Positions 1 to 64,000 of a stretch of 64,000 nucleotides of DNA are shown piece by piece. Numbering within the stretch: the stretch's first letter is position 1; every line of letters begins with the position of its first letter. Position numbers and translations under genes: made by a program. The notes under the pieces were generated by a model. The model did no database searches. It saw only the letters and a program-made list of their open reading frames with translations, and was not told the DNA's origin. The stretch is from Allocoleopsis franciscana PCC 7113 (lineage in GTDB: Bacteria; Cyanobacteriota; Cyanobacteriia; Cyanobacteriales; Coleofasciculaceae), in the NCBI RefSeq assembly GCF_000317515.1, contig NC_019738.1:595501-659500 (forward strand), written 5' to 3'.

Positions 1-380
1 TTTAAAATACCTTGACCCACAATAGGCCAAACCACTTGAGCACTTGGCTTGATGTGGAGCGGATCGCTCAACCAAGCTTCGTAGTTGGAAAAACGAGCGC
101 CATGGAAGTACATGCCGCTTAGCCATACAAAGATGACAGCCAAGTGACCGAAGTGGGCGCTGAAAATTTTCCGAGATACGTCTTCTAAGTCACTAGTATG
201 ACTATCGAAATCGTGAGCGTTAGCGTGGAGGTTCCAAATCCAAGTTGTGGTTTTTGGACCTCTAGCGAGGGTGCGATCAAAATGACCTGGTTTACCCCAT
301 CTCTCGAAAGAAGTAGGTACCGGATCTTTATCGACTACAACCCTTGCTTTCGCCTCTCGCTCAGGAGGGCTAATTGTCAT
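1..380 (-). CDS. psaA: Photosystem I P700 apoprotein A1, N-terminal part (runs off the window)
   Basis: On the minus strand, an ATG at 380 opens about 126 codons that run to the left edge without a stop. The translation begins [20 protein letters not shown] and continues through segments such as [16 protein letters not shown] and [20 protein letters not shown], which are the well-known PsaA N-terminus and first membrane helix. PsaA binds P700 and the electron-transfer chain of photosystem I with PsaB, in the thylakoid membrane. A purine-rich GAGGAG lies about 8 nt before the start. The rest of the gene, and probably psaB after it, lies outside the window. Confidence 0.97.
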
Positions 381-984
381 GAGGAATCTCCTCTCTAGAC
401 AAGGAACGAGAAAAACCCCACAGGGGGATTGGGATGTGTATAAGCGAGGAAAGCACTTGGATGTTATGGCGGCTTTCCTGGGAAACCAGATCTCCGCTTG
501 AAGTAGTTCCAGAGGAAGACCTTCTGTAGTTGATGATAGGACTGCCTCTGCAAAGTCTTCGGAAGCGCTTAACAATAATTCAAACTCTTAGCAAATCAAG
601 AGCCACTTAGGCTTTTAATGCAAAAGTATATGGAAAAAAGTCAAGAGTAGTTGACCTAAAATTTACAAAACGCAATATTCCTAGCGATGAGTCTCACAAT
701 TCAAAGTCATAGCGTGTCAAACCGAGTCCCTCATTGCGTTTTCCCAATCCCCCTGCCTTGACAAATAAGATTCAGCCTGCATTTCATTGCAAAATTAAAT
801 CACCTTAATCGAAAGAATCTATCTTCCTGTACAGGTTGCTCAAGGTTCTATCACCTAACGCAGGGCTTAACTAAATCCGACCCAAATTCATCAAGGAATA
901 AAACCTGATTTCGCCCTAGTGCGCCTATGGACAGCTTCGGTTAAGATGGATTGCCGGTGGCAAGTGGCAAAAGGAGGTTGTGTA
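381..984. promoter_or_regulatory. Intergenic region between psaA and a divergent lipoprotein gene
   Basis: About 600 bases without a credible gene separate psaA (leftward) from the lipoprotein gene (rightward), so promoters for both must lie here. psaA in cyanobacteria usually has a long, light-regulated leader (family knowledge), which fits the long gap. The segment around 590-700 is AT-rich. I could not fix a -10/-35 pair or a known light-response box by eye. Confidence 0.5.
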
Positions 985-2910
985 GTGGGTAAAAATCGCT
1001 GGTGGATAACTGGGAGAGTACTCGTTTCGTTCTTAATGGCTGCGGTTTTAGCTTGGTCATTGGTGGGCTGTAGCAGCTTCAGGGGTAGCTCTAGTTCACG
1101 TATTGAGACATCCCCATCTCTGAACAGCGATGCCGCCAAGCCTCAATTCACAGGACAGCTTTCAGAAGTAGCGCCACCCCCAGCCATTCAAAAATTAAGC
1201 CAGAGCTTGGAAGCTTACCAGCCTCAAGTCGCGATTTTGACCCCTAGAGCTGATCAAGTTCTTCAAGACACAAGCGTCTCAGTACAATTTCAGGTTCAAG
1301 ATTTACCCCTCTTTAAAGACCCAGATTTAGGTTTAGGCCCACATTTAAATGTCATTCTGGACAACCAACCCTATCAAGCCGTCTATGACTTAGACCACCC
1401 AATTGTCTTTGAAGATTTAGCCCCAGGGACTCATACCCTGCGTGTTTTTGCCTCCCGTCCTTGGCATGAGAGCTTCAAGAACGAAGGAGCCTATGCCCAG
1501 ACAACATTTCACGTCTTTACAAAAAGTACTGATAACAACCCAGAGCCAGCCATACCCTTACTGACTTATAGTCGCCCGACAGGTAGCTACGGAGCCGAAC
1601 CGATTATGCTCGACTTCTACCTGACAAACGCCCCTCTGCATTTAGTAGCTCAAGAAAATCCTGATGATGATATTGCCGATTGGCGTATTCGCGTCACGAT
1701 CAACGGAGAAAGTTTTGTTCTGGATCGCTGGCAACCGATTTACCTGAAAGGATTTAAGCGGGGCAAGAACTGGGTGAAGCTAGAGTTTCTCGACGAACAG
1801 GGAAACCCGGTTAAAAATGTTTTCAACAACACAGTGCGGCTGATTAGTTACGAGCCGAAAGGAAAAGATACCCTTTCTAAACTAGTGCGCGGCGAAATCT
1901 CTGCTGATGCGGCTCGTGGTATCGTAACTTCCGGCTATCAAACAACACCCACGCTGACCCCCGCTCCCAGCCCATTACCCACTGTTACGCCAGAACCCAT
2001 CCCTTCTACAGAACCATCTGTTGAAGAAACACCAACTCCTGAATTAGAGACGCCATTAGCAGAACCCACCCCATCTGTTGAATCTCCAACAACATCGAGC
2101 GAATCCCCATCTCCTGTAGAAGAACCAACTTCCACAGAGCAAGCACCTCCGAGTGAACCCGTCACTGAGCCAAAGTCCAGGTTCGGCAGTTTCTTCAATC
2201 GTTTCCGTCGTCCATCTGTAGCTCCTAGCCCTTTACCTGAACAATCAGAACTAGAGGTTCCCACTAACGAGCCTGTGATAGTTCCAGAGGAAACCGAACC
2301 GATGCCAGAACCAGAGGTATCGCCGACTCCCACCGAATCCCCCTCTGCTGTAGAAGAACCAACTCCCATCGAATCCCCCTCTGCCGTAGAAGAACCGACT
2401 CCTACGGAAGAAGCAACTCCTACTACACCTGTAACTGAGCCAAAGCCCAAGTTCGGAAGTTTCTTCAATCGCTTTCGTCGTCCGGCGGCTACACCCAGCG
2501 AACAGCCTGCCATACCAGAGGTATTAGACGCTCCCTCTTCGGAACCCGTGGTGGTACCGGAACAAACTGAACCCCCAGCGTCGGAAGAAGAACCCACTAT
2601 CCCGCCTGAGCTGACAGAGCCAGAATTAGAGCCTACTCCGGTGATTACACCCGTCCCGATTCGACCCATACAGCCAGAAAAATCCCTAACTGATGACCTG
2701 TTGAAGGGTGATCAATCTCCTGCAACCAATGGAGCAACTCCAACTCCAAATTCTGAGTTACCGCCAACACTACCGGAAATTGTAGGGACACCAGAGCCAA
2801 AACTTTCGCAACCAGAAGTTTCCCCTTCTCCCAAATCGGAAGCACCAGCCTCAGAGGCACAAGTGACCGATCTACCTTTAGGGGAAGAAACAATTCCTGA
2901 GACTCGATAA
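985..2910 (+). CDS. Proline-rich lipoprotein, conserved cyanobacterial type
   Basis: The frame is open from 919, but the best start is GTG at 985: AAGGAGG at 971-977 sits 7 nt before it and the signal peptide then begins properly. This gives about 641 aa. Residues 1-29 form a lipoprotein signal (basic VGKNRWW start, hydrophobic core, lipobox LVGC with Cys about 29). A conserved globular part follows (about 60-310, with two Ig-like stretches around VAILTPRADQVLQDTSVSVQ and TNAPLHLVAQ). The C-terminal half is low-complexity Pro/Glu/Thr/Ser and carries two copies of the basic amphipathic motif FGSFFNRFRRP. Probably exported and lipid-anchored; function unknown. It ends 33 bases before the next gene, so the two may be co-transcribed. 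Confidence 0.8.
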   Translation: MGKNRWWITGRVLVSFLMAAVLAWSLVGCSSFRGSSSSRIETSPSLNSDAAKPQFTGQLSEVAPPPAIQKLSQSLEAYQPQVAILTPRADQVLQDTSVSVQFQVQDLPLFKDPDLGLGPHLNVILDNQPYQAVYDLDHPIVFEDLAPGTHTLRVFASRPWHESFKNEGAYAQTTFHVFTKSTDNNPEPAIPLLTYSRPTGSYGAEPIMLDFYLTNAPLHLVAQENPDDDIADWRIRVTINGESFVLDRWQPIYLKGFKRGKNWVKLEFLDEQGNPVKNVFNNTVRLISYEPKGKDTLSKLVRGEISADAARGIVTSGYQTTPTLTPAPSPLPTVTPEPIPSTEPSVEETPTPELETPLAEPTPSVESPTTSSESPSPVEEPTSTEQAPPSEPVTEPKSRFGSFFNRFRRPSVAPSPLPEQSELEVPTNEPVIVPEETEPMPEPEVSPTPTESPSAVEEPTPIESPSAVEEPTPTEEATPTTPVTEPKPKFGSFFNRFRRPAATPSEQPAIPEVLDAPSSEPVVVPEQTEPPASEEEPTIPPELTEPELEPTPVITPVPIRPIQPEKSLTDDLLKGDQSPATNGATPTPNSELPPTLPEIVGTPEPKLSQPEVSPSPKSEAPASEAQVTDLPLGEETIPETR

Positions 2911-2943
2911 CGTTAAGAATGATGAAGATATTGCACAGTTGGC

Positions 2944-4491
2944 ATGATAGGCATTAAAAAGACTTCTCGCGTCCGAACTCCAGAACTTCCCCAAGCTCGA
3001 ATCTGGCTTAATACAGACCAGCCCTTAGCTCTGAAACAGTTAAAAGGACGAGTGGTCGTTCTTGACTTTTGGACATACTGCTGCATTAATTGCTTGCATG
3101 TCCTGCCAGACTTGAAGTATTTAGAACATAAGTACAAAGACAGCCTCACCGTTATTGGCATCCACTCAGCTAAGTTTGACCAGGAAAAAGAGGCTGAAAA
3201 CATCCGTCAGGCGGTACTCCGATACGACATAGAGCATCCTGTTCTTGTGGACAACAACTTTGATGTCTGGCAGCAGTATGCCGTTCGGGCTTGGCCTACC
3301 TTGATGGTGATTGACCCAGAAGGGTACGTGATTGGTTCTGTATCCGGTGAGGGAAATCGAGATGTTTTGGATCAGCTAATTGAGCAAGTGATCCGCGAAC
3401 ATCAGGAGAAAGGAACCATCAATTTTCAGGAACTTAGCCTGACGCTAGAAAAGCAGCGACAACCCCTAGCGACCCCCCTGGCTTTTCCGGGTAAAGTGCT
3501 GACAGATGAAGAAGGTGAACGCTTATTCATTGCTGACTCTGGCCATCACCGGATTGTGGTGAGTAGCCTGAGTGGTGAGGTTCAGCAGGTAATTGGAACG
3601 GGCAAACCCGGCTTAACCGATGGCTCCTTTGAGGAAGCTCAATTCTTCGCCCCTCAAGGAATGACCTTAGATAGCGAAAATCAGCTCCTCTACGTGGCAG
3701 ATACCGAAAACCATTGTCTGCGACAAGTTGATCTCAAAAACCAGCAGGTCAAAACGATTGCTGGTACGGGTGAGCAAAGTCATCACATCCGCCCTCATAG
3801 TGGAAAAGCTCTAGAAACACGCTTGAATTCTCCTTGGGATGTGGAGAAAGTTGGTCATTGTCTCTTGATTGCCATGGCGGGTTCCCATCAAATTTGGGAA
3901 ATGCAGCTAGAAACGGGTTGGCTGAGAACTTACGCTGGCACGGGTGCAGAAGCTTGTCTGGATGGAACTCCGGATCAGGCGGCTTTTGCCCAGCCTAGTG
4001 GACTGACGACGGACGGTCGAGAGTTATACATTGCTGATAGTGAAGTTAGCTCGATTCGAGCTGTGGGATTGGTGGATCATCTGCCAGTACGAACCGTCTG
4101 CGGTAGTGGCGAATTATTTGGTTTTGGCGATGTCGATGGTGAGGACGCTGATGTCCGCCTGCAACACGCATTGGGTGTGGAATATACTCAAAATTACCTT
4201 TGGGTCGCTGATACTTACAACCATAAAATCAAGCGTGTTGACCCGCGAACGGGTACTTGCCAGACCATGATAGGGCAGGGAACGGCCGGTCATCAGGATG
4301 GTCAAAGCATTAAGGCTAGGTTCTCGGAACCCTCCGGTTTGAGCGCGATCGCGGCTCACCTATACGTTGCTGACACCAATAACCATGCCATTCGGTGCAT
4401 TGCTCTCGATACTCTGGAAGTAACCACTTTAGAGTTTTTAGGCTTGTGTGCACCCGACGTTTGTCTTCCTACTTCTTCCTCAACTCAATAA
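2944..4491 (+). CDS. Thioredoxin-fold / NHL beta-propeller protein (NHLRC2-like)
   Basis: This 515-residue protein has two parts. Residues about 1-165 are a thioredoxin/TlpA-like domain with the motif WTYCCINCLHVLP (a CxxC pair, C-I-N-C) and the later cis-Pro region AWPTLMVIDPEG. From about 175 to the end are six NHL repeats, recognisable by the recurring pattern LYVADTxNHxIRxVD. This is the domain order of the NHLRC2 family; its bacterial role is not established, though redox or scaffold functions are suggested. No export signal is visible, so it is probably cytoplasmic. It follows the lipoprotein gene closely. No clear Shine-Dalgarno supports ATG 2944, but the start agrees with the domain boundary. 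Confidence 0.85.
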   Translation: MIGIKKTSRVRTPELPQARIWLNTDQPLALKQLKGRVVVLDFWTYCCINCLHVLPDLKYLEHKYKDSLTVIGIHSAKFDQEKEAENIRQAVLRYDIEHPVLVDNNFDVWQQYAVRAWPTLMVIDPEGYVIGSVSGEGNRDVLDQLIEQVIREHQEKGTINFQELSLTLEKQRQPLATPLAFPGKVLTDEEGERLFIADSGHHRIVVSSLSGEVQQVIGTGKPGLTDGSFEEAQFFAPQGMTLDSENQLLYVADTENHCLRQVDLKNQQVKTIAGTGEQSHHIRPHSGKALETRLNSPWDVEKVGHCLLIAMAGSHQIWEMQLETGWLRTYAGTGAEACLDGTPDQAAFAQPSGLTTDGRELYIADSEVSSIRAVGLVDHLPVRTVCGSGELFGFGDVDGEDADVRLQHALGVEYTQNYLWVADTYNHKIKRVDPRTGTCQTMIGQGTAGHQDGQSIKARFSEPSGLSAIAAHLYVADTNNHAIRCIALDTLEVTTLEFLGLCAPDVCLPTSSSTQ

Positions 4492-4500
4492 TGTGATGAT

Positions 4501-5646
4501 TTAGTCTTCTGGAACAGCAAGTATCCGTAGGATTCGTTCAGCATCTGTCAAATCACCCACGATGCGTCGGACAGGTTGAGGCCAAACTCTGAGCAATGTT
4601 GGGGTAGCGGAGATTTGATTCGCCTCGGCTTGATCGGGATGTTTAAAAACGTCAATGACTTTCAGGGTATAGGGAAGACGCAGAGAATTCTCTAATAACT
4701 GGTGCAAGCTCATGAGGATATACTCTGTGGCTGCACTGTGTCCCGACACAAACAAACGCAATACGTAGCCTTGAGCATGTTGTAATGATGAATCAGGCGG
4801 CATTTCTGGAGAGTTGCTGTGTGCTGTCGCTAGGGTTGGGTGGTGAGGTGGCGGCTTGTTGGTCGTTTCCTGAATGCGATCAGCGCTAGGCTTCTGGTGA
4901 TCCAACGGATCACGCTGCACCGCTTCGCGATCGCCTCCCGCTTGTGCTGTCGTAACGCTGTCACTCGCGCTAACAGAGCCAGCCATTGTAACATTCTCCT
5001 GTTCAGGCGTTAATGCCTGAGATACCTTGTAATCTTGTGTTACAGCCTGGTGGTTAATTGCCTCTGCCTGTGATCCTAAAGCGGATTCTGATAGCGTAGT
5101 TTCGTTGGGAGAAGAGGTTAAATGTTCCTGGTAAGAGCTTTCGCCCTGTTTGTTTTCTAAAGGCACTTGCTTAAGCTGGTGGCTGGGGGAACTTCCGCTA
5201 TAAGAGTAGGAAAATTGCTCAGTGCGCTCAAAACGCACAATCAAATCATGGTCTTCCCAGAGTTGGGGGAACTGATGGCGATAAGTCTCCAGAACGATCG
5301 GATCGCATAATCCTTCTTGCCAGGGAGCCAATTGCCAAACGAGATTGCCGGTGCCAAATACGGCATTGAGTAGAGCTTGGTGATGACGCACGAGCGGGTA
5401 AATCTCCGCTGAAGTTCGTATTTGTCGGGTTCGAGGGTCGAGCCAGCGATCAATGGTTGCAGTATACCCTGGCACTAAAAAATGAGGCGGTTCCGGTAAT
5501 CCTAAAATTTCTTGCAGAGCCACACACAAATGCATGTGCCAATGACCCTGCTTTTTGGGATCAATGCAATAAATTAAGTCGGCTCCCGGTGTAAATAGGG
5601 CAATACCTTTAAACAACTGGGGGAAAAGTGGTTTGTCAAATTTCAA
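4501..5646 (-). CDS. Protein with unknown N-terminal domain and C-terminal KaiB-like domain
   Basis: 381 aa. Residues about 294-381 match the KaiB/SasA-sensor thioredoxin-like fold: LRLFVSGHS, then TLKVIDVFKHP, then ISATPTLLRVWPQPVRR and IVGDLTD, lining up with KaiB LKVIDV, ATPTL and PPPVRRIIGDL. Residues 1-140 (with LFTPGADLIYCIDP and GHWHMHLCVALQEILGLP) form a domain I do not recognise. The middle (about 150-290) is Ser/Gln/Thr-rich, low complexity and probably disordered. KaiB binds KaiC in the circadian clock; whether this fusion does is inference. No kaiA or kaiC lies nearby. The gene converges on the NHL gene with only 9 bases between stops. Confidence 0.8.
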   Translation of the reverse strand: MKFDKPLFPQLFKGIALFTPGADLIYCIDPKKQGHWHMHLCVALQEILGLPEPPHFLVPGYTATIDRWLDPRTRQIRTSAEIYPLVRHHQALLNAVFGTGNLVWQLAPWQEGLCDPIVLETYRHQFPQLWEDHDLIVRFERTEQFSYSYSGSSPSHQLKQVPLENKQGESSYQEHLTSSPNETTLSESALGSQAEAINHQAVTQDYKVSQALTPEQENVTMAGSVSASDSVTTAQAGGDREAVQRDPLDHQKPSADRIQETTNKPPPHHPTLATAHSNSPEMPPDSSLQHAQGYVLRLFVSGHSAATEYILMSLHQLLENSLRLPYTLKVIDVFKHPDQAEANQISATPTLLRVWPQPVRRIVGDLTDAERILRILAVPED

Positions 5647-5889
5647 GGACTAGAGCCAGAGACTAGGGTTTTGGGATAATAGAGTCGAGTATTGAAGTGT
5701 CAGATTTACGCCTTCCTGAATTTCCCTTACTCCTTGCTCAAACCCTCAAATCATTAGAGCTTACCCTTAAGCGCCATATTTCCGGTTGTTCACGGTAGGT
5801 CAAGGGGGCGGTTGTTACTCAAAACCTTTGTGCTTATTTTAGCGTGAAGTCTTCACAATTAAGCGCGAACGGTAACAGTGACTACAGTT

Positions 5890-5928
5890 GAATCCCCGCC
5901 TGCCATTTGTGATTCAAGCGGGGGATTC
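5890..5928 (-). terminator. Hairpin downstream of pilT
   Basis: GAATCCCCGC (5890-5899) pairs with GCGGGGGATTC (5918-5928) with one bulged G. It lies 13 bases beyond the pilT stop on the minus strand. It is a plausible transcription terminator for pilT, although no long T-run follows. Confidence 0.55.
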
Positions 5929-5940
5929 CTGTGAAGGTCG

Positions 5941-7260
5941 CTAAATACGACCGCGTAACATCATCGCCATTTCGTTCTGAGTCGGGGACATTTCTAGGGC
6001 GGTTTCTTCCGTGATCCGCCCTTCCTGATAAAGGTTAAACAGAGATTTGTTCATGGTGACCATCCCGTCAAATTCACCCTCATCCATGAGTTGTGAAATG
6101 TCATCATATTGACCCTTGCGGATATAGTCCTTAATTGCCTCTGTGTTGATCAGGATGTCGTGAAAAGCCGCACGCTTGCCATCTGTAGTGCGACACAAAC
6201 CCTGAGCAATAATAGCTACTAGAGATTCTGCGATCGCCACTCGCATGGCCGGTTGCTCCTCAGCCGGATAAAGCGTCAGAATCCGTTCCAGGGTTTTAAC
6301 CGCACTGTTTGTGTGCAGCGTTCCCATCACTAAGTGACCCGTCTGAGCCGCTTTGAGTGCGGTATTCACCGTCTCTCTATCCCGCATTTCCCCCACCAGA
6401 ATCACATCGGGGTCTTCCCGCAATGATGCCTTTAAGGCATTGTCAAACTTCAGGGTATGCATTCCCACTTCCCTTTGTCTAATCAAGGCTTTACGACTTT
6501 GATGGACAAATTCAATCGGGTCTTCAATGGTGATGATGTGCTTGGGCATCTCCTTATTCATGTAGTCCACCATCGCCGCGAGGGTTGTGGACTTACCAGA
6601 CCCCGTCGGACCCGTGACTAAGATCAGACCCTTATGATAATGACAGACATCTCTAAATACAGGGGGCAACCGCAGTTGCTCAATCGTTAAAATTGTCAAC
6701 GGAATCAGTCGCAGTACCATTCCAGGGCCGCGCAGAGTGTCGAAGACATTAATCCGCACCCGTGCAAATTCATATTGAGTTGCACCATCAAATTCCAGAT
6801 GGTCATGAAAGCGTCGGATTTCCTCGTCGGTTAGCACTTCCCGCAACCAACTCAGAAATGTAGCTTGATCGGTTTCTGGGTGGTTGGTTAGTTCCATCTC
6901 GCCACGATTGCGATAACGAGGAGCTTCACCGACACCAATATGAACGTCAGAAAATCCCTTGTCATAGGCATAACGAACCAATTGCGCCAATGTCGGCTGT
7001 CCTGGTGAGGGGCCGACACTCCGTGCTGGCATCCGAGCTTTAACATTGGATGACGCTGGTACTGCCGGAGGACGAGAGGGTGCCTGTTGCCCTGAAGGTT
7101 CTGAGCGAGGGGGTGGAGCCGCAGAACTCAGTGTTTGTGTCGCCATCTGGTTCTTCGTTCCTGAAGCGGCTGCCCCAGCCATCTTATTATTCGGTGGCGG
7201 TGGTGGTGGAACCATGGGAGGGGGGGGGGGGGAAATGGGCCGACGCTGTGAGTCTGTCAT
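5941..7260 (-). CDS. pilT: Type IV pilus retraction ATPase PilT with proline-rich N-terminal extension
   Basis: 439 aa. Residues about 1-88 are an unusual low-complexity extension (two polyproline runs, then Ala/Ser/Pro). The PilT core follows: a PAS-like N-domain (LAQLVRYAYDKGFSDVHIGVGE), Walker A GPTGSGKSTT (about 216-225), the Asp box TIEDPIEFVH, Walker B region DVILVGEMRD (about 288), the His box GTLHTNSAVKTLERI and the C-terminal AIxESL-type helix AIAESLVAIIAQGL. PilT powers pilus retraction for twitching and phototaxis. Cyanobacteria have PilT1 near pilB and pilC and a solitary PilT2; standing alone here, it is more likely the latter (inference). The extension contains a 13-base C tract (G on the plus strand, 7220-7232). 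In-frame Met codons at residues 16, 27 and 39 are alternative starts. Confidence 0.93.
   Translation of the reverse strand: MTDSQRRPISPPPPPMVPPPPPPNNKMAGAAASGTKNQMATQTLSSAAPPPRSEPSGQQAPSRPPAVPASSNVKARMPARSVGPSPGQPTLAQLVRYAYDKGFSDVHIGVGEAPRYRNRGEMELTNHPETDQATFLSWLREVLTDEEIRRFHDHLEFDGATQYEFARVRINVFDTLRGPGMVLRLIPLTILTIEQLRLPPVFRDVCHYHKGLILVTGPTGSGKSTTLAAMVDYMNKEMPKHIITIEDPIEFVHQSRKALIRQREVGMHTLKFDNALKASLREDPDVILVGEMRDRETVNTALKAAQTGHLVMGTLHTNSAVKTLERILTLYPAEEQPAMRVAIAESLVAIIAQGLCRTTDGKRAAFHDILINTEAIKDYIRKGQYDDISQLMDEGEFDGMVTMNKSLFNLYQEGRITEETALEMSPTQNEMAMMLRGRI
7220..7232 (-). repeat. 13-base homopolymer (poly-C on coding strand) in pilT codons 10-14
   Basis: Thirteen consecutive G on the plus strand read as Ser-Pro-Pro-Pro-Pro at residues 10-14 of pilT. 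Gain or loss of one base would shift the frame about 10 codons after the ATG. Confidence 0.85.
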
Positions 7261-7825
7261 ATGGCAATTGCGAGTTAGCGAGGATAAGTGGTTCGACGAA
7301 CTATATCTATATCTTTACAGTCTTCCCAAACTTGAGAGTTCGTTATCATTCCTTCACAACAATACTAAATCGATTGTCTGAATTTAGCTCCTACAGATGA
7401 ATGCGATTGAAAAGAGTAAATCGTCACTCATTTTCCATCAACTGTGACACGGCACAATTATGAGAGTGACCCCCCAAAGTTATAAGAAGTGTAAAGATGA
7501 ACAACCCGTTGAGCCGTTCCTCGTGCCGCCTGATTTTTTAGCAAAGAAAATTATTTGAGCTAGAGTCTGTAACGCTAGATACATCAATGCCTCTATCTCT
7601 AGAGAGATTGTCCCTTCTACGTTTCACTCGAAGCATGACTTTTGTAACGATTTTTGTAACGGTTCTGATCCACAAATGTTTCAGCTTGAATGTAAATTTT
7701 TTTGAATATCAGCTCATCATAATCGAGAGTTTCCCTATACTGAATTTCACGACATCAATCCGCCAAGGATTAATAAACAGGCTTTTCTGTAAATTATTTT
7801 TTTAATCAGAACAGGAGGAAGAATC
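7261..7825. promoter_or_regulatory. Intergenic region upstream of pilT and of a small membrane protein gene
   Basis: About 565 bases between the divergent pilT and the gene at 7826. It must carry both promoters. An open frame of 72 codons at 7587-7805 (+) has a composition of AT-rich noncoding DNA and no ribosome-binding site, so I do not call it. AGGAGGAA at 7813-7820 is the ribosome-binding site of the next gene. No other motif was identified. Confidence 0.5.
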
Positions 7826-8200
7826 ATGGAATTAACGAATCGTGAGAGCTTAGCAAAGAGCTATTCTTTAGCCATGCTCAAAAGCTTCTTGATTTGGACG
7901 TTTACATTAGGAGTTTGCTTACTGGTTGTTGGTTTTCCGTTAATCGTTTTAATGGTCACCGTTGGGGCGTTTCTCGCGATCACTTTACAATCCGTATTAC
8001 CCGTTAGTGCCGTTTTGCTGGTGGCAGGAAGCTTGATTGGAGCCAATATTTTAGCGGTTGTCATCGGAGCAGCAATCCTCACTTTTAAAGGTGTTCATCC
8101 AGAGGAAGTGCACTGGTTAAATTGGCTGCATGGTGGCCCAGACCCTCTAAACGAATCGGTGTATGCCGCTTGCCCACTGACCTGCGACTTGACGAAGTAG
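7826..8200 (+). CDS. Small membrane protein with a long hydrophobic core, unknown function
   Basis: 124 aa with a strong ribosome-binding site (AGGAGGAA, 5 nt before ATG). After a polar N-terminus (MELTNRESLAKSYSLAM), residues about 19-88 are almost wholly hydrophobic and form two to three membrane segments, with small residues and a VGFPLIVLMV stretch. The tail is polar, with WLNWLHGGPDPLNES and two Cys. I do not recognise the family; the layout resembles small membrane-hairpin proteins. A rho-independent terminator follows at 8277, so it is probably a single-gene transcript. Confidence 0.65.
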   Translation: MELTNRESLAKSYSLAMLKSFLIWTFTLGVCLLVVGFPLIVLMVTVGAFLAITLQSVLPVSAVLLVAGSLIGANILAVVIGAAILTFKGVHPEEVHWLNWLHGGPDPLNESVYAACPLTCDLTK

Positions 8201-8276
8201 GTATCGGGTTGGCTGACGGGCGACTGTTGGTTAAAGTTTAATCACATTATTAAGTTTTGAATACAACAGTTTTGCT

Positions 8277-8299
8277 ACCCGGTCCAATCCGGGTTTTTT
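8277..8299 (+). terminator. Rho-independent terminator
   Basis: ACCCGG (8277-8282), loop TCCAAT, CCGGGT (8289-8294), then a run of T to 8299. A typical intrinsic terminator, 77 bases after the small membrane protein gene. Confidence 0.85.
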
Positions 8300-8343
8300 C
8301 ATGTTTAAATTCTGTCGAATGACTTTTTATTTAATAATTCTTC

Positions 8344-9459
8344 ATGACCCCATCTCCAATTCCAATTTGCATTACCCTGGGAACCCGCCCTGAGGCGATT
8401 AAACTTGCACCTGTGATTCAACAGTTCCGGCAGTGTGCCGCCTTTGATACTCATGTTATTTTGACGGGTCAACATCGGGAGATGGTCGATCAGGTCATGC
8501 AGTTATTTGAGTTAAGTGCTGACCGGGATTTAGAAATTATGCAGACCAAACAAACCCTAACGGATATTACCTGTCGGAGTTTGCGGGGATTGGAAACTAT
8601 CTTTGAGGAAGTTCAGCCTCAGTTAGTCATCGTTCAAGGGGATACCACTACCGCTTTTGCTGCTACCTTAGCGGCGTTTTATCAAAAAATTCCGGTTGGG
8701 CATGTGGAAGCTGGATTGCGTACCGATGATTTGTTGAATCCTTACCCGGAAGAAGCCAACCGACGTTTGATTTCTCAGTTAGCTCAACTTAACTTTGCCC
8801 CTACGCCCCTTGCCGTAGAAAATTTGCAACGATCAGGGATTGTCGGAGCGATTCATCACACAGGCAATACGGTGATTGATGCATTGCTCACAGTGGCGCA
8901 GCGCCAACCGCCCTGTGAGGTTAAGGGTTTGGAGTGGGAAAAGTACCGCACACTCTTAGCAACAGTTCACAGACGAGAGAACTGGGGAGAACCGTTACAA
9001 GATATTGGTCAAGGGTTTCTGCAAATTTTAAATAAGTTTCCTGATACCGCCTTGCTGTTGCCCCTGCATCGCAATCCTACCGTGAGGGAACCCCTGCAAG
9101 CGATGTTAGGCGACCATCCTAGGGTATTTTTAACGGAACCCTTAGATTATGCAGAATTGGTCGGTGCGATCGCACGTTGTTATCTTCTACTCACCGATTC
9201 TGGGGGATTACAGGAAGAAGCACCGAGTTTGGGTAAACCTGTGCTGGTGTTAAGAGAAACAACAGAACGACCAGAAGCGATCGCAGCCGGTACCGCTAAG
9301 TTAGTAGGGACAAATCCCGATCGCCTTGTGGCAGAAGCGAGTCAGTTATTGAGCGATACCAGCGCTTATGAAGCGATGGCGACGGCAATTAATCCCTTTG
9401 GAGACGGTCATGCCGCGGAACGGATTTTGGGAATTGTAAAGGATTATTTTAGTTTATGA
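8344..9459 (+). CDS. wecB: UDP-N-acetylglucosamine 2-epimerase (non-hydrolysing)
   Basis: 371 aa, the usual length for the family. It interconverts UDP-GlcNAc and UDP-ManNAc, supplying ManNAc-type sugars for cell-surface polysaccharide; cytoplasmic. Family landmarks: TLGTRPEAIKLAPVI at the N-terminus, TGQHREMVDQV, VQGDTTTAFAATLAAFY, HVEAGLRTDDLLNPYPEEANRR (catalytic loop with Asp, Glu and the substrate-binding Arg), TVHRRENWG, and LTDSGGLQEEAPSLGKPVLVLR near the C-terminus. It stands alone, converging with the TPR-CHAT gene; no other sugar-nucleotide gene is adjacent. Confidence 0.95.
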   Translation: MTPSPIPICITLGTRPEAIKLAPVIQQFRQCAAFDTHVILTGQHREMVDQVMQLFELSADRDLEIMQTKQTLTDITCRSLRGLETIFEEVQPQLVIVQGDTTTAFAATLAAFYQKIPVGHVEAGLRTDDLLNPYPEEANRRLISQLAQLNFAPTPLAVENLQRSGIVGAIHHTGNTVIDALLTVAQRQPPCEVKGLEWEKYRTLLATVHRRENWGEPLQDIGQGFLQILNKFPDTALLLPLHRNPTVREPLQAMLGDHPRVFLTEPLDYAELVGAIARCYLLLTDSGGLQEEAPSLGKPVLVLRETTERPEAIAAGTAKLVGTNPDRLVAEASQLLSDTSAYEAMATAINPFGDGHAAERILGIVKDYFSL

Positions 9460-9499
9460 GTGAGGTAGCAGCGCAGCCAGCAGGATCACGAAATTCAAG

Positions 9500-12400
9500 C
9501 TATCTCCATTCCCCTTGCAGGGTGAAGGCTGCCCAGTAATAGGGAGATTTCCAGGTTGCATCCTGCAACATCTCGATTTGTGCGGCTCTCAGGGCGGCGG
9601 CTGGTTTTAAGTTGTCTTGCAGCATCTTTTTGTAGAATCGGCTCATTAATTCTGAGGTGCCTTCATCCGCCACACTCCACAAACTGACTAAGACTCTAGG
9701 GGAACCTGCATACATAAAGCCTCTTGTCAAGCCCACTAATCCTTCTCCTTTAATCTCCTTGCCCAGTCCAGTTTCGCAGGCACTAAGGACAACGAGTTCG
9801 GCGGGGAGGTTGAGGTTGAAGATATCGTTGAGTCGCAGGAAGCCATTCTGGGGGGTACCTTTGGCATCGACGAGAGAGAGAACAACGCCCGATAATTCTG
9901 GATTGGTACTGTTGAGGATGCCGTGGGTGGCAAAGTGTACGATTTGATATTGGCTGAGTTCTGGGCTAGTGGCTGTGGCACGATTGGCGGCAAAATCGAA
10001 GGCGGATTGGCTTTGAGTGGTGGGGACAAAGGAGAGGATGCGATCGCTCTCTTTGCGTGTAAAGGGCAAACGTTGGAACGTAACGTCGGCTTCTTGGGCA
10101 GAGCGAGTTAACGCTAAGCTGTCCAAATCGTTAGGGTTTACAGGTTGTGGGGACACCGAGGTTTTGAGCCGTTCATCGTTGGCGCTAAACACTGGATCGG
10201 CAATCACAGTTACCTTCTTTGGAGCTAATTTACGCCCGTTGGTGTCTTGCCTCAAGATGGCGACGGTTGAGGCTGAGGGTGAATTGACGATTTCGTGGTT
10301 GACAATTAGGGGAACAGGAGTTTTGTCCTTACCCAAGCTGTCGGGTGTTGGTAATGCAGCAAACGGTAAATACTGGAGTGCGCCGTCGCTGACGATGAGT
10401 AAGCGTTTGCCTGCCAATTGTCCTGCAACGGGAGATAACAGGATTTGACTGAGTTGGGTAGTGACTTCTAGGCTATCCTCGCGGGGAATAGCACCGAGTC
10501 CTCTTTGTTCGGGTGCTTTTTGTTTTCCTGTCTGTTCGTAGAAATTTTGGGCGGCTTTTTCAATCTCGGCGCGTTTGGGGAGTTCGTAGCTGGTGAAGCT
10601 GGTTTTGGTCACTGCCCACAGGTAGCTGCGTTCTTCGCCTAGGGAATACTGTAGCAGTAGGGTGTCGTCATCGAGGACTTGCTGCTGAATTTCGGGGAGG
10701 GTAAGGGGTTTTGGCTGAGTGAGTGCGGCATAGCTGGGACTGGTGGCGCGGATATCGGCTTGGGCTTGGCGATACTCTTCTAAGAGGGTGGTTTGTTCTC
10801 GTTCAATTGCCTCTGCTTGTTCTTTAGTGTGGTTACCGCTAAGGATTTGGACTCGGCGTTTCTCGACGGCATCAAGTTGCTGTTGCAAGGTGCGTTCGCG
10901 TTCGATTAATTTAGGGTCTACACCTTGGCGAATGTCAGTACCTGCTTCGGTGAGGAGTTCCAGCAAACCCCTTGCCCTTGAGCGTTCGCTGGCGTTGAGG
11001 GCTAGAGCGTCGTATCCTTTGCCGGGGTTGGTTTTGTGCAACTGCATCAGCAGGTCGATGTAGAGCTGGTAATAATCTTGCACTGTGGCGAAGTAAGAGG
11101 TGCGGAGTTGCTGGCTATCAATCTTGGTGCGGAGATCTTCAATAATGGTGATGGCAGCTTCAACTTGAGTTAAGGCTGAGTTGAGGTTGCCTTGGCTGCG
11201 TTCTAGGTAGGCAACATTAAAGAGCGTAAGAGCTTCCTGTGGCTTGTCCCCAGTAGCCCGACTCAAGGGCAAGGATTGGTTGTAGAATTCCAGCGCTTTT
11301 TGCTTTTGACCTAAATCGCCGTAGACTGCACCGATGTTATTGAGACTAATGGCTTCTACTGCCTTATTCCCAGTAGCCCGAAGCATGGGCAAGGATTGGT
11401 TGAAGAATGAGAGCGCTTTTTGCTTTTCTCCCAAGTCGGAGTAGACTAGACCGATGTTGTTGAGGGTAGTTGCTTCCCCTGCCTTGTCCCCAGTTGCCCG
11501 AAACATGGGCAAGGATTGGTTGAAGAATGAGAGCGCTTTTTGCTTTTGACCTAAATCGTCGTAGACTCGACCGATGTTGTTGAGAGTAACCGCTTCTTGT
11601 GGCTTGTCCCCAGTAGCCCGACTCAAGGGCAAGGATTGGTTGAGGTAGTCGAGGGCTTTTTGCTTTTCTCCTAATGCGTAGTAGACTCGACCGATGTTGT
11701 TGAGAGTAATCGCTTCCCCTCGCTTGTCCCCAGTTGCCCGTTTCAAGGGCAAGGATTGGTTGAACAATTCCAGCGCTTTTTGCTGTTCTCCTAAATCGGA
11801 GTAGACTTTACCAATGTTATTGAGGGTAGTTGCTTCCCCTCGCTTATCCCCAGTAGCCCGTCTCAAGGGCAAGGATTGGTTGTAGAATTCCAGCGCTTTT
11901 TGCTTTTCTCCTAATGCGTCGTAGACTGCACCGATGTTACCGAGAGTAAGGGCTTCCCCTGTCTTGTCCCCAGTAGCCCGACTCAAGGGCAAGGATTGGT
12001 TGTAGAATTCCAGCGCTTTTTGCTTTTCTCCTAATGCAGAGTAGACTGCACCGATGTTAGTGAGGGTAGTTGCTTCCCCTCGCTTATCCCCAGTAGCCCG
12101 TTTCAAGGGCAAGGATTGGTTGAAGTATTCCAGCGCTTTTTGCTGTTCTCCTAAATCGGAGTAGACTTGACCGATGTTACTGAGGATAGTGGCTTCCTGT
12201 GCCTTGTTCCCAGTAGCCCGACTCAAGGACAAGGATTGGTTGAGCAATTCCAGCGCTTTTTGCTGTTCTCCTAAATCGGAGTAGACTTGACCGATGTTAC
12301 TGAGGGTACGGGCTTCTTGTTTCTTGTCACCAGTAGCCCGACTCAAGGGCAAGGATTGGTTGTAGAATTCCAGCGCTTTTTGCTTTTCTCCTAAATCGGA

Positions 12401-13150
12401 GTAGACTAGACCGATGTTGTTGAGAGTAACAGCTTCCCCTGCCTTGTCCCCAGTAGCCCGAACTATGGGCAAGGCTTGGTTGTAAAAATCCAGCGCTTTT
12501 TGCTTTTCTCCTAAGGCGTTGTAGGCTCGACCGATGACCAAGAGAATGAAGGCTTCCAATGTCTTATCACCTACCGCCTGAACCAGGGGTAGTGCCTCTT
12601 CAAATTTTGTAATTGCTTGTTGCAGAGATTCTGCTGTGCCTTGCTTGTAGAGTTGTACTCCCTCCTGAAAGACTCGTTCGGCTGCGGCGCGGGTGGCGTC
12701 TTGTTGATTAGTTGTAGGCTGTTGGGCAATGCTGGCTCCCCCCTTTTTAAGGGGGGCGGGGGGGGGGTCTAAACGGGGGGAGAATTGTTGAGGTGTGGCA
12801 GTGACGGATGTTGAAAACAACAGAGTAGTGATCAATAGCGCTAAACCGAAAACTTCTCCTCCAACCCCAAGAGATCCCCCTAAATCCCCCTTAAAAAGGG
12901 GGACTTTGACTAGATTCTCCCCCCTTTTTAAGGCCGGAGCTTTAGCGAGAAGCTGGGGGGGATCTTCTTCGCGACAGGCAGCTACCGACTGTGAAAATAA
13001 AAGAACACCGACTAACAGAGCTATACTCCCTTCGCATAGAGTAGCGCGGCTCTTGAGCAGCAATAAGAGTACTTTGTGAGTCCTTGTGTCTGTTTTTTGC
13101 GATCGCGCCATTACCGCACCTGCCCTCTTCACCGCTTTCCACTGTTGCAT
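9500..13150 (-). CDS. TPR-CHAT protein (tetratricopeptide repeats plus caspase-like CHAT domain)
   Basis: 1216 aa from ATG 13150; a second in-frame ATG at 13111 (MARSQKTD) is also possible. The order is: an N-terminal region with two signal-peptide-like hydrophobic stretches separated by repeat-derived sequence (see 12737-12935); TPRs from about residue 160; eleven nearly identical 40-residue repeats of the type [20 protein letters not shown]; a coiled region (about 700-800); and a C-terminal CHAT domain of roughly 350 residues. The CHAT dyad is visible as His in VHFATHG and Cys in [10 protein letters not shown], so peptidase activity is plausible. TPR-CHAT proteins are common in multicellular cyanobacteria, and relatives act as proteases in defence or cell-death pathways (family knowledge). 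Whether this one is exported is uncertain. Confidence 0.88.
11240..12560 (-). repeat. Eleven 120-bp tandem repeats inside the TPR-CHAT gene
   Basis: The DNA repeats every 120 bases with very high similarity: the plus-strand block GGGCAAGGATTGGTTG and the block CGCTTTTTGCTTTTC recur in register through the segment. Each unit encodes one 40-residue TPR. Near-identity at DNA level, including synonymous sites, points to recent amplification or gene conversion, and copy number is likely to vary among strains. Confidence 0.9.
12737..12935. repeat. Palindromic interspersed repeats (CCCCCTTTTTAAGGGGG type) inside the TPR-CHAT N-terminus
   Basis: CCCCCCTTTTTAAGGGGGG at 12738-12756 and a composite at about 12868-12935 (CCCCCTTAAAAAGGGGG, then CCCCCCTTTTTAAGG) belong to a palindromic repeat widely scattered in cyanobacterial genomes. 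Read on the minus strand they give the tell-tale peptides [12 protein letters not shown] and [10 protein letters not shown], often seen where this repeat has inserted in coding sequence. Confidence 0.75.
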
Positions 13151-13206
13151 TCTATCTCTGAGAGTTTAGAGGTTATGCAGGTAGGTTGGGAATTTTTCAG
13201 ATCTTT

Positions 13207-13239
13207 AGATCCCCAACTTTTTAGAGAAGTCGGGGATCT
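13207..13239. repeat. Palindromic repeat upstream of the TPR-CHAT gene
   Basis: AGATCCCCAACTT (13207-13219) and AAGTCGGGGATCT (13227-13239) form a near-perfect hairpin with a 7-base loop. The GATCCCC...GGGGATC form is a common cyanobacterial interspersed repeat. It lies in the region between the TPR-CHAT start and the ndhD1 stop; both genes run leftward, so it may also act as an upstream hairpin or terminator element. Confidence 0.65.
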
Positions 13240-13422
13240 AGGGTTCACAAGCGATCGCCAGTGCTTCAGCCAGGAGTAAGCTTACAGTCAATGTCTAAGG
13301 TTGAGGGATTGAGGGATACTTGCTCTCCCCAAATATCGAGGATTGGGGTGTCAATCCTAAAAAAAGAAATAGGACTGGCATCATACCAATCCTACTTCAC
13401 AAAGTTGATTAAAAGTCAAGTC

Positions 13423-15012
13423 CTAGGGTTCACCAATTTTCGGTGCGACCAGAGACAACAACGGCTGCTCTGCCTTCACCACTGCCGGTTGTCCCAGACT
13501 GGGCACCGATGCACGAAGCCGCTCTGTCAACTGATGCGTAGTGGCATCGTAAATCTGAGTCAGCATCTTGGGATAAAACCCAAAGCCGATAATCGGCACC
13601 AACAAACAGGCGATGATAAACACCTCTCGCGGTTCGGCATCTTGCAAAACTTCGTGTTCAATCAATTCCTTGTTTTCCGGACCATAGAAAATCTCCCGCA
13701 GATTGGACAGCAGGTAGATGGGAGTGAGAATCACCCCAACCGCTGCCAAAAACACGACAATCACCTTGAAGGTTGAGCTATAGGCATCACTGGTTGCCAA
13801 GCCAATAAATACCATCAACTCTGCCACAAATCCGCTCATCCCCGGTAACGCCAAAGAGGCGAGGGAACAAGTCGTCCACATGGCAAAAATCTTCTTCATC
13901 TTCTGCCCCACACCCCCCATTTCATCCAACATCAGGGTGTGAGTTCGGTCATAGGTGGCACCGACTAAGAAGAACAGGCTGGCACCAATCAAACCATGAG
14001 ACACCATTTGCAGCACAGCGCCACTCATTCCCAAGTCGGTAAACGAGCCAAGCCCAATTAATACAAATCCCATGTGGGAAATGGAAGAGTAGGCAATTTT
14101 CCGCTTCAGGTTACGCTGAGCAAAGGATGTCATTGCCGCGTAAACGATGTTCACCACCCCTAAAATCACCAATATCGGTGCAAAGTAAGCGTGAGCATCG
14201 GGCAGCATCCCCGCATTCATGCGAAACAGGGCATATCCTCCCATCTTCAGCAGAATGCCTGCCAGCAACATGTGCACGGGTGCTGTCGCTTCCCCGTGGG
14301 CATCCGGTAACCAAGTGTGCAGGGGGAAGATGGGTAACTTCACCCCGTATGCAATCAAAAAGCCAGCATAGACCCAGAGTTGGAAGTTTAGCGCATAGTC
14401 TTTGGCAGCGATCGCACTCATGTCAAACGTTACGGTATCCCCGTAAAACGCCATCGCCAATGCCGCGACCAAAATAAACAGCGAACCGCCTGCCGTGTAC
14501 AAAATAAACTTTGTCGCCGCATAGAGGCGCTTTTTCCCGCCCCAAATCGACAACAGTAGGTAAACCGGAATCAACTCCAGTTCCCATACCAGGAAGAACA
14601 ACAGCATATCCTGAACGGCAAACACGGCAATTTGTCCGCCGTACATCGCCAGCATCAGGAAGTAAAACAGCTTGGGTTTGAGGGTAACCGGCCAAGCCGC
14701 TAGAATCGCCAGCGTCGTCATAAAGCCGGTCAGCAATACCAGAGGCATCGCCAACCCATCAACACCCACTGACCAATTCAAGTCCAGTTCGGGTACCCAC
14801 GAGTACTTCTCCACCAATTGCAGTCCGGGCTGGGAAAAGTCATACTCTGTGCCAAAGGCATAAACAATCAGGGAAAAATCAATCAGCCCGATGATTAGAG
14901 CATACCAACGCTCCCACATCCCATTCTTTTCAGGGAGAAAAGGGATAAACAGCGAGGCAACGATGGGAAAAAGAATAATAGTTGTTAGCCAGGGAAAATC
15001 TGTCAAGCTCAT
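13423..15012 (-). CDS. ndhD1: NAD(P)H-quinone oxidoreductase subunit 4 (NdhD1)
   Basis: 529 aa, a multi-spanning membrane protein of the NDH-1 complex in the thylakoid; one of the antiporter-like proton-pumping subunits for respiration and cyclic electron flow. Diagnostic stretches: [21 protein letters not shown] (conserved Glu in helix 5), [37 protein letters not shown] (conserved Lys), and [18 protein letters not shown]. Length and sequence fit the NdhD1/D2 type that pairs with NdhF1, not the CO2-uptake NdhD3/D4 type; the ndhF1 partner lies upstream on the same strand. The two genes are 386 bases apart, an unusually long gap that contains a MITE-like element. Confidence 0.95.
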
Positions 15013-15152
15013 GTTCAGTTGTTTGTTTTTAGTTCAGAACTTACGCCGTTGAGATTTCTTAAGAGTCTGAATCAAGGCGCAAACAGAACCTCTTTCCTAT
15101 TCTCTGATCTGGGAGTGTCTGGGGTGGTTTGTCCCACACACTCTTTCCTAAG

Positions 15153-15249
15153 AGCCTATCCGAAAAGTAAGGATGAGATCTGAAGCCGCAAATGGACACC
15201 GATCAAGACAGATGTTAGGGGATTCGGGAATCAATTTTCCGGATAGGCT
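15153..15249. mobile_element. MITE-like element between ndhF1 and ndhD1
   Basis: AGCCTATCCGAAAA (15153-15166) is the inverted repeat of TTTTCCGGATAGGCT (15235-15249), differing by one inserted base. The roughly 97-base segment has no coding capacity. Ends of this kind (GAGCCTATCCGAAAA) resemble those of transposons common in cyanobacteria, so this is probably a non-autonomous derivative. AAG on the left and A-AAG on the right may be remnants of a short target duplication; this is ambiguous. Confidence 0.7.
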
Positions 15250-15398
15250 AAAGTTCTAGAGTCTTTCCTTGTTAAAAAGGGTGACTCGCTGAAAGTTGCC
15301 AGTTTTTAGGGGTTGGTGGTGAGAATGCGCTCACTCCTATTTTGGGGTAATCGCCTCCTCAACTCGTCATCACCCAATCACTGACCACTCACAAGTTT

Positions 15399-17471
15399 TT
15401 AGGTAATCCCAGAGGCAATCACTAAACCCAAGACAGCGGCAAAGACAATCAGGGCATAGAACTGGACACGACCATTCTCCAGGTATTTCAACCCTTCACC
15501 ACTTAAGAGGGTCGCAAAGCCGGTCAGGTTAACGGCACCATCGACAATGCGGTAGTCCACTTCCATAATCTGCCGTGCAATTCGGCGCAAACCGATAACA
15601 AAAACCTTGTGATAAATGTCATCAAAGTACCACTTATTCAATGACAAATCGTACAAAGGTCTAATTTTTTCGGCGATCGCTTTCGCGTCAATCTTACCGC
15701 TTAAGTACATCAGCGAAGCTAGGGTAATCCCAATCAAGGCAATCCCGACGGAACTGCCACCCATAATCAGAAATTCTGTCCAATCAAAAGCCTCTGCCTC
15801 TGCCGCTACGTGGACAACAGCCTCCCCAGCGGGGTGAATAAACTCCTCGAAGTAGTTGTTAAACGGCGTCCCTACCAAACCAATTAGCGTTGAGGGTACC
15901 GCCAGTAACAACAGGGGCAAGGTCATGGTTAGCGGAGACTCATGGGGAAACTCACTATGTCCATGATCGTGCTCATCTTCGTGATCAGCCTCCGCTTTCA
16001 ATTCTCTGGTATCCATCGCACCGGGGCCAAAGGCGGGTGCTACCTTACCCAAAGCGGCGGCTTTGAGCTGTTGCCGGATATGGGTTAAATTCCCCCGGAA
16101 ATCTCCCTCAAAGGTAGAGAAATACATCCGGAACATATAAAATGCCGTGATGCCTGCGGTGAGCCAACCCACCAACCACAGAATCGGGTTTGCCTCGAAC
16201 GCATTGCCGAGAATTTCATCCTTTGACCAGAAACCGGCAAAAGGAGGAATCCCACAAATCGCCAGAGTACCGATGAAAAAGGTCAAAGCCGTAAGCGGCA
16301 TATACTTCCGCAAGCCCCCCATCAGTCGCATATCCTGAGCCAAAACGGGGTCATGACCTACAACACCTTCCATACCGTGAATCACTGAACCGGAACCCAG
16401 GAACAGCATCGCTTTGAAATAAGCATGAGTCATCAGGTGGAATAACCCAGCCGTATAGGAGCCAATACCCATCGCCATGACCATATAACCCAATTGGGAA
16501 ATAGTGGAATAGGCTAAACCTTTCTTAATGTCATTTTGCGTGATCGCGATTGAAGCACCTAAAAAGGCTGTGAAGGCTCCCGTCCAGGCAATCACGTTCA
16601 TCACCGATGGGATACCATCAAACACGGGGTACATCCGAGCAATCAAAAATACCCCAGCCGCCACCATCGTTGCCGCGTGAATCAGTGCGGAAATGGGGGT
16701 GGGGCCTTCCATGGCATCCGGTAGCCATACATGCAAGGGGAATTGGGCTGATTTCGCCACAGGCCCTAGAAATACCAAAACAGCAAACAGTGCGGCTAGA
16801 GCAGAGCTGAGGTAACCGGATTCCACAAAGGTTTTCAGGTGGGCACCCATCACATCAAACTCAAAGCTGCCCGTTGCCCAGTAAAGACCTAAAATGCCCA
16901 ACAGCAGACCAAAGTCACCCACACGGTTAGTGACAAAGGCTTTTTGCGCCGCATCTGCGGCTGGCTTACGGTCGTACCAGAAGCCAACCAGCAGGTATGA
17001 ACACATACCCACCAATTCCCAGAAAATATAAACCTGCACTAAGTTGGGGCTGACGACCAAACCCAACATGGAGGAGCTAAAGACACTCAAATAGGCATAG
17101 AAGCGAACATATCCCGGATCGTGAGCCATGTAGCCATCGGTGTAAATCATCACCAAAAAGGCTACCGTTGTCACAATTACCAGCATCAGTGCCGTCAAGT
17201 GATCGATGGTGTAGCCCATCGACAGGTGAAAGTTTCCAGCCGACGCCCATTCCAGAGTCCGGATAAAAGGTTCGTGTCCGTGAAATTGACTCCACAGCAA
17301 AGCAAAGGAAAGAACCATTGATGCTCCCAGGAGGGAGACAACCAACACGGCGTTTAACTGCCGCAGACGGTTAGTTGCTTTGTTCAGTGTGATTAGCCCT
17401 AAGCCCACCAGCATTGCTCCTAATAAGGGCAATACTGGTATAAGCCAGGCATATTGATAAAGCGGTTCCAT
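15399..17471 (-). CDS. ndhF1: NAD(P)H-quinone oxidoreductase subunit 5 (NdhF1)
   Basis: 690 aa, about 16 transmembrane helices, the NuoL-type antiporter-like subunit at the end of the NDH-1L membrane arm. Landmarks: VQVYIFWELVGMCSYLLVGFWYDR, AAQKAFVTNRVGDFGLLLGILG, SAQFPLHVWLPDAMEGPTP, SALIHAATMVAAGVFLIARM and KKGLAYSTISQLGYM. A His/Glu/Asp-rich loop (DHEDEHDHGHSEFPHE, about residues 496-511) and a long C-terminal amphipathic and membrane extension are typical of NdhF1. It is followed by ndhD1 on the same strand, the usual cyanobacterial ndhF1-ndhD1 order. Confidence 0.96.
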   Translation of the reverse strand: MEPLYQYAWLIPVLPLLGAMLVGLGLITLNKATNRLRQLNAVLVVSLLGASMVLSFALLWSQFHGHEPFIRTLEWASAGNFHLSMGYTIDHLTALMLVIVTTVAFLVMIYTDGYMAHDPGYVRFYAYLSVFSSSMLGLVVSPNLVQVYIFWELVGMCSYLLVGFWYDRKPAADAAQKAFVTNRVGDFGLLLGILGLYWATGSFEFDVMGAHLKTFVESGYLSSALAALFAVLVFLGPVAKSAQFPLHVWLPDAMEGPTPISALIHAATMVAAGVFLIARMYPVFDGIPSVMNVIAWTGAFTAFLGASIAITQNDIKKGLAYSTISQLGYMVMAMGIGSYTAGLFHLMTHAYFKAMLFLGSGSVIHGMEGVVGHDPVLAQDMRLMGGLRKYMPLTALTFFIGTLAICGIPPFAGFWSKDEILGNAFEANPILWLVGWLTAGITAFYMFRMYFSTFEGDFRGNLTHIRQQLKAAALGKVAPAFGPGAMDTRELKAEADHEDEHDHGHSEFPHESPLTMTLPLLLLAVPSTLIGLVGTPFNNYFEEFIHPAGEAVVHVAAEAEAFDWTEFLIMGGSSVGIALIGITLASLMYLSGKIDAKAIAEKIRPLYDLSLNKWYFDDIYHKVFVIGLRRIARQIMEVDYRIVDGAVNLTGFATLLSGEGLKYLENGRVQFYALIVFAAVLGLVIASGIT

Positions 17472-17606
17472 GGCGAATGCCTTCTTCAGATTTCGTTACT
17501 ATTCTGGCAAAACGTTAACACTGTGACATATACCTACTCGAAAAAAAAGTTTGCTTACCAACAATCAATAAACAACACAATGTAAAAATATCTACAAAAT
17601 AAAAAG

Positions 17607-17635
17607 ACCATCGGTTGATTACTTCTACCGATGGT
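17607..17635 (-). terminator. Rho-independent terminator after the thioredoxin gene
   Basis: ACCATCGGT (17607-17615) and ACCGATGGT (17627-17635) form a perfect 9-bp stem; on the minus strand it is followed by CTTTTTATTTT. It lies about 270 bases beyond the thioredoxin stop and upstream of ndhF1, so it would separate the two leftward units. Confidence 0.75.
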
Positions 17636-17903
17636 TACATGTCAAACAAGCCAATGATTAGGTTTTGACACAACTGACTAGACTGCCTTTGAGCGTATAT
17701 CCTATGCGAGGGTGTGGGGAAGCCCCTCATGGAACAACATCTATATTTAAAGGTTACGCCTGTTGAGCAGGTTCAGGAAAACGATATACACATTTAGATT
17801 TTTGGTATTTTATCACGAAAGTAGCTGGTGCTGATTTATCCCGATGCAGATGCAGTGGTCGTCGGGACAGTGAGATCGCTCCTCCAACAAGAGAGGGTAT
17901 AGA
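17636..17903. other. Intergenic stretch after the thioredoxin gene
   Basis: About 270 bases between the thioredoxin stop and its probable terminator. No gene, and no motif beyond weak local inverted repeats, was seen. Confidence 0.4.
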
Positions 17904-18245
17904 CTAAGCTGATTGGGGAAGCGAAGTGACCATGAGAGTTTTGAGCGCCATTCGCACATCCTCTCGTCCATGAAAGTTATCAAGGCGTTGAATCACCTGA
18001 CCTCCCTCAAATAAGAGCAACGTTGGCAGGGACTTAATGCGATAGGTCGTGGCAAGCTTCAGATTGTCATCGGCATTAATTTTTACGATTTTGACTTGCC
18101 CATTCCATTCCGACTGAAACTCCCGAACGAGGGGCTGGATGACTCGACACAGGCCACACCAGGGTGCCGAAAAATCCACCAGAACGGGGAGCGAAGATTC
18201 TAAAACCTCTTGCCTAAAAGTCCGCTCGTTAAGAGACAACACCAT
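17904..18245 (-). CDS. Thioredoxin-like protein with atypical WCGLC active site (TrxC type)
   Basis: 113 aa, single thioredoxin domain, cytoplasmic. The active site reads APWCGLCRVIQP, with Leu where ordinary thioredoxins have Pro (WCGPC); the cis-Pro loop is IKSLPTLLLFEGG. A cyanobacteria-specific class called TrxC carries WCGLC and is described as atypical in redox activity (recalled family knowledge). The assignment to that class rests on the motif. It lies on the same strand as, and about 140 bases downstream of, the NnrU-like gene. No special regulation is visible. Confidence 0.85.
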   Translation of the reverse strand: MVLSLNERTFRQEVLESSLPVLVDFSAPWCGLCRVIQPLVREFQSEWNGQVKIVKINADDNLKLATTYRIKSLPTLLLFEGGQVIQRLDNFHGREDVRMALKTLMVTSLPQSA

Positions 18246-18382
18246 TTTCCCTCGAAAATATATGAGTTTTTACAATGATTGGGATCATGCTACATCCAAA
18301 TTGGATAATTTGGGCAATGAAAATCAAGAAAAATCCCGGTATTACTTGTATTACAGCTTGACGAAAGTATGTATTACGTGTA

Positions 18383-19126
18383 TTACCAGTTCACCGTCCC
18401 CGTCGCAGTGATGAATAGGGGATGTCCCCACCACAGCAACAGGACAAAAACGGTAACACCCAGGTAAGCCGGACGGACAAACTCTTCCCATTTGAGGGTC
18501 TGACGTCCCTGGAGAATCGCCAAGAATGGGATGACAGACGTGCGAGCTTTTGCCACCTCAAAAGCATCGCCATATCGGGTCTGCATCCGTTTATCGCCAT
18601 GCCAGACAGCGAAAAGATGATGCAGGACTAATCCGACTGAGGTGAGGAGGGTAAAGCTCGTGCCGACCCAAAGGGTATGGGCAACGCACCAAATCACCTG
18701 TCCCACCATTTGCGGGTGTCGGGTGATGCGAATGATGCCCGTCTCGAACAAGTGAACTTGGGGCTTTTGAATCGCGGCAATTTCCAGTAAGTTGAACGTA
18801 GCTGGATAAAGAAAGAGAAAAGAAATGGCTGAGAGAACCCAAACCAGCGACTGGATGCCGGGAACTCCCTGAACCTGCCAAAGTTGCAAGCCGTCATATC
18901 GGTGATTAAAAAAGTAAATGATTAATACAACAGCAAGGGGGAGGCTAACGAGGGCAAACAAAATACGGTAAAGTCTCGGCCCGATGCGTTGTTCTCCCCA
19001 AGGTCGGAGTGCGGCTAAACCACTATGAGCGACCGCAAACCCTAAAAGCAACCCAAGCATCACCCAATGGCTGGATGTTAGCCAACTCGAAAACGCCATA
19101 AAGATTAATGTAGATTTTGTGAACAT
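18383..19126 (-). CDS. NnrU-family membrane protein (15-cis-zeta-carotene isomerase-like)
   Basis: 247 aa from the upstream ATG, or 238 aa from an in-frame ATG at 19099 (MAFSSWLTSS), which puts the first helix near the N-terminus. About six membrane helices. The motif GIIRITRHPQMVGQVIWCVAHTLWVG contains the RHP signature of the NnrU/isoprenylcysteine methyltransferase-like fold, and HSGLA and LHHLFAVWHGD supply further conserved His. In plants, Z-ISO of this family isomerises zeta-carotene with a haem cofactor; cyanobacterial homologues are often annotated simply as NnrU. Its position divergent from rbcR and near ndhF1 is a frequent cyanobacterial neighbourhood. Confidence 0.85.
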   Translation of the reverse strand: MFTKSTLIFMAFSSWLTSSHWVMLGLLLGFAVAHSGLAALRPWGEQRIGPRLYRILFALVSLPLAVVLIIYFFNHRYDGLQLWQVQGVPGIQSLVWVLSAISFLFLYPATFNLLEIAAIQKPQVHLFETGIIRITRHPQMVGQVIWCVAHTLWVGTSFTLLTSVGLVLHHLFAVWHGDKRMQTRYGDAFEVAKARTSVIPFLAILQGRQTLKWEEFVRPAYLGVTVFVLLLWWGHPLFITATGTVNW

Positions 19127-19293
19127 TCCATCCTAACAAGTATCGGTCTAAGTACTTGCGGCCTCGGTATGTTACTGTCGATTTCAGCAGAGACTGACAA
19201 CTTTTACTCTTAGGCCGTCCACATTGAGTCAAATCTCATCCTCAAACAAATTGTTATTGGCCTCAGTTGCTCCTTTCACTCAGGTTTAGCCGT
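19127..19293. promoter_or_regulatory. Divergent promoter region between NnrU-like gene and rbcR
   Basis: 167 bases separate the two divergent genes. LysR-type regulators commonly bind next to their own promoter at T-N11-A type sites, so an autoregulatory site is expected here, but I could not single one out with confidence. Confidence 0.4.
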
Positions 19294-20295
19294 ATGTCTG
19301 ACCTTCCTTTCACTCTTGACCAACTCCGCATTCTCAAAGCAATCGCTACTGAGGGGAGTTTTAAGCGTGCTGCTGATAGCTTGTACGTTTCACAACCCGC
19401 TGTAAGTTTGCAGGTTCAAAACCTAGAGCGGCAGTTAGATGTTCCCTTATTTGATCGGGGCGGACGCCGCGCCCAACTGACGGAAGCCGGATACCTCCTC
19501 CTGAGCTACGGGGAAAAAATACTCTCACTTTGCCAAGAAACCTGTCGGGCGATCGAAGATTTACAAAATCTCCAGGGTGGCACGTTGATTGTCGGCGCGT
19601 CTCAAACCACCGGCACCTATCTCCTGCCTCGAATGATTGGCATGTTTAGGCAGCGCTATCCCGATGTCGCTGTGCAATTACAAGTTCACTCCACTCGCCG
19701 CACCGCTTGGAGTGTTGCCAATGGACAGGTGGATTTAGCAATTATTGGTGGCGAAGTTCCCGGTGAGTTACAAGAGACGCTGGAAATTGTTCCCTACGCC
19801 GAAGACGAACTGGCACTCATTTTGCCACCGTTTCATCCTCTAGCCAAAATCGGTACGATTCAAAAAGATGATTTGTATAAGTTGCAGTTTATTGCCTTGG
19901 ATTCTCAATCCACCATCCGTAAAGTGATTGACCAAGTCCTCAGCCGTTGCGGAATTGATACTAGACGCCTCAAGGTTGAGATGGAACTTAACTCCATTGA
20001 GGCGATTAAAAATGCCGTGCAATCCGGACTAGGGGCTGCCTTTGTCTCCATTTCTGCGATTGAAAAAGAGTTACAGATGAGCATCCTACACCGCGCACTG
20101 ATTGATGATGTCGTAGTCAAGCGGGCGCTGTCTGTGATTGTTAACCCCCACCGTTATCGTTCTAAAGCAGCCGAAGCTTTTAGTCGCGAGATTCTCCCGG
20201 AATTTGCCAATCCTGGATGGAAACTCAAAGCCGAACCCGTCGCTATGACAGCACCGAAAATCCAGGCGAGTTCTGCTCATGCTGTAGGAGATTAA
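19294..20295 (+). CDS. rbcR: LysR-family regulator RbcR (Ycf30-like)
   Basis: The frame opens at 19267, but the conserved start is ATG 19294, giving [20 protein letters not shown], identical in pattern to cyanobacterial RbcR and algal Ycf30. 333 aa: winged helix-turn-helix (about 7-65, [20 protein letters not shown]), linker helix, then a LysR substrate-binding domain (about 95-300; [17 protein letters not shown]). RbcR controls Rubisco and CO2-response genes, with metabolites such as NADPH, RuBP or 2-phosphoglycolate as effectors in relatives. The linkage to ndhF1/ndhD1 fits a role in carbon and redox control. The C-terminal about 20 residues ([18 protein letters not shown]) are variable. 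Confidence 0.92.
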
Positions 20296-20438
20296 CAGGA
20301 GTGTTGGGAAACTGAGGCATTGAGCGTCTAGGAATGTGCTTCGAGGCTAAAGTGGGAAGAGAAAGAAAAACCTGAGTGGCGTAATCTGTTAGTGTCTTTC
20401 GGTGCCTTCGATGCTTTATTCCTGACGCTCTGCTCTAT

Positions 20439-21923
20439 ATGGAAATTTACTGCACCCGTCCTAGCTGTCCCCGCCCCCAAAATCACTTTCCTGATCTGGA
20501 TAACAAGGCTACGCTCAAGACGGCTCAGCAAAAATACTGTACATCCTGTGGGATGCCACTGATTTTAGTGAGTCGTTATCTTCCCTTGAAGTTATTAGGA
20601 CAGGGAGGATTTGGAGCCGCGTTCCTCGCTCGCGATCGCTATACCCCCGCCATGCGCCAGTGTGTGGTCAAACAGTTTCAGCCCTCTGGGGATTTGAACC
20701 CACAGCAGCTACAAATTGCCCAAGATTTATTTGAGCGAGAGGCGGAAGTTTTAGAGCAACTAGGTAGCCGTCATCCCCAAATCCCGGATCTGTTTGCCTT
20801 CTTTCCCTTGAGTGTGCCTAAACCGCAAGGGGGTAACGAAGACCAATTCTTTTATCTGGTTCAAGAATTTATTGATGGACAAACGTTAGAGGAAGAATTA
20901 ATCACCAAGGGGCAGTTTTCCGAAGCCGAATCACTAGAAGTCCTGCGAGAAATTCTCAATGTGTTGAAGTTCGTCCATGATAATCACTCCATTCATCGAG
21001 ATATTAAGCCCTCCAACATCATGCGCCACAAGAATGGGCGTTTGTATCTTTTAGATTTTGGTGCGGTTAAGCAGGTTACGGCAGCGGGGGCAAGAGCAGG
21101 GAGATCAACAGGAATTTATTCTCAAGGCTATGCACCCCCAGAGCAGATGGCTGGCGCTCAAGTCTATCCTTCAACGGATTTGTATGCCCTAGCGGTGACG
21201 GTGATTACATTGCTTACGGGGAAAGAGGCGGGAGAACTGTATGATTCCTACAGTAACGGGTGGAATTGGAGAAGTTACACCCAAGTGAGCGATACCCTAG
21301 CAGATGTCTTAGACCGAATGCTGTTAGCGACGCCGAATCAACGCTTTCCATCTGCTCAAGAGGTGATCGATGCCCTCACACCCAGTCCTACCCCTCCTCC
21401 CTCTGTGATTCCTCCAGCCTCACAACGGAGAACACGACCTCGTAGTAAACCAGCCCAGGTACCACCACCTGTTCAGCCATCCACAGCTTCCCCCACAATG
21501 CCGCCCTTGACTCAACCTCAGAGTAACCCACCTGTAGCGGCGACTCCAATTCATCCCCAGCCTCAATCTGCACGACCCACTTCTTCTGTATTGGAGCTTT
21601 TGGGTGGGGCAGCTTTTACAGGATTTGAAGCGGGATTGCTATTTACTGCCCTGCGTATCGTGCTGGGCATTTCAAGCATTAGCATAGGACTATTAATCTT
21701 TATTGTGGGAGGGCTAATCTTTGCCCAAAACCGTCGCCTGATCGAGGGTAAAGACTTACCGATCGTTGGCGGACTTACCCTAGCGACTGTGTTATTCCTC
21801 GCTATCAGGCAAAATATACCTATCCCAGGAGTGATGATAAGCGCCGTTTTTGCAGGAGCTGGAGCGATCGCCATCACAGCACTTTTCCAGCTCATTTATC
21901 GCTTACTGCGTCGGTTGCTCTAA
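20439..21923 (+). CDS. 4-Cys Ser/Thr protein kinase with C-terminal membrane segments (SpkB-like)
   Basis: 494 aa. The N-terminal Cys motif (YCTRPSCPRP, then QKYCTSCGMPL) is the four-Cys prefix found in cyanobacterial kinases such as SpkB. The Hanks-type kinase domain (about 45-315) has the glycine loop LGQGGFGAAFLA, catalytic Lys in CVVKQFQ, HRDIKPSNIM and DFGAVKQ, and APPEQM, so it should be active. A Pro/Gln/Thr-rich linker (about 320-385) leads to two to three hydrophobic segments (about 390-490), placing the kinase domain on the cytoplasmic side of a membrane. Two anchored substrate-binding proteins follow directly on the same strand (35 and 58 bases apart), which suggests a sensory or signalling unit. 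Confidence 0.92.
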   Translation: MEIYCTRPSCPRPQNHFPDLDNKATLKTAQQKYCTSCGMPLILVSRYLPLKLLGQGGFGAAFLARDRYTPAMRQCVVKQFQPSGDLNPQQLQIAQDLFEREAEVLEQLGSRHPQIPDLFAFFPLSVPKPQGGNEDQFFYLVQEFIDGQTLEEELITKGQFSEAESLEVLREILNVLKFVHDNHSIHRDIKPSNIMRHKNGRLYLLDFGAVKQVTAAGARAGRSTGIYSQGYAPPEQMAGAQVYPSTDLYALAVTVITLLTGKEAGELYDSYSNGWNWRSYTQVSDTLADVLDRMLLATPNQRFPSAQEVIDALTPSPTPPPSVIPPASQRRTRPRSKPAQVPPPVQPSTASPTMPPLTQPQSNPPVAATPIHPQPQSARPTSSVLELLGGAAFTGFEAGLLFTALRIVLGISSISIGLLIFIVGGLIFAQNRRLIEGKDLPIVGGLTLATVLFLAIRQNIPIPGVMISAVFAGAGAIAITALFQLIYRLLRRLL

Positions 21924-21957
21924 ACGCCACCCATCTAGCCGCCAGCCTTATCAGTGC

Positions 21958-23385
21958 ATGTCTCAAAAAAACGAAACGGTTGTTCTTGTAGTTTCTTTAG
22001 TCGTCACTCTGGCTTTAGTGGCGATAGGCGCGTGGTGGTTTACAAAAGGTAGCGGTACCAATCTAGGCGGTTTGGCGGGAAACCCAAGTAATCCGAGTGA
22101 AACCAAAACCACTTCACCTCAATTGAATCAGTCTGTTCAAGAGCACGTTAGTGCAGGAGAAAAGTTATTAATTCCTGCTAATCCTACACCCGAAAAACAG
22201 GCAGCAATCAAGGCGATCGCATCGGGTAATTATGCAGAAGCGATTACGCAGCTAGAAGCCTCTCTCAAGAGCGACCGCAACGACCCAGAAACCCTGATTT
22301 ATCTCAACAACGCTCGGATTGGCAAGCAAAAATCCTACACAATTGCCGCTTCTGTTCCTATTAGTACTGACCTCAATGCGGCTCAAGAAATAATGCGTGG
22401 GGTTGCTCAAGCTCAAAATGAAATCAATCGAGCCGGTGGAATAAAAGGTATTCCGCTCAAAGTTCTCATTGCCAATGATGAAAATAACTCAGATATAGCG
22501 AAGCAAATAGCTGCTGCTTTTATAAAAAACTCACAGATATTAGGAGTCATTGGTCATTATGCCAGTGATGTCACCTTAGCCACAGCCGATACATATCAAT
22601 CCGGGGGATTAGTAGCGATTTCTCCGATTAGTACCACAGTCAAATTATCGGGTCGTAGTCGCTATGTTTTTCGGACTGTACCCAGTGATTACGTGGCAGC
22701 AAGAGCTTTAGCTGACTATATGCTGCAAAAACTTAAACAGGAAAAAGTTATTGTTTTTTTTAACTCTCAAAGCGGCTATAGTCAATCCCTAAAGTCAGAG
22801 TTTGTCACGGCTGTTTCTCTAGGAGGAGGGCAAGTGATTAACGAAGTTGACTTATCCGATCCGAATTTTAATGCCGCTCAAAGTATCGAGCAGGCTATTG
22901 AGGGAGGGGCACAGGTACTGATGTTAGCAGTCAATACAGGCACACTGGATAAAGCCATGCTCGTGGTTCAAGTTAATGGTAAACGGCTCAAGATCTTAGC
23001 CGGAGATGATGTTTACACTCCCAAGACTTTGCAATTAGGAGGACTGGCAGCGGAAAACATGGTGCTGGCAATTCCCTGGCATATTGGGGCAAACCCTCAG
23101 GCTGAGTTTACCAAAGCAGCAAATCAACTTTGGGGAGCAGACGTGAACTGGCGCACGGCAATGGCTTATGATGCTGCCAAAGCATTAATCGCTGGGATTG
23201 AGCGTAATCCAACACGGATAGGGGTACAACAATCGATATTGGCACCCAACTTTTCTGCCCAAGGTGCGGCTGGAAATATTAAGTTTTTGCCATCTGGCGA
23301 TCGCAATCAATCTGTTCAGTTGGTTACGATTCAAGCCGGTTCTGACAACCCTTGGGGCTATAAATTTGTCCCAATCCCAAAATAA
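21958..23385 (+). CDS. Membrane-anchored type I periplasmic binding protein (amino-acid/LivJ-like)
   Basis: The reading frame is open from inside the kinase gene, but the real start is ATG 21958: it opens MSQKNETVVLVVSLVVTLAL, the same N-terminus as the next protein. 475 aa. Residues about 8-28 are a transmembrane anchor ending GAWWFTKG with no cleavage site, followed by a low-complexity linker, a short TPR-like helical pair (about 78-115, AIASGNYAEAITQLEASL) and a LivJ-type periplasmic-binding domain (Peripla_BP_6; AAQEIMRGVAQAQNEINRAGG, GVIGHYASDVTLATADTYQ, AISPISTTVKLSG). No permease or ATPase gene is nearby, so a sensory role is as likely as transport. Confidence 0.88.
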   Translation: MSQKNETVVLVVSLVVTLALVAIGAWWFTKGSGTNLGGLAGNPSNPSETKTTSPQLNQSVQEHVSAGEKLLIPANPTPEKQAAIKAIASGNYAEAITQLEASLKSDRNDPETLIYLNNARIGKQKSYTIAASVPISTDLNAAQEIMRGVAQAQNEINRAGGIKGIPLKVLIANDENNSDIAKQIAAAFIKNSQILGVIGHYASDVTLATADTYQSGGLVAISPISTTVKLSGRSRYVFRTVPSDYVAARALADYMLQKLKQEKVIVFFNSQSGYSQSLKSEFVTAVSLGGGQVINEVDLSDPNFNAAQSIEQAIEGGAQVLMLAVNTGTLDKAMLVVQVNGKRLKILAGDDVYTPKTLQLGGLAAENMVLAIPWHIGANPQAEFTKAANQLWGADVNWRTAMAYDAAKALIAGIERNPTRIGVQQSILAPNFSAQGAAGNIKFLPSGDRNQSVQLVTIQAGSDNPWGYKFVPIPK

Positions 23386-23443
23386 GGAATCCTCCAGCTA
23401 AAAACCAATTTTTGATGACTAAACCGATTGCTTTAATGGTGGT

Positions 23444-24379
23444 ATGTCACAAAAAAACGAAACGACCGTTCTAGTCTTAGCCCTCTTAATGACAGCTGCC
23501 TTATTGGGCGGTGGATTTTGGTGGTTTACCCGTAGCTCTGGCTCTAACATTGGTAATTTATCGGGCGATAATAAAACCCCACAAAACCAACCTCAAGACC
23601 CAAACACATCTCAACCCACTCAAGCTTTTGCACCTCCTACCAATGTACAGAGTGGAACTACGATAAGAATTGATGGTGCTACCAGTATGGTGCAAATTAA
23701 TCAGGCGCTGAAAAGCAGTTTTGAACAGCAATTTCCTGGGACAACTGTTAATACGAATGCAGGAGGGTCTGATAAAGGGATTCAAGACCTTATTCGGGGA
23801 AATGTAGACGTTGCGGCTATCTCTCGCCCCCTGACTTTCCAAGAAACAAGTCAAGGGTTGGTGGCTGTGCCTGTCACAAAAGATGCGATCGCGATTGTTG
23901 TTGGAGATAAGAATCCGTTTCGTAGAGGATTAAGTCAAAATCAAGTTAGGGGAATTTTTCAAGGGCAAATTACAGATTGGTCCAAAGTAGGAGGAACAGC
24001 AGGAACGCTGCGAGTAATTAATCGTCCCCCTAACAGTGGTACCCATCAAACATTTCAAGAATTTGTGCTTCAAGGACAAAACTTTGGCACGACACCCAAC
24101 ATTACGACACTACCTCAAGATGCGACTACACCCCTACTGCGGGCGTTAGGAACGAGTGGCATTGGTTATGCCACCTATTCTCAGGTGGTGAATCAACAGA
24201 CGGTACGGACGGTTGCGGTAGATGGATTGACTCCTGAAGCATCTAATTACCCCTATCAGCGAACGCTTTATTACGTTTACAAGCAGCCTGCTAGTTCCCA
24301 AGTTCAAGCCTTTCTGGGTTATGTTACATCTGACAAAGGAAAGAGTGCGATCGCATCTGCTAATGAATCTTCAAAGTAG
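23444..24379 (+). CDS. Membrane-anchored PstS-like (type II) substrate-binding protein
   Basis: 311 aa. The N-terminus MSQKNETTVLVLALLMTAAL...GFWWFTRSSGSN is a near copy of the previous protein's anchor, but the domain after it is the PstS-like phosphate-binding fold: RIDGATSMVQINQALKSSFE, NAGGSDKGIQDLIRGNVDVAAISRPLT, VVGDKNPFRRGLSQNQVRGIF, INRPPNSGTHQTFQEFVL and GIGYATYSQVV. It may bind phosphate or a related anion. The same anchor on two unrelated binding folds suggests recent domain shuffling or a shared partner, perhaps the upstream kinase. No pstCAB genes accompany it. Confidence 0.88.
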   Translation: MSQKNETTVLVLALLMTAALLGGGFWWFTRSSGSNIGNLSGDNKTPQNQPQDPNTSQPTQAFAPPTNVQSGTTIRIDGATSMVQINQALKSSFEQQFPGTTVNTNAGGSDKGIQDLIRGNVDVAAISRPLTFQETSQGLVAVPVTKDAIAIVVGDKNPFRRGLSQNQVRGIFQGQITDWSKVGGTAGTLRVINRPPNSGTHQTFQEFVLQGQNFGTTPNITTLPQDATTPLLRALGTSGIGYATYSQVVNQQTVRTVAVDGLTPEASNYPYQRTLYYVYKQPASSQVQAFLGYVTSDKGKSAIASANESSK

Positions 24380-24418
24380 TAAGTGTACAAAAGGCAACAG
24401 CAGTCCAGGATTGGTGCC

Positions 24419-25027
24419 ATGACGATGACAACAGTAACAACTCAAACAGAAAACTCTCCTTTGGTGTTGCGCCTGCACCCAATAATTAATCTCACAGATG
24501 AGCAGTTTTTTGAGTTCTGTCAAATTAATCGTGACTTAAACATCGAACGCATGGCTACAGGAGAATTGCTGATTATGCCTCCGACTGGTTCGGAAACCGG
24601 AAATCGAAATGCCAAATTGATTGTGCAATTAGGGATTTGGGCAGAAAGTGACGGAACTGGGATTTATTTCGACTCTAGTACTGGCTTTAAGCTTCCCAAT
24701 GGTGCAGATCGTTCTCCAGATGCGGCTTGGGTAAAACTAGAACGATGGAATGCTTTAACTCCCGAACAACAGAAGAAATTTGCTCCCATCTGTCCTGAGT
24801 TTGTGGTGGAGTTACGCTCTGCTTCTGATAACTTGGAACCGCTGAAAACTAAGATGCAAGAATATATTGACAACGGTACGCTTTTAGGATTTTTAATCGA
24901 TCGCAAAAATCGGCAGGTTTACATTTATCGTCCGGGAGTAGCTGTGGAATGTTTGGATAATCCGGCTACTGTTAGCGGTGAGTTGATATTACCCGGATTT
25001 GTTCTGGATTTAAGCAAAATTTGGTGA
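24419..25027 (+). CDS. Uma2-family (DUF820) putative endonuclease
   Basis: About 202 aa from ATG 24419 (a GTG at 24383 and an ATG at 24425 are alternatives). The PD-(D/E)XK-like fold of the Uma2 family is shown by LLIMPPTGSETGNRN, FDSSTGFKLPNGADRSPDAAWV (catalytic Asp region), PEFVVELRSASDNLEPLKTKMQEYIDNG (Glu and following residues) and the ending VSGELILPGFVLDLSKIW. This family is hugely expanded in cyanobacteria, often near mobile DNA; its biological function is unknown. It starts only 39 bases after the PstS-like gene but is probably an independent insertion. Confidence 0.9.
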   Translation: MTMTTVTTQTENSPLVLRLHPIINLTDEQFFEFCQINRDLNIERMATGELLIMPPTGSETGNRNAKLIVQLGIWAESDGTGIYFDSSTGFKLPNGADRSPDAAWVKLERWNALTPEQQKKFAPICPEFVVELRSASDNLEPLKTKMQEYIDNGTLLGFLIDRKNRQVYIYRPGVAVECLDNPATVSGELILPGFVLDLSKIW

Positions 25028-25069
25028 ATTCTGTATTGACTATGAGCCAAAAGGAAGCGGCTTTCTGCG

Positions 25070-25315
25070 TCAATTACTGAAGTGACGACGGAAGCGGGGA
25101 TCGAGGTTATGTTGTTTCTGCTGGTTACAAGGAAGACAGAGAGTCTGTAAGTTACTAATATCATTTTGACCACCACGAGCCAAGGGAATAATGTGGTCAA
25201 TCGTTAGTTGAGTGTCTAGCTTGGTTTTGCCGCAGCTTTTGCACTGATAGCGATCGCGTTCAAAAACATAGTTTCTCACTTCTGGAGGTATGGGAATTCT
25301 GGGGGTTTTAGCCAT
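25070..25315 (-). CDS. Small HNH endonuclease-domain protein
   Basis: 81 aa, essentially only an HNH domain: zinc-binding CKSCGK, the catalytic region LTIDHIIPLARGGQNDISNLQTLCLPCNQQK, and two CxxC pairs. This is the standard minimal HNH (IS605/restriction-like nuclease) fold. Its start lies 5 bases after the stop of the KGK gene upstream on the same strand, so the three genes KGK-KGK-HNH probably form one transcript. Role unknown; HNH genes of this size are common and may be domesticated or mobile. Confidence 0.9.
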   Translation of the reverse strand: MAKTPRIPIPPEVRNYVFERDRYQCKSCGKTKLDTQLTIDHIIPLARGGQNDISNLQTLCLPCNQQKQHNLDPRFRRHFSN

Positions 25316-25320
25316 AACTC

Positions 25321-25755
25321 TTACTGTTGATTTTCCTGGTTAATCATCTGACGCAAATCATCAAGTGGTGATTCGGGTGGACTGATTTCTGGTTCATTGA
25401 TTGCTGGTATATCTTCAGTTTCAGGCTCATCAGGACAGAACTCCAGAGAGACTTGAAGGTTAATTTTCACTTTTCCTTTTTGCCAATCCTTAGCACCAAT
25501 TTTTAGAAGTTCACAGCTAATGCCATCACCGAACCATTTATTGTAAAACTTATAATAATATCGCCCACGCGACTCTCCTCCAACATCTATGCGTAAATTC
25601 TGGGAACTGAGTGAGTTACTGAGTTGCTCTCCTAATGTAGGTTCATGCAATAGCTTCTTGACTTCTTCTTTTAATTTACCGACTTTGAACATTGGAGTGC
25701 CGAATGACAAAACATCATTCTCACCAAAGTTCTGTAAATTATAGTTATCTTCCAT
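25321..25755 (-). CDS. KGK-domain protein (second of a tandem pair)
   Basis: About 144 aa from ATG 25755, which has AGAGG a few bases upstream; a GTG at 25770 that overlaps the previous stop codon is the alternative. The sequence contains the KGK signature near DWQKGKVKINLQVSLEFCPDEPE and ends with an acidic tail and the motif ESPLDDLRQMINQEN, shared with its neighbour. The KGK family (PF08872) is cyanobacterial and of unknown function. No signal peptide or membrane segment is visible. Confidence 0.82.
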   Translation of the reverse strand: MEDNYNLQNFGENDVLSFGTPMFKVGKLKEEVKKLLHEPTLGEQLSNSLSSQNLRIDVGGESRGRYYYKFYNKWFGDGISCELLKIGAKDWQKGKVKINLQVSLEFCPDEPETEDIPAINEPEISPPESPLDDLRQMINQENQQ

Positions 25756-25769
25756 TTCAACCTCTTTCA

Positions 25770-26111
25770 CTAACTATTCTCATTTATCATCCGGCGAATA
25801 TCATCAAGCGGCGATTCAGGTTGTTCAATTTCTTTGTTTATCTCTGTCACTTCAAGTTCTGATTCATCAGGTAGAAACTCTAGAGTTAATCTAATTGTTC
25901 CTTTTCGCCAACCTTTTCCAGGGGATAAGATTTCACTCTCTACGCCTTCAAAACCCCACCTCCGCCATTTATCTCCTGATATTCCCAATACTGCTCCAAG
26001 TCGTTCAATAAATTCACTCATTTTGAATGTAACGTGGGGCATTAGAATTAGATCAAACGCTTTTACAGAGACGATTGCATTATTCTCTAGTAGCTCATGC
26101 CTTTTTACCAT
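25770..26111 (-). CDS. KGK-domain protein (first of a tandem pair)
   Basis: 113 aa, a paralogue of the following gene: GWRKGTIRLTLEFLPDESE is the KGK signature, and the tail QPESPLDDIRRMINEN matches the neighbour almost exactly. Identity is low elsewhere, so the duplication is old. The stop codon overlaps the GTG of the next frame, indicating translational coupling. The shared C-terminal SPLDDxRxMIN motif could be a docking peptide (inference). Confidence 0.82.
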   Translation of the reverse strand: MVKRHELLENNAIVSVKAFDLILMPHVTFKMSEFIERLGAVLGISGDKWRRWGFEGVESEILSPGKGWRKGTIRLTLEFLPDESELEVTEINKEIEQPESPLDDIRRMINENS

Positions 26112-26182
26112 ATCAATTTCCAGTTATCCATTGTTACATAGTTCTTTCTATTGATTTTAATTCAATACTACGCTGTCAATCC

Positions 26183-26232
26183 GCCGGGGAATTAATTCCC
26201 CGGCTCATAGCTAAAGTCCTCTAAAGAGGACT
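26183..26232. repeat. Double palindrome: GCCGGGGAATTAATTCCCCGGC plus a second hairpin
   Basis: A perfect 22-bp palindrome at 26183-26204 (centre AATTAATT) is followed by AGTCCTCTAAAGAGGACT at 26215-26232 (8-bp arms). A weaker relative of the first half (GGGAATTAATTC) recurs at 26289-26300, and GTGAAAGATATTAATATTTTCAC is a third near-palindrome at 26321-26343. The first two look like one unit of a cyanobacterial interspersed repeat; the last lies just past the dynamin-like stop and may serve as a terminator. Confidence 0.65.
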
Positions 26233-26356
26233 AAATGCTGACAAGACTTATATCTGAGTCCATTTTAATGAACTTGAACTGTTAGCTAGGGAATTAATTC
26301 TCTGGTGGTTGAGGGGGTAAGTGAAAGATATTAATATTTTCACCTCAAAACCCTGC

Positions 26357-28867
26357 TTAGAGAGCCTCTGTTGCATCAATAGAGTTAGATACAGCGGTAA
26401 AATTCAAACTAGAATCAAAATCATCTGATTCAACATAAGTTGGTATTGCTTTCAAATCAGATTCTCCCACCACAGCTAGCTGATATCTGTTTAACAACAT
26501 TCCTTGCAAACAGCTATTGATTCCAGTAACGGCTTGATTATAATCAGCAATCTTCTGCTCAATTTCATCCTGCAACTTGAGATTCAACTTAATTTTTTCC
26601 TCTGCTTCTTTTTCCAAAGTTTGCTCTAAATAAGCACGTGCCTTGGGATATTGCTGCAAGATTGCTTCTGCCTGCTCATCAGCCATTGGCAATAGTAGCG
26701 TTTTGAGAGTTTGGTTAATTGTTTGGCGGAAACTTCGCCGGAGTGTTTGATCGATCTTTGGCTCGAAATCTAACTTGAGTAACTGCCGAATCGCGGGTTC
26801 GGCTTCAATCATGCTTTCCGCATCATAACCTTGAGACGTTTGCTGCAAAGTTTGCCGAAATTGATAGATTGAAAATGTGCCTTCATCGTAAAAACGAGGG
26901 CTTTCTCGTACAAAGCGATCGCACTCTGTTCTTGCCGCACTCACCAAAGCGTCCGAAACCCGCTTCTCTACCCCCTTTAGCTTTTGCTCAATCCCGCCAT
27001 CATTCCCCAGTAATCGATAAAGTTGACTGTAATAATCTGCACGGCGCACTCGCTCAATTAAGTATTGAAAAAAGCTAGATACTACCTGTTGTGAAGATTT
27101 CACCAAAACATCTTCTAGCTCATTAGCTAGAGAATAAAGTGCTTCTACTAACACAGCAATTAGAGGTGCTGTGGCGTTGCGAGGATGGCTGCGAGTCGCA
27201 CGACTGTAAGCTTCTGCGACTGAAAACTTGTGCAGCAATTCATCGAGGCGTTGAATCATGTCGGTTTGCAGTTGCCGAAAATCTGCCTCAAATGTGGGGC
27301 AAGCGTTATTCACTGCCAGATTCATCTCCTCATCAATGTGGCGGCAAAACTCTTTTCCAACTTGCTGAAGTTCCTGATTGAGGTATTCCAATTCCTTTGC
27401 TTTCATTGCCTCAATTTCGCGAGGTTGGCTGTCCAAATTCCGGTAAACACTCAGGTAGTGCTTCTTCAATCCAATGCACAAGGGTTGTAAATCATCAGCC
27501 AAATTCGCAAATAATTGAGGGCGCTTTTCTTCCATGAGATAGCGTGTGATTGCCGAACGAAACTCTTCAATGCCACTGTCTTGAATGAGCTGTTCAATTA
27601 GAGGCGTTCCTTGTTCCGTCAGAATGCGTACATAGTTTTCATTCGGTGTTTCATAACTATTGACGGAAATTCGGAAGCGACTAGGAGACAGCTTGCCAGA
27701 GTTGGCACAGTAGCGAAGAAACTCATTGACAAATTGTGGAGTATCTTCCCCTCCAACTGTGCCTTTGACACTGTCAGCAAAGATGGAATCTAAACCAAAG
27801 CGAAATTCATTGGGAACCGCTTCGCTAACGTCTCCAGTGGTTCCTTTAATCTGACTTCCATAAAAGCCAAGTAATCCGCTGGTTTTATAAACCCTGTCAG
27901 CAGGCGTATCTCGAAACTGGGTGCTAATTAAAGAATCCAATCGTTGCCGCAGTTGGCTGTTGTACCAGGTTTCATCAACGCGATTGAAAATATAAAAGAC
28001 ACGATCGCGGATTCCTGGATTCCCCCGCATCTTCTCGATTAGTTCCGTTTCTTCCGTCGTCATATCGCCAGCAGACGCGGGTTTGAGTACGCATACCACT
28101 GCCGAAGTCTCCGGTGCTTCAATTTTCCGATACGTCAGTTCCGCATCTCTCTGCACTGGCGCATCAATCCCCGGTGTATCAATCAGGACGTTGCCATCTT
28201 GCAATAGGGGATGATGGCAGTAATACTCAATTCGCTTCAGAACCGCACTATTACTACCGCGACGAGCATATCCAGCCGCTTCTAGGAGATTTGAGAAGTG
28301 GAACTGCTCCATGGAGTAGGTGGCATTGTTCAGGGTGTTGATGCGATCGCGATTCTCGATAAACCCTCCCAGCAACAAATCTAGCGCCTTTGCCTGCTTT
28401 GCCCTCTCTGACTTACTCTCTCCGCCTTCCTGCTGGAGAACCAGAACACATCCCTGGCGTAGTAAATCAATCGCTTCCGGTTGATTGATATTAGCCGCCG
28501 CTAATCCCAATCGCTGACACAACGCCACCACCTGTTCCCGAATCTCCGCTTCGCTCAAAAACGTCAGCACTACTCGTTCTCGATCCGGTTCGGCATGGGC
28601 GATGTAACATTCCGTTCCCGTCGCATGTCCCTCCGCACTGTAGAGCAATTCTCGTTCTAGCAGCGCATTAATCAGCATCGATTTCCCTGCACTAAACGCA
28701 CCGGCAAAGACAATCTCGAAGGTGGGTGCGATCGCCTTTCGCAAAGAAGCCTGAACCGCCGTCACATCCTCTGGCAACGCTCGTAGAGATGGCTCTTGAT
28801 GCAATAGCTCTAATAAACGTTCTACCTGTTCTTGCAGATTCTGGCACTGAGGGAGTATTGGCGTCAT
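26357..28867 (-). CDS. Bacterial dynamin-like GTPase
   Basis: 836 aa. The GTPase domain is N-terminal (about 45-350): G1 AGAFSAGKSMLINALL, G2 region TGTECYI, G3 DTPGIDAP and G4 NRVD. Long helical segments follow (about 440-790) with coiled-coil character, as expected for the neck and stalk of bacterial dynamin-like proteins. No strong transmembrane pair is visible, so membrane contact would be through a paddle or a partner. Relatives remodel membranes or protect them under stress or phage attack, and cyanobacterial examples include Nostoc BDLP. It is a single gene with short repeats on both sides. Confidence 0.9.
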   Translation of the reverse strand: MTPILPQCQNLQEQVERLLELLHQEPSLRALPEDVTAVQASLRKAIAPTFEIVFAGAFSAGKSMLINALLERELLYSAEGHATGTECYIAHAEPDRERVVLTFLSEAEIREQVVALCQRLGLAAANINQPEAIDLLRQGCVLVLQQEGGESKSERAKQAKALDLLLGGFIENRDRINTLNNATYSMEQFHFSNLLEAAGYARRGSNSAVLKRIEYYCHHPLLQDGNVLIDTPGIDAPVQRDAELTYRKIEAPETSAVVCVLKPASAGDMTTEETELIEKMRGNPGIRDRVFYIFNRVDETWYNSQLRQRLDSLISTQFRDTPADRVYKTSGLLGFYGSQIKGTTGDVSEAVPNEFRFGLDSIFADSVKGTVGGEDTPQFVNEFLRYCANSGKLSPSRFRISVNSYETPNENYVRILTEQGTPLIEQLIQDSGIEEFRSAITRYLMEEKRPQLFANLADDLQPLCIGLKKHYLSVYRNLDSQPREIEAMKAKELEYLNQELQQVGKEFCRHIDEEMNLAVNNACPTFEADFRQLQTDMIQRLDELLHKFSVAEAYSRATRSHPRNATAPLIAVLVEALYSLANELEDVLVKSSQQVVSSFFQYLIERVRRADYYSQLYRLLGNDGGIEQKLKGVEKRVSDALVSAARTECDRFVRESPRFYDEGTFSIYQFRQTLQQTSQGYDAESMIEAEPAIRQLLKLDFEPKIDQTLRRSFRQTINQTLKTLLLPMADEQAEAILQQYPKARAYLEQTLEKEAEEKIKLNLKLQDEIEQKIADYNQAVTGINSCLQGMLLNRYQLAVVGESDLKAIPTYVESDDFDSSLNFTAVSNSIDATEAL

Positions 28868-28980
28868 GGTAGTAGATATCTCAAATCAATGAGTCTTTAG
28901 GCTGATCTTAGTGTTGTCATTATGTGAGGAACACCGTAGAATCCACAAAATCTAAGTCCTGTACTCAACAGGTTCTACCA

Positions 28981-29085
28981 CAGGACTTACGCATTTTCTG
29001 GGTTAATACACCATCTTCCTAGGGGCTAAGGCATTGCCTTAGCCTCTATCTGTAGCGGATAGGGTAGCCAGTTGCATAAGTCCTG
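28981..29085. mobile_element. MITE-like element with AGGACTTACGCA ends
   Basis: CAGGACTTACGCA (28981-28993) and TGCATAAGTCCTG (29073-29085) are inverted repeats with one mismatch. The interior has a small palindrome (CTAAGGCATTGCCTTAG, 29026-29042). A third copy of the end sequence, TAAGTCCTGTACT, sits just to the left at about 28952. AGGACTTACGCA ends are frequent in cyanobacterial genomes. No coding capacity. Confidence 0.65.
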
Positions 29086-29144
29086 TACCAAACAACGTCA
29101 AACTTTCTATCCAAAAATCAGTCTACTGAATGTACTAAAAATTA

Positions 29145-30470
29145 TTAATGCAGTTGTCGCGATCCACTGCTCACGGCATTGCGGAGCAAAATCAGAAGCA
29201 TTCCTATACCTGTAAACACTAACGCCAAAATGTGACTTTCCCGAGAGGCGAAGGCAACGAGAACTAAGTTGGAGATTAGCGCTAAAGCCGGAATCAGATA
29301 AGGAACCTGAAAGCCATCGGTTCGGGGTTCTCGGCGTTTAATCACCAGCAGTGAAAGGTTGACCAGACAGAACATTGCAAGAATCAAGGTTGCGGTTGTT
29401 CCAGCTAGGAATTGAAGTGTACCTGAAAGCGCGAGAAAGATAGCGATCGGCAGAATGATCAGCAGCGTTCGATAGGGAGTTGCTCGCCGTGGATGTAATT
29501 TTCCTAACCAAGCTGGAAGCAGCCCTTCTCTGGACATCCCAAAGAGCAGTCGCGATGCTGTGACAAAATTCAGCAAAGCCGTATTTAGAACGGCGAACAG
29601 GGCGATGAGTGAAAAGACGACGGCTGGAAAATTTGGCTGCGATCGCCGAACCACATCGAGAAGAGGAGCGTTCGAGGCGGAGAGCGCTGCCGGACTTAGT
29701 ACGTTAGTGGCAAGCCAAGACACGAGAACATAAACGACACCTGCAATTCCCAGGGCAAACAGGATGGCTCTTGGAACATTGCGCTCGGGATTTTTCACTT
29801 CCTCCGCAACATTCACGATATCCTCAAAGCCAATGAAGGCGTAGAAGGCGAGTGCCGCTCCCTGCATGATCGCCGTCCAACCGATTGCTAGCGTGTTGGG
29901 TATGGGGCTTGTAACAGGATTACCCGTGCCTGCTCCGCCCCCGATTATAAAAAGAGCCGAAACTAGGATAACGATGACCAGACCTGAAACTTCGAGAGCG
30001 GTGCAAAAAATATTCAGGGCTGAGGACTCCTGCATTCCCCTAAAATTGACAAATGCAAGACCAGAAAAGAGAGCGAGGATAATCAACCAAGCTGGAATGC
30101 CTGGAGCAAAAGCGTTCAGATAGCCTGCAAACGCTTTTGAAAGAGTCGCCATCGAAACAAGGCAGGTACAAAACATCAACCAGCCTACAAGGATTGAGAG
30201 CCAATCCTTGCGAAACGCTCTGTGGATGAAAGTGGCGACTCCTCCGCTTTGCGGAACTCGACTGCCGAGTTCGGCATAACTTAAAGCTGTAAGTGCCGCA
30301 ACAGTCATTGCTGTCAGGAAAGAAACCCAAACCAAAGAGCCGGAAAGTCCCGCAATTTTTCCGATCACTGCATAAATTCCGGCACCGAGAATATCACCAA
30401 CCCCGTAAATCACCAGCGTAGGCAATCCAAACACTCGCTTCAGTGAATCCGCTTCCGCATTCGGTTCCAT
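29145..30470 (-). CDS. APC-family amino acid permease
   Basis: 441 aa with about 12 membrane helices. Family marks: the N-terminal GLPTLVIYGVGDILGAGIYAVIG (the GxGxxxGxGI loop of APC transporters), ALSYAELGSRVPQSGG, FYAFIGFEDIVNVAEEVKNPERNVPRAI and FGMSREGLLPAWLGKLHPRRATPYRTLL. Likely imports amino acids or polyamines across the cytoplasmic membrane; the substrate cannot be told from sequence. The gene stands alone, with the repeat at 28981-29085 downstream. The upstream region (30471-30789) shows no gene. Confidence 0.9.
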   Translation of the reverse strand: MEPNAEADSLKRVFGLPTLVIYGVGDILGAGIYAVIGKIAGLSGSLVWVSFLTAMTVAALTALSYAELGSRVPQSGGVATFIHRAFRKDWLSILVGWLMFCTCLVSMATLSKAFAGYLNAFAPGIPAWLIILALFSGLAFVNFRGMQESSALNIFCTALEVSGLVIVILVSALFIIGGGAGTGNPVTSPIPNTLAIGWTAIMQGAALAFYAFIGFEDIVNVAEEVKNPERNVPRAILFALGIAGVVYVLVSWLATNVLSPAALSASNAPLLDVVRRSQPNFPAVVFSLIALFAVLNTALLNFVTASRLLFGMSREGLLPAWLGKLHPRRATPYRTLLIILPIAIFLALSGTLQFLAGTTATLILAMFCLVNLSLLVIKRREPRTDGFQVPYLIPALALISNLVLVAFASRESHILALVFTGIGMLLILLRNAVSSGSRQLH

Positions 30471-30789
30471 AGCATTTCTCTTGTCCTTCTATTCTCCCAA
30501 TCGTGTCATCTTTCTGCTCATCAGTATAGGGGGTGGAAGCGTGATCGCACTTGCGCGGATTCGCACTCAGACCAAATATGCGATCGCGCCTGCCTGTAAT
30601 CAAGTAATGGCTGAGGATGAGATATGCGTTAGCTAAAAATTCAGTTAATTTCCCAGGATTTATAGACAACCAATTTTCGTAAATCTCCTCACCAAGCTCA
30701 CTCTGAAGTAATTGTAAAAGCTCAAGAGAATAGAAGCTTTTAAAAGCTTTACTCTGGGGAACGATGATGAAAAAGTCCGTTGTTGTGAT
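30471..30789. other. Intergenic stretch at the left edge of the accessory patch
   Basis: About 320 bases with no credible gene. HIP1-like GCGATCGC sequences are present. It holds the promoter of the APC permease and the downstream end of the small gene at 30790. A leftward frame here (to 30669) overlaps the permease start and looks spurious. Confidence 0.4.
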
Positions 30790-31149
30790 CTACTGCTGGT
30801 GGTGTTTTGCAGAAGTTAAAACTGACAATCTTTGCTCGAAGATGGCATCAAGGCGGGAAAACGCTTCTTCTGTATATCGCTGAGATTCCTGAATAATGCT
30901 TTTCCAAAGGGCATTGAGAGCTTGCAGATTTGGGCAGAAGCGTATCAAGGTACTACAAGCCGCAATCCACTGTTCAAGTTTACGGTAACTGATAAAGTAG
31001 CCACCGAGTCCCTGAATATGCACCCAGAGGACGTTATGCCATTTTGCCCAGTTCAGAATGCGTTCTTGCTGGATTTTCAGGTGTTTGGCGATTTGCCGGA
31101 GGGTGATTACAAAAGTTTTAGGGTTGATGCGATGACGTAGCTGTTGCAT
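30790..31149 (-). CDS. Hypothetical small basic protein
   Basis: 119 aa beginning MQQLRHRINPKTFVITLRQI. It is rich in Lys, Arg, His, Gln and aromatic residues, with predicted helices throughout; RQIAKHLKIQQERILNWAKWHN resembles a helix-turn-helix or MerR-like excisionase arrangement, and GGYFISYRKLEQWIAACS fits the wing and next helix. No clear ribosome-binding site was found, so the start is uncertain. A plasmid- or island-type accessory protein is likely given its neighbours; I do not recognise the family. Confidence 0.5.
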   Translation of the reverse strand: MQQLRHRINPKTFVITLRQIAKHLKIQQERILNWAKWHNVLWVHIQGLGGYFISYRKLEQWIAACSTLIRFCPNLQALNALWKSIIQESQRYTEEAFSRLDAIFEQRLSVLTSAKHHQQ

Positions 31150-31282
31150 GACTTTTAGGAAAGAAGAACCCTTCTCCAGGCTTCGTGAGCAACACCAGAG
31201 GGAGCTAGAGTATTTTTACTGCCCCTGGTGTTGGGGACTATAGAGAGCTTTGGCTGTAGCTAACTGAGTCGATTTGCCAGAA

Positions 31283-31501
31283 TTAACTCAGCACCTGGGT
31301 TTGATGCTCCTCTTCTTTGTCATTGGGAAGGTCAAAGATAATCTCAAACTGAGCGTTTGGGATGAACCGATGCAACAGTCGTTTGTGGTCGTGGGCGTCT
31401 TGGCGGTTGCGGAAACGGGCAACGATGATGGTTCGTGCGTTTGGCAAAAGACGCGCAATTGCCCAAGGGCGATCATTAGGATTGCTTAAAAGTTTTACCA
31501 T
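31283..31501 (-). CDS. Hypothetical small protein (72 aa)
   Basis: Starts at ATG 31501 with a good GGAG ribosome-binding site about 10 nt upstream. The sequence contains RPWAIARLLPNARTIIVARFRNRQDAHDHKRLL, a beta-alpha-beta pattern, followed by FEIIFDLPNDKEEE. This looks like a small ferredoxin-like or RRM-like fold made of one unit; I know of no named family. It is divergent from the RHH gene, and a G/C-rich hairpin (CCCCTGGTGTTGGGG) at about 31222-31236 lies downstream. Confidence 0.55.
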   Translation of the reverse strand: MVKLLSNPNDRPWAIARLLPNARTIIVARFRNRQDAHDHKRLLHRFIPNAQFEIIFDLPNDKEEEHQTQVLS

Positions 31502-31584
31502 TAGTAGAGTCTCCTTGTATTAGGGAGCCAAAGCCAGCGTCTGCTTTAGGAAGGTAGGGCGCTGGCTTTAACTGTTTTTTATTG

Positions 31585-31639
31585 TAGCAAAATAGCAATA
31601 AAGCACAATAGCAATATAAAACTAAAAAATTTATAGCAA
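31585..31639. promoter_or_regulatory. TAGCAA direct repeats upstream of the RHH gene (candidate operator/iterons)
   Basis: TAGCAA occurs at 31585, 31593, 31609 and 31634, in direct orientation, with start-to-start steps of 8, 16 and 25 bases (near multiples of 8). The stretch is AT-rich and lies between two divergent small genes, the right one encoding a ribbon-helix-helix protein. RHH dimers commonly bind short direct repeats in their own promoter, so an autoregulatory operator is the simplest reading; iterons of an integrated replicon are the alternative. Confidence 0.55.
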
Positions 31640-31676
31640 TGAGAAAATGGAAGCGAGCCTTTATGAGCTGTAGTCT

Positions 31677-31862
31677 GTGTCGGAAGCTGAGAACCCAGTA
31701 TTTGTTAGAGGGCGCGTTCCCGAATCCGTGAGAGCACGATTTAAGGCAACGTGTGCCTTAGAGGGACGCGATATGAGCGATGTGTTGAAGGAACTGATTG
31801 AGAAGTGGTTGGAAGAACACGAAAACCCCTCACCCGGTGGTAAGAAGGGTAAGGGGGATTAA
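31677..31862 (+). CDS. Small ribbon-helix-helix (CopG/ParG-like) DNA-binding protein
   Basis: 61 aa from GTG 31677. The core VFVRGRVPESVRARFKATCALEGRDMSDVLKELIEKWLEEH has the strand-helix-helix pattern of RHH proteins: a short basic strand, then two amphipathic helices. The C-terminus is Gly/Lys-rich and flexible. RHH proteins of this kind regulate plasmid partition or antitoxin genes; no toxin gene is adjacent on this strand. The TAGCAA repeats just upstream are its likely operator. It converges with the radical-SAM gene, 22 bases away. Confidence 0.75.
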   Translation: MSEAENPVFVRGRVPESVRARFKATCALEGRDMSDVLKELIEKWLEEHENPSPGGKKGKGD

Positions 31863-31884
31863 AGGCGATCGCGACAAAGAAGCC

Positions 31885-32910
31885 TTAGCGAATGGAAGCA
31901 GTAGTTCTCTTTGAGTTTTTACGAGTAGCCTGAGTAGCCTTAGCTTTAGTCTGTGTGGCTGTCAGGTAGTCCCACTTTTCTACTGTTGGGGTATATAACC
32001 ATTTGTCTAACTTAGCTTCATCCACATATCCTCTTAGTTCAGGATCGGGCCAAATATGAAGCCGCTCCAAACATCCTATGTCTTTTGCTGCGGCTTCAAT
32101 ATCCTCCCACTGTCTTTTAAACGTTTCTGCCCAGGATTGTTTGCTCATAATGGAACTGGTAAATTCTAATCCTGCTGCTAGCATCCGTTTTCCATTAGTT
32201 CCACGAGCATTGATGGGTTCCCAAAAGATTACCTCTGGATTAATACGCATTAATTTCTCCAGATACCTTTTGAAGTGATCTAAAGTCATGGTAGGAGGTG
32301 TAGGAGCCATAGCAACATACAACCGACACCCAGCTTGATGCCCTTCCTGCAAAGCTTTATAGCGTTCAGTCGGCGGAGGTGATTGAGGTTCAATTTTGCG
32401 GCTGAGGTCATCATCTAGGTATGGCAGACTCATGCCAACAATTACGTTGTCACACTTGAGAACATCAATATCATTTACCCACAATAGACCACGAGTTAGA
32501 ATTCTGACTCTTTTGTTATATTTCAAGAGAACCTGAACAGCGCTACGGGTCACAGTTGCTGTCTGTTTGTTTTGGTACGGATCTGTGCCAGAACAGAGTA
32601 AAACTACTCCTCTACCTGCATCTGTTTCACGCCAAGATTTCTTACGACTTAAAACTTTTTCTAGTTTCTCAGGAATATCTTCACGAACAAAGAGATATTG
32701 TCCCCAATCCATCTGAGGATTGCTTACTCCTTTTTCCCGTAACTGTGCTTGTTTTGTGCGAATTGCTGGAGTTGAAGGTACATAACAGAAAGTACAACCA
32801 TGTAGGCAGCCTGATGCTACATTAACCACATAGTCACATAAACCTTTTTTATTAAGAGCGCTCTCTTGGAGAGGATTAACAATTTTTTCGGTGCCTTTTA
32901 TAATGGTCAT
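31885..32910 (-). CDS. Radical SAM protein of the SPL-like group, paired with TcmP
   Basis: 341 aa. The iron-sulfur motif GCLHGCTFCYVPSTPA (CxxxCxxC) lies at about residues 35-42 of the N-terminus; further features are VLLCSGTDPYQNKQTATVTR, RILTRGLLWVNDIDVL and MAPTPPTM, giving the TIM-barrel order of SPL-like (COG1533) radical SAM enzymes. The C-terminus is Lys/Thr-rich and flexible. The substrate is unknown. It is divergent from a TcmP gene, the family named as partner of three-Cys-motif proteins. Together with its AT-rich surroundings this suggests a horizontally acquired two-gene module. Confidence 0.85.
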   Translation of the reverse strand: MTIIKGTEKIVNPLQESALNKKGLCDYVVNVASGCLHGCTFCYVPSTPAIRTKQAQLREKGVSNPQMDWGQYLFVREDIPEKLEKVLSRKKSWRETDAGRGVVLLCSGTDPYQNKQTATVTRSAVQVLLKYNKRVRILTRGLLWVNDIDVLKCDNVIVGMSLPYLDDDLSRKIEPQSPPPTERYKALQEGHQAGCRLYVAMAPTPPTMTLDHFKRYLEKLMRINPEVIFWEPINARGTNGKRMLAAGLEFTSSIMSKQSWAETFKRQWEDIEAAAKDIGCLERLHIWPDPELRGYVDEAKLDKWLYTPTVEKWDYLTATQTKAKATQATRKNSKRTTASIR

Positions 32911-33056
32911 GTGTAGATTGATTTTGCTTTCTAAGCTAACTAGTTAAATATTAAGCGCGAAAAATAATTATATCATTTATCCTTAAGAACATAGATTGAT
33001 TTTAGATAAGAATATACTCTTGTTAACTTTATATTTCATTTTGATGAAAGAGGAAA
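32911..33056. promoter_or_regulatory. AT-rich divergent promoter region of the radical-SAM/TcmP pair
   Basis: 146 bases, strongly AT-rich, between two divergent starts. It must hold both promoters. AAGAGGAAAATG directly precedes the TcmP start (GAGG as ribosome-binding site). Confidence 0.5.
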
Positions 33057-33929
33057 ATGATTCAACAATCCTTTGGTGGTGATTGGACGGAAGAAAAGTT
33101 AAATCGAGTTCGGAAATATTTGGTTGCTTACTCAACAATTATGAGTAAATATAAATTCCGCTATGCGTACATCGATGCTTTTGCTGGTACGGGATATAGA
33201 GAGCTTAAGGAAGATGACGAGGCAAGTACATTGATGCTACCTGAACTTGTAGATCAAGAATCAAAAAAACTATTTGATGGCTCTGCACGCATTGCACTTC
33301 AGACAAAACCGAGATTTACTAAATATATTTTTATTGAAAAAGATGAGAGTAAGATTGCTGAGCTCAATAAACTTAAAGCCGAGTTTACTACTCTAGCTGA
33401 TGACATCACTATAATTCAGTCAGATGCAAATATGTACATAAACGAATTATGTGCCAAAAATTGGAAAACTAATCGTGCTGTACTTTTCTTAGATCCTTTT
33501 GGAATGCAAGTACCCTGGTCAACAATTACCTCAATTGCCAGAACTGAAGCTATTGACCTATGGTATCTATTTCCAATTGGTATAGCAGTTAATAGATTAC
33601 TCAAAAAAGATGGCAACATAAAACCTTCAATCAGAAGAAGGTTGGATGAAGTTTTTGGTACACCAGAGTGGTATGAAACTTTTTATTCCATCAGAACAGA
33701 GAAAGACTTATTTGGAAATTATTCATTCCCTGAGAAAACAGCTAATTTTCAAGTAATTGCAAACTATTTTGTTGAACGTTTAAAGTCAGTGTTTGAAGGT
33801 GTTGCAGAAAACCCTCTTTTGCTAGTTAATTCGCAAAATAGTCCTTTGTACTTACTTTGCTTTGCTTCAGCTAATAAAAAAGGTGCTCCAACAGCAATCA
33901 AGATTGCACAACATATCTTGAAAAAGTGA
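33057..33929 (+). CDS. tcmP: Three-Cys-motif partner protein TcmP
   Basis: 290 aa from ATG 33057, preceded by AGAGG. The start FGGDWTEEKLNRVRKYLVAY, the glycine motif YIDAFAGTGYRE (a methyltransferase-like nucleotide loop), FIEKDESKIAELN, and FLDPFGMQVPWSTI are the hallmarks of TcmP (recalled family name, TIGR04474). The overall shape, AFAGTG then an acidic residue at the end of strand 2 (IEKDE) and DPFG in place of a DPPY-like motif, suggests a methyltransferase fold with changed catalysis. Family members sit beside a Cys-motif radical-SAM-like protein in islands. Biological function unknown. The gene is more AT-rich than its surroundings. Confidence 0.88.
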   Translation: MIQQSFGGDWTEEKLNRVRKYLVAYSTIMSKYKFRYAYIDAFAGTGYRELKEDDEASTLMLPELVDQESKKLFDGSARIALQTKPRFTKYIFIEKDESKIAELNKLKAEFTTLADDITIIQSDANMYINELCAKNWKTNRAVLFLDPFGMQVPWSTITSIARTEAIDLWYLFPIGIAVNRLLKKDGNIKPSIRRRLDEVFGTPEWYETFYSIRTEKDLFGNYSFPEKTANFQVIANYFVERLKSVFEGVAENPLLLVNSQNSPLYLLCFASANKKGAPTAIKIAQHILKK

Positions 33930-34255
33930 AGAATAAAGATGTTACTTGGTGTGAGATACTGTGACTCTTTCAGATAAAGAGTAAAATTACTTACGCACTT
34001 GAGAATGACTAATATGCGATCGCCCCTATATTCATAGACTAGCCCTATGCTGCATATCGGATAATTTCAACTTCCGCGCCCTTACTGACAGCCATCTCAG
34101 CCCTTTCGAGAACTTGCTCAGTAATGGCATCACTCAAATAATACTCCCCGCAATTATCACAAACTTCGGCGGGAACTCGCTTAATAATCACAATACTCTC
34201 GTCCCGTTCTAGAGTCACAGTGACTAAACCAGGCTGCGTTTCTCCATGCTTACAA

Positions 34256-36037
34256 CCCACATTCCGCCCTTTGACTGTCACAAGTAGATAATTTAGTGGA
34301 GGCAATCGAGGCAAACGCAACGTAAGTGGAGTTAAAGATAGCCTAGCCAGCTTTTTGGCCGAAACAGGATAATTGAACGGGAGTGGAAGGGCTAAGTCTT
34401 GGGGAGGGGGTGTGAAAGCAGCAGAAATGCAGGTAATGAACCTCGACCACTTGGGTCTGGTGGCAGGTATTATTGACGAAATCGGGCTGGTGGAACAAAT
34501 AGACCTGCGGTTGGGGCAAGACAGCCGAGAAAAAGTCAGTGCAGGTCTTGTGGTCAAAGCAATGATTCTCAACGGACTGGGCTTTGTGTCAGCCCCACTG
34601 TACTTATTTAGTCGATTTTTTGAAGGGAAAGCTACAGAACACCTGATTGGAACCGGAGTCAAGCCAGAACATCTCAATGATGACCGCCTGGGACGAGTGC
34701 TTGATGAACTGTTCCTGGCAGGACTAACCCGTTGCTTCGTCAGCATTGCCATGAAAGCTATCGCCAAGTTTGGAGTGAGTATTGAGACAGCGCACTTAGA
34801 CTCGACCTCATTTCATCTGCATGGCGAGTATGAAACAGCCAATGACGAAGTGGTAGTCACTCAAAAGACAGAAGATGGCACAAGAGTAGAAATTGAGGTA
34901 GCGCCGAAAGCGATTCACCTAACGTATGGATATTCTCGTGACCATAGAAGTGACCTCAAACAATTCGTGATGAATCTGATATGTGGTGGAGAGGGTGGTA
35001 TACCGTTATTTTTAGAGATGGCAGATGGCAATCAAGACGACAAGACAAAGTTTGCCCATCTGTTTGAGGAGTTTCAGAAACAGTGGACTTTTGAGGGAAT
35101 ACACATAGCAGATAGTGCTTTGTACACTGCCGACAACCTCAAGCGGATGAAGCAGTTGAAATATCACACCCTAGAAGCAGTAGAAATCATTGAGCAAGAC
35201 CATTACTCCCAACCGGGAAGACCAGCAAAGCAAACTCGACCCACTCACAAAACCTATCACATTCAAGCCACATTGGTAGTCAATGAAACTGTCCTAGAAC
35301 AACAAAGACAGCAAGCGGGACGATTCATTCTCGCCACCAATGTCCTAGACAAGGAACAATTGAATAATGATGCAGTCCTGAGTGAGTACAAAGAGCAGCA
35401 GAGTACGGAACGGGGCTTTAGCTTTCTCAAAGACCCTCTGTTTTTTGCTGATAGTGTTTTCCTGAAAGACCCAGGTCGCATTGCTGCTGTAGGGATGGTT
35501 ATGGGATTGTGTCTGTTGGTCTACAACTTGGGACAGGCAGCTTTACGTCAAGCCTTAGTTCAAGCTGATGAAAGCCTCCCTAATCAATTAAAAAGCCGAC
35601 TCAGCGTCCCACCCTCCGCTGGATATTTCAGTGTTTCCAAGCGGTGCATTTGTTAGTGATTGATGGGGTTGAGCAAATTGCCAATCTTACCGATGAACGC
35701 TTAAAGATTTTGCGCTTTTTCTCTCAAGCTTGCCGGGACTACTATCTATTGTGCTGAGTTCTTCAAGTCATTGAAATACTTCAACAATTATTTCAGCAAA
35801 GTGATGCGTAGACGAGCTTTTTAGTTAACGCATCAGGCTTTTCCTGATAGGAAACAGTTCACTTTATGTTGCCAGTTACTTGACTTTTTATTGCTACTTG
35901 CTGCTTTTTGAGAACAAGCACCCGAAAAAAGTTAGCATCTCTCATCTCTAGAACGTTTCACTCGATTGAACTGGCCTGTGTTAGCCTTCAGTTCCACACA
36001 ATTATCCGCTTGTGACAGTCAAAGGGCGGAATGTGGG
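34256..36037. mobile_element. IS1634-like insertion sequence with ~35-bp inverted repeats and TTACAA target duplication
   Basis: The left end CCCACATTCCGCCCTTTGAC (from 34256) is repeated inverted at the right end as GTCAAAGGGCGGAATGTGGG (to 36037). The match runs about 36 bases with two mismatches. The element is flanked by TTACAA at 34250-34255 and 36038-36043. About 1782 bp in all. It carries one transposase gene, rightward, and about 280 bp of noncoding DNA after it. The near-perfect ends indicate a recent insertion. Confidence 0.9.
34412..35757 (+). pseudogene. IS1634-family transposase, frameshifted
   Basis: GTG 34412 with GGAGG just upstream opens MKAAEMQVMNLDHLGLVAGI, the usual N-terminus (DUF4277-like) of IS1634-type DDE transposases. 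Family residues include AHLDSTSFHLHGEYE (first Asp), PLFLEMADGNQDDKTKF (second Asp) and YKEQQSTERGFSFLKDP (Glu). The frame then ends early with SVPPSAGYFSVSKRCIC. In the -1 frame from the A-run at 35590-35594 the expected ending PTQRPTLRWIFQCFQAVHLL continues to a stop at 35757. One lost A (A6 to A5) explains this, so the element is probably not autonomous unless ribosomes slip there. Confidence 0.85.
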
Positions 36038-36057
36038 TTACAAATTACACATCTCAT

Positions 36058-36197
36058 AGTTCTATCTCCGAGTTCTAAAATCAGATGTCACCGATCCCGT
36101 AGTAGAATTTAATAAACCACAGATGCACAGAGGACACTGCGGTAAGAGCAAGAGAGAGTTATACATTTGAATGCAACTTGGTATCAGTCCCGTTAAT
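36058..36197. other. Region upstream of the split antitoxin
   Basis: The TAAACCACAGATGCACAGAGGACAC string (36113-36137) resembles a repeat that is widespread in cyanobacterial genomes. CGGAGATAG next to the ATG at 36057 would be the antitoxin's ribosome-binding site. No toxin gene was found here. Confidence 0.4.
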
Positions 36198-37856
36198 TCA
36201 CCTTAAACGACCCGACCTAAGAATACTAATCGCCAACCATAGACCCAAAAAACTGGCGGTAGCAAATAGTACATTACTAATCAAAGACAACTGACTCGTC
36301 TGTGCATTACTAGAAATAATGGCTGCGCCAATAATCAATGACCCAACCACCACACTAAATGACAGCCGATTTGCAGAATCATCCATACTGCGACGTAAAG
36401 GGTCAAGGTCGCGTATGGTGATATTCCACCTTAAAGTTTCTGAAGTAACCCGATCTAAGAGTAACTCCAACTGACGCGGAGATTGCAAAGATAAACTCTT
36501 GAGATCAAGGGCAGTTCTAAGAACTGTTTGTAAGGGATTATCTCCTAACAACTGACGACGGAATAAATCGGTCATCAGCGGCTTAATTTCGTCTAATAGG
36601 TTAATTTCCGGGTCAAAACTCCGAGCCACTCCTTCCAAATTAGCTAGGGTTTTTGCATACAAACCCATATTGCTAGGCAAGCGAATCTTGTTGTTACGAG
36701 CGACTTGCAGCACCTCATAAAAGACCTGGCTGAAGTTGATTTGCGACAGGCTGATATTGTAATACTTCCGCAACATGCGATCGTAGTCATTCGCCAGTCG
36801 CGATAAACTGACAGGCTGACCCGACTCCGCCAGTTCCAACGTGAGCTGAGCACATCTCTGGGCGTCTAAGTCTACAATCGCCAACAACATTTCCGTTAAA
36901 ATCTGCTGTGTGCGCGGGTCTAAACGACCCACCATCCCACAGTCTAAGAGCGCAAGGCGACCATCGCTGAGATAAAACAAATTCCCTGGATGAGGATCGG
37001 CATGGAAAAAGCCGTCGATGTAGAGTTGCTGCAAGAAAGCGCGAAACAAAAGCGTGGTGAGTTCTTTTCGCTGCGTGTCTGCATCTTTCCCATCCCGCAT
37101 TGCCGGTAGCTTCGCTAACAGAAGTGGCACACCATCGAGCCATTCCATTACCATCAACTTTTTACTCGTCAAATCCCAATAAATCTCCGGCACCACGATC
37201 TGGGTGGGGTCAAACCAGCGACTCGTTGATAAGTTGCGCCGTAGCTGATCGGTATAGCCAGCCTCTTGGGAGAAATCTAACTCGGCTTGCAGAGCTGTGG
37301 CAAACTCCTCAGCTAAGCCCACAATGTCATAATCCTCCCCAAAGTTCGTGCGAGACACCAATTCCGCTAGACTCCGAATCAGAGCGATATCCTGAGCGAC
37401 AATCACCTCAATTCCCGGACGCTGCACCTTCAGGGCAACATCTTGACCCGTTTTTAAGGTGGCTCGGTGAGTTTGGGCGATCGAACCTGCCGCAACCGCT
37501 TGGGGGTTGATGCTGGAAAAAACATCCTCCAAAGGCTGTCGCAATTGTTGCCGAATCTGGATTTCTACCTCACTCCATCCCACCGCCGGCACATTCGCCT
37601 GCAAGTCGGTTAGGGCTTCAACATATTCCCCTGGCAACAGATCCGGACGAGTACTCAACAATTGCCCTAGTTTGACGTAGACAGGCCCCAACTCTACTAA
37701 AACTTTACGCAGAACGGCAGGGGGTGGCAGATTCGGTTCGTCAGTCTTACCCGTCTTACCACCCGTCAGCAGTCCTCGCATGTAGTCCCAGCCGTTGCCG
37801 AAGACGACCTCGATGATTTCACGTTGCCGAGAAGTGGTTTGAGTTAAGGAAAACAT
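36198..37856 (-). CDS. ABC1/UbiB-family atypical kinase
   Basis: 552 aa. The family core is complete: the N-terminal KxGQ motif VYVKLGQLLSTRPDLLPGEYVEALTDLQ, the Ala-rich loop AAGSIAQTHRATL, Lys in VALKVQRPG, ADPHPGNLFY and LDCGMVGRLD. Two hydrophobic segments close the C-terminus (about 505-548). UbiB/ABC1K proteins act in quinone and isoprenoid metabolism and photosynthetic membrane maintenance; several paralogues exist in each cyanobacterium, so the precise role is unsettled. It lies alone, its downstream end facing the IS-split antitoxin. Confidence 0.93.
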   Translation of the reverse strand: MFSLTQTTSRQREIIEVVFGNGWDYMRGLLTGGKTGKTDEPNLPPPAVLRKVLVELGPVYVKLGQLLSTRPDLLPGEYVEALTDLQANVPAVGWSEVEIQIRQQLRQPLEDVFSSINPQAVAAGSIAQTHRATLKTGQDVALKVQRPGIEVIVAQDIALIRSLAELVSRTNFGEDYDIVGLAEEFATALQAELDFSQEAGYTDQLRRNLSTSRWFDPTQIVVPEIYWDLTSKKLMVMEWLDGVPLLLAKLPAMRDGKDADTQRKELTTLLFRAFLQQLYIDGFFHADPHPGNLFYLSDGRLALLDCGMVGRLDPRTQQILTEMLLAIVDLDAQRCAQLTLELAESGQPVSLSRLANDYDRMLRKYYNISLSQINFSQVFYEVLQVARNNKIRLPSNMGLYAKTLANLEGVARSFDPEINLLDEIKPLMTDLFRRQLLGDNPLQTVLRTALDLKSLSLQSPRQLELLLDRVTSETLRWNITIRDLDPLRRSMDDSANRLSFSVVVGSLIIGAAIISSNAQTSQLSLISNVLFATASFLGLWLAISILRSGRLR

Positions 37857-37958
37857 CGTTTAGGTGTCACCAAGGTTAAGAAGGAAAAGGTAGAAGCAAA
37901 AACAAAATACTCTTTTGCTTTTGGGCTATTGGATACGGTTTTGTTCTATCCCTGGGGG

Positions 37959-37985
37959 GTAGGGGCAAGGTAGAGCTGCCCCTAC
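37959..37985. repeat. GTAGGGGCA...TGCCCCTAC hairpin
   Basis: GTAGGGGCA (37959-37967) and TGCCCCTAC (37977-37985) form a perfect 9-bp stem. This is a frequent interspersed palindrome in cyanobacteria. It lies between the mannose-1-phosphate guanylyltransferase stop and the ABC1 kinase start (both leftward), so it may act as the terminator of the former. Confidence 0.6.
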
Positions 37986-38123
37986 GACTGATATTTAAAG
38001 GAATGAGATGCCGCCGACCAGGTTAGCACTATTTATTGAATGTTGTAACGTTAAACCCTGGTGAGTGCAAATGTACCTGGGGTATGAGATTGTATCGTTC
38101 TTGCGTTTGTTTAGCTGACTGGT

Positions 38124-39185
38124 TTACAACAAGTCTTGCAGTTTTGGGTCTTCTTGAAGCGCTTTAACGACCTGCTTAATCTCCTGTGTCCGGTCTTTTT
38201 TCACGATTAAGGTGACGTTGCGATCGCGCACCACAACAATATCCTCTAACCCAATCGTCACAATCACTTCATCGTTATCACTGGCGTAAAGAATGGCTCC
38301 CTTGGTATCCATCCCCACATGCTGCGCCAGCTCCACATTAGCTGCATCTCCCTTCAGTAAGCGCTCGATCGCGTTCCAATCTCCCAAATCATCCCAACCA
38401 AACGACGCGGGTAAAACATACGCCAATTGGGTCTTTTCCATCAATGCATAGTCAACACTTTTCTTTGGTAGCTGGTGATACGCCTCTACACCTTTTTCTT
38501 CCAGTGGGCCGATGATTTCGGGTGCATAAGTACGGAGTTCATTCAATACCACCCCAGCCCGGAAAATGAACATCCCACTATTCCAGCTAAAGCGCCCTGT
38601 AGCCAGAAATTGCTCAGCCGTTTCGCGATCGGGCTTTTCAGTGAAGCGACTGACTTTATAAACTGGCAATCCGCCAAACGTCCCCGTCTGTTCGCCTTGC
38701 TCGATGTACCCATAACCTGTAGAAGGATGGTTCGGCGTGATGCCTAGTGTCACAATCGCATCTTCCTTGGACGCCAGTTCAGCCGCCGCCTTGATAGTGT
38801 TTTGAAACGCTTGCTGGTCTTCAATCCAGTGGTCAGCCGGGAAAAAGGCCACCACAGCATCTTCCCCATAGGTTCGTGCAATCTCCAGCGTAGACCAAGC
38901 CACGGCTGGAGCGGTATCACGCCCTTCTGGCTCCGCTAATACATTCTTCTCTAAAAGCTGAGGGAGCTGTTCTCGAACCCCTTGAGCCAGTTGAGCGGAA
39001 GTCACCACCCATAGCTTCTCAGAGCTTCCGGCTAACTCACTGAGTCGGTCAGCCGTTGCCTGCAAAAGGCTCTTTCCACTACCATCTAAGCTTAAAAACT
39101 GCTTCGGTCGGTGCTTCCGGCTCAAAGGCCAAAAACGCTCCCCTTTGCCACCAGCCAGAATCACGGGTATCAAGGATTTATCCAT
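38124..39185 (-). CDS. Mannose-1-phosphate guanylyltransferase
   Basis: 353 aa, one nucleotidyltransferase domain without the C-terminal isomerase domain seen in longer ManC proteins. It makes GDP-mannose from mannose-1-phosphate and GTP for polysaccharides and glycoconjugates. Signature: PVILAGGKGERFWPLSRKHRPKQFL (pyrophosphorylase loop), then FFPADHWI and GYGYIEQG, FTEKPDRETAEQFL, WNSGMFIFRAGVVL and SFGWDDLGDW. Solitary, with a long upstream region (39186-39746) bearing a MITE. Confidence 0.94.
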   Translation of the reverse strand: MDKSLIPVILAGGKGERFWPLSRKHRPKQFLSLDGSGKSLLQATADRLSELAGSSEKLWVVTSAQLAQGVREQLPQLLEKNVLAEPEGRDTAPAVAWSTLEIARTYGEDAVVAFFPADHWIEDQQAFQNTIKAAAELASKEDAIVTLGITPNHPSTGYGYIEQGEQTGTFGGLPVYKVSRFTEKPDRETAEQFLATGRFSWNSGMFIFRAGVVLNELRTYAPEIIGPLEEKGVEAYHQLPKKSVDYALMEKTQLAYVLPASFGWDDLGDWNAIERLLKGDAANVELAQHVGMDTKGAILYASDNDEVIVTIGLEDIVVVRDRNVTLIVKKDRTQEIKQVVKALQEDPKLQDLL

Positions 39186-39746
39186 GGATTGCCACGCTAA
39201 CTAATTTTTCTGCTATATCCTAGCCTTGCTGCACCTGTAGAAGCTTGCTTAGTCGGCGATTCATTAGTCTTAGGGCGTCAGTCAATGCGCCTATTGTTTC
39301 GACCGATAACGTCGGTCAGGAACAAGCCTCATCTCCTCGTGGGTGAGGTTGTTGACCTAGTGGTTCATGTCATTAGTTCTGATGGGTTCGTAGTAAGCGC
39401 TTCAGCGCTTAAGGTCAACTATACACCAAGTTAACTCCTCAAAATTAAAGACATGAACCACTAGTTCCACAACCCAGTATGGGCAGTGGGGACAGTTAAG
39501 GGCAGTGAGAGAAGTTTGTACTAATAAACTACTCAGGCTTACTTCGTTGAGGTCTGAGTTTTCAGTAGCCCTGTATCCCAGGTGGTCAACTCAACAGGTT
39601 GTCCCGTCCTTGAGCTTTCTCTATTCTCCCATTCGATAGTTGATTTCTAAGACACTCCCTAGATCGGGAATCGAGCTGCTAACGTTATAATCCTGCAAGT
39701 AATTTCTATAAAGTATGTCAAACTGTACGCGCAGTCTACAGTTGAG
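39186..39746. other. Intergenic region with hairpins and a MITE, between divergent genes
   Basis: About 560 bases without a gene. Besides the element at 39357-39464, GACCGATAACGTCGGTC (39301-39317) forms a 6-bp hairpin, and CCTCATCTCCTCGTGGGTGAGG follows at about 39327-39348. The promoters for both flanking genes must be in this region. No tRNA or known small RNA could be recognised in it. Confidence 0.5.
39357..39464. mobile_element. MITE-like element with CTAGTGGTTCATGTC ends
   Basis: CTAGTGGTTCATGTC (39357-39371) is exactly inverted in GACATGAACCACTAG (39450-39464): perfect 15-bp ends spanning 108 bases. The interior contains the palindrome AAGCGCTTCAGCGCTT (39396-39411). The outermost CTAG may be the target duplication. 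It has no coding capacity. Confidence 0.75.
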
Positions 39747-41198
39747 GTGAGGGTGAAGGAAAGTTTTAAATCGTCTTCAATGGGCATAGGACTAGAATCG
39801 TCCGAAAGTCCTACAAAGTCTCAGATGAGTGTAGATACCGATAGCCATGAGGATGTGACTGACCCAAAATCGTCCCCAGACTCTAAAACGACTGTCCCCA
39901 AATCAAAAAAGCACAAGCCATCGAGTCGCCCCGTGATTCAGTGGTTGTTCTGGGGTTCTGCTTTTGTTCTCACGGCTACAATTTCTGCCACCTTGGGGGC
40001 AGCACTAGCTCTATTCACACCTTTGTCGCCGTTTATCACACCTTTAACTCAAGGATTTGGTGTTAAAGGGGACTCGTGGAGTCGCGGTTTTCCGTACAAA
40101 ATCGCCAGACCTGTCAACATTCTAGTAATGGGGATAGACCGAGTACCGGAGGCTCCAAAAAACTCAGCAGCGGTCTTTGCGGGTCGCAGTGATACGATGT
40201 TGCTCCTGCGTCTAGACCCCTCAGATAATTCGGTAAGAATGTTATCTATCCCACGGGATACTCAAGTCAACATTCCAGGAGTCGGATTGGCCAAAATCAA
40301 CGATGCCAATGTGGAGGGAGGTGCTGCTTTAGCCGCACGGGTTGTGAGCCGCAGCCTCAATAATGTGCCGATTGATCGCTATTTGCGGGTTACAACCGAG
40401 GCATTCCGGGAATTGGTTGACCTTGTGGGAGGGATTGAGGTCTTTGTCCCCTATCCCATGCAATATACAGATGTCACTCAAAACCTGAATATTGATTTAG
40501 AGTCAGGGTGGCAAACGTTGAATGGAGACCAAGCCGAACAATTTGCTCGGTTCCGCAAAGATAAGAATGGTGATATTGGTCGGGTACAACGACAGCAGGC
40601 ACTACTGAAGGCATTGCGGCAACGTTTGGTTAGTCCAACCGTATTGTCCCGTTTGCCCCAAGTGATTCAGGTGATGCAGCAGTATGTAGATACTAACTTG
40701 AGCTTAGAAGAACTACTAGCGATCGCAGGCTTTGGTCTTGAGCTCCAGCAAGATAGTGTAAAAATGGTACTCTTGCCCGGTCGCTTCAGTGATCCAAAGG
40801 AATTTAGCGGCAGCTATTGGCTGATTGATCCATCAAGACGCGATCGAGTGATGCGCGAGTATTTCCAGCAGAATCCAGCTTGGGCTGCTTTAGAGCCGCA
40901 CAGTTCATCCCAGAGCGTGCGTATTGCTATTCAAAATGCAACGGACAAACCACAACTCGGTCAGCAGGTGGCCCGGTATTTGGCTTCTAAAAACTTTCGT
41001 AACGTTTATATTGTCAAGGACTGGCCTGACCATCAATCCCAAACTCAAATTATTGTCCAGCAGGGCGATTTGGAAGCGGCAACTACTCTTAAAAAAATCG
41101 TAGGAGTCGGTAGGATAGAGGCATCTTCTACAGGTGATATTGAGTCTGACCTAACGATTCGAGTGGGTGAAGATTGGATAGAAACTAATGTTGAATAA
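39747..41198 (+). CDS. LytR-CpsA-Psr (LCP) family protein
   Basis: About 480 aa; the start could be GTG 39747, GTG 39753 (GAGG five bases upstream) or ATG 39780. A charged cytoplasmic N-terminus with many Ser/Lys is followed by one transmembrane helix (about 67-97) and the LCP domain (about 125-285): NILVMGIDRV, RSDTMLLLRLDPSDNSVRMLSIPRDTQV, AKINDANVEGG and EQFARFRKDKNGDIGRVQRQQ, with the conserved Arg/Asp residues. A C-terminal LytR_C-like part is RIAIQNATDKPQLGQQVARYL. LCP enzymes attach polysaccharides to peptidoglycan. Confidence 0.9.
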   Translation: MRVKESFKSSSMGIGLESSESPTKSQMSVDTDSHEDVTDPKSSPDSKTTVPKSKKHKPSSRPVIQWLFWGSAFVLTATISATLGAALALFTPLSPFITPLTQGFGVKGDSWSRGFPYKIARPVNILVMGIDRVPEAPKNSAAVFAGRSDTMLLLRLDPSDNSVRMLSIPRDTQVNIPGVGLAKINDANVEGGAALAARVVSRSLNNVPIDRYLRVTTEAFRELVDLVGGIEVFVPYPMQYTDVTQNLNIDLESGWQTLNGDQAEQFARFRKDKNGDIGRVQRQQALLKALRQRLVSPTVLSRLPQVIQVMQQYVDTNLSLEELLAIAGFGLELQQDSVKMVLLPGRFSDPKEFSGSYWLIDPSRRDRVMREYFQQNPAWAALEPHSSSQSVRIAIQNATDKPQLGQQVARYLASKNFRNVYIVKDWPDHQSQTQIIVQQGDLEAATTLKKIVGVGRIEASSTGDIESDLTIRVGEDWIETNVE

Positions 41199-41248
41199 GG
41201 ATGTCTTATTAATTTCACCGATCCAGAAGCTTCAGCACAGGATTCAAG

Positions 41249-41266
41249 GCACGATCAGAATCGTGT
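41249..41266 (+). terminator. Hairpin after the LCP gene
   Basis: GCACGAT (41249-41255) pairs with ATCGTGT (41260-41266), followed by CTTTAAT. A modest intrinsic-terminator candidate 50 bases after the stop. Confidence 0.45.
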
Positions 41267-41311
41267 CTTTAATAAGAAATGTGTTGCAATGTCTAAACCC
41301 TGAGGAAACGA

Positions 41312-41842
41312 ATGGAAATTTTGAATTTAAAAGAGATTAAACCTTTTCTACAAACTTTACTCAGAATAGTTTTAGCGATCGCCCTGGCGTGGCTGTGGCT
41401 CATGCTATTTGCTACTCCCGCCTATGCTCAAGACAGCAGCATTAATTACAGTAGTACTGATTTAACCAATCGTGACTTTTCCCACAAGAATTTAGTGGGT
41501 GCGGTTTTCGTTGCAGCCGAAATGCGGGGGACTAACTTCCAAGAATCTGACCTGACTAACGCTATCTTGACTAAAGGAGTGATGTTGGGAGCTAATTTGC
41601 AAGACGCCAATCTTACAGGCGCGTTGGTAGACCGCGTAACGTTGGATAATGCCAATCTAAAAAACGCTATCTTCCAAGAAGCCACGATGATACGCAGCCG
41701 TTTTTACGACGCCGATATCACTGGCGCTGATTTTACGGATGCGATTATTGATCGCTATCAAGTATCTCTTCTGTGTGAGAAGGCTAGTGGGGTTAACCCC
41801 ATTACAGGCGTTGCAACGCGGGATAGTTTAGGCTGTCGCTAA
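41312..41842 (+). CDS. Exported pentapeptide-repeat protein (thylakoid-lumen TL15/TL17-like)
   Basis: 176 aa. Residues 1-39 form a signal peptide (hydrophobic [24 protein letters not shown], cut after AYA). Residues about 45-145 are pentapeptide repeats of the A(D/N)LxX type ([32 protein letters not shown]). The Cys-containing ending [16 protein letters not shown]...SLGCR matches plant thylakoid-lumen pentapeptide proteins of the TL17 group (family resemblance recalled from memory). Lumenal or periplasmic location is therefore likely. Function unknown. Its 3' end overlaps the convergent SGNH hydrolase by 15 bases. Confidence 0.88.
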
Positions 41843-42538
41843 GATTGGCTCAGATAGATGGTTGAAAGCTTCCCAGTGAAGGACATCATGGAGTAACGCC
41901 TGATAACCAGCCACATTGGGATGGAGACCATCTGAACATAGGTGCTTTACACACCAATCGTGACCACGCGATCGCCAAAGATCGAAAATATCCAGGTAGG
42001 GAATCTGCCGCTTGTGACAAGCAAGGCGCGTTGCTTCTTTGTAGCGGTACTGGTCAGCATGATTGAAGTAGAAACAATTGAGGAATGGCATCTTGGCTTC
42101 ATCCACAGGCACCATACCCACAAATAGCACCGGACACAATTGTTTCGCTTGGTCTAACAGGTGAGCGAGTTCTGTCTGGAAACTCTCAAATTCTGTAAAA
42201 TTTCGTCCATCCGGTCGTCCCAGACGGGCGGAATCATTGACGCCAATCGAAAGGATCATGGCATCTGGAACGCGATTCTTCAGTTCACCGCGATGGCGAA
42301 ACTCATGTTCAAGCCGTGCTTGTACTTGCTTGACTCCATCGCCCCGAATACCCAGATTGTAGAGAACATGACCGGGACTATCGGGCGACATCCACTGGCG
42401 TCGTAATCTTTCTACCCAGCCGCCTCCTTCTGGGTCACCAAATCCATAGATCAGGCTGTCACCGAGGACAACGATTTTTAACGGTTGTTGATGGGTTTGA
42501 CGGATTGACTGAAAGTTAGGAGCAACAAGTGTGTGCAT
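41828..42538 (-). CDS. SGNH/GDSL hydrolase
   Basis: 236 aa. The four blocks of the SGNH fold are present: [19 protein letters not shown] (nucleophile Ser in GDS), LGIRGDG (block II), [11 protein letters not shown] (block III Asn) and [11 protein letters not shown] (catalytic Asp/His). These enzymes hydrolyse esters or thioesters of lipids and acetylated sugars; no signal peptide is seen, so it acts in the cytoplasm. It converges with the pentapeptide gene. Substrate unknown. Confidence 0.92.
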
Positions 42539-42963
42539 AAACAGTAGTAGTCAGCCAGTTTATATTAACAACTTGACAGGTTTACAAGAGTTTACATAAT
42601 CTTACGCTATTCGTTGCACCTTATAAATCATTGAGCGTCTTTCACTCATTATTCACATCTTTCTGGTATTGATGTCCGGAGAAGAGGCATATCTTCATCA
42701 AGTCTTCTATCTTCTAGCTGTATCTTTGTCGAGAACTTCAGCTTTTTACGCTTCTAGTACCCCCCTGCGGATACGGATACAACCGTAGGTTCGCTCTCAA
42801 TCTAGAACCGCTACCGAAGCTAAGCGTCCTCCCACAGGAATAAACGCCGCACTTGTCACTCCTGTTACACTGGATAATAAATTGTGTCTTTAGCTAACTA
42901 ACCTCAGAGGCTTGACGCTAAAGACTACTTTTCTAATTCCGACCCACCTTCTAACGACGACTG
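42539..42963. other. Intergenic region upstream of rpoZ and the SGNH hydrolase
   Basis: About 425 bases between divergent genes. No open frame of note. The section contains several T/C-rich runs, but no hairpin with a T-run and no recognised small RNA. It must hold the rpoZ promoter. Confidence 0.4.
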
Positions 42964-43197
42964 ATGCTGCACAAACGTTACCACCAGTTTGATTCGAGTC
43001 AAATTATGCATCGCGCTGAGGAGCTGATCAGTGCAGCTTCCAATCGCTATCGGATTACCGTGCAAGTGGCCAATCGTGCCAAGCGCCGTCGCTATGAAGA
43101 CTTTGAGAATATTGATGATCCGATGATGAAGCCCGTGCTGAGGGCAATTATCGAGATGTCTGATGAATTGACACAACCGGAAATTATTGGAGATTAG
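42964..43197 (+). CDS. rpoZ: RNA polymerase omega subunit
   Basis: 77 aa, the standard cyanobacterial omega: [45 protein letters not shown], and the tail [27 protein letters not shown]. Omega wraps the beta-prime C-terminus and helps recruit the principal sigma factor, which in Synechocystis matters for heat and high CO2 tolerance. Transcribed alone or with the downstream gene (140 bases later). Confidence 0.97.
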
Positions 43198-43337
43198 ATT
43201 CTCTAGAAGCACTTCTCAATTCAGGTGCAGGCAGGTTTTGTTTTTATCTGGTCGTAGTTCACAAAAGATAGCCGCTCAACCTGCCCCGATCAATCATCGC
43301 TCTCGCGTTCAAAAGGCTTAAAGCGATCTAAAAAGGT

Positions 43338-43952
43338 ATGCGTTTCCGACTGACGCTCGGTTTAACAATCGCCACGTTTACAGGTATTTGCTTAATTGTT
43401 GGGACAGCAAAGGTAAGAGATCCCGGTGTCTTCAAGTGGATGGGAGTACAACCTGCGGCTGCCCAATTTTCTATCCCCCAAGATGCGTGGCGGCGAGTTT
43501 ATGAACAATTACCCAATTTGCCTTTAGAGAATCAGTATGTCAGTAAAGAGACTGGGAAAATAGATGAGAATAACACTTTGATCAGCCGCTTTATGCGGTA
43601 TCACATTTTTGTGAAACGCCGCCCTTCAATCTACCGTTTGGATTGGAAGTTGTCACTCGCTGACTATCTCGGTGCTCACAATTACTTGGTGGAATCTCAG
43701 TATCCCAGTGCTGACACCTTACGGGAAAATCCGATGGAAAGCGATCGCAAGGCGATGGAAAAGCTGACTCGTGCAGAACGTGATGCTTTGGTGAATGTCT
43801 TAGTCAGTCTCTTTAATCCCAATAGCGCTCAACAATCGGCACCATCCCCCCGTGAGACACCCACACCAGCGCCACCACCGCCTACTTCCGCCAGTCCCAG
43901 TACAACACCCTCTCTCCCCAAACCGGGAGATGCTCAGTTGCTGATGCCTTAA
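43338..43952 (+). CDS. Conserved hypothetical exported protein
   Basis: 204 aa. A signal peptide or anchor at the N-terminus (MRFRLTLGLTIATFTGICLIVG) precedes a conserved domain (about 45-155: FSIPQDAWRRVYEQLPNLPLENQYVS, TLISRFMRYHIFVKRRPSIYRLDWKLSLADYLGA), then a Pro/Thr/Ser-rich tail. It recurs in cyanobacteria (recalled from sequence style) but has no assigned function. It ends 3 bases before the next gene, so the two are co-transcribed. Confidence 0.75.
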   Translation: MRFRLTLGLTIATFTGICLIVGTAKVRDPGVFKWMGVQPAAAQFSIPQDAWRRVYEQLPNLPLENQYVSKETGKIDENNTLISRFMRYHIFVKRRPSIYRLDWKLSLADYLGAHNYLVESQYPSADTLRENPMESDRKAMEKLTRAERDALVNVLVSLFNPNSAQQSAPSPRETPTPAPPPPTSASPSTTPSLPKPGDAQLLMP

Positions 43953-43955
43953 ACC

Positions 43956-44321
43956 ATGGAACGGGTGGTTAAAACTGGATCGGGTTGGCGTTTGGGTTGG
44001 AATCCTCAAGCCACGGGTTATCAAGGTTTAGTGGGTGGAGAGGATTGGGCGATCGAGCTAACGGAGGCAGAGTTAGAGGACTTTTGTCGCTTATTGGGAC
44101 AGTTAGCCCAAACCATGAGCCAGATGGCAGATGAGTTGATGGATGAGGAAAAAATTAGCTGTGAAGCGGACAGTGACTTGTTGTGGATGGAGGTAGACGG
44201 ATATCCTCATGCCTACACGCTGCGTTTTATTTTGAACACAGGGCGACGCTGTGAGGGAAGTTGGCTTGCCCAAGCCGTTCCGGGTTTGGTTGCAGCCGCT
44301 CAATCTCTAAAAGTATTTTAG
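43956..44321 (+). CDS. DUF1818-like cyanobacterial protein
   Basis: 121 aa from ATG 43956. The protein starts MERVVKTGSGWRLGWNPQA and contains YQGLVGGEDWAIELTEAELEDFCRLLGQL, an alternating beta and helix pattern; the end RRCEGSWLAQAVPGLVAAAQSLKVF is typical of the DUF1818 family found in cyanobacteria and plastids. Soluble, no signal peptide. It may form an operon with the gene before, since only 3 bases separate them. The tRNA-Pro gene follows 46 bases on. Confidence 0.8.
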   Translation: MERVVKTGSGWRLGWNPQATGYQGLVGGEDWAIELTEAELEDFCRLLGQLAQTMSQMADELMDEEKISCEADSDLLWMEVDGYPHAYTLRFILNTGRRCEGSWLAQAVPGLVAAAQSLKVF

Positions 44322-44367
44322 TTAGTTGTTTTGAAAATAAAAAGTGTGGTATTCTTAATAGAAGTGC

Positions 44368-44441
44368 CGGGGCGTAGCGCAGCTTGGTAGCGCACCACTT
44401 TGGGGTAGTGGGGGTCGTGGGTTCAAATCCCGCCGCTCCGA
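44368..44441 (+). tRNA. tRNA-Pro (GGG)
   Basis: CGGGGCG (44368-44374) pairs with CGCTCCG (44434-44440) as acceptor stem, with one G-T pair. The D-arm GCGCAGCTTGGTAGCGC, the anticodon arm CCACT-TTGGGGT-AGTGG (anticodon GGG) and the T-arm with GTTCAAATC are all present. The CCA end is not encoded. Discriminator A at 44441. Confidence 0.97.
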
Positions 44442-44483
44442 TTGATTGAAAGATAGCCAGAACGACTACTGGTAAAAATCCTA

Positions 44484-44528
44484 AGCCTAATACTTCTAAG
44501 AGATTATTTTAGATGTGTTAGGCTTTTG
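44484..44528 (+). terminator. Terminator after tRNA-Pro
   Basis: AGCCTAATAC (44484-44493) pairs with GTGTTAGGCT (44515-44524) with one G-T pair, followed by TTTT. The loop is long (21 bases). Confidence 0.6.
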
Positions 44529-44702
44529 AGCGTTCGATGCTGAATCTTTTGCAATTTACAGGAATCTTTCCAAAGAACCGTACAATTCCTTGTAGTTAAG
44601 CTTCAAAACTTAGATCCTGTGATGCCCAAGACATGACTGCATTACAGCTATCTGTTAAAGTGCAATAAACGATTTCACTGCTGTTTTTACCCAAGACGTT
44701 CA

Positions 44703-46631
44703 ATGGTCAAGCGATTAACCAGTCGTCCCCTCCTCATTGCGGCTGTGTTGATCGTCTGCATTGCCCTTACCCCAATCCTAATCATCCTGAATAGGCAACC
44801 CATGATCACATCTGCACCTCAGTTGCTGACTGACCCGTTTTTGCAACTGCCAACGGAGAATTCAGTGCGAGTGGTATGGTTCACTGAGTTTGCAGGTTCC
44901 CGCCATACCGTCAGGTACGGACAAGGACTCAGTCGGACGGCGATCGCCACTACGACCAAACTCAGTCGTACACGGGAAGACCAGAAATCCAAAGTGGGTA
45001 AACAGACACAAGAGGGTCAAATTTATCAGCAACCGACCAAAAGGGATATCTGGCGTCATGAAGCAAGAATCACAGGTTTAACGGCTGGCAGGCGTGTGCC
45101 TTATCAGGTGACGAGTGTGCGAGAAGATGACCAAAAAGTGAGCAGTCATCAGTTTACTCTTGCACCGAAACCAGCAGCAGGAACCCCACTGAAAATTCTT
45201 CTCACTTCTGACCACCAATTAATGCCGATGACAGCAGCAAATCTCCAAAAAGTTGATGAAACCATTGGGCAAGTGGATGCTGTTTTCTTGGCGGGTGATT
45301 TAGTAAATATTCCCGATCGCGCTTCGGAATGGTTTGATGATAATCGTGGCGGTGCCTTTTTTCCCTGTCTTCAAGGTCGGGCAGATTATGAACTAGAAAA
45401 AGAGGGGAGAAAAACAACTTACAAAGGCGGCGAACTCATCCAATATGCCCCCCTCTTCCCAGCCGTTGGCAATCATGAGGTTATGGGACGTTTTTCCAAT
45501 GAGCGTAACTTAAATGACCAATTTAACGACCCCTATCCTCGTACTATTGCCCAGAAACTTTATCAAATAAAAGCCAAGTATTTAAACCCAAAAAATGACC
45601 TAAATGTACGCCAAAGTTGGCTGAAAAATAATTCCTTTAATACCGACACTTATAACGAGATTTTCACCTTACCTCAGAACAAATCTGGAGGAGAGAATAA
45701 TTACGCGGTGACCTTTGGAGATATCCGCTTGGTCGTGCTGTACATCACCAATATTTGGAGAACTCCCAGCTTAGAGGCAGATGCTAAAGGTAGATATCGA
45801 GAGCGAGAAAAAGACTTAAATAATCCCATCACGTGGGGATATGGGCAACATATCTTTGAGCCAGTCGCTAAGGGTAGCGTCCAATATAAATGGTTGGAGA
45901 AAGAACTCAATAGTCCAGAATTTAAACAGGCGAAGTATAAGATGGTGATGTTTCACCATCCACCCCATTCACTAGGTGATAATATTGTCCCCGCTTATAC
46001 TTATCCAATGCAGCTAATTGAGCGGGATGAAGAAGGACGTATTAAAGCAGTGCGTTACGAGTATCCTAAGGCAAAGGATTACATCATTCGTGACGTTGTA
46101 CCCCTGTTGGAATCGGCAGGCGTAAAACTGGTATTTTATGGACATTCGCATCTATGGAATCGCTTTGTTTCTCCTAGCGGAATGCACTTTTTAGAAACTT
46201 CCAATGTGGGCAATAGTTACGGTGCCTATATCGGCAATAAAAAACGTCCGGTGCCAACAGGTTTTAAGGCAGAATATACGGCGGCAGGTGACCCCAATGG
46301 ACTGGAACCTGTGATGCCAACACTTGCACCGTTGATGGGAGATGATCAGCAGCCACAGCCTTATATAGCGAGTAACGACATCACAGCTTTTAGTATCTTA
46401 GACACGGGTACAGGTACAGTGAGCAGCTATCGTTTTGATACACGTTCGCCAGAATCAAAAGTCATAAAATTTGATGAATTCCGATTATCTGAACCCATTG
46501 ACTCAAAGAAAGTTAGGAACAAAGACACAGTACTTTTAGCAGGCGTAGCCCTAATCCTCACCATTCTCATTATTGCTGCGGGGTTGGCTGGTATCCTACC
46601 TCAAAGTATTATCAAACTGCCGTTTCCTTAA
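44703..46631 (+). CDS. Membrane-anchored metallophosphoesterase (purple-acid-phosphatase-like)
   Basis: 642 aa. A transmembrane segment near the N-terminus (about 8-28), a fibronectin-like beta region (about 40-160: SVRVVWFTEFAGSRHTVRYG), a calcineurin-like phosphoesterase domain (about 165-545: SDHQLMPM, VFLAGDLVNIPDRASEW, FPAVGNHEVMG, MFHHPPHS, FYGHSHLWNRF) and a C-terminal transmembrane helix (about 610-635). This is the purple acid phosphatase layout, with two metal ions, and the catalytic domain would face the periplasm. Substrate unknown (phosphate esters). Stands alone after the tRNA. Confidence 0.9.
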   Translation: MVKRLTSRPLLIAAVLIVCIALTPILIILNRQPMITSAPQLLTDPFLQLPTENSVRVVWFTEFAGSRHTVRYGQGLSRTAIATTTKLSRTREDQKSKVGKQTQEGQIYQQPTKRDIWRHEARITGLTAGRRVPYQVTSVREDDQKVSSHQFTLAPKPAAGTPLKILLTSDHQLMPMTAANLQKVDETIGQVDAVFLAGDLVNIPDRASEWFDDNRGGAFFPCLQGRADYELEKEGRKTTYKGGELIQYAPLFPAVGNHEVMGRFSNERNLNDQFNDPYPRTIAQKLYQIKAKYLNPKNDLNVRQSWLKNNSFNTDTYNEIFTLPQNKSGGENNYAVTFGDIRLVVLYITNIWRTPSLEADAKGRYREREKDLNNPITWGYGQHIFEPVAKGSVQYKWLEKELNSPEFKQAKYKMVMFHHPPHSLGDNIVPAYTYPMQLIERDEEGRIKAVRYEYPKAKDYIIRDVVPLLESAGVKLVFYGHSHLWNRFVSPSGMHFLETSNVGNSYGAYIGNKKRPVPTGFKAEYTAAGDPNGLEPVMPTLAPLMGDDQQPQPYIASNDITAFSILDTGTGTVSSYRFDTRSPESKVIKFDEFRLSEPIDSKKVRNKDTVLLAGVALILTILIIAAGLAGILPQSIIKLPFP

Positions 46632-46672
46632 GGAAGCATCCCCTATTAATTTTAGATGTTTGATTGTTGGGT

Positions 46673-46699
46673 TCTGCCCCCCGAATTACGAGGGGCAGA
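46673..46699. terminator. Bidirectional hairpin between metallophosphoesterase and pirin
   Basis: TCTGCCCC (46673-46680) and GGGGCAGA (46692-46699) give a strong 8-bp stem between two convergent genes. Confidence 0.55.
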
Positions 46700-46730
46700 T
46701 TCAGGAGAGTTTTGTTGAATGGTTAGCTCT

Positions 46731-47429
46731 TTACGCTAGATCGAATAACAGAAATTCTGCATCTTGAGTCGCCTCAATCACAACTTCTGTTTCGTTGCTG
46801 ATAGCGGCTCCATCGCTCGTATCAAGAGACAACCCGTTGAGATTAATCGCACCCCGTGCTACCTGTATCCAAGCATGGCGTTGAGGTTTGAGGGAATGAG
46901 AAATGCGATCGCCTGCGTTCAAAACCGCAGCATACAAATCTACATCTTGATGAACCGTAACAGCACCCTCTCGCCCATCTTTAGCTGCAACTAAATGCAG
47001 TGTTCCTGGAGTTTTTGCAGGAGAAAAGTTTCGTTGTTCATAGCTTGGTGACAACCCTTGTTTATCGGGTAACAGCCAAATTTGCAGCAAGTGAACAGCT
47101 TCCGTTTCCGAGTGATTAAACTCACTGTGTAGAATTCCTGTCCCCGCACTCATGCGTTGTACTTCACCCGGCTGAATCACTGAACCATTACCGATATTGT
47201 CCTTGTGTTCTAATGCTCCTTCTAGAACATAGGTGATAATTTCCATGTCGCGATGTCCATGGGTTCCAAAACCAGCAGTAGGACTAACGTAGTCTTCATT
47301 AATCACCCTTAGGGCGCGAAATCCCATCTGTTTGGGATCGTAATAGTTAGCGAAGGAAAAGGTGTGGTAAGTATCCAACCAACCATGATTAGCGTGTCCT
47401 CGTTCTTCAGCTTTTCTCAGGATTATCAT
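46731..47429 (-). CDS. Pirin-family (YhaK-like) bicupin protein
   Basis: 232 aa, two cupin domains. The N-terminus has [48 protein letters not shown] (metal-binding His and Glu) and [16 protein letters not shown], typical of YhaK-type pirins, which respond to redox or nitrosative stress and may have quercetin-dioxygenase-like activity. It is divergent from a HxlR-type regulator with a 170-bp gap, so the regulator probably controls it. Confidence 0.94.
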
Positions 47430-47527
47430 TGCCTCCTCCTTGAAAATTTGATGCTAGGAAAATGAAGTGTAAAAGAATTTTTGATCTTTTATTCTTCATG
47501 CTTTCCTTAGTACCTTTTTCGGATATT

Positions 47528-47576
47528 TCTACTTTAGACTAAGTAGAGTTATTATGGAAAGTATGCACTTTAAAGT
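47528..47576. promoter_or_regulatory. Candidate HxlR operators between pirin and HxlR genes
   Basis: TCTACTTTAGACTAAGTAGA (47528-47547) has 7-bp inverted arms (TCTACTT / AAGTAGA) around six bases, and ACTTTAAAGT (47567-47576) is a perfect 10-bp palindrome 19 bases on. HxlR regulators are dimers that bind inverted repeats in divergent promoters. Confidence 0.55.
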
Positions 47577-47599
47577 AAGGTAGTACCCAAAAAGATACT

Positions 47600-47944
47600 A
47601 TGGAAGCTCAGACAGTGAGTACCGAGAGGGCAAGTTGTCCGGTAGAAAGAACCCTAGAGGTTATTGGCGGACGCTGGAAAGTCTTGATTCTGCGAGAGTT
47701 ATTTCAAGGCGTACAGCGTTTTGGTCAGTTGCACCGCGCTTTAAACGGCATTACTCAAAAAATGCTGACGCAACAACTACGGGAGATGGAGCAAGATGGC
47801 ATCATTCATCGGGAGGTTTATTTGCAGGTTCCTCCTAAAGTGGAATACTCTCTAACCTCGTTAGGGCTAAGCCTGAAACCCATTATTGATTCAATGCATG
47901 AATGGGGGGTTAGGCATCTGCAAGAACAAAATCCAGAAATTTAG
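47600..47944 (+). CDS. HxlR-family transcriptional regulator
   Basis: 114 aa winged-helix protein: CPVERTLEVIGGRWKVLILRELFQG, RFGQLHRALNGITQKMLTQQLREMEQDGII, YSLTSLGLSLKPIIDSMHEWG. This is the canonical HxlR/YodB fold. The conserved N-terminal Cys (residue 13, in RASCPVER) is the position that senses thiol-reactive species or quinones in relatives such as HypR, YodB and QsrR, so redox control of the pirin gene is plausible. Confidence 0.94.
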   Translation: MEAQTVSTERASCPVERTLEVIGGRWKVLILRELFQGVQRFGQLHRALNGITQKMLTQQLREMEQDGIIHREVYLQVPPKVEYSLTSLGLSLKPIIDSMHEWGVRHLQEQNPEI

Positions 47945-48188
47945 GACAACCGCAGGCCATAAAATAGTAAAATTAGGCAGAGTATGCATTGATAGTTATC
48001 AACTACAGGCATAGAACAAGACCGGACTTTACTTGCTGAAACTGACACTTAATCCAGTAGTCACTCATTCCTGACTGTCACAGGGTAGATGTAATGGTAG
48101 AGATTAACTGACCTTAAGGGCCAGCTAAGCTTGTTTGAACTTTAAGTATGCAAAGCCTAACGCTTCTTTGCATTATTAACTTGTAAAA

Positions 48189-48701
48189 ATGAATTCACAA
48201 AGCAATTTTCGGACAAAACGTTCAGCCCCTACTAAGGCAGAGTTGGAAGCAACGCTCACTCAGTTAAAAACGAAACTGAAGGAAGCTGAGAAGGAAACGC
48301 AAGATCAGGAAAAAACTGTGGTCGAATTGAAAGAGGCTCTCGAAAAAGCTAAGAAAAGAGAAGACTCTCTTCAACAAAAGATTGGAGATTTACAATCCGA
48401 GTTAGAGAGCCAAAAAGAATCGATGGAGAAGCAACAAAAAGACATACAAAAAATAACTCTACTTAGTAAAGAGCTGGAAAAAGCTAAAGCAGCCGCTGTG
48501 CAACTGGCTCAAACCAATGAAAAGCTGATGCAGGAAATTACGACCCTGAAAAAAACCAACGATATCAAACAAGAAAAGGAAAAGGAAAGCCTTAAAATAC
48601 AAGTACAAGCACAGAGAGTACCTGAACATAGACCAGGGAGACCGATTCAAACAGAAAGTGAAAAACCTGCTGATTTTGCTAACAAAAGCTGGTTACTTTA
48701 A
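48189..48701 (+). CDS. Coiled-coil protein, unknown function
   Basis: 170 aa, extremely rich in Lys, Glu and Gln. Residues about 15-140 show strong heptad patterns (LEATLTQLKTKLKEAEKETQ, LQSELESQKESMEKQ). The C-terminal 30 residues (VPEHRPGRPIQTESEKPADF...SWLL) are non-helical and may dock to a partner. No signal peptide. There is a potential intrinsic terminator at 48756-48779. Possibly a cytoskeletal or nucleoid-associated protein; I cannot say more. Confidence 0.7.
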   Translation: MNSQSNFRTKRSAPTKAELEATLTQLKTKLKEAEKETQDQEKTVVELKEALEKAKKREDSLQQKIGDLQSELESQKESMEKQQKDIQKITLLSKELEKAKAAAVQLAQTNEKLMQEITTLKKTNDIKQEKEKESLKIQVQAQRVPEHRPGRPIQTESEKPADFANKSWLL

Positions 48702-48755
48702 CGATCTGTCCTAGTTAAGGGGACTCATCTACACCTAAGCGGCAAAAAAGAAAAA

Positions 48756-48779
48756 AGCCTCCCTTAGATTAAGGAGGCT
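48756..48779. terminator. Bidirectional terminator
   Basis: AGCCTCCCTTA and TAAGGAGGCT form a stem with a short loop (48757-48779), preceded by A-runs on the plus strand. It separates the coiled-coil gene from the convergent M50 protease gene. Confidence 0.75.
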
Positions 48780-48833
48780 AGAATTTTAAGCTAAGCAAAG
48801 ATCGGGTGATAACTTTGGCAAAGAATTTACTCG

Positions 48834-49958
48834 TTAAGCAGGTTTAGCTTGTGCTCTTTGCTCTAGTAGGCGAATAATGGACGCTTTTTCGAGAATTCCG
48901 ACTAATACACCGTTATCACGAATGACAGGCAGTTGAGTGATTTTTTCTTGCTCCAAAAGCGTCACAACTTCCAAAAGGGATTGATCGGATTTCACCGTTG
49001 TGGAGTAATCAACAGGCCGCATCAGTTCTTGGACGGAGGTTTCATTCCACTGGGAGGTGGGTACATTTCTCATGTCATCAACAGCGATCGCACCCAACAA
49101 TTGACCATCCTCATCAGTGACTAAAAACTTGTGCCATTCCGCTTTACCAATGATGTAGTTATTGGCAAATTCTCGCAGAGACAAGTCAGCCGAGACAATC
49201 GGGCTATTGGGAATCACCGCATCTTCAGCGGTTAAACCCAATAACTTATCTTGAATTCTCGCAGATTGGGCAGAGTAACCTGCATTTCGTAGCAGGAACC
49301 AACCAATTAACAGAGTCCAGAAGCTACCGATTTGGCTAATTCCCAAGACGGCAAGTAATCCTACGCTAATGCCAATCCAACCTAAAAACTGACCGACGCG
49401 GCTGGCAAAAACGACACCTTTATAAGGATTGCCCGTGATTTTCCATACTACAGACTTCAGAATATTGCCGCCATCGAGAGGTAAGCCGGGAATCAGATTA
49501 AATAGGGCCAGCATCAAGTTAATGTAGGCAAGCAGGCTAACCATTGCGGCTAACGGCCCTGTAATCGGCGTGCCGATGCCAATCGCTGTGAACAGACCGA
49601 ATAGCAAGAGGCTGACCAGTGGCCCTGCAATTGCCACCCAGAAGGATTGAGCGGGAGTTTCTGACTCTTTCTCCAACGCCGCTAGACCGCCAAAGAGAAA
49701 TAAGCTGATAGATTTAACTTCAATGCCCTGCCAAAGAGCCACAAAGCTATGACCCAATTCATGAGCTAGGACGGAGGCAAATAAAAGTAATGCCGCCACA
49801 AATCCCAGAAGAAAGGCCAATCCACTAGCCAAACCCGGAAAAATAGCTGACAATTGACCTCCATAGCTAAACGTGACCAAGCCCAGGACTAAAAACCAGG
49901 ACGGATGCACATAAAAAGGAATGCCAAATAAGTTACCAACACGAATACTACCGTTCAT
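48834..49958 (-). CDS. Site-2 protease (M50) with two CBS domains
   Basis: 374 aa: six or so membrane helices (about 15-205), the zinc site HELGHSFVALW (about 66-76) and NLIPGLPLDGGNILKSV with the third ligand Asp; then two CBS domains (about 235-365: AVIPNSPIVSADLSLREFANNY, MRPVDYSTTVKSDQSLLEV). Intramembrane metalloproteases of this type (Rip1/SpoIVFB group) cut anti-sigma factors or membrane signals; the CBS pair suggests control by adenosine nucleotides. No candidate substrate gene is adjacent. Confidence 0.93.
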   Translation of the reverse strand: MNGSIRVGNLFGIPFYVHPSWFLVLGLVTFSYGGQLSAIFPGLASGLAFLLGFVAALLLFASVLAHELGHSFVALWQGIEVKSISLFLFGGLAALEKESETPAQSFWVAIAGPLVSLLLFGLFTAIGIGTPITGPLAAMVSLLAYINLMLALFNLIPGLPLDGGNILKSVVWKITGNPYKGVVFASRVGQFLGWIGISVGLLAVLGISQIGSFWTLLIGWFLLRNAGYSAQSARIQDKLLGLTAEDAVIPNSPIVSADLSLREFANNYIIGKAEWHKFLVTDEDGQLLGAIAVDDMRNVPTSQWNETSVQELMRPVDYSTTVKSDQSLLEVVTLLEQEKITQLPVIRDNGVLVGILEKASIIRLLEQRAQAKPA

Positions 49959-50227
49959 AAGCGCTCCCTCAACTCTTTTTATTTAAGACTTTTCCTTTTG
50001 TTAATTTCGATTCTTGTCATGTATCCATCGTAACGAAATGTAAAACCTTTATTCATCTATCAATTGTCGTAAGAACCGACCCCAGGGGTTCGGTTTTGGG
50101 AATAAAAGTTGTCTATGACATCTCTCTGGATATCGGCATAATAAAATAAGGACTGCTCCTGAGTGCCTTGAGTGGCATCATGTTCTTAGAGCAGAAAGGA
50201 ATTCCTGTATTAATAACTCATTAGATT

Positions 50228-50731
50228 ATGACTATCTTTGAAAGCAAAATCTCCCGCTCTTACCAGCAAGAAGACATTCAGCAGATCTTGAATCTGGCGA
50301 TCGCTCGTCAGTCTGACGGCGGAGAATTTTCCCGCGAACAGCTTCTGGAAATTGCTGCTGAATTGAGTATTTCTACTGAAAGCCTGCTCCAGGCAGAACA
50401 GGAGTGGCGTCTCCAGCAACAACAGCAGCAAAAGCATCAGCAATTTAATTTCTATCGGCGCAGCCAACTCAAGAGACGTTTCGGCAAGTATTTAATTGTT
50501 AATCTTTTTTTAGTTTGTCTGAACCTACTTACGGCGGGACAACTGTCTTGGTCGTTATATATTTTATTGTTTTGGGGGCTTGGGCTGGGACTCAATGCTT
50601 GGGATACCTATCAATTACAGGGTGAAAACTACGAAAGAGCGTTCCAGAAGTGGTATCGCAAGCACCAGTTCACACAAGTTGCCCAGTCAGTTTTTAGCCG
50701 CATCAACAATTGGCTGAAAGCGGCAAGCTGA
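50228..50731 (+). CDS. 2TM-domain protein
   Basis: 167 aa. The N-terminus (residues about 1-65) is soluble and helical (QEDIQQILNLAIARQSDGGEFSREQLLEIAAEL), with a glutamine run RLQQQQQQKHQQ at about 58-68. Two transmembrane helices lie at about 85-125 (YLIVNLFLVCLNLLTAG; SLYILLFWGLGLGL), then WYRKH at the end. This is the 2TM domain arrangement often found near histidine kinases and regulators. Function unknown. Confidence 0.85.
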   Translation: MTIFESKISRSYQQEDIQQILNLAIARQSDGGEFSREQLLEIAAELSISTESLLQAEQEWRLQQQQQQKHQQFNFYRRSQLKRRFGKYLIVNLFLVCLNLLTAGQLSWSLYILLFWGLGLGLNAWDTYQLQGENYERAFQKWYRKHQFTQVAQSVFSRINNWLKAAS

Positions 50732-50864
50732 AGCAAGAGGTAACGCTAAGAGTTATATAAAGTAATTTAAGAAATTTAGCTTTCCTTTAGAGAGCCAAGA
50801 ATCGCTTTGGGATAAACTAGCAGTAATCTGTAATTCTGCAAAATCCTAAAAAGATAAATTTATT

Positions 50865-51941
50865 GTGCCCAATCCATTTTTATTAACACGCCTACTCCTG
50901 CGTTTCGACGAGCCAGCCGAAGATATGGTGGGAAACCTATCGGCTGCCGCGTTTACACCCGATGGCAGCTTATGGCTTGGTTCCGATGAAGGAATAACCG
51001 TTGAGCGGCTATCTCTAATTGAGCCTTATATTTTTGGAAAGCACCAGTCATTTTCGATTGGAAATTTTGTCGAACTCTTTAATCAGGAGGATGAAATCGA
51101 CATTGAAGGAATGGATTATGCAAATAATTATCTTTGGTTAACGGGTTCCCACAGTACAAAACGTAAAAAGACGAAAGGAAAAAATCCTCAGAAAGATTTA
51201 GATAGACTTGCAACGATAAAAGCTGAGCCAAATCGTTATTTAATCGCTCGTATTCCTGTTATTAATGGGGGATTATTAAAATCCGCTTCCCTGCCTGATC
51301 AGCCCGATCAAAAATTGACAGCGGCCTGTTTACAAAAAACAGAAGATAAGAACATTCTGATTGAAGCGCTCAAAGATGACTGCCACTTGGGGTCTTTTTT
51401 AAGCTTTCCCCTTCCCAGCAAAGAAAATGGCTTTGATATTGAAGGATTAGCGGTTCATCAAGACAAAATTTTTCTGGGATTTCGGGGGCCTGTACTCCGA
51501 GGTTGGGCGATTATTGTGGAGATAGAAGTTGAAGAAAAAGAACTAGGTGTCTTAACGCTCAAAGAGATTGGTGAAGAAGGAAAATGCTACAAGAAACATT
51601 TTGTCAACCTGAATGGCTTAGGTGTGCGGGAGCTATGTTTGAAAGGTGACGATTTGATCATTCTGGCAGGGCCAACGATGGATTTAGAAGGTTCCCTGCG
51701 AATCTTCCGCCTGAAAAATGCCTTAGACCATCCTAGCAACAGCCTATCAAGCCAGGAATCAGGAGATTTGGAACTTTTATTTCACTTACCGTTTAATGAA
51801 GGGGCTGATCATGCGGAGGGATTGGCACTATTTCCGTGTTTGGGTGAATCTGATTCACTTGTAGTCGTTTATGATTCACCCGATCAGGCAAGGCTGGTTG
51901 AACCGCATAGCGTTTATGCGGATGTGTTTAGATTGAGGTAA
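50865..51941 (+). CDS. DUF3616-domain protein (propeller-like)
   Basis: 358 aa starting at GTG 50865. Motifs IDIEGMDYANNYLWLTGSHS, DIEGLAVHQDKIFLGFRGPVLRGWA, LVVVYDSPDQARL and ADVFRLR at the end are those of DUF3616. The recurrent [DI]EGxA motif suggests a beta-propeller of esterase-like (phytase/PQQ-dehydrogenase-like) type. No signal peptide. Cytoplasmic; function not established. Confidence 0.87.
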   Translation: MPNPFLLTRLLLRFDEPAEDMVGNLSAAAFTPDGSLWLGSDEGITVERLSLIEPYIFGKHQSFSIGNFVELFNQEDEIDIEGMDYANNYLWLTGSHSTKRKKTKGKNPQKDLDRLATIKAEPNRYLIARIPVINGGLLKSASLPDQPDQKLTAACLQKTEDKNILIEALKDDCHLGSFLSFPLPSKENGFDIEGLAVHQDKIFLGFRGPVLRGWAIIVEIEVEEKELGVLTLKEIGEEGKCYKKHFVNLNGLGVRELCLKGDDLIILAGPTMDLEGSLRIFRLKNALDHPSNSLSSQESGDLELLFHLPFNEGADHAEGLALFPCLGESDSLVVVYDSPDQARLVEPHSVYADVFRLR

Positions 51942-51975
51942 AGAGAAATTCTAAAGGGCGCGAAGAGAAGAACAA

Positions 51976-53169
51976 TTAGAGCCTAGGTAATAAATAAATG
52001 ATTTGAGCCAAATCATCTCGTAAGAAGGCTTCTTCTTGGCTTTCTCCTAAAGCATTCGCCAGTGCGATCGCTTCTTGATAGAGCATCCGAGCATTGACCA
52101 AATTCCCTGTCGCTCTATAGAGTTGAGCCGCATACCTCAGCGAAAGCAGTTGTTCTCGACGGTTTGCCTGTGTTTGAGCTAATACTTTGTGTTGTTCAAG
52201 AAGTTTGAGCGCCACGGGATATTGCTTCATCGCACTATAAGATTGCACAAGACCCCTGAGTGCACGAAACTGATTGGGGATATCGCCAGTCGCTTTTGCC
52301 ACTCGCAATCCTCCTTGATAGGTGATTAAGGCATCCCTGTACAGGTTGACAGCGCGATAGGCATCTGCCAAATTATTTCGTGTATTTGCTTCCCCTCGCA
52401 AATCATCCGAGCGACCTCGCAAACCCAAAGCCGCTTGGTAACGCTTAATGGCCTCAAAATAACGACCCTTGGATGCTGCCACTAAACCCAAGTTACTCAA
52501 ACTTAAGCCCTCGCCCGCTATATTTTGGACACTACGAGCAATCGTCATGGCTTCCGTAAAGGTTTCCTGAGCGGATTCAGGGCTACCGGATTCCAGCAAA
52601 ATGGTACCCAGGTTATTCAATCCATAAATCTGTGCTTGGAAATCCCGACGTGAACGAGCAATCCCAACTCGCCGCCGTAGGGCATCTTCGGCTTGTCGGT
52701 AGCGTCCCATTTTCGCATAGGTTACCCCGATGTAGTCGTAAGTCAGACCCTCACCCTCAAAGTCACCAATGCGCTGATAAATGTCCAGTGCCTGTAACCA
52801 GTTAGCGATCGCTTTGTCATAATTCCCCTGCGCTTGCGCCTGTCCTCCCAACCGCATCAGGAAATCCGCCTGATTTCGATCTTCCCCTTGAATCTCATTG
52901 TTTAAAGGGGCATCCAGTTGTTCTAAGAGTTCAACGGCCCGAACGCCAGGAGGGACGAATTGAGCTTGCACTCCCGTACTGGTAGTCAGGATTAAGGTGT
53001 TAAGGGTTAGCGCTACCGCTGTGGAAAAACGAGTATGGTGTTTTCGGTATGAGCCAGGACATTGATTCCCTGACGGGTTGTTGCTATCGGTACAAGAGGT
53101 GAGGTGTGAGGTCATCTTAATCACCCCTTTGGTGTTGTTCACGACGGACGAACCCTCTTTAATCATCAC
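51976..53169 (-). CDS. Exported TPR protein
   Basis: 397 aa (start could be ATG 53169 or 53115). A signal peptide (TAVALTLNTLILTTSTGVQAQF) sits at about residues 50-72, unusually far from the annotated N-terminus, so the true start may lie further in. Then about seven TPRs (RLGGQAQAQGNYDKAIANWLQALDIYQRIGD; LSNLGLVAASKGRYFEAIKRYQ; YAAQLYRATGNLVNARMLYQEA). Likely periplasmic or lumenal scaffold. It is encoded 133 bases after the sigma-like gene on the same strand, so the two may form an operon. Confidence 0.85.
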   Translation of the reverse strand: MMIKEGSSVVNNTKGVIKMTSHLTSCTDSNNPSGNQCPGSYRKHHTRFSTAVALTLNTLILTTSTGVQAQFVPPGVRAVELLEQLDAPLNNEIQGEDRNQADFLMRLGGQAQAQGNYDKAIANWLQALDIYQRIGDFEGEGLTYDYIGVTYAKMGRYRQAEDALRRRVGIARSRRDFQAQIYGLNNLGTILLESGSPESAQETFTEAMTIARSVQNIAGEGLSLSNLGLVAASKGRYFEAIKRYQAALGLRGRSDDLRGEANTRNNLADAYRAVNLYRDALITYQGGLRVAKATGDIPNQFRALRGLVQSYSAMKQYPVALKLLEQHKVLAQTQANRREQLLSLRYAAQLYRATGNLVNARMLYQEAIALANALGESQEEAFLRDDLAQIIYLLPRL

Positions 53170-53301
53170 ATTTTCCCCAATTGCTAACCGATTGCTAAAG
53201 TTTACTAACTCCTTCAGCCCTTAGCTCATGGTACGTCCTATAAATTTTTCTATACAGATTTCATCCCCTCTTTGAAAGGCAGAGGTTCTCCTCCTCCCAC
53301 A

Positions 53302-53958
53302 TTACTTTGATAGAGCATTAACTTGAGCATTTGCCTGTATAGAAGCCGCCTGAGCCAAATAAATCAAGCGAATATCTTCCGGTAAGGCTGTTTCTAAGGT
53401 TTGATAACCTGTTTGGAGCTGAGTTCTGACTTGAGCGGGTGAAACCACTTCTCCCTCCGCTTGCAAATAAGCCGCAATTCGGGTTTCGCTCCAATGGAAC
53501 GTTTGAGCCATGATCACCATCAACCGCATGACGGGTTGGAGTTGTTCTAATGCTTGTTCCAGGTAACACCAGAATGGTGGCGGTGCCGCCTTGAGATCGT
53601 AGTGAATTTCTTCCACTGGCGGCAAATCGGCTTGGTTAATACAGAATGCCGTCATATTAATCAGCCAATTTTGAAAAGAACTCGTCCCCGGAGTACTCTC
53701 ATCACGTAAATCTAAGCCGCTGAGTTCGTAGAAGATGTGACGCCAAGTCAGAGCAAATAGATATTCGGCCTGCACCGGCGATCGCGCCGAGTGCCGAATC
53801 AATGTATAGACAATTGGACTATAGCGGCAGAAAATGGCAGTGAAGTACTTCCCCTGCTCTGGATGGCGCTGAAACAGGGTCAGCAATTCCTGATCGCTGT
53901 GATGAAACAACGATTTGACAATCGGATGATTGGATTCGGAAAATTGGGGGATTTGCAC
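53302..53958 (-). CDS. Sigma-70-like (ECF-type) factor, divergent
   Basis: 218 aa. Helical throughout. FTAIFCRYSPIVYTLIRHSAR...AEYLFALTWRHIFYEL corresponds to sigma region 2, and WSETRIAAYLQAEGEVVSPAQVRTQLQTGYQTLE to a region-4-like helix-turn-helix. The match to sigma factors is weak at key residues, so it may be a sigma-like regulator without promoter-melting activity. The upstream gap (53959-54264) leads to a divergent glyoxalase-like gene. Confidence 0.7.
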   Translation of the reverse strand: MQIPQFSESNHPIVKSLFHHSDQELLTLFQRHPEQGKYFTAIFCRYSPIVYTLIRHSARSPVQAEYLFALTWRHIFYELSGLDLRDESTPGTSSFQNWLINMTAFCINQADLPPVEEIHYDLKAAPPPFWCYLEQALEQLQPVMRLMVIMAQTFHWSETRIAAYLQAEGEVVSPAQVRTQLQTGYQTLETALPEDIRLIYLAQAASIQANAQVNALSK

Positions 53959-54264
53959 AATCTTTAATTTACAAGTGGACTCAGGGAATTAGAGAAGATG
54001 CTTCTTACTATATCTACCACCTGCCACCAGAGAAAGAGGTAGCTCGATGTTATCATCACACCTATTTCTCAGCCTCAGCAATAAATAACGACCGACTCGG
54101 ACTTCTGCCCACAATCGAGGGATTCTGAGGGTATTCTGACAGAGTGAGGAAGGAACTTCGTAAAATTAGTAACATCTAAGAACAAGTCTTGTGCTAATAA
54201 TTTTACGGATAACAGGACAACAGAGCCATCAAAGTTAAAATCGGATTACAGCCTTTTTCAGTTC
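53959..54264. other. Intergenic region between the sigma-like gene and the glyoxalase-like gene
   Basis: About 300 bases between divergent genes; it should contain both promoters. I see no repeat or hairpin of note. Confidence 0.4.
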
Positions 54265-54864
54265 ATGATTCTATCCGTGAATTTTATTTCCTTACTATTT
54301 GAGTCCCTACCCCTGGGTTCATTTTTGCCCGGTCTTCCTTTGGATAGCCTGTTCTCCACCCAAGGCATTATGGTGATGCTTTTGGTCGCCTATGCAGGTG
54401 CCATGTGGATGTTTCTTACCAGTGCCCCAAAAGTACACACCATCATGGTGTCAGATTTAGAGATAGCGCGACAGTTCTATGAAGGTCTGCTCAATTTGGC
54501 GGCGGCTGAAGTTCCCTTACATTACTATTACAATTATGAGCAAACCTTGGGTACGAGTACGCTTGACCCCCTTTACATGTCAGCGGCAAACTTAGGAAGC
54601 ACTAGTGCCACTAAACTGAGAGGTACTGATGGGTTGTGGTACCAACTCAAAAAGAATACTCAGTTACATGTGATTTCAGGGGCAAGCTTGGGTAAGAAAA
54701 ACCAGCAACGCCACGTTTGCTTCGACCATGACTGCTTAGAACAAGTGTTGATGCGAGTGCAAATGCAACGCCTTAAGTATAAAGTTCGTGCCGAGAAGCC
54801 TCTAAATTTTCTGGTCAAAGATTTGGATGGTCGCGTGATTGAATTAGCAGAAGTTTCAAATTAA
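54265..54864 (+). CDS. Membrane-anchored glyoxalase-like (VOC) protein
   Basis: 199 aa. A hydrophobic N-terminal third (about 1-55, one transmembrane helix at GIMVMLLVAYAGAMWMFLT) is followed by a VOC-type fold: VHTIMVSDLEIARQFYEGLLNL (first beta-alpha module), then HVCFDHDCLEQVLMRVQMQ and NFLVKDLDGRVIELAEV (second module). The metal ligands typical of glyoxalase I are not all evident, so enzymatic activity is uncertain. The conserved cyanobacterial context is unknown to me. Confidence 0.8.
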   Translation: MILSVNFISLLFESLPLGSFLPGLPLDSLFSTQGIMVMLLVAYAGAMWMFLTSAPKVHTIMVSDLEIARQFYEGLLNLAAAEVPLHYYYNYEQTLGTSTLDPLYMSAANLGSTSATKLRGTDGLWYQLKKNTQLHVISGASLGKKNQQRHVCFDHDCLEQVLMRVQMQRLKYKVRAEKPLNFLVKDLDGRVIELAEVSN

Positions 54865-54878
54865 GTGGAATTTATGCC

Positions 54879-54904
54879 TAGGGGCACAGCCAACTGTACC
54901 CCTA
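54879..54904. terminator. Bidirectional hairpin between convergent glyoxalase-like and lysS genes
   Basis: TAGGGG-CACAG pairs with CTGTA-CCCCTA followed by AAAA (plus) around 54879-54906; the TAGGGG...CCCCTA form is the same repeat class seen at 37959. It lies between the two stop codons. Confidence 0.6.
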
Positions 54905-54911
54905 AAAAGCT

Positions 54912-56633
54912 TTAAATCTCTCGATCCTGACCGTATTTCTCCCGAATATGCGTATTAAAGTACTGTCCGACAGACGGTGCAATCTTCATTTCGTGGTACA
55001 CACTTTTAGGTACATCTCGATATTGGTAGACGCTGCCATGGTTGAATTCAACTCGCAAGATTTGAGCCGCTTCGTCATAGTCAAAGGAGCGAATCACATG
55101 GCTAGACGTTTTGAGCAGGGGAAATGCAATCACATCCCGAATACTGGCACTATCGGTTAATAGCATCACTAAACGGTCAATTCCTATCCCTAGGCCGCCC
55201 GTGGGAGCCATCCCATATTCCAAGGCAGTGATAAAGTCTTCATCCACTCCCGGCGCTTCTAAATCACCTGCGGCTTTCCGCGCCGCCTGGGCTTCTAGAC
55301 GTTCGCGTTGGTCGATGGGGTCAGTTAACTCTGAAAAGCTATTCGCCGTCTCCCGTCCCACGATGAATAGCTCAAAGCGCTCGACTAAATCAGGCTTATC
55401 TCGATGTGGTTTAGCAAGAGGAGAAATTTCCACGGGATAATCCAGCACAAACGTGGGTTGAATCAAAGTTTCTTCAACTTTCTGCTCGAAACATTCGTTA
55501 AGCAGTTTCCCCATGGATGAACAGGCATCCACACCTGTAATTCCCGCTTGACGCGCTGCCGTTTTGGCCTCTTCCAGGGTCTGAAATTGAGTAAAATCTA
55601 AACCGGTCTTTTCCTGCACCAACTGATGCATGGTGATTCTACGCCAAGGCGGTGTCAGGTCAATTTCTTGACCTTGGTAGGAAATTTTCAGTGTGCCTAA
55701 GACCTCTTGTGCAGCGGTGGTAATCAAATTTTCCGTCAACTGCATCATGTCATTGTAATCCGCGTAGGCTTGGTAAACCTCAACGGTGGTAAATTCAGGG
55801 TTATGGCGGGTGGAGATGCCTTCATTGCGGAAGATCCGCCCCAGTTCAAACACTTTCTCAAACCCCCCCACCACCAGTCGCTTCAGAGGCAACTCGGTGG
55901 CGATTCGTAGGTACAGATCCATCTCCAGGGTATTGTGATAAGTGATGAAGGGACGCGCTTCTGCCCCCCCAGCTTCCGATTGAAGCACTGGCGTCTCAAT
56001 TTCTAGAAAGTCTTGTTCTTCCAGATAGCGGCGAATGGCGGCAGTGATTTTGGCACGACGACGGAAAGTTTCCCGCACAGTGGGGTTGACAATCAGGTCA
56101 ACATAGCGTTGGCGGTAGCGCTTTTCGGTATCCGTTAGACCATGCCATTTATCGGGTAGGGGCAAAAGGGACTTGGTCAGCATGGTGTAGCGGCTAACAT
56201 AAACCGAGAGTTCGCCCTTTTCGGTGCGCTTAATCGTTCCTTTGACGCCGATAATATCTCCAATGTCGGTGAGTTGCTTCAAGTGGTTGAAGGCATTGGG
56301 CACATCTGCCATCCCGCTGGTGATTTTCTGCTTATCGAGGTATAGCTGAATTGTGCCGGTTTCGTCCTGAAGATTGAAGAACGCCAGTTTTCCGAAGACT
56401 CGACGTGCTAAGATTCGACCTGCGATCGCCACTTCAAGATCAACTTCTTCGCCATCGGGTAAATGGGCAAATTTTTCCTGGAGTTCGGCGGCGTGGTGAG
56501 TCGAGGCCCATTGGTAGGCATAGGGATTCATCCCGATCGCTTTGAGCTCGTGGACTTTCTCCAAGCGTGCTGCACGGATTGCTTCTAAGTTTGAGTGATC
56601 TTGTGGTTCTTGTGGGGACTGCTCGGAGGGCAT
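54912..56633 (-). CDS. lysS: Lysyl-tRNA synthetase, class II, with C-terminal KTSC domain
   Basis: 573 aa. An N-terminal OB-fold anticodon-binding domain (about 60-170), then the class II catalytic core with motif 1 ([26 protein letters not shown]), motif 2 ([23 protein letters not shown]) and motif 3 ([15 protein letters not shown]). Unlike a minimal LysRS, it continues after the usual ending (VIAFPLLKT) with a KTSC domain (about 507-573: [33 protein letters not shown]), a small domain named after its occurrence at LysRS C-termini. Charges tRNA-Lys; role of KTSC unknown. A cytoplasmic housekeeping enzyme. Confidence 0.96.
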
Positions 56634-56849
56634 AGTACTGAATAACTAAAGGCTTGTGTTGTGTGACAAAAAGCGCATCCTTGCTGAACGTTGAAGAGCG
56701 CCAGGGCTTGGGTCAATTATAGGGAATGAGCGGGACGGGTTTGAGCGATCGCCCTCTGGAACGGTGCCATCAAGGGCAATCGCGCTGTTCTCATACCCCA
56801 AGGGCTGTACGCGCACCAGCAAAGCCGAGCGCTTCCCCAAAACATGCTT

Positions 56850-57110
56850 CTATTTGTGATGATGTTTAACCAAATCTTTCAGGTAAGTGTGTGCTTGTTC
56901 CGGTGTGAGGAGAAAAATCTGACCATTGCATAGAATTTCATACTTTCCCCCGTGATAACCATGCCCAGAAATTAGACCTTTTTTGACGGCCTGATTACCA
57001 AGCTTAGTTAATTCGTTCGTCAAAGCAGATTCCTTGGCGGCTGTTTTTCGATCCAGCATCTGCTCTTCGTTGTTCTCATCCATCTTTTCAGGCTCCTTCC
57101 TATTCCTCAT
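56850..57110 (-). CDS. Hypothetical small acidic/basic protein
   Basis: About 86 aa from ATG 57110, with GAGGAGAG upstream; the longer frame to 57173 lacks support. Composition is highly charged (KEPEKMDENNEEQ) at the N-terminus, followed by a short globular part with YHGGKYEILCNGQIFLLTPEQAHTYL, a beta-beta-helix unit, and a His-rich tail (HHH). Function unknown. Confidence 0.6.
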   Translation of the reverse strand: MRNRKEPEKMDENNEEQMLDRKTAAKESALTNELTKLGNQAVKKGLISGHGYHGGKYEILCNGQIFLLTPEQAHTYLKDLVKHHHK

Positions 57111-57379
57111 CTGTGTCTCTCCTCTATCGATGTGGCGTGTAATTCTTGACCAGAATCCTCGCCCAAAGTGCAATCGCCGTTGCCACTCTACCCTTCGGGA
57201 ACCCCTGAAGAGGACGCTAGTGCATCCTCTTGAGTTTCCCTAAGCGACAGCTGACTCAGCTAGCGCTCTCCTCAAGAAGGCGGCGGCTTTGGGAAACGGG
57301 AACACTTGCTCCTAATTTCCCTCAAGCTCGCTTTACTTGAGCCATGCTCGGTAAACCTTAACCTCAGTCCTAGAAACGC

Positions 57380-57988
57380 TCAACAAATCGGACGTTGGTT
57401 GGGTTTCACGGCATGAATATACTCACTGCCCGATAAGGGCCATCCTCGCTTGTAAGATGCTTCCTCAGGCTGCCCCCAGCCTAGCTGCAAGATAATCTCC
57501 AAAAACGTTGAATTACCGTGTACAGAGAGACTTGCCCATTCTGTTCCTTTGGTGATTGCTCCAACCTCATCCAGCCTAATCTGTCGATAGTCTTTGCCTG
57601 AGTTAATGCTTAAGTACAAATCCATGCCCTGTGTCACACTGTACCAAAACGTCAGGATTGAGACCTTAGCCGCCTTGAGGATTTCCAAATCACTAGAGAG
57701 CGCCGCAAGTTGATCATCGACGGCAGGGTAACGTAAAGTTTTTCCCTTCATTGTTAACTGCCGCCAAACAATGCCTGAAACTTGATGTTGCCGCTGATAG
57801 CGATGAACAGCCGCCTTGAAGTCTCTATAAGCACTGAACTTTTGAATGCCATCCGGTTTTAGAAATTGATCGAGCAACGGACTGCCAGACGCCGAAGCGG
57901 CAAGATTGAGACGCTGTCCATTAATACAGGCGCGACGCTCATCCGCCAAAATTTTGATTAACTCTTCGGTGCTGTAGACCTCTGACAT
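57380..57988 (-). CDS. Conserved cyanobacterial protein, unknown function
   Basis: About 202 aa from ATG 57988 (MSEVYSTEELIKILADERRA); the frame continues upstream to 58006. It contains GIVWRQLTMKGKTLRYPAVDDQLAALSSDLEILKAAK, FWYSVTQGMDLYLSIN and ILQLGWGQPEEASYKRGWPLSG. No signal or membrane segment. I have no family name for it. Confidence 0.7.
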   Translation of the reverse strand: MSEVYSTEELIKILADERRACINGQRLNLAASASGSPLLDQFLKPDGIQKFSAYRDFKAAVHRYQRQHQVSGIVWRQLTMKGKTLRYPAVDDQLAALSSDLEILKAAKVSILTFWYSVTQGMDLYLSINSGKDYRQIRLDEVGAITKGTEWASLSVHGNSTFLEIILQLGWGQPEEASYKRGWPLSGSEYIHAVKPNQRPIC

Positions 57989-58047
57989 CAGCACAGCCAA
58001 TAACATTGCACTAAAAGACAGATTAGCGTGTGAGCCTGACCCACTAT

Positions 58048-58073
58048 ATTTTAGATTTTAGATTTTAGATTTT
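58048..58073. repeat. ATTTTAG heptamer tandem repeat
   Basis: Three full ATTTTAG units plus ATTTT (58048-58073). Heptamer tandem repeats of this kind are common in intergenic DNA of filamentous cyanobacteria. Confidence 0.7.
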
Positions 58074-58180
58074 GGCTTTTGGATGATTTTTCCAAATCAT
58101 TGTCTTGATTTCCTGAATGGAGCGAGGGAACTTTATCCATCACTCCTGCAAAATCTAAAATCATGGGGAAAAGCCTTGCT

Positions 58181-58882
58181 TTAACGTTCACCTTCCACTA
58201 GCTCAGTATTGAATTCGTTGAAGGCTCGTCGCTTCAACTCCACTGATTCTGAACGAGGCAGCAAATCAAACACTTTCCGGAAAGCATCGTCTACCTGCTC
58301 GTAGGGCACTTGTCCCGTCACATTGAGAACCACCTTGCCCTTCTGATCAAGGAGTACCGTCTGGGGCACTAAGCCTTGGTAATAGTAGCCCGGTTCTGTT
58401 GGTTTGTACTTAGACTTCAGGGGTATACTATCGATGCTAATCGGAAGAAAATTGGCGGCTCGTCCATAAGGAGCCTGGAGCTGCGAGATAACGGCGGCAT
58501 ATTGCTTGCAATCGCGGCTGTCATCTAAGTAGAACACCAGCAGTGATGGTCTTTCGCGGCTCAAAGACTCTGTCAACGTCACGCGTGGCGGGACTAGAGA
58601 GCCATTTCCAGCATAGAGGGCGAAGATGTTGCCGTCAAACTTGTCATCATTTAACCCTGCTAGAGCCGATGGTGTCCCGATGAGCCACAAGCAACTTAAA
58701 AAAGCAACTAAGCTCAACAAGACGCAAGCGACTCGATGCCTCCCTCCTGGCTGATGAGCTATGAGAATTGGGGCTGGAAACCGTCTAAAGTTAAAAATCA
58801 TACTCCAGTGAATGTGAAACCCTAATTTTCTCTGATTAGGCTTTAAATGGACAGGTTTTACCGATTTTTTGTGTATAACCAA
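58181..58882 (-). CDS. Thioredoxin-fold protein related to thylakoid PSI accumulation factor
   Basis: 233 aa. A basic N-terminus, then a signal/anchor segment (CVLLSLVAFLSCLWLIGTPSALAG, about 48-71) and a lumenal or periplasmic thioredoxin-like domain (DDKFDGNIFALYAGNGSLVPPRVTL, SLLVFYLDDSRDCKQYAAVISQLQ, VPQTVLLDQKGKVVLNVTGQVP). The active site is a single Cys (DDSRDCKQY), not CxxC. The family is annotated as thylakoid membrane PSI accumulation factor (recalled). Given psaA at the other end of the window, no linkage is implied. Confidence 0.82.
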   Translation of the reverse strand: MVIHKKSVKPVHLKPNQRKLGFHIHWSMIFNFRRFPAPILIAHQPGGRHRVACVLLSLVAFLSCLWLIGTPSALAGLNDDKFDGNIFALYAGNGSLVPPRVTLTESLSRERPSLLVFYLDDSRDCKQYAAVISQLQAPYGRAANFLPISIDSIPLKSKYKPTEPGYYYQGLVPQTVLLDQKGKVVLNVTGQVPYEQVDDAFRKVFDLLPRSESVELKRRAFNEFNTELVEGER

Positions 58883-59605
58883 ATTACCTATAGCTTTATC
58901 GATAACCTCCCTACTCTCTATATAGAATTATCTCTGTTTGCAGTTCGTTTGGTTGTCGCGGCCTAATCCTAATTCAAGAGAGTAGTGTTCTTCTGGTTCA
59001 ATTGGGATGCTTGGTACTGGAACTACCGTCAGTCGCTGGCAAAATTTTAATCAAGACAGAGTATAGGCTGTAGCCTTCTGATTCCAAGGTCGTTTGTTGG
59101 GAAGCCTTACCCCAAAGGCGCTGAAACTCAGGTGAAACGGTAACTCGACGATGTGCAATATCCTGTCTAGTTCATTAAGCGGTTCAGGCTTGAAATCACT
59201 GATTCGGATTCGCTGCCAAAACTTAGGTATAGCGTTTCTCTATTGGGTGAGGTACAACGTAGTTGGCTTTAAGGCAGAAGGCAGAGGGCAAAGGGCAGAA
59301 GTTGAGTGTAATCCACTTATTTGAGAACCGCTATATATGGATTTGGAGTTTTACTCATGCCCAGTTGAGATGTATAACAGCTTAGCCATCATCACATCTT
59401 GTTTGTAGTAAGGGCTAAAGTACCTTTGACAGGAGGAGTAAAGTCCTCGCTACAAACTCTACACATATTAAGGTTCTGTTGCCGGACATCAAGTCTCGGT
59501 TGTGCAAATAACTGATATATTTGTTCAGCGACGGGTGGGGAGAGCAGTAGATGGGGAGAAGAAAAGACTGCACCCGTCCTATTTGCTGCGATCGACTATT
59601 AAGTC
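58883..59605. other. Long non-coding stretch
   Basis: About 720 bases with no credible open frame on either strand, no tRNA and no strong terminator. Short runs such as AAGGCAGAAGGCAGAGGGCAAAGGGCAGAAG (59271-59301, imperfect repeats of GGCAGA) stand out. The promoter for the leftward gene at 58882 lies at its left side. Confidence 0.5.
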
Positions 59606-59926
59606 TTAGCAGAGATTCAACGATTGGGTTTCTTGGGGAGCAAACTCAGACTCAATAGGTCTGACTGACAACAATCCAATGCTTAGATGATACCAGGTTT
59701 CAGCATCAACAATTCCGTTTACGGTCAAAGCATTCATTTGTTGGAAGTTTTTGACAGCTATCTGTGTGGGCAGATCAAATTGCCCATTGACCTCCAACTT
59801 GAAGCCCTTAAAATTGAGTAACTGCTGTAAAACTCTGACAGCACTACCAGAACTCCCTTGACGCACAACAGGCAGTTTTAGTGCTGCTTTTCTAGTAGAG
59901 ACTTGCGAGAGATTAAAAATCTGCAT
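59606..59926 (-). CDS. Small peptidoglycan-binding-domain protein
   Basis: 106 aa consisting mainly of one PG_binding_1 domain: LPVVRQGSSGSAVRVLQQLLNFKGFKLEVNGQFDLPTQIAVKNFQQMNALTVNGIVDAETWYHL (residues about 18-82). No signal peptide was identified, so it is cytoplasmic or depends on a nonclassical route; alternatively it is a domain remnant. The gene starts near an inverted repeat (60034-60063) that may act as its operator or as terminator for the next operon. Confidence 0.85.
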   Translation of the reverse strand: MQIFNLSQVSTRKAALKLPVVRQGSSGSAVRVLQQLLNFKGFKLEVNGQFDLPTQIAVKNFQQMNALTVNGIVDAETWYHLSIGLLSVRPIESEFAPQETQSLNLC

Positions 59927-60033
59927 GTTTAATACTTGAGACGTGAGGGTTTCTATCTAAGGCTAAAGAAAATTGCAACTCTTTTGCCTCCCTCCTCTAG
60001 GAGAATTTAGCCGCAATCAGAATTATGAAATTT

Positions 60034-60063
60034 CCAATAATGTAAAGTAATTTACATTATTGG
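60034..60063. terminator. Perfect inverted repeat downstream of the exopolysaccharide operon
   Basis: CCAATAATGTAAA (60034-60046), GTAA loop, TTTACATTATTGG (60051-60063): perfect 13-bp arms. It lies 57 bases after the acyltransferase stop and upstream of the PG-binding gene; it could be a terminator or an operator. Confidence 0.65.
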
Positions 60064-60119
60064 GATGCACTTTATGAGATAGCTCACACGAGTTTCAACC
60101 CCAATAATCAGCATTCATG

Positions 60120-60707
60120 TCAGTGGGCAAGATGAACACTCTCCTTTAACGGCTGCTCTAAGTCGAAATGCTTGACAATTTGCTGGGGATTGCCAATCAC
60201 CACAACACCAGGAGGCACAGACTTGCGGACAACGCATCCCAAACCCACGGCACTATCGGCTCCAATGGTTACCCCTTTCATCACTGTCGCTCTGGCTCCA
60301 ATCCACACATTGCGCTCAATCACAATCGGGGCTGAAACTTTGGGTCCTGGAGGACAGTGGCGTAGGTGGGGTTCCAAGTTGTGATAATCGCTATCGGCAA
60401 TGGCGCAGTCAGAAATGAGGCATTCATCCCCAATCGTAATCGAGCGCTCACAGCCGATCCAAGGGCCATTCAGTGATACGTTACTGCCAATGGTAACTGT
60501 GCCCGAACCATAGAACAGGACACGTTTACCCAACCGACTTCCCGGTCCGATGGTCACCTTAACGGTACCATTAACCACCAACGAACCTTTAATTTTCACC
60601 CCCGGAGCCATTGATACATTGGGGTATCGCCACTGATGGAATAGTCGCTTGGCTTCAAAATAGAGGTTGGCTAAATCCTTCACAACTGGATGATTAATCT
60701 GCGGCAT
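60120..60707 (-). CDS. Hexapeptide-repeat acyltransferase (exopolysaccharide)
   Basis: About 195 aa from ATG 60707 (MPQINHPVVKDLANLYFEAK); the frame also extends to 60761 but would overlap the previous gene. Left-handed beta-helix of hexapeptide repeats (SLVVNGTVKVTIGPGSRLG, VTIGSNVSLNG, VWIGARATVMKGVTIGADSAVGLGCVV) and PPGVVVIGNPQQIV, the WcaF/maltose-acetyltransferase type. O-acetylation of exopolysaccharide is a likely role, given that it follows the kinase and glycosidase genes in one unit. Confidence 0.9.
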   Translation of the reverse strand: MPQINHPVVKDLANLYFEAKRLFHQWRYPNVSMAPGVKIKGSLVVNGTVKVTIGPGSRLGKRVLFYGSGTVTIGSNVSLNGPWIGCERSITIGDECLISDCAIADSDYHNLEPHLRHCPPGPKVSAPIVIERNVWIGARATVMKGVTIGADSAVGLGCVVRKSVPPGVVVIGNPQQIVKHFDLEQPLKESVHLAH

Positions 60708-60717
60708 AGCACGAATT

Positions 60718-62154
60718 TCAACTTTTCTGGGGTTGATTAACACAACTGCCATTGGCAGCAAAACGCAGCAAAATCAGGGAGTAGGGATTCAACGTCAGCG
60801 GTTGTTGCTCCCACGTTGCTGTAGTCAGGGAGGTCGTTTTTACGCCAGTGGCATCCAGGGACAACATCAGCAAGCTGTCTGGTTTTGCCTCTTTCTGGGT
60901 TGCTTGAACGTCGAGTATGGCGAGACCCGCTGATTTATTAATCAGCAATAGCGATCGCGTCCCATCTGACTGAAACACTGGCATAGCTTCCACAAAGGGA
61001 TGATTGCTATCGGCGTGCATCACTGTGCCCGTTAGGTATTGGATGCCCCAGGCAAACACAGTGGCAGCAGGCCGCAAATTGTTTTTCGGGTCAATTAAAC
61101 CGTAAACTCCATCCTTAAGATGCCACGAAGTTGCCATATCAATCCCGGCATCCGCCAAGTTTTTCAGTACCGAGGCAAACCAGACGGCTCCGACGTGGGT
61201 ATGTTGGCGATTTTCACCCGATCGCCAATGGTAGTTAATGTTATATTCTCCCAGCAGCAGGGGCACGTTGCGATCGGGGATGTACTGGTTCGCTAATTTC
61301 CGAAATTCCTGCACCTGAGTTTTATACTTCGGTGTGTAGGACATCAGAGTGTCGGTCGATTCGCTGGCATTGCCACTGCCGTAACGATGCCAGGAGATGA
61401 AGTCTACATTCGGTTCGCACGCCTTGAGAAAGGAAACGAGTCGTCTGGATTCGTCCCAAGTCAGTACAGGCCCCCCCACCTTAATTTGGGGGTCTTGACG
61501 CTTCATCGCTATTGCCGCCTTGTTGTAAATTGTCCACAGCTCATCGAGTTTACCCGCTTTTTGGTAACGAACATCTTGTTCATTCAATGGCTCCCAGTAA
61601 ACGACTTTCCGCTGTTGGCGTTGGTTGAGAATCTCCACCAATTGAGCACAAAATGCAGCATAGTTGTCATATTCAGAGGGGTCAAGTAAACCGTCTTGGC
61701 TCTCAACCATCCATTTAGGCCAGCCGGGAATGTTTTGGATGATGCTCGGTTGTTGGGGATAGGAAGCATCATAACCCGCTTTAATCTTGGCCTCATCCCA
61801 GGTTTGGGTAGTAGGGTTAGTCCAGCGATCGCTTAATTCCGCATGGTGAATCCGAATTAAACCAATACCCAGGTCAGCCAAAAGATTCTGGTACACTGGG
61901 TCAGCCGCCCTTTCTGGCCTAGTGATTTCGTAGTCATTAGAGCCAAAAGTAAATGGAGTGGTTCGAGCCACGACATGACCCCAATTTACCGTGACTATGG
62001 CGGTAATGGAATGGGTAGAAGACCGCTTTGGAGTGGATGAACCTCGATTCTCTCCCATCAGATGATTAAAGATTTGCCGTTGGCAACTTGTACCTAACAC
62101 CTGAGTTAGCGCACTGCCAGATACGGCTAACTTGAACATGTCTCGACGCCGCAT
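60718..62154 (-). CDS. GH39-like glycoside hydrolase with Tat-like signal
   Basis: 478 aa. The N-terminus MRRRDMFKLAVSGSALTQVLG with Arg-Arg and Cys downstream (TSCQRQ) may be a Tat or lipoprotein signal. The rest is a clan-A TIM barrel: VVYWEPLNEQDV (acid/base Glu), VDFISWHRYGSGN, LLLGEYNINYHW (nucleophile Glu), followed by a C-terminal beta domain. Closest to family GH39-type glycosidases; the substrate is unknown. It sits between the tyrosine kinase and acyltransferase genes, 3 bases from the kinase stop, so the three form an operon. Confidence 0.87.
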   Translation of the reverse strand: MRRRDMFKLAVSGSALTQVLGTSCQRQIFNHLMGENRGSSTPKRSSTHSITAIVTVNWGHVVARTTPFTFGSNDYEITRPERAADPVYQNLLADLGIGLIRIHHAELSDRWTNPTTQTWDEAKIKAGYDASYPQQPSIIQNIPGWPKWMVESQDGLLDPSEYDNYAAFCAQLVEILNQRQQRKVVYWEPLNEQDVRYQKAGKLDELWTIYNKAAIAMKRQDPQIKVGGPVLTWDESRRLVSFLKACEPNVDFISWHRYGSGNASESTDTLMSYTPKYKTQVQEFRKLANQYIPDRNVPLLLGEYNINYHWRSGENRQHTHVGAVWFASVLKNLADAGIDMATSWHLKDGVYGLIDPKNNLRPAATVFAWGIQYLTGTVMHADSNHPFVEAMPVFQSDGTRSLLLINKSAGLAILDVQATQKEAKPDSLLMLSLDATGVKTTSLTTATWEQQPLTLNPYSLILLRFAANGSCVNQPQKS

Positions 62155-62157
62155 AGC

Positions 62158-64000
62158 TCAGGATTTGACCAAAGAATCGTTCGAGCGATAGGCATAAGGC
62201 TTGGAGTTGGCTTCCACACCATTAATCACTAAACCCAAAACTTGAGCCTGATGCTGAGCCAGTTGATCCAAACTTTCATTTACCGAGTTACTGTAACTTG
62301 TACCGGGTCGGACGACAAACAAAACGTTAGGGACAACATTAGCCATCAGGGCCGTTTCACTCGTCAGACTGACGGGTGCGCTGTCAATTAAGACGTAATC
62401 ATACTTATTGGCTGACTCGGCAACCGCCAGACTCTGCTCGAATCGCCCCCGCCGCACCAGCTCCACAATCTTCCCCTTTTTGGGCGAGGTGGGTAGTAAA
62501 TCTAAACCCCCTTCTAGGGATACGGGCTGTTGAACCTCGTTGGCAAAGCGGGGTGCATCAGCTAATTCCACCTCTCGACCATAACCCAATCGTCGGCTCA
62601 GTTCGGCTTTACGGAAATCCCCATCCACTAGCAGTACACGGAAGCCTAAATCCGCCAAGGCTCTTGCCAAACCTAGGGTAACGGTCGTCTTCCCTTCCCC
62701 CATAATCGCACTGGTGATCAACAAGCGGTGGTCTTTCAGGGGTTGTAAACTAATCGCTGATGCTAGCCGCTGAAACTCAACCTCGGTTTCCGTACCCACT
62801 TGCCAGCTTAGATTAGAATGCCTGAGTCGGGGAATGCGTACTACAATCGGGAATTTGGTTGCTTGGAGGTCTTTGGGACTCAACAAAGGATTACGACTCT
62901 CTAGGAGTAGCACCAGGGCAATACTGCCAATAATCGATGCCATCAGGCCGCTGAGTACGATGATAGACCGCTTAGGACCGGAAGGCTTAGAGTCAACTTT
63001 TGCAGGGTCAAGTACCTGTACGTTGGGATAAGTATCAAAGGCATCAATATTGTTCTGCTGGACTTGGGCGACTAGCCCTTTATATATTCCCTCTGCGACA
63101 TCAACCTGTCGTTGAAGCTCCAACAGCCGAGACTGATTGGCAGGAAAAGTTCTTAGAGTGGTACTCAATTTTTGAATCTCATTCTGGAGTTGCTCCGCCT
63201 GTCGCCGTTGACCACTCGCTTCACTCTCTGCCAGAACGAGTTGCTGGATTAAAGTCGCACGTCCATCACTATTAGTTGACACTGTGGTGTCTACTTGTGT
63301 GCCTGCTGCGGCTTGCGCGACGTAACCCTGAAGTTGACGCTGCAATTCATCGCGCTCGGAGATCAGTTTTCGCACGGCGGGATGGTTATCCGTGAACGTC
63401 GCTCTGAGTTTCACCAAATTGGCGTCCACTTCTGCCAGTTTGTTGCGAACGAACTGGTAGTTCTGGTTTTCTCCCAATCCTAGGGAGCGGATGGCTTGGT
63501 TCGGAGTCAGACTTAACCGACTGGATAGAACTTGGATACGATTTTCACTGGCTTGAGCTTGAGCTAGGGCTTGCGCCTGTACCGACGTCAGATTATTGAT
63601 CGTCGTTACAATTCCCTGGGTTTGTGCTTCACTGTTGACCAAGCCGGTGGACTGCTTCCACTGTGCTACAGCTCTTTGCGCCTGATCCAATCGTGCCTTA
63701 GCTTGATTGAGTTCCTTCTGACTGAACTGCTTGCGAGACGCGCTATCGGCTTGACGTAATTGATTCAGGCGCTGTTGATAAACTTGGAGTAAATTGTTGG
63801 CTCGCCCTTTTGCCAATTCAGGTGTCGAACCACTTACGGCTAGGGAAATGATGGTGGATTGTTCCTGAGGCTTGACTTGGAACAATCGCTTGTACTTAGC
63901 GAGTCTGGAAAACTTAGTTTTCTGTGGGTCAGAGACTAACACCTGTTCCAGTAAAGCATCGCTGGTGAGGATAGATGCCTGTACCTTCAAAGGATTGACC
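62158..64000 (-). CDS. Wzc-like polysaccharide co-polymerase with tyrosine-kinase domain (cut by right edge)
   Basis: The frame is open to the right edge (upstream residues read VNPLKVQASILTSDALLEQVL), so the N-terminus lies outside. About 614 residues are visible: Wzz-type periplasmic part with long coiled coil, transmembrane helix (about RSIIVLSGLMASIIGSIALVLLL), then the kinase domain with Walker A SAIMGEGKTTVTLGLARAL, VLLVDGDFRKAELSRRL (Walker A-prime) and YDYVLIDSAPV (Walker B). The C-terminal tyrosine cluster is weak (KPYAYRSND). Such proteins set chain length and drive exopolysaccharide export. It leads the leftward operon. Confidence 0.93.
   Translation of the reverse strand, partial: VNPLKVQASILTSDALLEQVLVSDPQKTKFSRLAKYKRLFQVKPQEQSTIISLAVSGSTPELAKGRANNLLQVYQQRLNQLRQADSASRKQFSQKELNQAKARLDQAQRAVAQWKQSTGLVNSEAQTQGIVTTINNLTSVQAQALAQAQASENRIQVLSSRLSLTPNQAIRSLGLGENQNYQFVRNKLAEVDANLVKLRATFTDNHPAVRKLISERDELQRQLQGYVAQAAAGTQVDTTVSTNSDGRATLIQQLVLAESEASGQRRQAEQLQNEIQKLSTTLRTFPANQSRLLELQRQVDVAEGIYKGLVAQVQQNNIDAFDTYPNVQVLDPAKVDSKPSGPKRSIIVLSGLMASIIGSIALVLLLESRNPLLSPKDLQATKFPIVVRIPRLRHSNLSWQVGTETEVEFQRLASAISLQPLKDHRLLITSAIMGEGKTTVTLGLARALADLGFRVLLVDGDFRKAELSRRLGYGREVELADAPRFANEVQQPVSLEGGLDLLPTSPKKGKIVELVRRGRFEQSLAVAESANKYDYVLIDSAPVSLTSETALMANVVPNVLFVVRPGTSYSNSVNESLDQLAQHQAQVLGLVINGVEANSKPYAYRSNDSLVKS

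Follow-up and report, generated by a model that had tools for sequence, protein, structure and literature searches.

A mobile radical SAM/TcmP gene pair of cyanobacteria and haloarchaea with exchange of TcmP beside a constant radical SAM gene

What are two genes that start back to back, one coding for a radical SAM protein (rSAM) resembling spore photoproduct lyase (SPL) and the other for a protein of the TcmP family, doing together in the genome of Allocoleopsis franciscana PCC 7113? We have analyzed the stretch of 64,000 nucleotides in which they lie (hereafter the window). An earlier note had proposed that they are a divergent two-gene module within an acquired, defence-type island, and the coordinates, spacing and motifs of both genes were found as it gave them (Table 1).

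The locus and its mobile surroundings

Among the 36 long ORFs of the window those of rSAM and TcmP have the lowest GC content (34.9 and 42.0%, the median being 48.9%), in agreement with the AT-rich DNA described before. The neighbors that had been named, a split antitoxin, an IS and an RHH gene, were all recovered, as a YgiT/MqsA-type gene, an IS1634 element and a RHH/ParG-like gene. In the sister species the genes flanking the pair's segment are 93–95% identical on both sides, and a different insert of 1.6 kb replaces the 5.3-kb segment of the window. The view of this DNA as acquired is borne out by this variable segment and its GC content. Besides, copies of the pair are found on conjugative cyanobacterial plasmids and on haloarchaeal plasmids, so that its context is strongly that of a mobile element.

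Table 1. Positions of the pair and its neighbors in the window, and of insert-bearing rSAM genes in other loci
Feature	Position	Strand	Remarks
SPL-like radical SAM (rSAM) gene	31885..32910	-	341 aa; motif GCLHGCTFCY; PF04055 match, SPL-like predicted fold
TcmP gene	33057..33929	+	290 aa; AFAGTG, IEKDE, DPFG; TIGR04474 E=1.9e-65, PADLOC PDC-M41A 1.1e-121
Divergent AT-rich intergenic region	32911..33056		146 bp; presumed site of both promoters
Strain-variable segment containing the rSAM/TcmP pair	30877..36192		sister-species flank comparison
IS1634-family element inside the YgiT/MqsA-type antitoxin gene	34254..36039	+	in variable segment, outside module
YgiT/MqsA-type antitoxin gene, interrupted by the IS1634 element	34045..34335	-	family profile match
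IS1634 transposase	34373-35656		family profile match
IS1634 element inverted repeats	34254-34300 and 35993-36039
RHH/ParG-like gene	31677-31862		family profile match
rSAM loci with intein-like insert	L099:3115-5121, L100:3929-5905, L102:4831-6816, L103:4849-6822

Elsewhere in the window, at 26357-28867, there is a gene for a dynamin-like GTPase with a weak PADLOC match to LeoA (7.8e-11). Its homologue in the sister species is found on another contig, the break being located at an interspersed repeat of ~100 bp near 28980-29085.

Linkage of the two genes and their distribution

When 84,980 prokaryote genomes were scanned using a profile of the rSAM, 61 loci were retrieved, from cyanobacteria and haloarchaea. 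A TcmP homologue immediately adjoined the rSAM gene in 59 of them, the two exceptions being divergent copies from Symploca. As a less biased test, each gene was searched separately in the same 292 cyanobacterial genomes, where TcmP was present in 45 and rSAM in 11. All of the rSAM carriers fell among the TcmP carriers (chance ~4e-10), and the two genes were adjacent in every case, even in the one genome where both are left only as broken fragments. Hence, rSAM and TcmP are a genuine, near-obligate two-gene module as had been proposed, the opposite expectation that they rarely occur together failing in both searches. Their orientation is codirectional (34), divergent (27) or convergent (6). The divergent layout, correctly described for the window, is only one of several found in its relatives, and with gene order varying in this way the linkage is not merely that of a shared operon. 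Many haloarchaea (loci L105-L119) have one TcmP with two rSAM paralogues. We found no recurring neighbor gene around the rSAM/TcmP pairs, and a third component of the module was rejected on this basis.

Near-obligate adjacency in any orientation, together with a patchy mobile distribution, would also be expected from a pair of the addiction or toxin-antitoxin kind, in which TcmP harms host nucleic acid and rSAM reverses or blocks the harm, keeping the genes together. The partner swaps described below would fit as well. However, these are large genes, often divergent or convergent and therefore not co-transcribed, and one fixed rSAM would need to neutralise very different TcmPs (~20–25% identical), so that we consider an addiction pair very unlikely.

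A radical-SAM-type gene adjoined TcmP at all 47 matches in the 292 cyanobacterial genomes, and it was the rSAM in 11 and DUF5131 in 36. The name three-Cys-motif partner is right as to the TcmP family but points to another partner, since the usual neighbor of TIGR04474 is DUF5131. None was found in the genome containing the window, and DUF5131 as a hidden partner there was rejected. On viral contigs, TcmP is accompanied by DUF5131 in 30 of 31, the remaining contig ending at the gene, and the same form is present in two isolated phages, of Synechococcus and Gordonia. In the latter, BaxterFox (L122:5963-6988), an unannotated DUF5131 ORF of 342 aa lies on the strand opposite to the adjoining TcmP (gp42), in a region where other small genes have been annotated instead.

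The presence of TcmP in viruses, nearly always with DUF5131, and the plasmid copies of the pair could mean that phages and plasmids protect themselves from restriction by the host through marks on their nucleic acid, the copies in hosts being domesticated remnants. Against this stand the absence of the rSAM form from the viral contigs searched and the purifying selection acting on the chromosomal rSAM (dN/dS ~0.08–0.17). We regard such self-modification as unlikely.

The two proteins and the exchange of TcmP

The rSAM of the window belongs to the radical SAM superfamily, as indicated by the Pfam profile search (PF04055, E=1.2e-9, above the cut-off) and by a CX3CX2C motif (C35/C39/C42, all three invariant in the family) within a predicted barrel. 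It scored far under the cut-off of every named NCBIfam rSAM subfamily. The best model, PA0069, gave 92.9 vs. a cut-off of 360 bits and Rv2578c gave 62.5 vs. 430 bits, i.e., the protein belongs to neither of these equivalogs. With the best score so far under its cut-off, profile comparison places the rSAM in an unnamed clade, sister to the named NCBIfam rSAMs. The structural model (pLDDT 82.8) has its nearest fold in SPL, with Z 17.8 over 257 residues vs. 15.7 for the second family, the likeness including the surroundings of CX3CX2C, and SPL is also the top sequence-profile match (E=0.0012). An extra cysteine, C25, is found in all readable members (LCDYVVN in the window, LC[DN][YH]V[IV]N in the family). 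Another, C106 (LLCSGTD), is a candidate equivalent of the SPL hydrogen-donor C140 (4fhc); it is invariant in the cyanobacterial members and Ser in the haloarchaeal members shown. When rSAM and DUF5131 were compared by hhalign the probability was only 67%, the match being centered on the Cys motif.

Some other members have peculiar architectures. In Okeania, Microcoleaceae and Lyngbya an intein-like insert of ~340 aa with two LAGLIDADG-type motifs is located exactly between rSAM F41 and C42 (GCTF|CLAPETL...ATHN|CYVP). Some rSAMs of the haloarchaeal loci L105-L119 have an additional Cys-rich N-terminal segment (CxxC...CxxC). A viral rSAM, ORF301 of Acidianus two-tailed virus (L123:3869-4774), is 31% identical to that of the window and has no TcmP nearby.

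With SPL as the nearest fold, the pair might be devoted to damage repair, an SPL-like lyase repairing UV lesions in DNA or RNA and TcmP acting in the recognition of the lesion; SplB-type COG1533 genes are in fact SOS-regulated in other bacteria (PMC8565304). However, a gene found in so few of the cyanobacterial genomes (11/292), with a partner that is swapped and a sister form carried by phages, is ill-suited to a housekeeping repair role, and we find this explanation very improbable.

TcmP of the window matches TIGR04474 along model positions 1–260 of 263 (221.4 bits, the cut-off being 53) and is a member of this family. Its model (pLDDT 82) has a class-I methyltransferase fold with RlmJ (Z 14.8) and Trm1 (Z 14.7) as the nearest structures. 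Both methylate RNA at exocyclic nitrogens of its bases, RlmJ producing m6A2030 in 23S rRNA and Trm1 m2,2G26 in tRNA. The methyltransferase fold that had been proposed is thus upheld by the predicted structure, but not the altered active motif proposed with it. The protein has the features of N-methyltransferases of the Trm1/RlmJ type, i.e., the class-I fold, motif I (YIDAFAGTG) and a motif IV (LFLDPFG) that is paralleled by those of haloarchaeal Trm1 (VVDIDPFGTP and VVDVDPYGSP), the motif IV of RlmJ being DPPY (PMC3814359). A dead motif in the window TcmP is ruled out, DPFG being the motif IV of Trm1. By hhalign TcmP and Trm1 are weakly related (E 0.35), yet motifs I and IV are paired, so that the link with Trm1 rests on fold and motif.

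The situation is different in the TcmPs of the class that we designate T2 (see below) and in several haloarchaeal ones, which adjoin the same rSAM and have lost DPxG, keeping only the Asp (YSDENG, FVDNQ). They fall outside the Trm1/RlmJ-type pattern, and it is to them that the dead-motif reading may apply. Methyl transfer by TcmP cannot then be universal, and, to judge by these motifs, catalysis by all TcmPs is doubtful.

We have found three classes of TcmP beside rSAM, a long one (T0, n=30), the short one of the window (T1, n=6) and another short one (T2, n=6), with seven or more changes of class along the rSAM tree. In the AU test a single rSAM clade for the partners of T1 was rejected (p=0.04) but not for those of T2 (p=0.19), and for this reason the case for exchange rests mainly on the comparison of the flanks of L099 and L102. 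These loci are 87% identical in the upstream gene and also in the rSAM and the downstream DNA. From the upstream stop codon to the rSAM start codon there is a codirectional long TcmP in one and a divergent short TcmP in the other, i.e., TcmP has been replaced and inverted between flanks that are 87% identical. A conserved block confined to approximately the rSAM gene is also seen in Pseudanabaena. Between the window and the sister species the rSAMs share 93% identity and the TcmPs, that of the sister being long, only 25%. The constancy of rSAM and the swapping of TcmP, with rSAMs up to 93% identical next to unrelated TcmP types, is a new observation. These natural swaps are ready-made experiments separating the role of each protein, through which the functions of TcmP and DUF5131 become directly testable.

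Defence context, proposed function and known systems

A minority of the relatives do adjoin defence genes. In the Nostoc plasmid pC052_C the same divergent pair with a short TcmP is next to BrxA, BrxL and PglZ (BREX), with DarT near; PsyrT lies beside the pair in L064, and L078 has a complete PD-T4-4 (A+B). In the literature, TcmP of S. meliloti (SMa2243) has the defence gene hna (SMa2245) in its vicinity (PMC12445080), and COG4422 (gp37 family) is enriched in sponge symbionts alongside restriction-modification genes (PMC5649159). The PADLOC families matched numbered 150 in 25 rSAM loci, 31 in 20 random regions and 17 in 20 DUF5131 loci, these family counts being redundant and the strong ones driven by a few loci. 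Defence families are thus no commoner around DUF5131-TcmP than in random regions, and in a Pfam view the neighbors of the 25 rSAM loci are mostly ordinary genes. The defence-type island of the earlier note holds for that minority; the window pair itself has an IS and remnants of TA type as neighbors, not defence genes, and most relatives lie among ordinary chromosomal genes. The association with defence is suggestive.

The exchange of specificity subunits (HsdS) occurs in type I restriction-modification systems. The swapping of TcmP beside an unchanged rSAM is similar to it, and it is mainly on this account that we favor a modification module rather than a repair or an addiction pair. The pair would be a self-contained and horizontally mobile module of nucleic-acid modification, likely serving in the conflict between hosts and mobile elements, a proposal that is in our judgement an even call. 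The rSAM would be the constant chemical part, an SPL-like enzyme forming a radical on the base or the sugar of a nucleic acid. The exchangeable and probably target-determining part would be TcmP, either a SAM-dependent methyltransferase of RlmJ/Trm1 type or a base-binding protein that selects the target, in most members probably acting on an exocyclic base nitrogen. We infer that both would act on one nucleic acid, with an antiviral benefit. RlmJ and Trm1 act on RNA and SPL on DNA, and, the likeness of the modeled folds being no proof of substrate, this nucleic acid may be either DNA or RNA. On chromosomes and plasmids the module would most likely be defence, the related TcmP and DUF5131 form being on phages. 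By analogy, one could think of a modular system of immunity or of defence against parasites, following the logic of HsdS, where an SPL-like enzyme that stays constant would use radical chemistry to place a nucleic-acid modification at targets chosen by interchangeable TcmPs, with DUF5131 as the alternative radical partner in phages; we see this as possible but rather doubtful. If true, a mobile cassette of an rSAM and a methyltransferase-like protein would represent an uncharacterised route to nucleic-acid modification.

We found no functional study of TcmP, of DUF5131 or of the rSAM/TcmP pair in the literature. The closest systems described are PDC-M41 and PDC-M30, candidate defence systems of PADLOC composed of TcmP (A) and DUF5131/Gp37-Gp68 (B). 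TcmP of the window reaches 404 bits against PDC-M41A, and a long TcmP matches PDC-M30A. In contrast, the B component is replaced in the window by the SPL-like rSAM, which has no PADLOC match below E=0.1, in a genome devoid of DUF5131, and the pair belongs to neither system as defined. Judging from these matches it is an unlisted variant of the PADLOC TcmP candidate systems, missed by PADLOC because the rSAM is not modeled there, and plausibly it works like them.

The resemblance to characterized enzymes is more distant. The rSAM has the same barrel and the same placement of CX3CX2C as SPL (SplB), PA0069 and Rv2578c, but identity is only 12%, and it differs also in the extra invariant C25 before the motif and in having TcmP as neighbor. 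RlmJ and Trm1 are the nearest solved folds to TcmP, and Trm1 shares its DPFG motif IV, but identity is 11% and they are single housekeeping enzymes with no rSAM partner. Finally, there is the Radical SAM mobile pair A/B (TIGR04471/TIGR04470), by its name two rSAM proteins with no TcmP. Although all the scores are far under the cut-offs, DUF5131 is similar to pair A (2e-22) and rSAM to pair B (7.5e-11), so that the two alternative partners of TcmP resemble the two halves of a mobile pair already named by NCBI.
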